Under the pieces are notes generated by a model, which was not told where the DNA came from, ran no database searches, and saw nothing but the letters and a program-made list of their open reading frames with translations. A DNA stretch of 36,475 nt from an uncultured Pelagibacteraceae bacterium (GTDB lineage: Bacteria > Pseudomonadota > Alphaproteobacteria > Pelagibacterales > Pelagibacteraceae). This document shows positions 1 through 36,475 of the stretch, one piece after another; within the stretch, counting starts at the first letter, position 1, and each line of letters opens with the position of its first letter. The stretch lies in the NCBI GenBank assembly GCA_902592985.1, contig CACJGR010000008.1:1-36475 (forward strand), written 5' to 3'. A program made the translations under genes and the position numbers.

Positions 1-510
1 ACTGCTCTAGGAATGTCTAACATTAAAGAAATTGCTAAGTCGAGCAATAGATTAGAAGCACTGCATTTTGGAGTTGCTGATTATGCTGCAAGTTTAAGAG
101 CGCGAACAGTTGTAATAGGCGGATTAAATCCTGATTACCCTGGAGATCAATGGCATCATGGATTATCTCAATTAGTTATGACTTGTAGAGCTTATGGATT
201 AAGAGCAATTGATGGTCCTTTTGGAGATTTAAATGATCCAGATTCATATATTGCATCTGCAAAAAGAGCAGCAGCAATTGGCATTGAAGGTAAATGGGCA
301 ATACATCCTTCTCAAATTGATCTTGCTAATAAAGTTTTTTCCCCACCAGAAGCAGAAGTAAATAAAGCAAAAAGAATTCTTGAAGAACTGGAGAAGGCAG
401 CAAAAGAAGGAAAAGGTGCCGCACAGTTAGATGGCAGAATGATTGATGCTGCTTCGGCACGTATGGCTGAAAACATAGTAAATATAAACAAATTAATAAC
501 AAGTAAATAA
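1..510 (+). CDS. mcl: Malyl-CoA lyase (HpcH/HpaI aldolase family), C-terminal part
   Basis: The reading frame is open to the left edge of the window, so this is the C-terminal 169 residues of a protein that is normally about 320 aa. The visible part carries the CitE/malyl-CoA lyase signature around 'AIDGPFGDLNDPD', whose acidic residues bind Mg2+, followed by 'GKWAIHPSQI', typical of this family. Malyl-CoA lyases reversibly cleave malyl-CoA to glyoxylate and acetyl-CoA in the cytoplasm. The identity is strengthened by the next genes: malate-CoA ligase subunits start 1 bp downstream and PEP carboxylase follows, as in serine-cycle clusters of methylotrophs. An L-malyl/beta-methylmalyl-CoA lyase of the ethylmalonyl-CoA pathway would look the same from this fragment. 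The ATG at 13 is internal, not the start. Confidence 0.87.
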   Translation, partial: TALGMSNIKEIAKSSNRLEALHFGVADYAASLRARTVVIGGLNPDYPGDQWHHGLSQLVMTCRAYGLRAIDGPFGDLNDPDSYIASAKRAAAIGIEGKWAIHPSQIDLANKVFSPPEAEVNKAKRILEELEKAAKEGKGAAQLDGRMIDAASARMAENIVNINKLITSK

Positions 511-511
511 A

Positions 512-1687
512 ATGGACATACACGAGTATCAAGCAAAAAAAATACTTTCAGGTTTTGGAATAGAAATTCCAAGAGGAGGAATTGCTTACAGTCCAGAAAA
601 TGCTGAAAATAAAGCTCGTGAAATTGGTGGATCAAAGTGGGTGGTTAAAGCACAAGTTCATTCTGGAGCAAGAGGTAAAGCGGGAGGAATTATAATTTGC
701 AACAGTGCTTTAGAAGTTGCTCAAGCAGCTGACAAGCTTCTCGGTAAAAAATTAGTTACAAAACAAACAGGCTCACAAGGTAAAATTGTTCATAGAGTTT
801 ATATTGAAGAAGCTACGGATATTAAAAAAGAATTATACTTAGGTTTAGTTTTTGACAGAAGTTCGGAGTGTATAATGGTTGTTGCTTCAACAGAAGGTGG
901 TATGAGTGTAGAAGAAATTTCTAAAGAAAAACCCGAAAGTATAATTAGATCAAAAATAGAAGTTGCGGTTGGAATGCAAAAATTTCAAGCTAGAGAGATT
1001 GCTTTTGGCTTAGGCATTGATCCTAAACTTATTTCTAGAACGGCAGAAGTAATTATAGGGTGTTACCGTGCATTTAGTGAATTAGACGCGACTATGGTAG
1101 AAATTAATCCATTAATAATATCAAAGAATGATCATATTTTAGCTCTCGATTGTAAAATGAGTTTTGATAATAATGCTCTATTTCGCAGAAACCAGGTTTC
1201 TGAGTTAAGAGATAAGGCGCAAGAAAATTCAAATGAGGTTTATGCATCAGATAGAGGCCTTAATTATGTTAGCCTCGAAGGTAATATAGGCAATATTATT
1301 AATGGGGCTGGTTTAGCTATGGCTTCAATGGATATGATTAAACTAGCCGGAGGTGAACCAGCAAATTTTCTCGATGTTGGTGGAGGTGCTACTCCAGAAA
1401 AAATGGTTAAAGCGTTTAAATTAATTTCTCAAGATGAAAAAGTGAAAGTCATTTTGGTGAATATTTTTGCCGGTATAAATAGATGTGACTGGGTTGCCGA
1501 AGGAATAGTTCAAGCTTTAAAAAAAATAAAAATTAACATGCCTCTTGTAATACGTTTGGCAGGTACAAATGTAGAAAAAGGTAATAAAATTTTAAAAGAA
1601 AGCAAAATCAATTACATTGAAGCCTCAACTTTAGAAGATGCAGCAGACAAAGCTGTTAATGCACTTAAAGAACTGGAAAAAAATTAA
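512..1687 (+). CDS. mtkA: Malate-CoA ligase (malate thiokinase) beta subunit
   Basis: This 391-aa protein has the ATP-grasp plus CoA-ligase architecture of succinyl-CoA synthetase beta subunits. It begins 'MDIHEYQAKKIL', has 'KAQVHSGARGKAGG' in the nucleotide-binding part, 'MVEINPLI' near residue 195, and 'LDVGGGATPEKM' with 'VNIFAGINRCD' in the C-terminal domain. MtkA works with MtkB to activate malate to malyl-CoA using ATP. SucC would be the alternative, but the flanking malyl-CoA lyase and PEP carboxylase, and the strongly MtkB-like partner, favour malate-CoA ligase. It starts 1 bp after the mcl stop, and its stop overlaps the mtkB start by 1 bp (TAATG), so the block is translationally coupled. 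Confidence 0.88.
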   Translation: MDIHEYQAKKILSGFGIEIPRGGIAYSPENAENKAREIGGSKWVVKAQVHSGARGKAGGIIICNSALEVAQAADKLLGKKLVTKQTGSQGKIVHRVYIEEATDIKKELYLGLVFDRSSECIMVVASTEGGMSVEEISKEKPESIIRSKIEVAVGMQKFQAREIAFGLGIDPKLISRTAEVIIGCYRAFSELDATMVEINPLIISKNDHILALDCKMSFDNNALFRRNQVSELRDKAQENSNEVYASDRGLNYVSLEGNIGNIINGAGLAMASMDMIKLAGGEPANFLDVGGGATPEKMVKAFKLISQDEKVKVILVNIFAGINRCDWVAEGIVQALKKIKINMPLVIRLAGTNVEKGNKILKESKINYIEASTLEDAADKAVNALKELEKN

Positions 1688-2580
1688 TGTCGATATTAAT
1701 TGATAAAAAAACAAAAATATTAATTCAAGGTTTTACTGGTAAGTTTGGCTCTTTCCATGCTGAGGAGATGATTAAATATGGCACCAATGTTGTTGGTGGA
1801 GTCACCCCTGGAAAAGGAGGGCAAACTCATTTAGGCCTTCCGGTTTTTAACACAGTTAAAGAAGCAGTTGAAAAAACAGAGGCTACAGCATCAATTTTAT
1901 TTGTACCTCCAGCATTTGCTGCAGATTCAGCTATGGAAGCTGCAGATGCAGGAATTAAAACTTGTGTTGCAATTACGGACGGAATTCCTTCACACGATAT
2001 GATTAAAATTAAACGTTACATGAGAAGATATTCTAAATTAGAAAAAATGACTTTAATAGGACCTAATTGTGCTGGAGTTATTAGTCCAGGAAAAGCTTTG
2101 TTAGGCATTATGCCTGGACATATATATAAAGATGGTAAAGTTGGAATCATTGGAAGGTCTGGTACACTTGGATATGAGGCAGCACAACAATTAAAAAACT
2201 TAAATATAGGTGTTTCAACAAGCGTAGGTATTGGTGGAGATCCTATAAATGGAAGTTCATTTAAAGATATTATAGAAAAATTTGAACAAGATAAAGAAAC
2301 TGAAGCAGTATTAATGATTGGTGAAATAGGAGGGCCACAAGAAGTAGCTGCCGGAAAATTTGTTAAAGAAAATATGAAAAAACCAGTAATAGCTTACATA
2401 GCAGGATTGACTGCACCCAAGGGAAGAGTTATGGGTCATGCAGGAGCAATTGTGTCTGCATATGGGGAAAGTGCAGTTGAAAAAGTTGAACTTCTAAAAG
2501 AATGTGGAGTCATGATTTCAAAAAACCCATCAGTTATGGGTGAAACTGTAAAATTAGCTTTAAATGGAAAAAAAAATTAA
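1687..2580 (+). CDS. mtkB: Malate-CoA ligase alpha subunit
   Basis: This 297-aa protein is SucD-like: an N-terminal CoA-binding Rossmann domain with 'VVGGVTPGKGG' near residues 35-45, and the phosphohistidine loop 'GHAGAIVSA' with active-site His251. The segment 'IKRYMRRY' at residues 108-115, together with 'IMPGHIYKDGKVGIIGRSGTLGYEA', resembles Methylobacterium-type MtkB (quoted from memory) more than housekeeping SucD. It would form the malyl-CoA synthetase complex with MtkA, consuming malate, CoA and ATP. The final 17 bp overlap the start of ppc, which implies coupled expression of the whole mcl-mtkA-mtkB-ppc unit. Confidence 0.88.
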   Translation: MSILIDKKTKILIQGFTGKFGSFHAEEMIKYGTNVVGGVTPGKGGQTHLGLPVFNTVKEAVEKTEATASILFVPPAFAADSAMEAADAGIKTCVAITDGIPSHDMIKIKRYMRRYSKLEKMTLIGPNCAGVISPGKALLGIMPGHIYKDGKVGIIGRSGTLGYEAAQQLKNLNIGVSTSVGIGGDPINGSSFKDIIEKFEQDKETEAVLMIGEIGGPQEVAAGKFVKENMKKPVIAYIAGLTAPKGRVMGHAGAIVSAYGESAVEKVELLKECGVMISKNPSVMGETVKLALNGKKN

Positions 2581-5281
2581 TTATAAAATTGCAAATATTC
2601 AACTTTCTAAAATTGTTAGTTTACTAGGAAAAATTCTTGGTATTGTTGTTAAAGAGCAAGAAGGATCTGTTCTTTATAATAAGATAGAAGAAATAAGATC
2701 TCTATCAAAAGCAAGCAGAGGCACAAAGAACAAAAAAAAAATAAAATTAAACGAAACAAGAAAGTTTCGCCAACTAATATCCACAATAAATAAATTAAGA
2801 CCAAAAGAGTCTTTGGTTATAGCTCGATCTTTTAGTAAATTTTTAAATTTTTCAAATTTAGCCGAGTCTCTTGATAGTGTTCATAAAATTGATGAAGGTA
2901 AAGTTCAAAAAGCCCAGGGAACAAATGCATTTACAATTTTAGAAGATGCTATTGATAAATTGCTAAAACAAAAATCTATTTCTAAAGACAAGTTTTATCA
3001 AGTAGCTAAATCACTTAAAGTTGATCTAGTTTTAACAGCGCATCCAACTGAAGTAAAAAGAAGAACACTTATACAGAAATATACTAATGTGAATAATATT
3101 TTAGAAAAATTTAACAAATCCAGAATATTTAAACTAAAAAATATCAAACCAGAGACGTTGGCCATGGAAAGAAGTCTTCATGAAGAAATCACATCAATAT
3201 GGAAAACAGATGAATTAAAAAGATCAAAACCGAAACCAACTGAAGAAGCTCAATGGGGATTAGCAGTAATTGAAGACAGTTTATGGAATGCTGTTCCAAA
3301 AATATGTTCAAGATTTAATGAAGCTGTCGAAGTTCATACAGGAAAAAAATTACCAATAGACTTTTCTCCGTTAGTATTTGGATCTTGGATGGGAGGTGAT
3401 CGAGACGGAAACCCCAACGTTACAGCTAAAATAACAGAAGAAGTTGTTCTTTTATCAAGATGGGAAGCAGCAAATTTATATGAAAAAGAATTTACTAAAA
3501 TAATTCAAAAATTATCTATGCACGAGTCTTCAAAAGAATTAAAAAAAAAAATTGGAGCTAGTCAAGAACCTTATAGAGCTTATTTAAGACCAATAAGAAA
3601 CAAACTAAAAAATACTCAAAAAGAAATTGAATTATTTTTAAATGAAAAAAAACCTTTAAAAGAGTCGCTATTGGTACAATCTGTTAGTGAAATAGTTAAC
3701 CCTTTAAAAGTTGTTTATAATTCTTTATGTGAAGTTAAATGCAAAGCGATTGCAGACGGGTCAATATTAGATTTGCTTAGAAGAGCCTACTCTTTTGGTC
3801 TTAACTTAGCACGTCTTGATATTCGTCAAGAATCTAAAAGACATTTAAAACTAATGAAAAGTATTTGTAAGCATTTAGGCCTTGGTGATTTTGAAAAATG
3901 GTCTGAAAATGAAAAAATTTCTTTTTTGTCCAGAGAATTTAAATCAAAAAGACCCTTGATATCAAAAAATATTTCTTTTGATAAAGAAGACAAAGAAACT
4001 TGGTCCACATTTAAAATGATTTCAAAAATACCTAGAGAATGTCTAGGAGCTTATATTATTTCGATGGCATCTAAAGCGTCTGATATTTTAACTGTAATGG
4101 TTTTACAAAAAGAAGCTGGAATGAAATCGTGTTTAAGAACAGTTCCTTTGTTTGAAACTTTAAGTGACCTTGAAAATGCTCATTATGTTATGCAAGATAT
4201 TTATAAAATATCTTGGTATTTAAAATATTTTAAAAAAACACAAGAGGTAATGATTGGATATTCTGACTCAAGTAAAGACGCAGGAAAACTAGCTGCAAGT
4301 TGGGCTCAATATTGCACTCAAGAAAAATTACAAGAATTATCAAATAAGTATAAAGTTGATCTTACATTGTTTCATGGACGAGGTGGTTCGGTTGGAAGAG
4401 GTGGAGGGCCAATTTATGAAGCATTATTATCTCAACCTCCAGGTACAGTTAATGGCAAAACACGTGTTACTGAACAAGGAGAAATTATACAACAAAAATA
4501 CGCAACAGAATCATTAGCTGAGTTCAGCCTTGGCACTTATATTGGATCTGTATTAGAAGCAACGTTAGCACCACCAGTTAAACCAAAAAAAAATTGGCGA
4601 GAATTAATGAATGTTATGAGCAAAGTTTCTACTAATGCTTATAGAAATAACTTTTTTAATAAAGATTTTTTAAGATATTATTTTAACATCACACCTCAAA
4701 GATTGTTAGAACAACTTTCTATAGGTTCAAGGCCAGCAAAAAGAAACAAATCAAAAGATGTAAAAAGTTTGAGAGCAATACCTTGGGTTTTTGCTTGGAC
4801 ACAAATTCGTTTTATTTTACCTGCGTGGCTAGGAATTTATGAAGGATTAAATTTTGCTATTAAAAATAAAAATATAAACATTTTGAAAGAGATGTTGAAA
4901 GAATGGCCTTATTTTTACGCGATGATGGACATGTTAGACATGGTTTTAGCAAAAACTGATCAAAGAATAATTAAATTTTATGAAGAATGTTTAGGTGACA
5001 AGAATCTAAAAAATACAGGCGAAAAGTTGAGAAAACAATTGTCAACTCTAATTTATTTAAATAGAAAAATAATACCAACTTACATTTTAGAACAGCGAAA
5101 AGAATACAGAGATTCTATTAGAAAAAGAAATACTTACGCAGAGGTATTAAACATCTTACAAGCAGACATTATGAAAAAACTTTATAAAAAAAAATTAAAA
5201 GTTAAAGATAAAAAACTTCTAATAGACTCAATGTTAGTTACAATTGCTGGAATAGCAGCAGCAATGAAAAACGTTGGCTAA
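2564..5281 (+). CDS. ppc: Phosphoenolpyruvate carboxylase
   Basis: The 905-aa length is normal for bacterial PEP carboxylase. Family landmarks appear in order: 'LLGKILGIVVKEQEG' near the N-terminus, 'LTAHPTEVKRRT' with the catalytic His, 'GSWMGGDRDGNPNVT', 'LDIRQES', 'GYSDSSKDAG', the glycine-rich 'FHGRGGSVGRGGGP', and a C-terminus ending in 'GIAAAMKNVG' where most family members end in NTG. It carboxylates PEP with bicarbonate to oxaloacetate. In the serine cycle this supplies the malate that MtkAB activates and Mcl splits; otherwise it is anaplerotic. It is the last gene of the plus-strand block and is convergent with the MarR-like gene 3 bp away. No obvious hairpin terminator separates them. 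Confidence 0.96.
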   Translation: MEKKINYKIANIQLSKIVSLLGKILGIVVKEQEGSVLYNKIEEIRSLSKASRGTKNKKKIKLNETRKFRQLISTINKLRPKESLVIARSFSKFLNFSNLAESLDSVHKIDEGKVQKAQGTNAFTILEDAIDKLLKQKSISKDKFYQVAKSLKVDLVLTAHPTEVKRRTLIQKYTNVNNILEKFNKSRIFKLKNIKPETLAMERSLHEEITSIWKTDELKRSKPKPTEEAQWGLAVIEDSLWNAVPKICSRFNEAVEVHTGKKLPIDFSPLVFGSWMGGDRDGNPNVTAKITEEVVLLSRWEAANLYEKEFTKIIQKLSMHESSKELKKKIGASQEPYRAYLRPIRNKLKNTQKEIELFLNEKKPLKESLLVQSVSEIVNPLKVVYNSLCEVKCKAIADGSILDLLRRAYSFGLNLARLDIRQESKRHLKLMKSICKHLGLGDFEKWSENEKISFLSREFKSKRPLISKNISFDKEDKETWSTFKMISKIPRECLGAYIISMASKASDILTVMVLQKEAGMKSCLRTVPLFETLSDLENAHYVMQDIYKISWYLKYFKKTQEVMIGYSDSSKDAGKLAASWAQYCTQEKLQELSNKYKVDLTLFHGRGGSVGRGGGPIYEALLSQPPGTVNGKTRVTEQGEIIQQKYATESLAEFSLGTYIGSVLEATLAPPVKPKKNWRELMNVMSKVSTNAYRNNFFNKDFLRYYFNITPQRLLEQLSIGSRPAKRNKSKDVKSLRAIPWVFAWTQIRFILPAWLGIYEGLNFAIKNKNINILKEMLKEWPYFYAMMDMLDMVLAKTDQRIIKFYEECLGDKNLKNTGEKLRKQLSTLIYLNRKIIPTYILEQRKEYRDSIRKRNTYAEVLNILQADIMKKLYKKKLKVKDKKLLIDSMLVTIAGIAAAMKNVG

Positions 5282-5284
5282 ATT

Positions 5285-5632
5285 TCAAAGAACCAAACTT
5301 TTTAAAGTAATTATATAATTATCAAACTCTTTTACAAAGCTATCGCTAGGTTTAATATTTTTTTTTCTTTGATCAGTTGATGTTTTCTCTAAATAAAAAA
5401 AACCTTTTTCACAAGCTTCATTAATTATTAAAGCAGATTTTGGTCGAGAAGTTTTAAATAATTTTGTTTTAAGTTCTTCGACAGATAATTTTGTATTGTG
5501 TTTATGTGCAGACATAACTAATAACATCATATGATAATGTGATGGTGACTTTCTAAAAAAATAATTACTTGATCGATGAGAGTGTCTCATTTGCTCTTCC
5601 CAAAATTGCAACAAGTTTTTAGTGTCTTTCAT
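5285..5632 (-). CDS. Small MarR-like winged-helix regulator
   Basis: This 115-aa protein is predicted to contain a winged helix. 'LSVEELKTKLFKTSRPKSALIINEACEKGFFYLEKTS' reads as helix-turn-helix plus the start of the wing, and 'TSTDQRKKNIKPSDSFVKEF' matches the wing and following helix of MarR proteins (their D-x-R-x-K signature). The N-terminal dimerisation helices are shorter than in a typical 140-aa MarR. It begins 2 bp after the tdm stop on the same strand, so it is almost certainly co-transcribed with tdm. A role as local regulator of TMAO genes is inference from position. Many MarR proteins bind palindromes and respond to a pathway metabolite; the site upstream of tdm is a candidate target. 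Confidence 0.68.
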   Translation of the reverse strand: MKDTKNLLQFWEEQMRHSHRSSNYFFRKSPSHYHMMLLVMSAHKHNTKLSVEELKTKLFKTSRPKSALIINEACEKGFFYLEKTSTDQRKKNIKPSDSFVKEFDNYIITLKSLVL

Positions 5633-5634
5633 TT

Positions 5635-7959
5635 TTACGATCTAACTTTTGATTTTGTTGGATCGTAAAATGGAAAAGCGATGACTTTTGCTCCAATTCT
5701 TTTTTGATGACCATCAATTTTTCCAACTTCAACTTCTGTTCCTATTTCTGAATATTTTGTATCTATTCTACAAAGAGCTATATTTTTATTGAGAGTCTTT
5801 GATAACATTCCGCTAGTTATAACGCCAACTTGTCCTCTTCCAACATGAACTGTATTACCATTTGCAGCAGGTTCATGACCAATAAGTTCTAAACCAACTA
5901 ACTTTTTCTGAGGGTTTGCTTTTCTTTTTATTAATTCTGCTTTACCTATAAAATCATCTTCTTTTGTTTTAAGAGGTACGGTAAATCCTATTCCTGCTTC
6001 AAAAGGATCTGTTTTATCATCAAATTCGTATCCATAAAAAATTAATCCTGCTTCAATACGAACCATATCTAAGGCCTCCAAACCAAGAGGAGATATATTA
6101 AATTCTTTACCAGCTTCCCAAACTTTATCCCAAATAGTGCTGGCATCCTTTGGATGACACCAAATTTCATAACCTAATTCTCCTGTATAACCTGTTCTTG
6201 AAACAACAATAGGAATGCCTGTTACACTATCTATTCTTGCTATTGTTAATCTGAACCATTCAAGATTCTCGATAGATGGTTGGGTGTCAGGCGTCCATAC
6301 AAACTTTTGTAAAATTTTTCTACTATTTGGTCCTTGAACAGCAACATTGTGAATTTGATCAGTCGATGATTTTATCCAAACTTTAAAGTTTTTCTTTTTA
6401 GCTTGTTCCTTTAACCATTCGCCGCCGTATTCTTGACCGCCAACCCATCTAAAATTATCTTGCCCTAATTTCATTATTGTACCGTCATCAATCATACATC
6501 CGTTCTCGTAGCACATTGCTGTATAAGAAATTTGTCCAACTGATAATTTTTTTACATTACGAGTAAGGGTATATTGCATTAAATTTTCAGCATCTGGGCC
6601 TAAAATTTCAAATTTTCTTAAAGGGGAAAGGTCTGTTACGATCACACTTTCTCTACATGCAGCGTACTCTTTAATTGCTCCATATTTTGTATAATTGTTA
6701 GCTAACCAATATCCATTATAGTTTACAAAATTTTTTGTAAGACCAGATGTTTTTTTATGAAAACCGGTTTCTTGTGTTAGTTTTGGCTCTGAATCTGTGC
6801 TCACTCTAAAAGCTACTCCTTTTGAAATTTTTTTTTCTTTAGGGTAAGTTCTAACAAATATATCGGTAGGATTCCATCCATTTGCTGGATCGACATCACA
6901 AGGACAGGCTGAAGAAGCGCAAGTTAAATCTTTTAAAGCTCTAAACAATACATAGTCGCCAGGTCTTGACCAAGGTTCATCAAAAGAAGCTACATTATTA
7001 GCATCGATTGCAGTGTTAAAAAAAAGGTTAATTGCTGTCCAACCTTTTCTTGATTTAACATCATATTTTTTTAAAACACCATTAAAATTTTCTGAACAAT
7101 TAATATGACCCATATATCCCATATCCTCGTAATATTTTGCCGTGCATGCATAATTAAAAGTGTCATGCCTACCAACAGTATCTCTTATAACTTCTATTAC
7201 TGGATCATGCTCTGCATCAAAAAATTTTGAAAATAAACCTGGAGTAGGGTAGGCAGAACCCATGAAAGTGCGAGTTGCAGTAGGATCAATTAAACTTTCA
7301 ATTCCATCATTTAACTTGTGTGAATCAAAAGCTAGAAAATCTGAACATTGTCTTCCAGAGGTATCAATAATTTGAATGTATTCACCTGCTTTTACTTCAT
7401 AAGTTTCTGCAGTTCTTCTTTTAATAAATTTTTCATTTAGCGGATCATAAAGTGGCTCTGGTAATTCATATTGTTCTTCTGATGTTTCAAATTTAGATTT
7501 ATTTAAAAAAACTGTTAAATCTGTAGGAGGGTTCTGCTTATGCACATCCATTTGTTCTCCCGGCGCTGCAATCATAACTGTACATTTATCTTTTGATTGC
7601 AAAGTTATTTTTTCACCCATTACACAATCTTTATCAAATATTATTGATGATTTAGCTTTGTCTAAGTTAAATTTTTTGCGTTTAAATAATTTAGAAATTT
7701 TTTCATCTTGCGAAATTGTTTTTTTTGAAAAGTTAGCGTTAGAATTTTCTTTTAAATTTAATATAGATAAATCGCTTTGGCCTTTTAAATTAAAAACAAC
7801 TATTTCACATGTCTGTTTGCCTTCATCATTGATAATTTCTACTTTATCATCAGGAAAAACTTCTATTACAGACAAGCCACCACCTTTAACATAGTATCTT
7901 TCAACTCCAGGTGGTAAAGTTCTTAAACCAGGATTTTTTATGTCAAGACTTGTTTGCAT
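5635..7959 (-). CDS. tdm: Trimethylamine N-oxide demethylase (DUF1989 + GcvT fusion)
   Basis: This 774-aa protein has an N-terminal DUF1989-type region (roughly 1-380) and a C-terminal aminomethyltransferase (GcvT) region (roughly 400-774), the architecture of TMAO demethylase. Cys288, Cys352 and Cys354 (in 'INCSENF' and 'SSACPCD') have the same spacing as the three zinc-binding cysteines that I recall for Methylocella Tdm. The GcvT half contains 'SRTGYTGELGYEIW', 'EALDMVRIEAG' and 'DPFEAGIGFTV'. Tdm converts TMAO to dimethylamine plus formaldehyde, and its GcvT half is thought to bind tetrahydrofolate. It is divergent from tmoX, whose product should deliver TMAO, and co-directional with the MarR-like gene behind it. 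No Shine-Dalgarno is visible before this ATG. Confidence 0.93.
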   Translation of the reverse strand: MQTSLDIKNPGLRTLPPGVERYYVKGGGLSVIEVFPDDKVEIINDEGKQTCEIVVFNLKGQSDLSILNLKENSNANFSKKTISQDEKISKLFKRKKFNLDKAKSSIIFDKDCVMGEKITLQSKDKCTVMIAAPGEQMDVHKQNPPTDLTVFLNKSKFETSEEQYELPEPLYDPLNEKFIKRRTAETYEVKAGEYIQIIDTSGRQCSDFLAFDSHKLNDGIESLIDPTATRTFMGSAYPTPGLFSKFFDAEHDPVIEVIRDTVGRHDTFNYACTAKYYEDMGYMGHINCSENFNGVLKKYDVKSRKGWTAINLFFNTAIDANNVASFDEPWSRPGDYVLFRALKDLTCASSACPCDVDPANGWNPTDIFVRTYPKEKKISKGVAFRVSTDSEPKLTQETGFHKKTSGLTKNFVNYNGYWLANNYTKYGAIKEYAACRESVIVTDLSPLRKFEILGPDAENLMQYTLTRNVKKLSVGQISYTAMCYENGCMIDDGTIMKLGQDNFRWVGGQEYGGEWLKEQAKKKNFKVWIKSSTDQIHNVAVQGPNSRKILQKFVWTPDTQPSIENLEWFRLTIARIDSVTGIPIVVSRTGYTGELGYEIWCHPKDASTIWDKVWEAGKEFNISPLGLEALDMVRIEAGLIFYGYEFDDKTDPFEAGIGFTVPLKTKEDDFIGKAELIKRKANPQKKLVGLELIGHEPAANGNTVHVGRGQVGVITSGMLSKTLNKNIALCRIDTKYSEIGTEVEVGKIDGHQKRIGAKVIAFPFYDPTKSKVRS

Positions 7960-7963
7960 TTTT

Positions 7964-7977
7964 TTAACTTAAGTTAA
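7964..7977. promoter_or_regulatory. 14-bp perfect palindrome upstream of tdm, candidate operator
   Basis: TTAACTTAAGTTAA is a perfect inverted repeat ending 5 bp before the tdm start codon. It sits just downstream of a possible extended -10 on the minus strand, where a bound repressor would block initiation. The MarR-like protein encoded behind tdm is the obvious candidate ligand. This is inference; AT-rich DNA makes palindromes fairly often. Confidence 0.4.
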
Positions 7978-7985
7978 TTCTATCA
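7977..7985 (-). promoter_or_regulatory. Possible extended -10 element for tdm
   Basis: Read on the minus strand, the bases are TGATAGAAT, that is TG-n-TAGAAT, an extended -10 pattern. No convincing -35 precedes it. Initiation here would leave a leader of only about 10 nt, consistent with the absence of a Shine-Dalgarno before tdm. Confidence 0.3.
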
Positions 7986-8050
7986 AGACATTTTGATTAA
8001 GTAAAATACCTAAATTTTTAAGTCCGTTTTGGGTTCAGTTGGTCAAATAC

Positions 8051-8080
8051 TTGACTATGCTTTATAAATAGAGGCATAAT
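8051..8080 (+). promoter_or_regulatory. Candidate sigma-70 promoter of tmoX
   Basis: TTGACT (8051-8056) and CATAAT (8075-8080) are separated by 18 bp and lie 44 bp upstream of the tmoX start codon. Each differs from consensus at one position. This is the clearest promoter in the window and fits high expression of a periplasmic binding protein. Confidence 0.55.
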
Positions 8081-8112
8081 TAGAAATATTAATAATTATT
8101 AATACAATTAAT

Positions 8113-8121
8113 AAGGAGGGG
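8113..8121 (+). promoter_or_regulatory. Strong Shine-Dalgarno of tmoX
   Basis: AAGGAGGGG ends 2 bp before the ATG at 8124. Most genes in this window have weak or no Shine-Dalgarno, so this fixes the tmoX start and suggests strong translation. Confidence 0.7.
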
Positions 8122-8123
8122 TA

Positions 8124-9059
8124 ATGAAAAGACTATTGTCTTTAATATCTGCTGTTTTGATTTCGTTAGTGAGCTTTACTACGGTTCAAGCAGCTGACAG
8201 TAAAAAACCCATCAGAATTCCAACACACAATTGGTCAAGTCAAGTTGTAATGGCTTACGTGATTGGTGGAATTTTTGAAAGTATGGGAAACAATGTGGAA
8301 TATGTACCAGCTGACACTCAGGCTGTTTATGAGTCTATTCGAATAGGTGATGTAGATATATCTCACGAAGTTTGGGAATCTGCTTTTGGTAAATCATTTA
8401 CAACAGCACTTGATAAAGGTGGTTTACTTGACTGGGGAGATCATGAAGCAAGAACTCTTGAGGATATGGGATATCCAAACTGGGTTGCTTCAAAATGCCC
8501 AGGTCTACCAGATTGGACTGCTTTAAAAAATCCTGATTGCGCTAAGAACTTTGTAACACCAGACTCTGGTGGAAAAGGACGAATGTTAGAAGGTCCACAA
8601 ACTTGGCACGGAGATTTAATACCTCAAAGAATTGATGCTTTAGGGTTAGGAGATCTTTGGGTAGTTAAATTTGCTGGAAGTGCAGATGCACTTTGGGCAG
8701 AACTTAAAGCGGCTAAAAAAGAAGATAGAGGAACTATAATATTCAACTGGACGCCAAACTTTACTGATGGTGCTGGTTTTACATTTATAGACTTTCCTCC
8801 ATACACTGCTGGTTGTAGACCAGAAGACGGTGGTGATGGAAAATGTGGTTCACCAGATGGTTATTTGAAAAAGGCTGTAAATGCAGACTGGACAAAAACT
8901 CATCCGGCGGCAGCTGCAATGTTCAAGAAATTGTCATTCTCTACAGGACAAATTGGTGCAATGGCATCTTTAGTTGACCTTGATGGATTGACCCACGAAG
9001 AAGCGGGTAAAAAATGGTTAGCTGATAACGAGTCTGTTTGGAAAGCTTGGACTAAATAA
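8124..9059 (+). CDS. tmoX: TMAO-binding periplasmic protein of an ABC transporter
   Basis: The 311-aa protein starts with a classic signal peptide (KR, then a hydrophobic stretch, then 'TTVQAA' with cleavage near residue 23). The mature part is an OpuAC/ChoX-like betaine-type binding domain: 'IPTHNWSSQVVMAYVIGGIFESMG', 'DVDISHEVWESAF' and 'GTIIFNWTPNF', rich in Trp and Tyr as expected for an aromatic cage around a methylated ammonium group. Assignment to TMAO rather than glycine betaine or choline rests on the divergent tdm gene and on nearby tmoV, tmoW and tmm. It has its own promoter, strong ribosome binding site and terminator, so it can be made in excess over the ATPase and permease. Confidence 0.88.
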   Translation: MKRLLSLISAVLISLVSFTTVQAADSKKPIRIPTHNWSSQVVMAYVIGGIFESMGNNVEYVPADTQAVYESIRIGDVDISHEVWESAFGKSFTTALDKGGLLDWGDHEARTLEDMGYPNWVASKCPGLPDWTALKNPDCAKNFVTPDSGGKGRMLEGPQTWHGDLIPQRIDALGLGDLWVVKFAGSADALWAELKAAKKEDRGTIIFNWTPNFTDGAGFTFIDFPPYTAGCRPEDGGDGKCGSPDGYLKKAVNADWTKTHPAAAAMFKKLSFSTGQIGAMASLVDLDGLTHEEAGKKWLADNESVWKAWTK

Positions 9060-9085
9060 ATAAGGATTAAAGCTAATAAAATATG

Positions 9086-9121
9086 AGATCTCCCCCAACA
9101 ATGTTGGGGGAGATTTTTTTT
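9086..9121 (+). terminator. Rho-independent terminator after tmoX
   Basis: The arms 9086-9099 and 9103-9116 form a 14-bp stem with five consecutive C-G pairs, one G-U pair and a 3-nt loop, running directly into a T tract. It begins 27 bp after the tmoX stop. It should end or strongly reduce transcription before the next genes. Confidence 0.9.
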
Positions 9122-9169
9122 ATATTTTAACTTCAAAATGGAAGTAAATTAAAAATTCAAACTATTTTA

Positions 9170-9631
9170 ATGATAAAATGTTTTTTTTATATATCTCTTA
9201 GCTTAATATTTTTTAATTTTTCATTAGCAAATGATATAGATATTCAAGAGGATATTAATCTTAGCTTTGTATGTGATTTAGAAAAAAAAATACTTAAGAA
9301 TTCTGAATACAATTATCAAACTTTTTTAGCTAAAGATTTAGATGATAAGGATTTAGATAAACTTGATATTGAAGCAAAAAAACCAGAAACACTTTTGATT
9401 AACGGATTATCTTTATTTCTTTCAGATATAACAAAGTTAAATGTTAAAATAGTAAATAAAGATGTGGTTTTATTTAAAGCAATCGACCAAGAAAAGAATT
9501 ACTCAGAATCCGGCATTATAAATAGAAAATCAGGCGAATTAGTTCATGAAATTACAAAAAATGTACAAAAGGCAAACTCAGAAAAAGATATTTCTTTTTA
9601 TTTATGCAAAAAAAGAGAGAAAAATGTCTGA
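9170..9631 (+). CDS. Secreted hypothetical protein
   Basis: I do not recognise this 153-aa protein. It opens with a hydrophobic signal-like segment ('CFFYISLSLIFFNFSLA') with likely cleavage near residue 20. The mature part is acidic and Lys-rich, with two cysteines ('SFVCDLEKKI' and 'FYLCKKREK') that could form a disulfide in the periplasm. It is the first of three unknown genes between tmoX and tmoV, 48 bp after the terminator. No domain assignment or role in TMAO uptake can be supported from sequence alone. Confidence 0.72.
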   Translation: MIKCFFYISLSLIFFNFSLANDIDIQEDINLSFVCDLEKKILKNSEYNYQTFLAKDLDDKDLDKLDIEAKKPETLLINGLSLFLSDITKLNVKIVNKDVVLFKAIDQEKNYSESGIINRKSGELVHEITKNVQKANSEKDISFYLCKKREKNV

Positions 9632-9659
9632 TTTTTTTTTATATAATTTCGTGTAAAAT

Positions 9660-10040
9660 ATGACAATGAAAAAATATATCTTTTATATAATTTTAGGTTT
9701 TTTAATTACGACTTCAGTATCAGCTCGAAAGACAGGTTGTGAAGGAAATTGTGAAAATGGTTATGGTAAATGGACTTATACAGATAAAACAACTTATGAA
9801 GGAGAATGGGTTGGAACAAAAAAAAATGGACAAGGAATTGAAATTTGGCCAAATGGATATGTTTATGAAGGTGAATTTAAAAATAGTGAGTGGAGCGGTC
9901 AAGGAATTTTAACTTTTCCAGATGGTGCAACTTATGAAGGAGAATGGGCTAAAGGTTTCATGAATGGCGAAGGAACCTTTACTTGGTCTGATGGAAAAGA
10001 AAAAACAGGAATTTGGAAAAACGGTGAATTACAAGAATAA
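9660..10040 (+). CDS. Secreted MORN-repeat protein
   Basis: This 126-aa protein has a signal peptide (about residues 3-22, hydrophobic then 'SVSA') followed by MORN repeats of about 23 residues: 'YEGEWVGTKKNGQGIEIWPNG', then units starting 'YEGEFKNSEWSGQG' and 'YEGEWAKGFMNGEG', and a degenerate fourth ending 'GIWKNG'. Cysteines near residues 27 and 31 lie just after the signal. MORN repeats form extended beta-hairpins, often associated with membranes or scaffolding; a specific function is unknown here. ATG codons at 9660 and 9666 are both possible starts, and the second gives a more typical Met-Lys-Lys signal. It follows the previous unknown gene by 28 bp and precedes the next by 8 bp, suggesting co-transcription. 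Confidence 0.85.
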   Translation: MTMKKYIFYIILGFLITTSVSARKTGCEGNCENGYGKWTYTDKTTYEGEWVGTKKNGQGIEIWPNGYVYEGEFKNSEWSGQGILTFPDGATYEGEWAKGFMNGEGTFTWSDGKEKTGIWKNGELQE

Positions 10041-10048
10041 TTAAAATA

Positions 10049-10600
10049 ATGCTACAAGACAGATATTTAAATAAATTAAAGGAGTTACCCGAACCAGTTA
10101 GGCAATTTGGTGGTCTTGTTACTATAACAGTTATCGTAATTTTATCTTTTGCTATTTTAAATATTTTTTGGGGAGGAGGTGATGAATTAGTTAGAAAAAT
10201 GAAATTAGAAGAAGAAAGAATTGAACAAGAAAGAAAACTAAGTAAACTGATTTCAGGCCTTCCATCAGGTATTCTAGTACCTTATGAAGGAACAGAAGGC
10301 CATAAATTGTCCGAAGAACAACACCGAGCAGTTTGCAATGCAACAAAAATTGTATCTCAGCGTTCTGTTATGGGCGCTAATTTAACAAATTTTAAAGCTA
10401 AACACATATACACTATTAACGGCAATGATATTAAAGAAACATATGTTAAGTGGGACAAAGAGAAAAATAAATGTTTTGCTGGTTTTGTTGTAAGCGGAAG
10501 TAATGTTGGAGTAAATGAAACAATTACTGTTAGTGGAGAGGTTTTAAGTTTTTTTAATACCGGAATTGATACAAGAGTTTATTTTATTAAAAATTTTTAA
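10049..10600 (+). CDS. Membrane-anchored hypothetical protein
   Basis: The function is unknown. The 183-aa protein has a short N-terminal stretch, one strong transmembrane helix (about residues 24-41), then a charged, probably coiled-coil segment rich in Glu, Lys and Arg (about 52-64) and a C-terminal domain with two cysteines ('HRAVCNATKIV' and 'NKCFAGFVV'). The topology suggests a single-pass protein with the C-terminal domain outside the cytoplasm, but orientation is a guess. It starts 8 bp after the MORN gene. Immediately after its stop lies a strong Shine-Dalgarno that has no start codon at the usual distance. Confidence 0.7.
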   Translation: MLQDRYLNKLKELPEPVRQFGGLVTITVIVILSFAILNIFWGGGDELVRKMKLEEERIEQERKLSKLISGLPSGILVPYEGTEGHKLSEEQHRAVCNATKIVSQRSVMGANLTNFKAKHIYTINGNDIKETYVKWDKEKNKCFAGFVVSGSNVGVNETITVSGEVLSFFNTGIDTRVYFIKNF

Positions 10601-10606
10601 GGAGGT
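10599..10606 (+). other. Orphan Shine-Dalgarno-like AAGGAGGT
   Basis: A near-perfect ribosome binding sequence overlaps the stop of the preceding gene, but no ATG, GTG or TTG opening a frame follows at 5-12 nt. The next ATG is that of tmoV, 60 nt away. It may mark a deleted or decayed gene start or a non-coding function. Confidence 0.5.
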
Positions 10607-10665
10607 AAAACAACAATTATATAGATTTTATTTTTACTAAATTTCGTATAACTTGTTAAAAGATT

Positions 10666-11697
10666 ATGGCTGATGGGGTAATTAAGTGCGATTCTGTATA
10701 TAAAATTTTTGGAGCAAATGCCAAAAAGATGCTTCGAGAAGCAAATGGAAATGTAGATGCAAAAACATTCCAAGAAAATGGATGCATAGTAGGTGTGAAC
10801 AATGCTTCTTTTGAGGTTTCAAAAGGAGAAATGTTGGTTGTTATGGGTTTATCAGGCTCAGGAAAATCTACATTATTAAGATGTATTTCTAGATTAACAG
10901 ATGCCACAGATGGAAAAATTTTTATAGAAGGTCAAGATTTACTCTCATTAAAAAACAAAGAACTAATTGAACTTAGAAGAAATAAAATGGGAATGGTCTT
11001 TCAAAGTTTTGCTTTACTTCCACATAAAACAGTTTTGGAAAATATTGCTTTTCCACTTCAAATTAAAGGAATTAAAACTAAAGATAGTATTAATAAAGCT
11101 ATGGACATGGTTAAACTTGTTGGTCTTGATGGAAGAGAAAATTATTTTCCAAGAGAGCTTTCAGGTGGACAGCAACAAAGAGTAGGTATTGCCCGTTCAT
11201 TAGCTGTTGAACCTGATATTTGGTTTTTAGACGAACCTTTCTCTGCTCTTGATCCATTAATCAGAAAAGAAATGCAAGATGAATTTTTAAGACTTCAAGC
11301 AAAATTGCAAAAAACAATTATGTTTATTACACATGATTTTGATGAAGCTTTAAAGCTTGCTGACCGTATAGCTATTATGAAGGATGGAATAATTGAACAG
11401 TTAGATACACCAGCCACAATTGTATTAAATCCAGCAACAGAATATGTAAAAAAATTTACTGAAGAAGTGCCTAGGGAAAAAGTTTTAAAAATAGAAGATG
11501 TAATGGAAAAACTAAATAATGAAAATTTAAGTGATTTAAAAGTTTCAAAAAATGAAATAATTGAAAACGTAGCTGAAAAGATTTTAACCCAAGAAAAATC
11601 TGTAGGTGTAACTGACGAAAATAATAAAATTGTTGGAACTGTTCATCCTTCAAAAATAATTCATACTGTTTTTGGGGGGAGAAAAAATAACGATTAA
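10666..11697 (+). CDS. tmoV: TMAO ABC transporter ATP-binding protein
   Basis: This 343-aa ProV-type ATPase carries Walker A 'GLSGSGKST' at residues 61-69, the Q-loop segment 'MVFQSFALLPHKTVLEN', the signature 'LSGGQQQRVGIARSLA' near 165-180, Walker B 'IWFLDEPFSALD' near 183-194 and the switch His in 'FITHDFDEA'. The C-terminal extension (about 255-343) resembles the CBS-type regulatory region of osmolyte-importer ATPases. It would power TMAO uptake with TmoX and TmoW. A TATAAC at 10647-10652 could be a -10 with a very short leader, but no good -35 accompanies it. The next gene begins 3 bp after its stop. Confidence 0.88.
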   Translation: MADGVIKCDSVYKIFGANAKKMLREANGNVDAKTFQENGCIVGVNNASFEVSKGEMLVVMGLSGSGKSTLLRCISRLTDATDGKIFIEGQDLLSLKNKELIELRRNKMGMVFQSFALLPHKTVLENIAFPLQIKGIKTKDSINKAMDMVKLVGLDGRENYFPRELSGGQQQRVGIARSLAVEPDIWFLDEPFSALDPLIRKEMQDEFLRLQAKLQKTIMFITHDFDEALKLADRIAIMKDGIIEQLDTPATIVLNPATEYVKKFTEEVPREKVLKIEDVMEKLNNENLSDLKVSKNEIIENVAEKILTQEKSVGVTDENNKIVGTVHPSKIIHTVFGGRKNND

Positions 11698-11700
11698 AAT

Positions 11701-13854
11701 ATGGAATTATTAAAAAAATATCCAAAATTATTTCAATGGTTATTTTTGTTAGTTGTATTTTTTGCCTTATGCTTTGCAATTGATGTTCCTGAAACCTACA
11801 AATTTATAAGAGTTCAAGCTGAATTCATTAAAGACCCAAATCAAAGCACTTACACACTATTTGGCGCAGAAGTAAGGTATTATGCATTTGATACTTTATG
11901 GAGACTACCTCCTTTACTTGGATGGTTACCTATTTGGGTAAATGACTCTTTGTTTTTCTTATTGAATGAATGGATGCCAATGGAGTTTTGGAATGAAGAT
12001 CTTCAAGAATATAAAACTAGACCTTTAGTACTACAAATAACAAGAAATATAACTGCATCTATGACATTTCTTATTGAATTGATTAGAGAAATTTTATTAG
12101 GTGGCGCTAAAACAGTTGTCGTATTTACCAGTTGGGATTGGATAGATAAAAATCCATGGGCAGAACTGCCAGGGTTACCTTGGACAATCGTTACAGCAGG
12201 TGCAGTAATATTATGTTACAAACTGAGTGGCAAGGGTCTGGCTATATTCGCTGGTTTAGTCATGATTTATATTTCTGTATTTGGTCAATGGAAACCTTCG
12301 ATGCAAACACTTTCTTTTATATTGGTGGCAGCACCACTTTCTTTTATTTTTGGTTTGAGCTTAGGCATTATGGCTTACAAAAGCAAACGTGTTGAGAAAA
12401 CTTTATATCCATTACTCCTAGTGATGCAGACCATGCCACAATATGCAGTTCTAGTTCCTGCAATGGTTCTGTTTGGCATTGGTGACCATGCTGCAGTTAT
12501 TATAACAATGGTTGTTGCTATTCCACCAATGATCCTATTAACTTTGTTAGGTCTTAGAGGAGTTTCTCCTGAAGTTATTGAAGCTGGCAAAATGAGTGGA
12601 TGTAATAATTGGCAACTTATGACCAAAGTATTAATTCCAACTGCAAGAAGAGACATTTTAATTGGAGTCAATCAGGTCATTATGGTGTGTTTTTCTATGG
12701 CAGTTATTGCAGCTTTTATAGGTGCTAAAGGATTGGGGTGGAATTTATTGTTAGCTTTAAATCAACTGAATATTGGATTAGCATTGGAAGCTGGCCTATG
12801 TATTAGTATGATTGCCATACTGTTAGATAAAATGTCTTTGGCTTGGGCAAATAAACAAACAGATTATTTTGGTAACCTGACATTTTTTCAGCGTTATAAA
12901 AATACATTATTTTTTGCTGGAGCAGTATTAATAGGAGTGATATTTGCCTACGCTGGATCTTTTTTGTTTAAAGACAGTTTTAATTACTTTTCTGAGATTC
13001 CACATAATAAAGGAATATCATTTGCAGATTTCTGGAATAAAGGTGTTGATTGGATTTGGGATACATTCTTTCAAACTTTAAAAATATTTAATACTTGGCT
13101 AATAACAGAAGTTCTTCAACCAATGAGAGCCTTGTATCTAAGAATGCCAGCAGTTGCTACTTTAGTATTAGTGGTTGGAGCAGGTTATATAATTGGTGGA
13201 ATTCGTTCAGCTTTTACAGTGGGTGGATTAGCATTATTTATAGCGCTAAGTCCATGGTGGGATAGAGCTTTAGTTACAACATACATGGCAACTTTTGGAG
13301 TTATTGCATCTTGCACAATTGGATTAACTGTTGGAACTTTATGTCAACAAAACAAATATACCACAAAATTTATGTTGGCAGTTTGTGATATTTTTCAAAC
13401 ATTTCCTTCTTTTGTATATTTAATTCCAGTAATGATGCTTTTTGGAATCACTGATACATCAGTATTAATTGCAGTAATTGTTTATGCAACTATACCTGCT
13501 ACAAGGTACACTATTGAGGGATTAAGAAGTGTTCCAGCTGGTTTGCATGACGCAGCCACAATGTCAGGTGTAACGAAATTCCAAAGATTAATAAATATAG
13601 AATTTCCAATAGCGTTTCCTCACATGATGCTTGGTGTAAATCAAACAATCGTTTTTGCTTTGTTTATGGTAATTATAGGAGCATTTATTGGAACTGAAGA
13701 TTTAGGACAATATATTCTAAAAGCGTTATCTGACAAAAAAGGTGGAGGTAAAGGATTAATACTTGGTATTTGTGTCGCTTTCATAGCTCTGATATTTGAT
13801 AATTTAATTAGAACTTGGGTAGAAAAAAGAAAAAAGCATCTTGGCATAGATTAA
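11701..13854 (+). CDS. tmoW: TMAO ABC transporter permease, duplicated domain
   Basis: At 717 aa this is about twice the size of a typical ProW permease and contains two tandem permease domains. Each has an EAA-type loop: 'GLRGVSPEVIEAGKMSGC' near residue 284 and 'GLRSVPAGLHDAATMSGV' near residue 606, both followed by a 'GVNQ' motif. A long N-terminal region with hydrophobic segments precedes the first domain. A fused double permease matches what I recall for TmoW of marine bacteria and supports TMAO rather than choline transport, whose permease is a single domain. The glycerol kinase gene follows after 4 bp, so transport and glycerol genes are probably on one transcript. Confidence 0.87.
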   Translation: MELLKKYPKLFQWLFLLVVFFALCFAIDVPETYKFIRVQAEFIKDPNQSTYTLFGAEVRYYAFDTLWRLPPLLGWLPIWVNDSLFFLLNEWMPMEFWNEDLQEYKTRPLVLQITRNITASMTFLIELIREILLGGAKTVVVFTSWDWIDKNPWAELPGLPWTIVTAGAVILCYKLSGKGLAIFAGLVMIYISVFGQWKPSMQTLSFILVAAPLSFIFGLSLGIMAYKSKRVEKTLYPLLLVMQTMPQYAVLVPAMVLFGIGDHAAVIITMVVAIPPMILLTLLGLRGVSPEVIEAGKMSGCNNWQLMTKVLIPTARRDILIGVNQVIMVCFSMAVIAAFIGAKGLGWNLLLALNQLNIGLALEAGLCISMIAILLDKMSLAWANKQTDYFGNLTFFQRYKNTLFFAGAVLIGVIFAYAGSFLFKDSFNYFSEIPHNKGISFADFWNKGVDWIWDTFFQTLKIFNTWLITEVLQPMRALYLRMPAVATLVLVVGAGYIIGGIRSAFTVGGLALFIALSPWWDRALVTTYMATFGVIASCTIGLTVGTLCQQNKYTTKFMLAVCDIFQTFPSFVYLIPVMMLFGITDTSVLIAVIVYATIPATRYTIEGLRSVPAGLHDAATMSGVTKFQRLINIEFPIAFPHMMLGVNQTIVFALFMVIIGAFIGTEDLGQYILKALSDKKGGGKGLILGICVAFIALIFDNLIRTWVEKRKKHLGID

Positions 13855-13858
13855 AATT

Positions 13859-15337
13859 GTGAAAAAACTTTTAGTCGCCATTGACCAAGGCACTACATCA
13901 ACAAGAGCAATTTTATTTGATGTCAAAGGTAATGTAAAATTTATATCACAATTTGAGTTTAAACAATATTTTCCAAAAAATGGCTGGATAGAACATAATC
14001 CAAATGAAATTTGGTTAACTACTCTTAAAGTACTAAAAAAAGTAATAAAAAAAGCCTCAAACTTAAAAGGCAATATTATAAGCCTAGGAATAACCAATCA
14101 AAGAGAAACTACTATTCTTTGGAATAAAAAAACTGGCAAACCAGTTTATAACGCTATTGTTTGGCAAGATAGAAGAACTCAAACATATTGTGAAAAACTA
14201 AAAAAAAAAAAATATGAAAAAAGTTTTAGAAAAAAAACTGGACTATTTATTGATCCATATTTTTCTGCAACAAAAATAAAATGGATTTTGGAAAATGTAA
14301 AAGAGTCAAAAAAATTATTAAAATCAAATAATTTATTATTTGGTACTGTAGATACTTTTTTGATATGGAAACTCACTAAAGGTAAAAAACATTTAACCGA
14401 AGCCACTAATGCAAGTAGAACAATGTTATTTAATATAAATAAAAACCAATGGGATAAAGAAATTTTAAAAAAATTAAATATTCCAAAGAATATTTTACCA
14501 GATGTAAAAAATTCTGCTGATAATTTTGGAGTCACAAATAAAAAAGTTATTGGAAAAGAAATTCCTATATCAGCTGTTTTAGGAGACCAACAAGCGGCCG
14601 CAGTTGGTCAGGCATGTTTTGAAAAAGGGTCAACAAAAAGCACTTACGGCACTGGTGCATTTGTAATAATGAATACTGGATCAAAAAAAATCTATTCAAA
14701 TAATAAATTATTGACAACAATTTGTTACAGGTTAAATGGAAAAAACACTTACGCTTTAGAAGGTTCAATCTTTATCGCTGGTGCTGGCGTACAGTGGCTT
14801 AGAGATAAATTAAAATTAATTAATAATGCCTACGAAACTGAGAAAATAGCTAAATCTAAAAAGAATAATGATGGTGTTTACATAGTACCTGCTTTCAGCG
14901 GTATGGGAGCTCCATATTGGAGACCGGATGCTAGAGGATTAATAATGGGCTTAACAAGAAATAGTGATTGGAAAAGTTTAGTAAGAGCAGTTGTTGAGTC
15001 TGTTGCATATCAAAGCCATGATTTATTTAACTCAATGAGAAAAGATGGTTTAAAACCTAGAATCGTAAAAGTTGACGGAGGCATGGTATCAAATAACTGG
15101 TTTTCTCAATTTTTATCTAACATTATTAATCTTAATGTAGTTAGACCACGAGTTTTAGAAACAACTGCTTTAGGAGTTGCACTTTTTGCAGGATACCAAG
15201 TTGGAGAATTTAAATCTTTAAACGATATAAAGCATATATGGAAAAAAGATAGAGTTTTTTCTCCAAAAATAAATAAATCATTGAGAAATAACTTATTGCA
15301 AGGATGGAAAGTAGCAATTAGAAAAACTTTAGCATAA
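13859..15337 (+). CDS. glpK: Glycerol kinase
   Basis: This 492-aa FGGY-family kinase begins with the phosphate-binding 'AIDQGTTSTRAILFD', includes 'ITNQRETTILWNKKTGKP' and 'NAIVWQDRRT', the catalytic-Asp region 'LGDQQAAAVGQ' near residues 241-251, 'TYGTGAFVIMNTG', and 'KVDGGMVSNNWFSQFLSNI' near the C-terminus. These are specific features of glycerol kinase within the family. It phosphorylates glycerol to sn-glycerol 3-phosphate using ATP. The start is GTG at 13859, 4 bp after the tmoW stop. Together with gpsA 8 bp downstream it forms a glycerol-to-DHAP or phospholipid-precursor pair embedded in the TMAO transport operon. No glycerol facilitator gene is present in the window. Confidence 0.94.
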   Translation: MKKLLVAIDQGTTSTRAILFDVKGNVKFISQFEFKQYFPKNGWIEHNPNEIWLTTLKVLKKVIKKASNLKGNIISLGITNQRETTILWNKKTGKPVYNAIVWQDRRTQTYCEKLKKKKYEKSFRKKTGLFIDPYFSATKIKWILENVKESKKLLKSNNLLFGTVDTFLIWKLTKGKKHLTEATNASRTMLFNINKNQWDKEILKKLNIPKNILPDVKNSADNFGVTNKKVIGKEIPISAVLGDQQAAAVGQACFEKGSTKSTYGTGAFVIMNTGSKKIYSNNKLLTTICYRLNGKNTYALEGSIFIAGAGVQWLRDKLKLINNAYETEKIAKSKKNNDGVYIVPAFSGMGAPYWRPDARGLIMGLTRNSDWKSLVRAVVESVAYQSHDLFNSMRKDGLKPRIVKVDGGMVSNNWFSQFLSNIINLNVVRPRVLETTALGVALFAGYQVGEFKSLNDIKHIWKKDRVFSPKINKSLRNNLLQGWKVAIRKTLA

Positions 15338-15345
15338 TTTAAATT

Positions 15346-16380
15346 ATGAAAAAAATTTTAATCATTGGAGCCGGAGCTATGGGTTCTGCATTTACTATTC
15401 CATGTGCGGACAATAATAATGAAGTAACATTAGTTGGCACACATTTGGAGAATGAACTAATAACATCTATTAAAAAAAACAATAAATTTCATCCATCATT
15501 AAAAACTAGTTTACCTTCCAAAATTAACATAGAAAGATTTGACCACTTAAAATCTACAATAGAAAAAGGTGTAGATGTAATAGTTGCTGGAATAAGTTCA
15601 GTAGGAATAAATTGGTTTGCTGAAGAAATTTCTAAATATTATAAAAAAGAACTTCCTATAGTTTTGTTAACAAAAGGACTATCTGTAAAAAATGATGAGT
15701 TAATTACTTTATCAGAAAAAATAAAAATATTATTAAAAGAAAAAGGACATAATGATAATGAAATTAATATATCAGCAATTAAAGGACCTTGTTTGGCAAC
15801 TGGTTTAGCAAACAAAATGAGAACAGGAACTGTAATAGCTAATCCAGATATAAAAGAAGCACAATTTTTAAAAAAAATTGTTTCAACTAATTATTATTCG
15901 ACAGAAATTTCAACTGACCTTCAAGGCGTCGAATTATCAGGCGCAATTAAAAACATTTATTCAATGTTAATAGGCGCTGCAGAAGGATTGAGCAACTCAA
16001 CAGCTCCAACCGAAATTCAATCTAAATATTATTTAAACACTTCTGCATCATTAATACATAGATCAATTTCTGAAATGTCAGAATTTGTATCTTGTTATGG
16101 AGGAACTACAGAAACAGTTTATGGATTAGCTGGGCTTGGAGATCTTTATGTCAGTGCTATTGGAGGAAGAAATAGTTTGATGGGAAAGTATCTTGGACAA
16201 GGACATTTATATAAAGATGCAAAAGAATTATACATGAAGGACATAACTGTAGAAGGTGCTGAACTTGCATTTGAAATAGGTCCAAAAATCTTTAAAGACC
16301 TTAAAGCGGAAAAATTTCCTTTAATGTTTAGTGTTCTAAAGTCTATATGTGAAAACAAAAAACTAGAAATTAATTGGTAA
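15346..16380 (+). CDS. gpsA: NAD(P)-dependent glycerol-3-phosphate dehydrogenase, divergent
   Basis: The 344-aa protein has the GpsA layout. A nucleotide-binding 'GAGAMGSA' lies at residues 8-15. 'KGPCLATGLANKM' near 145 stands where GpsA usually has GPSFA. 'VELSGAIKNIYSM' near 196-208 contains the catalytic Lys, and 'AGLGDLYVSAIGGRNSLMG' lies further on. It interconverts sn-glycerol 3-phosphate and dihydroxyacetone phosphate. Next to glycerol kinase it could run in the oxidative direction, feeding glycerol carbon to the triose pool, or supply phospholipid backbone. The altered GPSFA-equivalent motif and 344-aa length suggest a divergent subfamily, possibly specialised for catabolism; that is inference. 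A small membrane protein gene starts directly after its stop. Confidence 0.85.
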   Translation: MKKILIIGAGAMGSAFTIPCADNNNEVTLVGTHLENELITSIKKNNKFHPSLKTSLPSKINIERFDHLKSTIEKGVDVIVAGISSVGINWFAEEISKYYKKELPIVLLTKGLSVKNDELITLSEKIKILLKEKGHNDNEINISAIKGPCLATGLANKMRTGTVIANPDIKEAQFLKKIVSTNYYSTEISTDLQGVELSGAIKNIYSMLIGAAEGLSNSTAPTEIQSKYYLNTSASLIHRSISEMSEFVSCYGGTTETVYGLAGLGDLYVSAIGGRNSLMGKYLGQGHLYKDAKELYMKDITVEGAELAFEIGPKIFKDLKAEKFPLMFSVLKSICENKKLEINW

Positions 16381-16539
16381 ATGAATACTAAAATTATAAA
16401 TATTGCTGGATGGATTTTATTTTTGATCTCTGCAATTGGTTTTATTATGTCTAGCCTTGGAAATTTTTGGGCTATGTTTGGAAGTCTTTTCTTTTTAGCC
16501 GGTTGTGTAGTTTTTTTGATACCTTATTTTTTTGATTGA
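16381..16539 (+). CDS. 52-aa small membrane protein
   Basis: This short open frame starts with ATG at the base after the gpsA stop and encodes 52 residues with two hydrophobic segments (about 6-23 and 32-48) separated by a short 'SSLGNFWAM' loop, ending 'FLIPYFFD'. The composition and perfect adjacency to gpsA suggest a real co-transcribed small membrane protein. It resembles nothing I can name. Its last 16 bp overlap the 3' end of the convergent tmm gene. Confidence 0.6.
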   Translation: MNTKIINIAGWILFLISAIGFIMSSLGNFWAMFGSLFFLAGCVVFLIPYFFD

Positions 16540-17864
16540 TTTAAAAAAGTTTTTGAAGAATCATCCATTGCGGAAGCCCATGGGGTATGATGAATTGGTG
16601 CAACAGACCCAGTAACCGGGGATGAAAAAGATTTGTTTCTATAAGTCATGATATCATCTACTTTATGATGTTCCCATTCTTTAAAATGTTTTCTAATTAA
16701 CTCAAAATCAATTTTGGGATAGTTAGATAAACTATGAAGTTCTTTAGTATATTCAGTTTGAAAGTCTATCATTTGATCAGGGTTTTCTAGTTTTTCCTCC
16801 ATTGCAACCCATTTACTTATATCTTTTTCTATTTCTGAATTATTTGGAAGTTTAATTTTACTCATTGTTACATCTCTTGCATACCAAGCCTGACAGTCAA
16901 ACATATTAAAAGTATGAAATTGATCTTGCATACCCAAGTAAAGTAATTTGTGATTATCTTGCCATACAACACCTTTATATAGTTTTGGTGGATACAATCT
17001 ATTTCTAGTTTTTAGTTTAAGATCCTCAGTTAAAAAAGGAAAATGATGAAGATAACCAGAACACAAAATTATTGCATCAGATTCTTGCTCATGGCCATCT
17101 TTGAATATTGCTTTATTTCCATCCAGTCTGTCTAAATAATGTACTTCTTTTACTCCACTAGGCCATTTAAATCCCATTGGGTTATGTCTGTAACCTATGG
17201 TTACACTTTTAGCTCCATACTTGTGACATTGAAGAGCAACATCTTCAGCCGAATAACTACTTCCTAAAACAATAACATTTTTGCCTCTGAACTCTTCAGC
17301 GTCTCTAAAATCATGTGAATGTAATATTCTTCCCGGAAAAGATTTCATTCCTGGATATTCTGGAATAAAAGGAACTGAAAAATGTCCTGTAGACACAACT
17401 ACATAATCAAAAATATCTTTTGTAAATTTATCATTTTTTTTATTGTGAGAAGTAACTTCAAAATTATTTTCTTTATAAACTACACTAGAAACACTAGTGT
17501 TAAATCTTACTTTATCTTTTAGATTACCTTTTTTTACTCTACCAACTATATAATCATATAAAACTTCTCTTGGTGGAAATGAAGGAATAGGATTTCCAAA
17601 ATGCTCATCAAATGAATAATCAGCAAATTCTAAACATTCTTTGGGACCATTGGACCATAGATATCTATACATACTGTTAGGAACAGGGTCACCATATTGA
17701 TCAGATCCAGTTCTCCAACTGTAATTCCACAATCCACCCCAATCTTCTTGTTTTTCAAAACAAACTATTTCAGGTATTTTTTCACCTTTTTTTTCAGCTT
17801 GCTCGAAGGCTCTTAACATTGAAAGACCACACGGTCCTGTTCCAATAATAGCTACTTTTGTCAT
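16524..17864 (-). CDS. tmm: Trimethylamine monooxygenase (flavin-containing monooxygenase)
   Basis: This 446-aa flavin monooxygenase has the FAD-binding 'GTGPCG' at residues 8-13, the FMO fingerprint FxGxxxHxxxF ('FPGRILHSHDF', 176-186) and the NADPH-binding 'LGSSYSAED' at 200-208. The N-terminal 'KVAIIGTGPCGLSMLRAFE' closely matches bacterial Tmm as I remember it. Tmm uses NADPH and O2 to oxidise trimethylamine to TMAO, and can also oxidise dimethylsulfide to DMSO. I chose the ATG at 17864 because GGAG lies 8 nt upstream and the FAD motif then sits at the usual distance; an in-frame TTG at 17888 would add 8 residues. Clustering with tdm and tmoXVW supports the substrate. Confidence 0.93.
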   Translation of the reverse strand: MTKVAIIGTGPCGLSMLRAFEQAEKKGEKIPEIVCFEKQEDWGGLWNYSWRTGSDQYGDPVPNSMYRYLWSNGPKECLEFADYSFDEHFGNPIPSFPPREVLYDYIVGRVKKGNLKDKVRFNTSVSSVVYKENNFEVTSHNKKNDKFTKDIFDYVVVSTGHFSVPFIPEYPGMKSFPGRILHSHDFRDAEEFRGKNVIVLGSSYSAEDVALQCHKYGAKSVTIGYRHNPMGFKWPSGVKEVHYLDRLDGNKAIFKDGHEQESDAIILCSGYLHHFPFLTEDLKLKTRNRLYPPKLYKGVVWQDNHKLLYLGMQDQFHTFNMFDCQAWYARDVTMSKIKLPNNSEIEKDISKWVAMEEKLENPDQMIDFQTEYTKELHSLSNYPKIDFELIRKHFKEWEHHKVDDIMTYRNKSFSSPVTGSVAPIHHTPWASAMDDSSKTFLNQSKK

Positions 17865-17901
17865 TGAATTTTCTCCACCTAAAAACAAATTTATAAATGT
17901 A

Positions 17902-17923
17902 TTTTACTAACAAAAAAGTAAAA
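17902..17923. repeat. Inverted repeat between tmm and the alcohol dehydrogenase gene
   Basis: The arms TTTTACT (17902-17908) and AGTAAAA (17917-17923) are perfect 7-bp inverted repeats around an 8-bp spacer. They lie in the 78-bp divergent interval where both promoters must sit, so this could be an operator. AT-rich composition makes chance occurrence possible. Confidence 0.3.
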
Positions 17924-17942
17924 ATTGCAATAATATTTTATA

Positions 17943-19100
17943 ATGAAAATTAATTGGAATTACCCCACTTCTATATGGGTAGGAGAAAATAGAATTAAAG
18001 ATTTATCACAAGCCTGCAAAAATTTGAAAATTTCAAGCCCATTATTTGTAACAGATAAAGATCTTATAAATCTTGATATGACTAAGAATATTATTTTAGA
18101 GTTTAAAAAAAAATTTAGTACTTTAGCTATTTTTTCAAATTTTTCAGGAAACCCAATTGGAGAAAATGTAGAAGAAGGAGTTTTGGAATTTAAAAAAAAT
18201 AAATGTGATGGAGTTATAGCTTTTGGAGGAGGGAGTGGTCTAGATGTTGGTAAAGCTATTGCATTTATGTCGGGACAATCTAGACCTATATGGGATTTTG
18301 AAGATATAGGAGATTACTGGAAAAGAGCAGATGAAAAAAATATTGCTCCAATTATTGCAATTCCTACTACAGCTGGAACAGGATCAGAAACTGGAAGAGC
18401 TTCTGCAATAATTAATAATAAAACAGGTATAAAAAAAATTATTTTTCATCCAAAACTTTTACCTTCCATAGTTATACTTGATCCTTGTTTAACTATTGAT
18501 CTTTCTCCAAGATTAACTGCTGCAACAGGAATGGATGCTTTGGCACATAATTTGGAAGCTTTTTGTGCATCAGGGTTTCACCCCATGGCAGATGGAATTG
18601 CTCTTGAAGGAATAAGACTAGTAAAAAAATCATTATTAATTTGTGCCAAAAATGGCAAAGATATCACTGCACGATTAGATATGATGGTAGCAGCAAGCAT
18701 GGGATCTACTGCATTTCAAAAGGGACTGGGAGCAATACATTCTTTAAGTCATCCAGTTAATGCACAATTTAACGTTCATCATGGATTATCAAATGCAATT
18801 TTTATGCCTTATGTTTTAACATTTAATAAAGATGTTATTGCAAAAAAAATTGTTTTAATTTGTAATTACTTAAATATCAAAAAAGATTTTAATGGTTTTA
18901 TCGATTGGATTATAGAACTTAGAAAAGATTTAAAGATTCCTCATAAATTATCTGAAGTATTAGATGAAAAAAAAATTGATTTAGATAAACTTTCTCAAAT
19001 GGCACTTAACGATCCCTCTACAGCAACAAATCCAAAAAAACTATCTAAATCAGATATGAAAATAATGTACGAAAATAGCATGTCTGGGAAGTTATTTTAA
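17943..19100 (+). CDS. Iron-dependent (group III) alcohol dehydrogenase
   Basis: This 385-aa protein has the NAD-binding 'FGGGSGLDVGKA' (94-105), 'IPTTAGTGSE' (140-149) and the four metal ligands of iron-containing alcohol dehydrogenases: Asp198, His202, His266 and His280, in 'MDALAHNLEAF', 'GAIHSLSHPV' and 'HHGLSNA'. Their spacing matches that of FucO. Likely reactions are NAD-dependent oxidation of an alcohol or reduction of an aldehyde in the cytoplasm. Its substrate cannot be read from sequence. In this C1 neighbourhood methanol, formaldehyde or an aldehyde from amine or choline breakdown are candidates. The amidotransferase gene begins 1 bp after its stop, so the two are coupled. Confidence 0.88.
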   Translation: MKINWNYPTSIWVGENRIKDLSQACKNLKISSPLFVTDKDLINLDMTKNIILEFKKKFSTLAIFSNFSGNPIGENVEEGVLEFKKNKCDGVIAFGGGSGLDVGKAIAFMSGQSRPIWDFEDIGDYWKRADEKNIAPIIAIPTTAGTGSETGRASAIINNKTGIKKIIFHPKLLPSIVILDPCLTIDLSPRLTAATGMDALAHNLEAFCASGFHPMADGIALEGIRLVKKSLLICAKNGKDITARLDMMVAASMGSTAFQKGLGAIHSLSHPVNAQFNVHHGLSNAIFMPYVLTFNKDVIAKKIVLICNYLNIKKDFNGFIDWIIELRKDLKIPHKLSEVLDEKKIDLDKLSQMALNDPSTATNPKKLSKSDMKIMYENSMSGKLF

Positions 19101-19101
19101 A

Positions 19102-19896
19102 ATGAATCAACTAAAAATTTTAGTTGTTGAAGGAAATACACATGAAGAAAATTTAAAATTCCAAAAATTATCAAATAAACCACAATCTTTTAATTTTAGA
19201 GATAATATAAAAAAGTACTATCCTAATTCACTAATAGATATTGTAAATCCATCTACAGAAAATGAAGTAGAGAAATTTATTCCACAACTAAATAAATATG
19301 ATGGAATAATTTGGGGAGGCAGTACTATGAACATTTACGACAACACTATCGAAATTAAAAGACAAATTAATTTTGCAAAAAAACTTTTTGAATTTGAAAA
19401 AAAAATTTTAGCTATTTGTTGGGGACTTCAGCTTATAGCAACTGCAGCTGGTGGAGAAGTTGAAAAATCTAATACAGGAACACAAGTTGGTATTGCAATT
19501 GATGTTGAGTTAACATCTGATGGATTAAATCATCCTATATATAAATCTAAATTAAAAAAATTTACAACTCCCGCTTTTAACTTTGACGAAGTAGTTAAAC
19601 TTCCTGATAATTCTATTCATTTATCATTTAACAAAACAAATAAAATTCAAGGTTTGGCATTTAAGTCAGGCAAATGTGATATTTGGGGATTGCAATACCA
19701 TCCCGAAATTCATTATGATTATATGATTAGATTAATTAATGATCGGAGAAAAAAATTAATTAAGAAAAAATGTTTTAAGAATAATGAAGAAATTAATCAC
19801 CATATCCAGTTTATAGAGAAAGAAAGAGATCTTTTAGAAGATGATTTTAGATTACTTGAAATCAAGAATTGGTTAAATTCAATCTCAAAAAATTAA
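19102..19896 (+). CDS. Class I glutamine amidotransferase-like protein
   Basis: This 264-aa protein has a class I amidotransferase triad: nucleophile Cys106 in '[11 protein letters not shown]', and His200 and Glu202 in 'WGLQYHPEI'. '[14 protein letters not shown]' forms the oxyanion-loop region. It resembles stand-alone GMP-synthase-like amidotransferases, which hydrolyse glutamine or gamma-glutamyl compounds. No partner synthetase is adjacent, so it may act as a gamma-glutamyl hydrolase. It sits 1 bp behind the iron alcohol dehydrogenase gene and its end overlaps the convergent fhs stop by 4 bp. A link to gamma-glutamylated methylamine intermediates is conceivable but unproven. The C-terminal ~55 residues are Lys/Glu-rich and helical. 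Confidence 0.8.
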
Positions 19897-21578
19897 AATA
19901 ATCCTTCAGTTTCGCCTTTAGAATTTAATTTTATAGAGTCTGCAGCAGGTATTTTTGGAAGTCCTGGCATAGTCATTATTGAACCACAGACTACCACAAT
20001 GAATTCAGCGCCTGAAGAAAGCCTAACTTCTCTTATTGGCAAAACATGCCCAGATGGTGCACCTTTTAAACTTGGGTCTGTAGAAAAACTAAATTGAGTT
20101 TTTGCTATACATATTGGAAGTTCTCCATACCCATTTTCTTGAAAATTTTTCAGTTGATCTCGTACTTTTGTATCTGCCACAACTTCACTAGCACTATAAA
20201 TTTCCTTGGCAATTGTTTCAATTTTTTTAAATAATGGAGTTTTGTCCTCGTATAAAAATTTAAATTTATTTTCTCCTTTTTCACATAATTCAACTACATC
20301 TTTAGCAAGTTCTTTTGTTCCTTCTCCTCCATTAGACCAATGAGTACAAAGCGTTGCTTTAACATTAAGTGTTTTACAGTAATCAATTAAAGTCTTCACT
20401 TCTTGATCAGTATCAGTAATAAAATGATTTACAGCTACTGCTACAGGCAACCCAAATTTTCGTATATTAGCAACATGTTTTTCTAAGTTTACTAAACCTT
20501 TTTTAAGCGCTTCTACATTTTCTTTTTTAAGTTCTTCTTTTATTACACCGCCATGCATTTTTAATGCTCTAATTGTTGCGACTATTACAACACAATTCGG
20601 TTCTAATCCTGACTTTCTGCATTTTATATCCAAAAATTTTTCAGCACCAAGATCAGCTCCAAATCCTGCTTCAGTTATAACGTAGTCACTTAACTTTAAT
20701 CCTGTTTTTGTGGCAATAACCGAGTTACAGCCATGCGCAATATTTGCGAAAGGACCGCCATGAATAATTGCAGGATTATTTTCTAAAGTTTGTGTAACGT
20801 TAGGTCTCATAGCATCTTTTAAAAGAACCGTCATAGGTCCTTGAGCTTTTAGATCTTTCGCAAAAATTTGTTTTCTCTCTCTAGTATAACCAATTGTAAT
20901 ATTTCCAATTCTTTCCTCTAAATCTTTTAGATTGTTTGATAAGCAAAAAATTGCCATGATTTCAGAAGCTACTGTGATATCAAAACCATCTTCTCTAGGA
21001 AATCCATTAGCAATTCCACCCAAGTTAATATTAATTGATCTTAATGAACGATCGTTCATATCCATTACTCTTTTCCAAACAATTCTTCTTACATCAATAT
21101 TTAGTTTGTTTCCCCAATAAATGTGATTATCAATTAAAGCAGATAAAAGATTGTGAGCAGATGTAATTGCATGAAAATCTCCAGTAAAATGCAAATTAAT
21201 TTGCTCCATAGGAACTACTTGAGCATATCCTCCACCTGCCGCTCCACCTTTCATTCCAAATGATGGTCCTAAACTTGGTTCTCTAAGACAAACAATAGAT
21301 TTTTTTCCTATTTTATTTAAACCATCGGTTAAGCCAACAGATGTTGTAGTTTTTCCTTCACCAGCAGGAGTTGGAGTTATTGCAGTAACTAAAATTAGTT
21401 TTCCATCTTTTTTACCTTTTAATTTTTCTAAGTATTCGAGTTTAATTTTTGCAATATATCTACTTATTGGGCTATAGACATCAGCTTTGTCAGGAACATT
21501 TATGCCATCAAGAATTTCTTTGATGGGTTTCATTTTTGCTGCTCTAGCTATTTCAATATCAGACTTTACTGCGCTCAT
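19893..21578 (-). CDS. fhs: Formate-tetrahydrofolate ligase
   Basis: With the ATG at 21578 the protein is 561 aa, the usual family length, and begins '[19 protein letters not shown]', which matches known N-termini. An in-frame TTG at 21641 would add 21 unmatched residues, so I reject it. Family motifs are clear: P-loop '[16 protein letters not shown]', '[20 protein letters not shown]' and '[10 protein letters not shown]'. Fhs joins formate and tetrahydrofolate with ATP, or runs in reverse to conserve energy from 10-formyl-THF. Its divergent position opposite soxBDAG suggests joint use in handling methyl groups released by demethylation. Confidence 0.96.
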
Positions 21579-21713
21579 TTTGACACTTTCTATATATTCA
21601 AACTTCTTTGAAGCTGCTGGATTAATATCCTTTTTTATCAATTTTTTAAAGTTCTAAAAAATATATATAAAAAAAATAAGAACTATTTATATTTATTGTT
21701 ATAAAATTAATTC

Positions 21714-22970
21714 ATGCAAAAGTATTCAGTATTTAGCCTAATTAAAAATGCCTTTAAAGGACATAAAGACTGGGAAGTAGCCTGGAAAGATCCAACTCCT
21801 AAAACAGAATATGATGTTATAATTATTGGTGGTGGAGGTCATGGCTTAGCTACTGCTTACTATTTAGCTAAAGAGCATAACATTACAAATGTTGCTATTG
21901 TTGAAAAGGGATGGATAGGAGGAGGAAATGTTGGAAGAAATACAACAATTCTTAGATCAAATTACATGCATGATCAAAATGGATTATTTTACGAACTAGG
22001 AATGGATTTATGGAGAAATATGAGCCAAGAATTAAATTTTAACGTAATGTATTCTCCAAGAGGAATAATCAACCTCGCGCATTCTGATGCACAAATGAAT
22101 GTCTACTCTAGAAGAGGAAATTCTATGAGGTTGAATGGAATTGATGCAGTGCTCTTAGGAAGAGAAGAAGTAAAAAAAATAGTTCCAATGTTAGATTTTT
22201 CTGAAAATGTAAGATTTCCAATATTTGGTGGTTTAATGCAACCGAGCGGTGGAACTGCTAGACATGATGCTGTTGCTTGGGGTTACGCACGCCAAGCGGA
22301 CTCAATGGGTGTAGATATTATTCAACACTGCGAAGTAACAGGCTTTGATGTAATTAATGGAAAGATAAAAGGAATAAAAACATCAAGAGGCAACATCAAA
22401 GCAAAAAAAATAGGTTTATGCGTAGCAGGTAGCACATCAATACTTGCCGAAATGTTAAACATGACACTACCCATTGAAACTCATTTGTTACAAGCATGTG
22501 TATCAGAACCAATTAAACCTATATTAGATCATGTGGTTACTTTCGGTGCTGGACATTTTTATTGTAGTCAATCCGATAAAGGAGAAATGGTAATGGGCGG
22601 AGATTTAGATGGGTATAATAGTTATGCACAAAGAGGAAATTTACCTACATTACAACATGTTTTAACTGAAGGAATTGCAATGTTTCCATTTCTTAGCAAA
22701 TTAAAAATGCTAAGAACGTGGGGTGGAATTATGGACATGTCAATGGACGGATCTCCAATTATCGATAAAACACATATTGAAGGTTTATATTTAAATTGCG
22801 GTTGGTGCTATGGAGGTTTTAAAGCAACTCCAGCATCTGGATGGACTTTTGCGCATACAATAGCACAAGATAAAGTTCATAAATTAAATGCAGGATACAG
22901 CTTAAATAGATTTCATACTGGTCATTTGATTGATGAAAAAGGTCTTGGCACAAAAACTTGGATTTCATAA
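21714..22970 (+). CDS. soxB: Sarcosine oxidase beta subunit
   Basis: This 418-aa flavoprotein of the DAO family has the dinucleotide-binding 'IIIGGGGHGLATAYYLA' (36-52) and His184 in 'TARHDAVAWG', corresponding to the covalent FMN attachment site of heterotetrameric sarcosine oxidase. The N-terminal 'MQKYSVFSLIKNAF' is also typical of SoxB. It oxidises the N-methyl group of sarcosine; formaldehyde equivalents pass to folate in SoxA. It is the first gene of soxB-D-A-G, divergent from fhs. TATAAA at 21700-21705 could be a -10 giving a nearly leaderless mRNA, and no Shine-Dalgarno is present. N-methylglutamate dehydrogenase is homologous and cannot be excluded. Confidence 0.9.
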   Translation: MQKYSVFSLIKNAFKGHKDWEVAWKDPTPKTEYDVIIIGGGGHGLATAYYLAKEHNITNVAIVEKGWIGGGNVGRNTTILRSNYMHDQNGLFYELGMDLWRNMSQELNFNVMYSPRGIINLAHSDAQMNVYSRRGNSMRLNGIDAVLLGREEVKKIVPMLDFSENVRFPIFGGLMQPSGGTARHDAVAWGYARQADSMGVDIIQHCEVTGFDVINGKIKGIKTSRGNIKAKKIGLCVAGSTSILAEMLNMTLPIETHLLQACVSEPIKPILDHVVTFGAGHFYCSQSDKGEMVMGGDLDGYNSYAQRGNLPTLQHVLTEGIAMFPFLSKLKMLRTWGGIMDMSMDGSPIIDKTHIEGLYLNCGWCYGGFKATPASGWTFAHTIAQDKVHKLNAGYSLNRFHTGHLIDEKGLGTKTWIS

Positions 22971-23237
22971 ATGCTACATATTAAATGTCCTTACTGTGGA
23001 ATGAGATCACAAAATGAATTTGCATATGGAGGTGATGCAAGCGTCACAAGACCAGAGTTAAATAAAGAAATTTTAGATTCCGAGTGGGATAGTTTTGTTT
23101 ACCTAAGAAAAAGTCTAAAAGGAAAACATTTAGAACTTTGGCATCATATTTCAGGTTGTAGACAATGGTTTAAAGTTCAAAGGGATACTTCAACTCATGA
23201 AATATTTAAAACATTAAAACCTGGTGAAAGTATTTAA
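22971..23237 (+). CDS. soxD: Sarcosine oxidase delta subunit
   Basis: This 88-aa protein matches the small zinc-binding subunit of heterotetrameric sarcosine oxidase. Cys6 and Cys9 ('CPYC') pair with His59 and Cys63 in 'WHHISGCRQWF' to bind zinc, and 'EFAYGGDA' is characteristic. It is structural within the complex. The ATG directly follows the soxB stop, and soxA starts 2 bp after its end. Confidence 0.93.
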   Translation: MLHIKCPYCGMRSQNEFAYGGDASVTRPELNKEILDSEWDSFVYLRKSLKGKHLELWHHISGCRQWFKVQRDTSTHEIFKTLKPGESI

Positions 23238-23239
23238 TT

Positions 23240-26236
23240 ATGTCACAAGATTTTAGATTAAATAATGTTGGTTTAATTAATAGAGATAAAAAAATTTCGT
23301 TTAAATTTAATGGAAAGAGTTATTTTGGTTATAAAGGTGATACGCTTGCGTCAGCGCTAATAGCAAATGGAGTTCATCTTATTGGAAGAAGTTTTAAATA
23401 TCATCGACCAAGAGGTTTTTTTGGAGCTGGTGTAGATGAACCATATGCTATAGTTCAATTGTATAGAAATAATGAAACTGACCCCAATGTTCGTGCTACA
23501 GAACAAGAACTTTTTGAAGGATTAGAAGCTAAAAGTGTTAATTGTTGGCCAAATGTAAATTTTGATATAGGAGCAATAAATAATTTTTTAAATAAATTTT
23601 TTCCGGCAGGTTTTTATTATAAAACTTTTATGTGGCCAAAAAGTTTTTGGTACAAAGTTTATGAGCCTTTTATTAGAAAAGCAGCAGGTTTTGGAGTAGC
23701 ATCGATAAAACATGATAAAGAACGGTATGAGCATAAATACGAATATTGTGATTTATTGATTACAGGTTCAGGTCCATCAGGTTTAGCAAGTGCATATGCT
23801 GCAGCAAAAAATGGAGCGAGAGTAATATTAGCAGAAGACAAACCACGATTTGGTGGAAGTTTATTAACCAGTGAAGTGAATATTGGAAATCAAAACGGAA
23901 AAGAGTGGGCAGAAAAAATTATAACTGAGCTTAAAGAAATGCCCAATGTTATAGTAAAAAATAGATCACAGGTCTTCGGTTACTATGATCACAATATGCT
24001 GGTAATGTCAGAACGAGTAAACGATCATTTGCCAAAATCAAAAAAATATAGTCCTAAACAAAGACTTTGGTACATTAGAGCCAAAGAAGTTGTGATTTCT
24101 TCAGGCTCAATAGAAAGACCATTGGTATTCGGGAACAATGATACGCCAGGAGTAGTGTTATCTTCCGCAGCTAAAGAATATTTAAAAGTTTATGGAGTTT
24201 TGGTTGGAAGAAACCCACTTATATTTACAAATAATGACAGTGGTTACGAAACTGCTATTGAGTTTAAAAAACATGGAATTTGGCCCATAGTTTTAGACAC
24301 AAGAAGTAATCCTGATTCAGAAATTATTGATGAAGCTAAAAGAATGGGAATTAATATAAAATTTTCATATGTAATTATAGCTGCAAAAGGATATAAAAAA
24401 GTAAAATCAGCTGAAATTGCAAAAATATCTCAAGATAAAAAAGATTTAGGAAAAATTGAAAACGTTAACTGTGACTGTATATGTGTTTCTGGTTTTTGGA
24501 CTCCAACAATACATTTGGCTTCTCAATCAGGAAATAAAACAAAATTTAATAAAGAAATTGATGCTTTTGTTCCTGGTCAATCTAAACAAGAAGAAACAAC
24601 GGTTGGGTCAGCAAATGGAGTATTTACTTTAGAAGAAACTTTAAAAACATCTTTTGAAATTGGCCATCAATTATCGAAAAAAATAACTAAAAATGATAAT
24701 AAAGTTTCTGTTCCAACTGTTGTTGAAAAAAAATCAACAGTACACGATAAATTTTGGTGCGTTCCTCTTCCTGAAGGAAAAAAATATAAAAGGTTTTTAG
24801 ATTTTCAAAATGATGTTGCTGTTACTGATGTAGAACTTGCACTAAGAGAAGGATATAGATCAATTGAGCATGTAAAGAGATATACAACATTAGGTATGGC
24901 AACTGATCAAGGTAAAACAAGTAATCTTAATGGGTTGCAACTTGTTTCAAATATTGAAAACAAAATAGTTCCTGAAGTAGGCCATACAACTTTTAGACCA
25001 CCCTACACTCCAGTTACGATTGGAGCAATTGTCGGAAGGGAAATTGGAAAACATTCTAAGCCTACAAGAAAATCATCAATGCATTTATGGCATGAAAAAA
25101 ATAATGCTGTTTTTGTGGATGCAGGAGTTTGGTTAAGACCAAGATACTATAAACAAGGCAATGAAACATTGTTTGAAGCTTCAAAAAGAGAAGCGACTAA
25201 TGTTAGAAAAAATGTTGGCGTTTGTGATGTTACCACTTTAGGAAAAATAGATATTAAAGGACCTGATGTAGCCGAATTTTTAAATAGAATTTATACAAAT
25301 GCTTGGCTTAAACTACCAGTTGGAAAAGCAAGATATGGAGTAATGCTAAGAGAAGATGGAATTGTAATGGACGATGGCACCACAACTAGAATTTCAGAAA
25401 ATCATTATCATATGACAACAACTACTGCACAGGCTGCAAACGTTTTATCTCACCTAGAATATTATTTACAAGTAGTTTGGCCAAAACTAAACGTTAATGT
25501 AGTTTCCACTACAGAGCAATGGGCTGGTGCAGCAATTGCAGGACCAAAATCAAGAGATGTATTGCAAAAATTATTTCCAGACATAAATGTTTCAAACGAA
25601 GGTTTGCCATTCATGGGATATGTTGAGGGCAATTTATTTGGCGTTTATGCAAGGATTTTCAGAATTTCTTTTTCTGGAGAGCTTGCCTACGAAGTTAATG
25701 TTGAATCGAATAATGGAAATTTTATGTGGGAAAAAATAATGGAAATTGGAAAAGAATTTGAAATTCAACCATATGGAACAGAAGCATTATCTACATTAAG
25801 AATTGAAATGGGACATGTAGCGGGTTCAGAATTAGATGGAAGAACTATTCCCTACGATAATTCATTAGAAGGACTAGTCAGTAAAAAGAAAGATTTTATT
25901 GGAAAAAGATCTTTAAGTAGACTAGCATTTGTTGCAGAGGATAGACAGAAAGTAGTAGGTGTAGTTCCACTCGATAAAAAAACAAGCATCCCTGAAGGAT
26001 CTCATTTGGTTAAAGATGCAAAAGCAAAGCTACCAAATCCAAAATTAGGTCATGTTTCAGCCTCATGTTGGAGTGTAGAATATAATAACCCATTTTCGCT
26101 CGCTATTCTTCATGATGGAAAAAATATGATTGGACAAAAATTATATGCTTTATCGCCGTTAAAAAATCAATCAATACCAGTTGAAATCGTTTCATCACAT
26201 TATGTTGATCCAAAAGGAGAAAGAGTAAGATCATGA
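23240..26236 (+). CDS. soxA: Sarcosine oxidase alpha subunit
   Basis: The 998-aa protein has the three-part layout of SoxA. The N-terminal ferredoxin-like domain ends in 'RGFFGAGVDEP' (58-68) and lacks iron-sulfur cysteines, as expected. A NAD/FAD-binding domain contains 'ITGSGPSGLASAY' (174-186). A C-terminal GcvT domain (about 620-998) has 'RATNVRKNVGVCDVTTLGKI'-type start and 'SFSGELAYEVNV'. The GcvT part couples methyl-group oxidation to tetrahydrofolate, yielding 5,10-methylene-THF. Its end overlaps soxG by 4 bp (ATGA). The homologous N-methylglutamate dehydrogenase large subunit is the only serious alternative. Confidence 0.93.
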   Translation: MSQDFRLNNVGLINRDKKISFKFNGKSYFGYKGDTLASALIANGVHLIGRSFKYHRPRGFFGAGVDEPYAIVQLYRNNETDPNVRATEQELFEGLEAKSVNCWPNVNFDIGAINNFLNKFFPAGFYYKTFMWPKSFWYKVYEPFIRKAAGFGVASIKHDKERYEHKYEYCDLLITGSGPSGLASAYAAAKNGARVILAEDKPRFGGSLLTSEVNIGNQNGKEWAEKIITELKEMPNVIVKNRSQVFGYYDHNMLVMSERVNDHLPKSKKYSPKQRLWYIRAKEVVISSGSIERPLVFGNNDTPGVVLSSAAKEYLKVYGVLVGRNPLIFTNNDSGYETAIEFKKHGIWPIVLDTRSNPDSEIIDEAKRMGINIKFSYVIIAAKGYKKVKSAEIAKISQDKKDLGKIENVNCDCICVSGFWTPTIHLASQSGNKTKFNKEIDAFVPGQSKQEETTVGSANGVFTLEETLKTSFEIGHQLSKKITKNDNKVSVPTVVEKKSTVHDKFWCVPLPEGKKYKRFLDFQNDVAVTDVELALREGYRSIEHVKRYTTLGMATDQGKTSNLNGLQLVSNIENKIVPEVGHTTFRPPYTPVTIGAIVGREIGKHSKPTRKSSMHLWHEKNNAVFVDAGVWLRPRYYKQGNETLFEASKREATNVRKNVGVCDVTTLGKIDIKGPDVAEFLNRIYTNAWLKLPVGKARYGVMLREDGIVMDDGTTTRISENHYHMTTTTAQAANVLSHLEYYLQVVWPKLNVNVVSTTEQWAGAAIAGPKSRDVLQKLFPDINVSNEGLPFMGYVEGNLFGVYARIFRISFSGELAYEVNVESNNGNFMWEKIMEIGKEFEIQPYGTEALSTLRIEMGHVAGSELDGRTIPYDNSLEGLVSKKKDFIGKRSLSRLAFVAEDRQKVVGVVPLDKKTSIPEGSHLVKDAKAKLPNPKLGHVSASCWSVEYNNPFSLAILHDGKNMIGQKLYALSPLKNQSIPVEIVSSHYVDPKGERVRS

Positions 26237-26820
26237 TGTCAATATCGGCATTACAGAACGTACATGAAAAAGGACTTTTTGGAGATCATGAAAATAAAAA
26301 TGATGACAGTTTAATAAAAGTTTCAGAGTGTAAAAACTTAGTAATTTTTCAAATAGTACAGTATAAAAATTCTTCTATTTTGATAAAAGATATCAATATT
26401 GATGGACTTAATTTAAAAGATGAAGCATTGAGCATAAGCTGCAATAACGATACTAGAGTTTTATGGTGTGGACCAAAAAATTGGCTTTTGGTTTCCTCTA
26501 AAAAAGAATTATTAAAATCTATCTACACATCATTTAAAGATAGCGATTTTGCAATTACAGACCTGTCTCACTCAAGGGCTATAATTGAATTAGAAGGAGA
26601 TAATTCAAAAGAAATATTAAAAAAAGGATGTCCATTCAACTTTAATGAATTGAAAAAAAATAATTGCGTAAATTCTGTATTTAATGGAATAACAATTACA
26701 ATTGATATGATTGAAGACAATCCTAATAAAATAAGATTGTTTGCTCTTAGAAGTTTTGGAGAGTCCTTGCATCACTCTGTCACAGATGCTTGTTTAGAAT
26801 TTGGTTATAAAGCCCTTTAA
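26233..26820 (+). CDS. soxG: Sarcosine oxidase gamma subunit
   Basis: This 195-aa protein is the least conserved subunit of the complex and was identified by position and by its weak GcvT-like fold signature: 'VLWCGPKNWLLVSSKKE', 'TDLSHSRAIIELEGDNSKEILKKGCPFN' and 'FALRSFGESLHHSVTDACLEFG'. It closes the soxBDAG operon with a 4-bp overlap with soxA. Two adjacent ATG codons (26233 and 26236) could serve as start. No terminator hairpin is obvious in the 79 bp that follow. Confidence 0.88.
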   Translation: MMSISALQNVHEKGLFGDHENKNDDSLIKVSECKNLVIFQIVQYKNSSILIKDINIDGLNLKDEALSISCNNDTRVLWCGPKNWLLVSSKKELLKSIYTSFKDSDFAITDLSHSRAIIELEGDNSKEILKKGCPFNFNELKKNNCVNSVFNGITITIDMIEDNPNKIRLFALRSFGESLHHSVTDACLEFGYKAL

Positions 26821-26899
26821 ATAATTTAAATTTTTTAATGTTGATAACTCTCATTTCCATCTTGAGGTAACTATTAAAAATATATATCTAAAAATAGTT

Positions 26900-27244
26900 G
26901 TGCTAATCGATATATTTAAAAGAATTGCAATATTATTCATGAGCCTATTATTTTTGAATGGGTGCGTTGAAGCAACAGCTTTTTTAGGCCCTGCAATTAC
27001 TGCAAGCACAAGTGGTAATGTTTATCAAGCAAGTTTGTCTTATGGGGCTAATCAAGTTGTTAAAAAAGCAACTGGTAATACACCAGTAGAACATGCTGTA
27101 AAATTTTTTGATCCTCAAAATGAACATAAGGGAGATTTAAAATCAATTTTGATAAGTCATACAGAAGAAACAAAATCAAAAATAAAGAATAAGGAAGATG
27201 ATTTTTTTGCATCTGTAAAAAAGCTATATAAAAAAGAAGATTAA
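26900..27244 (+). CDS. Small lipoprotein of unknown function
   Basis: This protein of up to 114 aa begins with GTG and has a positively charged, hydrophobic leader ending in the lipobox 'LLFLNGC', so lipidation would occur at Cys22 and the mature protein would be about 93 aa. The mature segment 'AFLGPAITASTSGNVYQASLSYGANQVVKKATG' is Gly/Ser/Ala rich and the C-terminus is Lys/Glu rich ('EETKSKIKNKEDDFFASVKKLYKKED'). An internal ATG at 26939 would leave too short a signal peptide, so I prefer GTG. I cannot name the family. Confidence 0.7.
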   Translation: MLIDIFKRIAILFMSLLFLNGCVEATAFLGPAITASTSGNVYQASLSYGANQVVKKATGNTPVEHAVKFFDPQNEHKGDLKSILISHTEETKSKIKNKEDDFFASVKKLYKKED

Positions 27245-27256
27245 AAATTCTATTAA

Positions 27257-28315
27257 CTAATATAGTATTTCACTTAATTTACTAACCTGCCCAATCTTAA
27301 AAACTATAGCATCTTTTTTATTAAAATTATATTTTTCAGCATTTGTTTTAAATCTTACTGGGGGCTCCATTATTGGCTCTAGAGATAAAACAACTGTTCC
27401 CCAATGCATTCCAATTACCTTCTTGCTTTTTAAATCTTGAGCAATATTTAAAGCTTCTTCAGGATTTGTATGATAAATAGACTTATCTTTTCGTGGTGAC
27501 ATAGGGTAAAAATTATAGGCTCCTATATTAATAAAAGTTAAGTCAATAGGACCATATTTTTTTCCAAGCTCCTTATAAATATTCCCATAACCCGTATCAC
27601 AACCAAAAAATATTTTTTTATTATTATATTCAATTAAAAAATTTCCCCACAAAGTTTTATTTGTGTCCCATAAACTTCTTTTAGACCAATGAACTGCAGG
27701 TAAAAAAGTAATTTTTAAATCATTTACATTTATTTCATCATACCAATCCATTTCGCTTACATCTTTAAAACCATTCCTTGTAAAATATCTTCCAAGTTTG
27801 AGAGGTGCTAAAACCTTGGTCTTTTTGTAAGGAAATCTCCTTATAGTTCTAGTGCTCAAATGATCGTAATGATTATGCGTTAATAAAAATAAATTTACTT
27901 CTGGTATTTCTTTAAGATTAATTGCTGGATCTACATATCTTTTAGGACCAAAGATTAAAGGTCCCATATTTTTTTCAAAAACTGGATCAGTAATTATAGT
28001 TGTGCTACCAAGTTTAATTAAAAATGTAGCATGTCCTATCCAAGCTACATAATCATCATTTTTATTTTTTTTAAGATTTTCTAAAACTTCTTTTTTTTTT
28101 ATTATATGGTTTGCCGGAACATCAATATTAATTTTCTTCTTTTCTTTATTAAATACTTTAAAACTCCAGTTAAAGCCAAAATCTTCAATTCGAGGAGAGC
28201 CTTCTGGGTTTCTAAAAGTTCCGTCTGGTAAATGATGAAAAGGTTTATTTTCCATAGCAATAGATAAAGAGTTATAAACAAAAATTATAATTAGGAAACT
28301 GAGAAGTCTTAACAT
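27257..28315 (-). CDS. Secreted metallo-beta-lactamase-fold hydrolase (NAPE-PLD/UlaG-like)
   Basis: This 352-aa protein has an N-terminal signal-like hydrophobic segment (about 2-20) and a metallo-beta-lactamase fold. 'VAWIGHATFLIKLGSTTIITDPVF' (90-113) and the metal motif HxHxDH at residues 147-152 ('THNHYDHLS') are typical of the NAPE-PLD/UlaG-like branch, as are 'PAVHWSKRSLWDTNKTLWGNF', 'FFGCDTGYG' and 'IGMHWGTVVL'. Members hydrolyse phosphodiester bonds, some in phospholipid head groups; the substrate here is unknown. The secreted form suggests action on envelope lipids. The purEK genes lie upstream on the same strand, 24 bp away. Confidence 0.83.
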   Translation of the reverse strand: MLRLLSFLIIIFVYNSLSIAMENKPFHHLPDGTFRNPEGSPRIEDFGFNWSFKVFNKEKKKINIDVPANHIIKKKEVLENLKKNKNDDYVAWIGHATFLIKLGSTTIITDPVFEKNMGPLIFGPKRYVDPAINLKEIPEVNLFLLTHNHYDHLSTRTIRRFPYKKTKVLAPLKLGRYFTRNGFKDVSEMDWYDEINVNDLKITFLPAVHWSKRSLWDTNKTLWGNFLIEYNNKKIFFGCDTGYGNIYKELGKKYGPIDLTFINIGAYNFYPMSPRKDKSIYHTNPEEALNIAQDLKSKKVIGMHWGTVVLSLEPIMEPPVRFKTNAEKYNFNKKDAIVFKIGQVSKLSEILY

Positions 28316-28339
28316 ATTTCCAATCTGTATATTTTATCG

Positions 28340-29386
28340 CTATTTAATTAATGTGGTTAAATGACCCATTTTTCTCTTACGCTTAATATCTTTTTTTAAA
28401 TAATCAAAAAAAAATTCATTAGAAGAGTATTTTTTTTTTCTATAAATTGCTATTTGGTCTCCAATAAGATTAATCATTTCAGCATTTGAAATTTTGTTTA
28501 GCTTTATTCGTTCTAAATCACATACTGCTCTTACATGATTTTCAAATTGACTAATATTGTATGCATTAATAGTTAAATGACCAGAATTATGAACTCTAGG
28601 AGCTATTTCATTTACATATAAATTATCATTCTTATCAATAAAAAATTCCACACATAGAGTTCCTATATAATTTAATTTTTCAGCAATCATCTGTGCCCAT
28701 TTTTTTGATTGTTCTAAAACTTTTTCATTAACGTCTGCAGGAATTTTTGAATGTTTTAAAATTTGATCTTCATGAATGTTTTCAAATGGTTCATAAATTT
28801 CATATTTTTCATCTTTAAATCTAGTTATGATTACAGAAATTTCTTTTTTTAATTTAATTAGTTTTTCTAAAATATATCTTTTATTAAAATTAATATTTTT
28901 ATCTTTGAGGTCTTCAATAGAATTTATTTTATATTGACCTCTGCCATCATAGCCAAGTGTACACGTCTTTAGTAAACCAGGAATTAAATTTTCATTTGAA
29001 AATATATCTTTTATATTATTAACTGATGTATATTGAGTTGTTCTTATATTAAGTTTATTTATAAAATCTTTTTCAGTTAAACGATTTTGGACAATTTTGT
29101 TAATTGAAGGGTGAGGCACGACAGGTTTAATATTGTTTATTTGTTTAAGTGTTTCATAAGGAATGTTTTCAAATTCAAATGTAATTATATCTACATTATT
29201 TATAAACTGATCTATTACATTTTGGTCGTCATATTCCCCATAAATAAATTCATCAGAAAATTTTTGTCCTGGGGCATCAAAGTCATCACAAAAAATTACA
29301 GTTTTAACATTTATTTTTTTTGCAGCGGCAGCAAGCATGCTTCCTAATTGACCACCGCCAATAATTCCAAGTATCGGTTTAGACAT
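28340..29386 (-). CDS. purK: N5-carboxyaminoimidazole ribonucleotide synthase
   Basis: This 348-aa ATP-grasp protein begins 'ILGIIGGGQLGSMLAAAAK' and has 'TFEFENIPYETL', 'LKTCTLGYDGRGQYKI' and 'VNEIAPRVHNSGHLTINAY', all diagnostic for PurK. It converts AIR, ATP and bicarbonate to N5-CAIR in purine biosynthesis. It follows purE by 8 bp in the same direction, forming the usual purEK pair. It is a housekeeping gene with no special link to the neighbouring C1 genes beyond purine demand for formyl-THF. Confidence 0.96.
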   Translation of the reverse strand: MSKPILGIIGGGQLGSMLAAAAKKINVKTVIFCDDFDAPGQKFSDEFIYGEYDDQNVIDQFINNVDIITFEFENIPYETLKQINNIKPVVPHPSINKIVQNRLTEKDFINKLNIRTTQYTSVNNIKDIFSNENLIPGLLKTCTLGYDGRGQYKINSIEDLKDKNINFNKRYILEKLIKLKKEISVIITRFKDEKYEIYEPFENIHEDQILKHSKIPADVNEKVLEQSKKWAQMIAEKLNYIGTLCVEFFIDKNDNLYVNEIAPRVHNSGHLTINAYNISQFENHVRAVCDLERIKLNKISNAEMINLIGDQIAIYRKKKYSSNEFFFDYLKKDIKRKRKMGHLTTLIK

Positions 29387-29394
29387 ATAGTAAT

Positions 29395-29886
29395 TTATCT
29401 AGGTTTTTTTTTTACAGATCGCGTTTGATTAGCACGCCAATGATCTAAATTTTTTTTTATTCTTTTATCATTTAAAGCAATTATTGAAGCTGCTAATAAT
29501 GCAGCATTAATTGCACCATCATTTCCAACGGCAAATGTACCAACTGGTATACCTTTTGGCATTTGAGCTATAGATAAAAGACTATCAAGACCTTTAAGTT
29601 TCTTACTTTCTATCGGAACGCCCAAAACTGGTAATGAAGTTAAAGCAGCAATCATTCCAGGCAAATGAGCAGATCCACCAGCGCCAGCAATGATGACAGA
29701 AACGTTATTTTTTTCTGCATTTTTTGCAAATTCATACATACGATTTGGAGTTCTATGAGCTGAAACAATCTTGGTTTCGAACTTTATTTTTAACATTTTA
29801 AGAATTTTTTGACATAGTTTCATGGTTTTAAAGTCAGATTGACTTCCCATTATAATAGAAACTTTGTTTATTTTTTTTGCTGGCAT
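29395..29886 (-). CDS. purE: N5-CAIR mutase
   Basis: This 163-aa protein carries the class I PurE signatures '[15 protein letters not shown]', '[11 protein letters not shown]' with the active-site His, '[27 protein letters not shown]' and '[18 protein letters not shown]'. It converts N5-CAIR to 4-carboxyaminoimidazole ribonucleotide. It is the first gene of the purEK unit, facing a 148-bp divergent interval shared with the M19-like operon. Confidence 0.97.
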
Positions 29887-29913
29887 TAGGTGTTTATTAT
29901 TTTAATCACCTAA
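29886..29913. repeat. Inverted repeat at the purE start
   Basis: TTAGGTG (29886-29892) and CACCTAA (29907-29913) are perfect 7-bp arms around a 14-bp AT-rich spacer, beginning at the first base of the purE start codon. In the purE mRNA leader they could pair or serve as a protein site. The rest of the 148-bp divergent interval up to 30034 holds only AT-rich sequence and a possible -10, TATAAA at 30020-30025, for the plus-strand operon. Confidence 0.3.
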
Positions 29914-30034
29914 ACAGTTATTTCAAATTAAGGCAAAAATTTCAATAAAATTAATGAAGTTTAATTAGTGACCAGATCATTTAATTAATAGAATTTATTT
30001 AGCTTATTGATATTCTGCGTATAAATAAAATTTA

Positions 30035-31003
30035 ATGAACTTCAAAATTGATAATTTACAGTACTGCAATTGGTCAAGAGAAATCTTTAAAATTAATAGA
30101 GAAGCAGGATTAGATGCTGTTCATGTTACTATTGTTTATCATGAAGATTTTGATGAGCTCCAAAATGTTATAAGTTCATGGAATAAACATTTTAAAGAAA
30201 ACTCAGATTTAATTTTTTTAGGAAATAATTTTAAAGATATTGAAAAAGCGAAATTAGAAAATAAAACAGCAATTTTTTTTGGTTTTCAAAATTGTTCACC
30301 TATTGAAGACAATATTGCTTTAATAGAAAAAGTTCATGAACAAGGTTGTAGGTTTATGCAACTTACTTATAACAATCAATCATTATTAGCGACTGGTTGT
30401 TATGAAAAAAATGATAGTGGAGTTACTAATTTTGGACGAGAGGTAATTAAAGAGATGAATAGAGTAGGGGTAGTAATAGACATGTCTCATTCAGCAGAAA
30501 AAAGCACGCTAGATGCAATTGAAATAAGTGAAAAACCAATTGCAATCACACATGCAAATCCGTCTTTTTGGTATGCAGCTAAAAGAAATAAATCAAATGA
30601 TTTACTAAAAACTCTAGCTAATAGCGGTGGAATGCTCGGTCTTTCCTTGTATGCTCATCATTTAAAAGATAGTACAAATTGCACTCTTCGAAGTTTTTGT
30701 GAAATGGCTGCTAAAACTGCTGAAATTATTGGAACTAAAAATATTGGTATTGGATCTGACCTATGTCTAAATCAACCAGACAGTGTTGTTGAGTGGATGA
30801 GAAATGGAACGTGGACAAAAGTTAAAAAATATGGGGAGGGTTCAAAAAATAAACCAGGTTTTCCAAAACAACCAGATTGGTTTTTAGATGCAAGAGGTTT
30901 TAAAAATTTAGATATGGGTTTAAAAAAGGTTGGCTTTAATGAAAATGAAGTAAATGGAATTTTAGGAAATAATTGGTACCACTTCTATAAAGGGATAAAT
31001 TAA
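30035..31003 (+). CDS. M19 (membrane dipeptidase) homologue lacking canonical metal ligands
   Basis: The 322-aa protein is homologous to renal/membrane dipeptidases. 'VGVVIDMSHSAEKSTLDAI' (His152), 'KPIAITHANPSF' (His173) and 'IGIGSDLC' (Asp242) have the same 21- and 69-residue spacings as human dipeptidase 1 His198, His219 and Asp288. The expected HxD at the N-terminus is replaced: 'KIDNLQYCNW' stands where IDGHND is usual. The bridging Glu is Gln85 in 'FFGFQNCSPIED'. A normal binuclear zinc site therefore looks unlikely, so dipeptidase activity is doubtful. There is no signal peptide, so it is cytoplasmic. It is first in a four-gene operon; the next ATG overlaps its stop by 1 bp. Homologues occur near dimethylglycine-catabolism genes in Pseudomonas, from memory. 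Confidence 0.83.
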   Translation: MNFKIDNLQYCNWSREIFKINREAGLDAVHVTIVYHEDFDELQNVISSWNKHFKENSDLIFLGNNFKDIEKAKLENKTAIFFGFQNCSPIEDNIALIEKVHEQGCRFMQLTYNNQSLLATGCYEKNDSGVTNFGREVIKEMNRVGVVIDMSHSAEKSTLDAIEISEKPIAITHANPSFWYAAKRNKSNDLLKTLANSGGMLGLSLYAHHLKDSTNCTLRSFCEMAAKTAEIIGTKNIGIGSDLCLNQPDSVVEWMRNGTWTKVKKYGEGSKNKPGFPKQPDWFLDARGFKNLDMGLKKVGFNENEVNGILGNNWYHFYKGIN

Positions 31004-32664
31004 TGAAAGTAAAATTAAGAAACCCAAATATTATTATGAAGTTATCAAGATTAGGATCATTTCATCAATCAAAACTATCCTTTTTAAGAAGCTTTTTAAA
31101 AGAATTTAGAGACTGGGAATATAAAAGAGATTTATTTGAATTAGATGAATTTGGTCATGGAACAGCCGTTTATTCATTTAAAAAAAATACTAGAGTTTAT
31201 TCTTTAATTTGTTTTGCTAATGAGCTTAATGAAAATGAAAGGTCTGATAGAGTTATTGCAACTAAATGGGATGCGGCATTTGCTCTTCATGATGGTGTTC
31301 CTACAAAACAAGATATAAATAGATTGAGAAATGAAGTTCCTAGACAAGAAGTGGGAAGATTATCTTATAAAGAATTAACTTTATCTAGAGCTAATAAATC
31401 AGTCCGAGCATTTAATCATGTGGTTGAAAGTTTAAGCCAAGGCAAACAACCAGATATCGAATTGCTATCTAAAATTGGTTATTTATATAGAACAACAGCA
31501 GTTTATGGATCAGGTAAATTTGGTTTAGCTGATCGATTTAGAATTAAACATCGAGAAGAAATATATGGACCTTTCAGATTAGAGATGATGTTAGTTTATT
31601 TAGTCAGACAATTTACTTTTGATCAAGTTAATCATATGGCAAAACACAAAAATCCAAGAAAAGCAGCATCTTTAGATTTAGAAATTTGTAGAAACCTTGG
31701 AATTGGTAATTCTACTGGCTTGGGCATGGCACCATTTATAGTTAATCATCCAACTCTTTTAAATAACTGGATTTTTGCAAGAGAAACTGCATTAAAAAAT
31801 ATAAGAGAAATTAAAAATGTTAAAACAGAAGATAGCGATCTATTTAAATTATGTTTGAAAAAGTCTATTAAAAATATTACTTCTTGGAGCACTGATAGCA
31901 ATTATCAACAAAAAAAAATTCGATCTTTACTAAATGATTTAAAAAAATTTATTGAATTTATTGAAAATAATTTTGATTTTTCAAAAGAATTTCCTTTTAA
32001 TGAAGTTTATTTATGGGTTGAAAAAAATCTAGAAGAGGAATGTATCGAATATATTGTTTCAATGATGATGGAACCATATGATGACATCGTAAATCCATTG
32101 ATTAATGAAATGAGTTCAGAAGAAGAAAAATTTTTTAATATCCCAACTGAAAGAACCATTCTTGATTTAAAAAAGATTTTAGAAGAAAAATATGTAGAAA
32201 TATTAAAAATAGATTTTTCGAAAAAAGAAAATAATCAAAACTTTTGGTTTATTTCAAAAAATAAAGAAGAGCCTCGAATGGCTGATAGATTTAAAGAAAA
32301 TGGATCAGATTTAGAACAACCTTTAGCAATTGCAAGAGATATTAAAAAATTATATGAAACTTTATCAGTATCAAAAAATAGCTCTACAATTGATAAATTT
32401 TTAGTAAACAATAACCATTTAAGACATGTTGTTAGAAGAGCATTTATAGTCGAAAAATTTCCATATTCAGAAATTCAAGATAATACCATTGGTCAATCTA
32501 TTATTCCTATTGATATGTTAAGATTAAAATTATCATTTTTTGGAGCATTAAAATTTGACCCAAGATCAGATAAATGGTTAAGAATATGTATGTTTCAAGG
32601 AGCACCATTGCCAAATGAGTTAAAAAATTATGATGCACACTGGGTTTATAACTCGATAAATTAA
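31003..32664 (+). CDS. 553-aa conserved protein of unknown function
   Basis: I know no function for this protein. It is cytoplasmic by appearance: no signal peptide and no transmembrane segment. Notable segments are 'KLSRLGSFHQSKLSFLRSFL' at the start, 'VIATKWDAAFALHDGVPT', 'RTTAVYGSGKFGLADR', 'LGIGNSTGLGMAPFIVNHPTLLNNW' (a glycine-rich turn that could bind a ligand), and a C-terminal 'LKFDPRSDKWLRICMFQGAP'. These look like family-conserved motifs rather than low-complexity filler, and I recall similar unnamed proteins in other alphaproteobacteria beside DUF3726 genes. It overlaps the M19-like gene by 1 bp and abuts the DUF3726 gene with no gap, so the products probably function together. Confidence 0.8.
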   Translation: MKVKLRNPNIIMKLSRLGSFHQSKLSFLRSFLKEFRDWEYKRDLFELDEFGHGTAVYSFKKNTRVYSLICFANELNENERSDRVIATKWDAAFALHDGVPTKQDINRLRNEVPRQEVGRLSYKELTLSRANKSVRAFNHVVESLSQGKQPDIELLSKIGYLYRTTAVYGSGKFGLADRFRIKHREEIYGPFRLEMMLVYLVRQFTFDQVNHMAKHKNPRKAASLDLEICRNLGIGNSTGLGMAPFIVNHPTLLNNWIFARETALKNIREIKNVKTEDSDLFKLCLKKSIKNITSWSTDSNYQQKKIRSLLNDLKKFIEFIENNFDFSKEFPFNEVYLWVEKNLEEECIEYIVSMMMEPYDDIVNPLINEMSSEEEKFFNIPTERTILDLKKILEEKYVEILKIDFSKKENNQNFWFISKNKEEPRMADRFKENGSDLEQPLAIARDIKKLYETLSVSKNSSTIDKFLVNNNHLRHVVRRAFIVEKFPYSEIQDNTIGQSIIPIDMLRLKLSFFGALKFDPRSDKWLRICMFQGAPLPNELKNYDAHWVYNSIN

Positions 32665-33276
32665 ATGAGATCTCTAAGCGAAATTGATACGACATCTAAA
32701 AGAGCAAGTAGAGCTGCTGGATATCCGTGGGGTATATCAGAAGAAGTTGGAAAAAACATTAGAATGTTAGAAATGTTTGGTTTGCCAGGAATTAAAAATT
32801 TAAATGATTTTTTAAAAAAAAAAAAAGAATATCAATTTGAAAATTTAAATCTAATAAACTTAAATAATAAAACAGTTAAATCTCATTTTTGTCCAATAAT
32901 TGCGGGCATAAGCTTTTTGGACCAAATCAAATCTTTAGAAAATTTGAATGAGATAAAGTTTGAAAAAATAGGCTATCCTTTACTTTTTTTACCATTTGTG
33001 AGTCGAGCATCAGAAGTTATTGGAAAAAGATTGTTTTTAAAGTTAGATAATAGAGAATTTTTATTAAACTTTAATAATTATATTTATTCAAATTTTATAA
33101 AAAATAATATTATTGAGGTAGCAAATGTTGTTTCAATCCAATTTTTAAATAATACGGACTCATTTTTTGAAAAAGAGTGGAATGAACTTTATAAATTATC
33201 AGAAGATACATTTGTTGAAGAAACAGATAGTTTGAAAAAAAGTGGAGCAGGCGCAGGGTTAACAGATAATGACTAA
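32665..33276 (+). CDS. DUF3726-type protein
   Basis: This 203-aa protein has the features I associate with DUF3726: an N-terminal 'SLSEIDTTSKRASRAAGYPWGISEEVGKNIRMLE' helix region and the C-terminal 'GAGAGLTDND'. The middle is poorly conserved and Lys/Asn-rich, including a Lys-rich stretch near residues 50-55. It has no signal peptide and no recognisable catalytic motif. It begins at the base after the 553-aa gene ends, and its last 8 bp overlap the zinc-ribbon gene. The conserved Gly-Ala tail at the very C-terminus suggests a binding or assembly role, which is inference. Confidence 0.68.
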   Translation: MRSLSEIDTTSKRASRAAGYPWGISEEVGKNIRMLEMFGLPGIKNLNDFLKKKKEYQFENLNLINLNNKTVKSHFCPIIAGISFLDQIKSLENLNEIKFEKIGYPLLFLPFVSRASEVIGKRLFLKLDNREFLLNFNNYIYSNFIKNNIIEVANVVSIQFLNNTDSFFEKEWNELYKLSEDTFVEETDSLKKSGAGAGLTDND

Positions 33277-33439
33277 AAAATTTGAAGATAAAAATTTAAA
33301 AAAAAATGATTTAGATGATTTTAATAATTTTTGTGAAGAATGCAAAAAAGAAGACGAAAGCGTTTCACAAAATTTAATTTTAAGAGGATTTAAAATCTGT
33401 GAGTCTTGCAGAACCTCAAAAACTGTATTTCCGATTTAA
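33269..33439 (+). CDS. 56-aa zinc-ribbon protein
   Basis: This small gene overlaps the DUF3726 gene by 8 bp. It encodes 56 residues with two CxxC pairs, Cys22/Cys25 ('FCEECKK') and Cys44/Cys47 ('ICESCRTSK'), separated by 18 residues: a treble-clef or zinc-ribbon pattern. The N-terminal 20 residues are highly charged. As fourth and last gene of the 30035-33439 operon it could be a small metal-binding or adaptor subunit. Its stop overlaps the end of the convergent YIP1-like gene by 4 bp. Confidence 0.7.
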   Translation: MTKKFEDKNLKKNDLDDFNNFCEECKKEDESVSQNLILRGFKICESCRTSKTVFPI

Positions 33440-33981
33440 CTAATAGTGCTAATTGGTAGAGCATTCATTCTGCTCATTACAAAAGTAGCAAATACAATTA
33501 CAAGAATTAAAAAAGATAAAAAAATAATCCCAAAGGATTTTATGTTTGATTTTAAATTTAAGATTTGTTTTGTGGATATAATTAATCCTGCAAAAACCCA
33601 AAATTGAGTTAAAAAAATAATTGGAATCATTAAATCCGGAGTAACTGCAAAAAACCTTAATAATCCTGGTGCATTAGCATAGCCAACACCAATTAAAACT
33701 TTTTTAAATGGAACCTTTGTACTTTTGTCAGGAAAAATCTTTACGCCAATAACATAAATTAGTATGGACCATACTAACCAATTAAGTATTTGAGTTAATC
33801 CTGACATTGCAATTGGAGTTTTTATAATTGTGTTAGCCGCAATTGCTCCGCCAATGCCTCCTAATATAATTATTAAGCCAGCAAAATAAATTGCAGCTTC
33901 TCCAAAATTTCTATTATCTTTATAAAGAGTTTTGTCTAATTTTAACGATCTAACAATAATACTTAAAAATTCATTAAACAT
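33436..33981 (-). CDS. YIP1-family-like integral membrane protein
   Basis: This 181-aa protein has about five hydrophobic helices (roughly 28-50, 58-80, 95-113, 115-138 and 148-170) and a YIP1-like arrangement: 'AAIYFAGLIIILGGIGGAIAA', 'GLTQILNWLVWSILIYVIGVKIF' and 'VLIGVGYANAPGLLRFF'. Bacterial YIP1-domain proteins are mostly uncharacterised membrane proteins. It lies downstream of the DmdA-like gene on the same strand, but a hairpin sits between them, so co-transcription is uncertain. Confidence 0.72.
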   Translation of the reverse strand: MFNEFLSIIVRSLKLDKTLYKDNRNFGEAAIYFAGLIIILGGIGGAIAANTIIKTPIAMSGLTQILNWLVWSILIYVIGVKIFPDKSTKVPFKKVLIGVGYANAPGLLRFFAVTPDLMIPIIFLTQFWVFAGLIISTKQILNLKSNIKSFGIIFLSFLILVIVFATFVMSRMNALPISTIS

Positions 33982-33999
33982 TTATATTTATCAAAGAGA

Positions 34000-34018
34000 G
34001 GGGATGTAATACACCCCC
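34000..34018 (-). terminator. Hairpin after the DmdA-like gene, possible weak terminator
   Basis: On the minus strand, 8-bp arms (34018-34011 and 34007-34000) pair through four G-C pairs, one G-U pair and three more, with a 3-nt loop. The sequence that follows, TCTCTTTGAT, is only partly T-rich. It starts 14 bp after the DmdA-like stop and ends 18 bp before the YIP1-like start. It may terminate, attenuate or protect the mRNA end. Confidence 0.5.
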
Positions 34019-34031
34019 CCAAAAAAATTAT

Positions 34032-35390
34032 TTAACCAGATACTACTTCTCTTGTATTTGAATGGAAAGATTCTTTAAATGGAATATCCACTATAACTGC
34101 ATCAACAGGTTTTCCTGGTGTATCAGAATATTTAGCTGGTAAATGAATCTTATATTTAGCTCCAACTTTGCCTTTTGGAAAGCCATTGGCATTTAATGTT
34201 CCATCAAATGGAACATATCCCATTGCAATATTTTGTTTTTTCTCAGGGTGGTACCAAGGAGAAGTAACAAATCCAACTGGATCACCACCGTCTTCATTTG
34301 AAATCAGCCAAAAGTCAGGAGCGTATTCTTCAATGGGCTTTCCACCTAATTCAAGACCCACCAACTGAAGTTTGTATGGTTTTTTACCTGCTTTGATTTC
34401 ATCTTTCATTTTTTCTAGTGCAGCTTTTCCAACATAGTCAGTTTTTTTATTCCATTCACCCTTACCAGATAAAGAAACCTGATAACCTAAATTACATTGA
34501 AAAGGATTATGTTGTTGATCCATATCTTGTCCCCAAGAAAGGATTCCAGCTTGAATTCTTCTATGGTGAGCAGGGGCAATAACCATTAAGTTATGTTTTT
34601 TTCCTACATCAAGAACAGCATTCCACATATCATCCGCATATAAAGTTGCATTTCTTAAATATATTTCATATCCCGCTTCTCCCGAGAAACCAGATTGCGA
34701 AATTACACAGCTTCTTCCAGCAACTTTAACTTCCGCTAAACCATAGAAAGGCATGTTATCTAAATCAACTTGATCACCAAGCAGATCTTTCATCAGCGCT
34801 TTTGATTTAGGTCCTTGAATTTGTACAGGACAAGCATCAATTTCTTCAACTGTACAATTGAATCTCCCATCAGCATTAACACCTTGAAGATACATGCCAA
34901 TATCTGAGTCCGATAGTGAGAACCAAAACTCATCTTTTGAAATCCTAAGAAGAATTGGATCATTTAAAACTCCCCCATAAGCATTACATAAAATTACATA
35001 TCTAGCTCTCATTGGAGAGATTTTAGTTGCATCTCTAGTTATTACGTAGTCTGTAAACTTTTCTGCATCTGGACCTTTAACTCTTATTTGTCTTTCAACA
35101 GCAACGTTCCACATGGTAACGTGATTAACAATTGCATCATACTCCACCATTGCTCCACCATCTTCTGGTTTAACATAACCCCTAGGATGGTAAACACGAT
35201 TATACACTGTTGCTCTCCAACAGCCTGCTTGCATTGATAAATGCCAATAGGGTGATTTTCTTACTCTTGTTGAAATTAACATTTCAACTTTTGTTGGACC
35301 ACTTTGTCTTAAGTTATATGGAACTTCACGATCAGATTGATCAACTGAAGTAAAATGTTTTAGTTTAGTGTAGTCAAATTCATTAGACAT
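34032..35390 (-). CDS. DmdA/GcvT-like folate-dependent methyltransferase (demethylase)
   Basis: The 452-aa protein belongs to the aminomethyltransferase fold. 'VTMWNVAVERQIRVKGPDAEKFTDYVITRDA' and 'GGVLNDPILLRISKDEFWFSLSDSDI' resemble the corresponding parts of DMSP demethylase DmdA (WDVACERQ and NDPVVLK in Pelagibacter DmdA, from memory). 'QSGFSGEAGYEIYL', 'PAHHRRIQAGILSWGQDMD' and 'NPFQCNLGYQVSL' mark the folate-binding core. It is about 80 aa longer than DmdA (near 370), with an extra N-terminal segment, so I do not call it dmdA. It probably moves a methyl group from an onium or amine substrate to tetrahydrofolate. It overlaps the MetF-like gene by 8 bp and follows an osmolyte permease gene. 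Confidence 0.8.
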   Translation of the reverse strand: MSNEFDYTKLKHFTSVDQSDREVPYNLRQSGPTKVEMLISTRVRKSPYWHLSMQAGCWRATVYNRVYHPRGYVKPEDGGAMVEYDAIVNHVTMWNVAVERQIRVKGPDAEKFTDYVITRDATKISPMRARYVILCNAYGGVLNDPILLRISKDEFWFSLSDSDIGMYLQGVNADGRFNCTVEEIDACPVQIQGPKSKALMKDLLGDQVDLDNMPFYGLAEVKVAGRSCVISQSGFSGEAGYEIYLRNATLYADDMWNAVLDVGKKHNLMVIAPAHHRRIQAGILSWGQDMDQQHNPFQCNLGYQVSLSGKGEWNKKTDYVGKAALEKMKDEIKAGKKPYKLQLVGLELGGKPIEEYAPDFWLISNEDGGDPVGFVTSPWYHPEKKQNIAMGYVPFDGTLNANGFPKGKVGAKYKIHLPAKYSDTPGKPVDAVIVDIPFKESFHSNTREVVSG

Positions 35391-36111
35391 ATTTGTTCTC
35401 CATCAACCACTTGTTTGTTTCCTTCAAGCCGCCGAATGTATAAATGTGGAAAAAATCAGTATGCGATTTAACTTTCCCAATTAAATCATTTGGGTCTTTA
35501 GGTTTCATTAAATCTAACGCCTTACTAAAATTAGACTTAAGAAAGTTTAAGGAATTTTTTGCACCAACAATATTAGCAAATTTTATTAAGCTTGTTATTT
35601 TTAGCGGCCCAGTAATTCCAACATGAACTGGTATTGTTTGTTTTGAAATAAAATCTATGATTGGCTGCGGATCTAATAACCATTGAGTTACTATATAATC
35701 AGCATAAGGCTTTTTATCTTTCATAGCTTTTTCTAAATTTGAATCGGATATATCAGGACTCCCCTCTGGATGTCCAGCAATTCCTATCTTAAGCCCTTCG
35801 AAATATCCTGTTTCCAATATTTGAATTGAACTTTCAAAAATTCCAACTTGGGCATGACTACCCCCGATTACCAAAGCTTGTTTTACCCCGGACTCTTTAC
35901 AACGAGCTACATAGTCGTTTAGTTGTGCTTCATCTGTAATAGATCGAGCTGGAAAATGAGGTACAGGATTAAACCCTTTCTTGGCCAAATCACCAGCCTT
36001 TTTGGCTGTTTCCACATAGTCTCCACCTGGCAGCAATGTAATGTAAACATCTTTAACTTTAGGCAAAGTATCAATATCAGTATGAGGCCCAATTTCTAAA
36101 GAAAAATTCAT
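35383..36111 (-). CDS. Short MetF-like (methylenetetrahydrofolate reductase family) protein
   Basis: At 242 aa this is shorter than MetF (about 290). It aligns along the barrel. 'FSLEIGP' keeps Glu6 where MetF has its catalytic Glu in SFEFFP. 'IGIAGHPEGSPD' corresponds to VAAYPEVHPE. 'YIVTQWLLDP' keeps Gln143. 'FFHIYTFGG' matches FHFYTLNR. The RGD segment of MetF is 'IGGSHA' here, so the Asp120 equivalent is Ser85. A MetF-type enzyme would oxidise 5-methyl-THF made by the neighbouring methyltransferase to 5,10-methylene-THF. The 8-bp overlap with the DmdA-like gene argues for a functional pair. The 76 bp upstream contains no recognisable riboswitch. Confidence 0.75.
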   Translation of the reverse strand: MNFSLEIGPHTDIDTLPKVKDVYITLLPGGDYVETAKKAGDLAKKGFNPVPHFPARSITDEAQLNDYVARCKESGVKQALVIGGSHAQVGIFESSIQILETGYFEGLKIGIAGHPEGSPDISDSNLEKAMKDKKPYADYIVTQWLLDPQPIIDFISKQTIPVHVGITGPLKITSLIKFANIVGAKNSLNFLKSNFSKALDLMKPKDPNDLIGKVKSHTDFFHIYTFGGLKETNKWLMENKYV

Positions 36112-36187
36112 TTTTGGATCTTTATTTATTTTGAAAATTCTGTCTAGAAAAATCGGTGTTTAAGTTAAGTTGAAATGAAGCAGAGAT

Positions 36188-36475
36188 CTATTTTTTTTGT
36201 CCTCTGTGTTTTTGAATTCTACGACCATATTCTTGAGTAATTCTATCAAATATTATCGCCAAAGCTACTATGGCTAAACCATTCAATAATCCTAAAGCTA
36301 GATATTGATTTGAGATTGCTCTTAAAATTGGCACACCTAAGCCCTTAACTCCAATCATGGATGCAATTACGACCATTGCAAGAGCCATCATGATTGTTTG
36401 GTTAACACCAGCAAAAATAGTTGGAAGAGACAAGGGTATTTGAACAGTTGTTAATTTTTGAAAAGGAGTTGCTCC
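36188..36475 (-). CDS. Glycine betaine/choline-type ABC transporter permease, C-terminal part
   Basis: The frame is open to the right edge, giving the last 95 residues of a ProW/ChoW-like permease. It begins within the EAA loop ('GATPFQKLTTVQIPLSLPTI') and continues 'AGVNQTIMMALAMVVIASMIGVKGLG', 'LALGLLNGLAIVALAIIFDRITQEYG' and a basic C-terminus, all typical of osmolyte-importer permeases. Unlike tmoW this looks like a conventional ChoW/ProW end. The ATPase and binding-protein genes should lie beyond the window. Its position 76 bp ahead of the MetF-like/DmdA-like pair suggests the imported onium compound is the demethylation substrate. Confidence 0.87.
   Translation of the reverse strand, partial: GATPFQKLTTVQIPLSLPTIFAGVNQTIMMALAMVVIASMIGVKGLGVPILRAISNQYLALGLLNGLAIVALAIIFDRITQEYGRRIQKHRGQKK

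Follow-up and report, generated by a model that had tools for sequence, protein, structure and literature searches.

The genome of an uncultured Pelagibacteraceae bacterium harbours a tightly packed set of genes that includes a dipeptidase homologue with an altered metal site, and the question is which pathway this set serves. Within the window, by which we mean the whole stretch of 36,475 nucleotides that was analysed, four genes are encoded on the + strand: an M19 (membrane dipeptidase-like) homologue of 322 aa (30035..31003), a 553-aa protein without known sequence family, here called P553 (31003..32664), a DUF3726 protein of 203 aa (32665..33276), and a CxxC...CxxC zinc-ribbon-like ORF of 56 aa (33269..33439). 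M19 and P553 overlap by 1 bp, P553 and DUF3726 are joined with no gap, and DUF3726 and the zinc-ribbon ORF overlap by 8 bp. A sequence-only reading had described four tightly coupled genes, and the ORF coordinates agree with it in junctions and overlaps; a Pfam search likewise confirmed its M19 and DUF3726 calls and the lack of a family for the 553-aa protein. The window also possesses soxB, soxD (22971-23237), soxA and soxG, of the heterotetrameric sarcosine-oxidase family (21714..26820, + strand).

Protein families of the gene set

The M19 protein matched Peptidase_M19 (PF01244, E=3e-69) over residues 17-316. The comparison of its metal site is based on an alignment with human DPEP1, whose ligand roles, together with the HxD motif, we take to be those of the metal ligands of the family. 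In this alignment the binuclear zinc ligand set (HxD, Glu, His, His) was incomplete in the M19 protein: at the position of E125 it has Q85, a Gln shared by 64/64 homologues, the sequence DNLQY occupies the N-terminal HxD region and the motif is absent, and the two His are retained. Y112 also stands in place of DPEP1 H152, and H152 (DPEP1 H198), H173 (H219) and D242 (D288) are retained in 63 of the 64 homologues. With Gln in place of the bridging Glu and no HxD motif, the protein appears to have no canonical binuclear site; judged from the aligned residues, one metal site is lost, and the other keeps its two His and its Asp. The metal site, previously described as dismantled, is therefore half dismantled.

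No entry in Pfam or the PDB is a trusted relative of P553. Neither the single sequence nor a 36-member alignment gave a Pfam match above the cut-off, and the comparison of its predicted model with the PDB gave no fold with E<=0.001 and a best Z of 4.1 in a second fold comparison. Failure to match a known fold does not establish a new one, since the model has moderate quality (pLDDT 70, pTM 0.73) and the most conserved loops are its least certain parts. The alignment of homologues revealed Arg/Gly-rich conserved loops, one near-invariant His and no invariant Cys; stretches 164-182, 235-248, 413-439 and 491-522 of P553 are conserved loops. The search for relatives in viral contigs found none, and an hhalign comparison with DUF3726 gave no match. 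V-ATPase subunit C, the best hit in a PDB sequence search (E=0.0014), was rejected as a homologue, as it covered the helical middle only and coiled-coil chains ranked below it.

The DUF3726 protein matched PF12525 with E=1.9e-25 and 89 bits, against a cut-off of 22.1, and our literature search found no publications on this family. Its predicted model has a shorter version of the Ldh_2 dehydrogenase fold and lacks the Ser-His motif. It aligned to Ldh_2 dehydrogenases with Z 8.8-11.0 over ~160 residues, the top 15 entries being all of this dehydrogenase type and the next unrelated one scoring 3.9; in Foldseek alone the best E was 0.011 (prob 0.99), and no entry had E<=0.001. The hhalign comparison with the operon Ldh was weak (prob 21%), with the same N-terminal register. 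In the Ldh set, S47-H48-G49 aligns to M37-F38-G39 of DUF3726, and the Ser-His motif is not conserved in an alignment of 26 DUF3726 proteins. DUF3726 is ~110 residues shorter than the Ldh_2 dehydrogenases and has a conserved C-terminal tail of the GAGAGLTDND type. An early DUF3726-like profile was dropped, as it matched P553 itself, probably through a fused ORF.

Conservation of the trio and its companion genes

P553 was present in 57 of the 387 alphaproteobacterial genomes and a DUF3726 match in 46 of the 387, all 46 of them within the 57. The two proteins form a near-obligate pair, fused in one genome (locus L219). Flanks were taken for 52 of the 57 class genomes (G000, G122, G133, G235 and G311 were left out) and for 20 of the 38 genomes of the phylum sample; 53 class loci were retained after dropping L169, on the same replicon as L117, and L210-L213, which are relatives and not part of the class sample. 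DUF3726 lies within 300 bp on the same strand in 50 of the 53 class loci and within 1 kb in the other three (L220, L222 and L223). In 45/53, P553 has an M19 homologue no more than 3.5 kb away, a count that includes a 123-aa copy with its middle missing (L183) and two copies on the opposite strand (L185 and L186). Among the 77 named SAR11-type loci, M19 was found at most 40 bp upstream of P553 in 69/69 loci with more than 1.5 kb upstream, and DUF3726 in 74/74 loci with more than 0.8 kb downstream. The neighbourhood search with the 553-aa protein places the trio together as a co-inherited system, and the suggestion of a conserved set across alphaproteobacteria is supported by the co-occurrence (46/46) and the M19 proximity (45/53). 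The four-gene arrangement in the window is more than chance, and it is the local version of a gene set that also occurs in other marine bacteria, in soil rhizobia and in one halophilic archaeon.

The zinc-ribbon ORF, which gave no Pfam match over the cut-off, was found in 64 of 73 named loci and in 1 of 100 other loci, that one (L213) belonging to the window's own genus. The gene is seen only in Pelagibacter, as a lineage-specific accessory. Because it is lineage-specific, the proposed four-gene unit is not supported, and the core is the trio.

In other genomes the trio often belongs to an operon with a LysR regulator, an aldehyde dehydrogenase (ALDH), a betaine transporter (BCCT or ProXWV), and an Ldh-family gene or RidA. 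The order LysR-ALDH-M19-BCCT-P553-DUF3726 was found in Ruegeria TM1040, Phaeobacter porticola, Sulfitobacter and Tritonibacter, and the order ALDH-M19-P553-DUF3726-Ldh-ProXWV in Shinella, Pararhizobium and Aminobacter. Outside the class, ALDH, M19, BCCT, P553 and DUF3726 were present in 8/8 loci examined, and LysR and RidA in 7/8; within the class, RidA was near P553 in only 1/53 loci and Ldh-family genes in 23/53. Of the five linked ALDHs examined, three have alpha-ketoglutaric-semialdehyde / 2,5-dioxovalerate dehydrogenase as their best-scoring match, without reaching the cut-off, and two (Natrinema and one SAR11-order genome) have betaine-aldehyde dehydrogenase. Pseudomonas MPC6 possesses a further ALDH (L110:305-1747) beside a Rieske gene, distinct from the M19-adjoining one and not among the five, with betaine-aldehyde dehydrogenase as its best match.

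Of the six-gene set of Ruegeria TM1040, only M19, P553 and DUF3726 are adjacent in the window; among the neighbouring genes checked, no ALDH, transporter, LysR or Ldh adjoins them. The ALDHs of the window's own genome, from an assembly 83% complete, are only 30 and 32% identical. No ALDH was assigned in SAR11, because the TM1040 enzyme matches generic ALDHs in 17/17 genomes, P553-positive or not, at <=36% identity.

Of the named SAR11-type loci, 57 extend 9 kb or more upstream, and SoxA lies upstream in 52 of these; sarcosine oxidase genes are also near the trio in TM1040, Phaeobacter porticola and Shinella. The link is not general, since a SoxB sharing 40% identity or more with the TM1040 protein was found within ~10 kb in only 2/53 class loci and 0/20 phylum loci. 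The betaine-type transporters, the ALDH and sometimes sarcosine oxidase as neighbours elsewhere make the suggested role with N-methylated compounds well founded.

A proposed route from homarine and its alternatives

From the linkage, gene content, families, residue losses and DUF3726 fold model, we infer that M19, P553 and DUF3726 supply the core enzymes of a betaine-degrading operon, which Pelagibacter has in trimmed form. The likeliest substrate would be homarine (N-methylpicolinate), degraded via N-methylglutamate; we consider this reading somewhat more likely than not. In the route, atom-balanced by hand arithmetic, P553 and DUF3726 would cleave the C5-C6 bond of the N-methylpyridinium ring and so yield an N-formyl-N-methylamino C5 semialdehyde, an assignment that is a guess for P553, as it has no oxygenase or flavin signature. 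An aldehyde dehydrogenase would then oxidise the semialdehyde; three of the five linked ALDHs are nearest to ketoglutaric-semialdehyde dehydrogenase, which would fit a C5 semialdehyde. M19, as a mononuclear or metal-poor amidohydrolase, would remove formate, and an Ldh-family reductase would turn the N-methyl-imine into N-methylglutamate; RidA and Ldh-family genes fit enamine/imine intermediates. Finally, a sarcosine-oxidase-type enzyme (Sox or Mgd) would demethylate N-methylglutamate to glutamate and a folate-bound C1 unit, a later step for which soxBDAG of the window is a possible candidate. We tentatively suggest that P553 and DUF3726 might form an obligate complex, a new enzyme class for N-methylpyridinium ring opening with a fold not in the PDB. 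In it, DUF3726 would be an Ldh_2 dehydrogenase that has lost catalysis and, as a partner, inserts its conserved, floppy C-terminal tail into P553; M19 would be an amidohydrolase re-fitted as a deformylase.

It is rather unlikely that the operon degrades, by the same general logic, another cyclic or acyclic betaine, such as hydroxyproline betaine, proline betaine, trigonelline or carnitine. The transporters are of the glycine-betaine type, ketoglutaric-semialdehyde dehydrogenase, to which linked ALDHs are close, also ends hydroxyproline catabolism, rhizobial hosts meet plant betaines, and Natrinema possesses a DapA-family gene. In Pseudomonas MPC6, genes of the Rieske oxygenase and mandelate-racemase types close to the P553 operon point the same way, but further LysR genes separate them from P553 and M19, and a Rieske gene is near P553 in only 3/53 class loci and 0/20 phylum loci. 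Divergent P553 operons in S. meliloti, Bosea and Aminobacter aminovorans, with IclR and a polyamine-type ABC transporter, suggest that other substrates exist; for the S. meliloti genes (SMb2038x), our literature search found one passing mention, which gives no substrate. Homarine in turn needs another ring opener than TgnA/TgnB, because passages of PMC8269262 (2021) judge this pair unlikely to act on homarine and report poorer growth of R. pomeroyi on homarine than on trigonelline.

It is improbable that the trio acts, without ring opening, on a small amide or on an acyclic amino acid carrying an N-methyl or N-acyl group, M19 then being the chief enzyme and P553 and DUF3726 its helpers. The sarcosine oxidase genes of the window would suit this reading, as would pepD, whose product beside dimethylglycine genes is presumably an M19 protein. 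The sequence-only reading had pointed to such a neighbourhood in Pseudomonas, and according to passages of PMC12093977, pepD, a predicted dipeptidase gene, adjoins dimethylglycine genes in both Vibrio natriegens and P. aeruginosa. Against this, P553 and DUF3726 are the constant pair and M19 is missing nearby in 8/53 class loci, the Ldh-family genes point to imines, and half of the M19 metal site is lost. That the Pelagibacter copy is a decayed remnant or now serves another purpose is very improbable: its companions are not adjacent and its presence is patchy (40/61 genomes, the window's own included), but the linkage to M19 and DUF3726 is full wherever the contig allows, ten SAR11-order relatives have a P553 of 66-86% identity, and the reading frames are open.

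SAR11 are among the most abundant ocean bacteria. If the assignment to homarine is true, a streamlined SAR11 genome would retain the pathway's core alone. P553 is the best candidate for the chemically hard step, methylated pyridinium ring opening, and the P553-DUF3726 pair provides a sharp marker gene for metagenomes. Passages of PMC8269247 and PMC8269262 rank homarine with the most abundant osmolytes measured in particles of the surface ocean.

Comparison with known systems

Similar to renal dipeptidase and other members of peptidase family M19, the window protein has a near full-length family match, and it shares its residue pattern in the alignment, losses included, with the nearest structure, 2i5g; it differs from the family in the Gln for the bridging Glu and the missing HxD. 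DUF3726 resembles the Ldh_2 dehydrogenases, such as ureidoglycolate dehydrogenase and delta1-piperideine-2-carboxylate reductase (1wtj), in predicted fold, but it is shorter and has neither the conserved Ser-His nor a Pfam Ldh_2 match. The trigonelline pathway TgnABCD of Acinetobacter follows a logic like that of the proposed route, with oxidative pyridinium opening, a semialdehyde dehydrogenase and deformylation. It differs in its ring opener: P553 is unrelated to known families, and the annotations of the named P553 loci include no TgnA/TgnB flavin oxygenase pair.

The homarine operon of Ferrer-Gonzalez and colleagues (2026) is reportedly named homABCDER. LysR-ALDH-M19-BCCT-P553-DUF3726 may correspond to the hom set, by number of genes only: the six letters of that name equal its six genes. 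The homarine pathway was published in 2026 (Ferrer-Gonzalez et al., Nat Microbiol), as cited in passages of PMC13390433, the only citation found in a literature search covering passages of a few papers, and N-methylglutamate dehydrogenase (Mgd) takes part in it according to the same source. The system is thus probably already known, and its earlier description as of unknown function is probably out of date, while the ring-opening step still looks unexplained. Compared with this operon, the Pelagibacter core has no adjoining ALDH, transporter or regulator and carries an added zinc-ribbon ORF.

The gene set in the window and in SAR11-type relatives

The genes encoding an M19-peptidase homologue (30035-31003), a 553-aa protein, hereafter P553 (31003-32664), and a DUF3726 protein (32665-33276) form a real unit. 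All three were called on the forward strand of the window, followed by a 56-aa ORF of the CxxC...CxxC zinc-ribbon type (33269-33439). The tight coupling proposed in the sequence-only reading was confirmed by the gene coordinates, with a 1-bp overlap between M19 and P553, no gap between P553 and DUF3726, and an 8-bp overlap between DUF3726 and the 56-aa ORF. The 5′ side of the set harbours genes that we take to be purE and purK, a metallo-beta-lactamase-fold gene and soxBDAG. Further upstream than soxBDAG lie genes for TMAO demethylase (5635-7959) and trimethylamine monooxygenase (16524-17888), both NCBIfam equivalogs over cut-off. On the 3′ side, a DmdA/GcvT-like gene and an MTHFR-like gene are encoded on the opposite strand.

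Linkage was counted in 77 named loci. Wherever the upstream sequence sufficed (69 loci), M19 was present at most 40 bp upstream of P553, and wherever the downstream sequence sufficed (74 loci), DUF3726 was present. The earlier proposal of a co-conserved gene set held for M19, P553 and DUF3726, and its interpretation overall was partly supported. The zinc-ribbon ORF was found in 64 of 73 named loci, in most of them overlapping DUF3726 by the same 8 bp, and possesses a conserved SKTIFPI-type motif at its C-terminus; its profile detected a single further copy in 100 other loci, at L213, a P553 locus from the window's own genus. The same locus, from a complete genome, also encodes a Rieske oxygenase (L213:8555-9763). 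Its gene follows P553 at a distance of about 3.6 kb, and the protein shares 45% identity with a Rieske oxygenase encoded close to a P553 operon in Pseudomonas. P553 is unevenly distributed, occurring in 40 of 61 genomes (including the window's own) and in 11 of the 18 with at least 90% completeness and at most 5% contamination.

The nearest structure to M19 is 2i5g (E=1.2e-56). The metal site had been described as dismantled, and in the alignment with human DPEP1 the HxD motif is gone and all 64 homologues carry Gln in place of the bridging Glu. However, 63 of the 64 retain both His residues of the pair as well as the catalytic Asp, and, judging from these residues, M19 could still bind one metal. 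P553 had no trustworthy match in Pfam, in the PDB by sequence, or by fold. Its 24 invariant positions across 36 divergent members are rich in Arg and Gly and include neither Cys nor His; His249 is near-invariant.

Distribution and operon layouts beyond SAR11

P553 was detected in 57 of 387 alphaproteobacterial genomes, in 38 of 397 phylum-sample genomes, nine of them outside the class, and in 168 plasmid records, including Phaeobacter, Sinorhizobium, Aminobacter, Vibrio and a Natrinema plasmid. The Pfam DUF3726 model matches 46 of the same 387 genomes, all of which possess P553 (hypergeometric 1.5e-49, a statistic that ignores relatedness). In the other 11 P553 genomes, a wider profile finds DUF3726 beside P553 where flanks were examined.

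In the flanking DNA of 53 class loci, DUF3726 lies on the same strand within 300 bp in 50; the remaining three have it no more than 1 kb away. M19 occurs at a distance of up to 3.5 kb in 45 loci, one of which has a shortened copy. This copy (L183:9191-9562), 123 aa long and adjoining P553, lacks its middle and appears decayed or reduced. An aldehyde dehydrogenase (ALDH) sharing 45% identity or more with that of Ruegeria sp. TM1040 was found within 6 kb in 16 class loci and a gene of the Ldh family (Ldh) in 23, while 16 had a transporter of the BCCT, ProX or Pot type. Twenty phylum-sample loci contained DUF3726 (20), M19 (20), ALDH (12), transporter (11), Ldh (4) and SoxB (0).

The gene order in TM1040 is soxBDAG, GlxA-type regulator, LysR, ALDH, M19, BCCT, P553, DUF3726, Ldh. 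Phaeobacter porticola and Tritonibacter keep it from LysR to Ldh, Sulfitobacter from LysR to DUF3726 without Ldh, and P. inhibens DSM 17395 possesses LysR-ALDH-M19-P553-DUF3726, with BCCT and Ldh missing. In Shinella, Pararhizobium and Aminobacter MDW-2, a ProXWV-type transporter follows Ldh. All eight loci examined from the nine genomes outside the class contain ALDH, M19, BCCT, P553 and DUF3726, and seven also LysR and RidA, the eighth being close to a contig end. The window's contig belongs to a genome of the Ca. Pelagibacter type, the name its nearest named relatives carry. Compared with these full operons, Pelagibacter has kept the trio and lost or moved the rest. The haloarchaeal Natrinema plasmid encodes ALDH, P553, DUF3726-like and BCCT (L109:7035-15285); M19 is absent from its 21.6-kb stretch.

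Fold of the DUF3726 protein

The predicted DUF3726 model is confident (pLDDT 88.7) and aligns with 15 malate/lactate/ureidoglycolate dehydrogenase (Ldh_2) entries, including delta1-piperideine-2-carboxylate reductase, at Z 8.8-11.0, against 3.9 for the next row. Foldseek likewise placed the Ldh_2 type first (probability 0.99; best E 0.011, none at or below 0.001). Some 160 residues of the model stretch over about 275 target residues, which leaves roughly 110 missing. The profile match between DUF3726 and the operon Ldh was weak (probability 21%, E=0.001). It nevertheless shared the N-terminal register and aligned the dehydrogenase Ser-His-Gly with Met-Phe-Gly in DUF3726. The C-terminal tail (GAGAGLTDND type) is among the protein's most conserved parts. 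Because this tail and several conserved P553 loops have the lowest confidence in their models, we read them as parts that may order in a complex. P553 (residues 6-571) and DUF3726 (542-854) are joined in a single 868-aa ORF at a class-sample locus (L219:9049-11655).

Homarine as the probable substrate

The betaine-type transporters point to a zwitterionic N-compound as substrate. Of five P553-linked loci examined, three have an ALDH nearest to alpha-ketoglutaric-semialdehyde/2,5-dioxovalerate dehydrogenase and two an ALDH nearest to betaine-aldehyde dehydrogenase, all below the curated cut-offs. N-methylglutamate dehydrogenase (Mgd) participates in homarine catabolism, according to PMC13390433, in which Ferrer-Gonzalez et al. 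are cited. The conversion of homarine to N-methylglutamate would employ transporter, ALDH, RidA/Ldh and sarcosine-oxidase-type functions. Enamines and imines are handled by RidA and Ldh-family enzymes, and N-methyl groups are removed by sarcosine-oxidase-type enzymes. The ring of homarine would be opened to an N-formyl C5 semialdehyde, putatively by P553 with DUF3726, since they are the sole pair without another obvious job. Oxidation of the semialdehyde, deformylation, imine reduction and, finally, N-demethylation would follow. By our own arithmetic, C7H7NO2 + O2 + 2H, + H2O - 2H, + H2O - HCOOH, + 2H gives C6H11NO4.

Several observations count against homarine. No ALDH, transporter, LysR or Ldh gene adjoins the trio in the window, and the ALDHs of its own genome (44 contigs, 1.14 Mb, 83% complete) are just 30 and 32% identical. 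A cofactor motif is not visible in P553. Sox genes are neighbours of P553 in the majority of named SAR11-type loci, but SoxB is within 10 kb in just 2 of the 53 class loci. A second, more distant operon type (L113:9223-17438; likewise L112, L118 and L217), found in S. meliloti (pSymB), Bosea and Aminobacter aminovorans, consists of IclR, P553, DUF3726-like, M19 and a polyamine-type ABC transporter. Its P553 is 23-26% identical to that of the window. Such divergent operons show that P553 relatives probably do not all act on a single substrate. Degradation of another cyclic or acyclic betaine, such as hydroxyproline betaine, proline betaine, trigonelline or carnitine, is possible.

The trio is probably the core of the published homarine pathway in SAR11, and the novelty remaining lies in P553 and DUF3726. 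Reportedly, the homarine operon of Ferrer-Gonzalez et al. is named homABCDER, occurs in SAR11 and yields N-methylglutamate. Such an operon and LysR-ALDH-M19-BCCT-P553-DUF3726 would both comprise six genes, a likeness by gene number alone.
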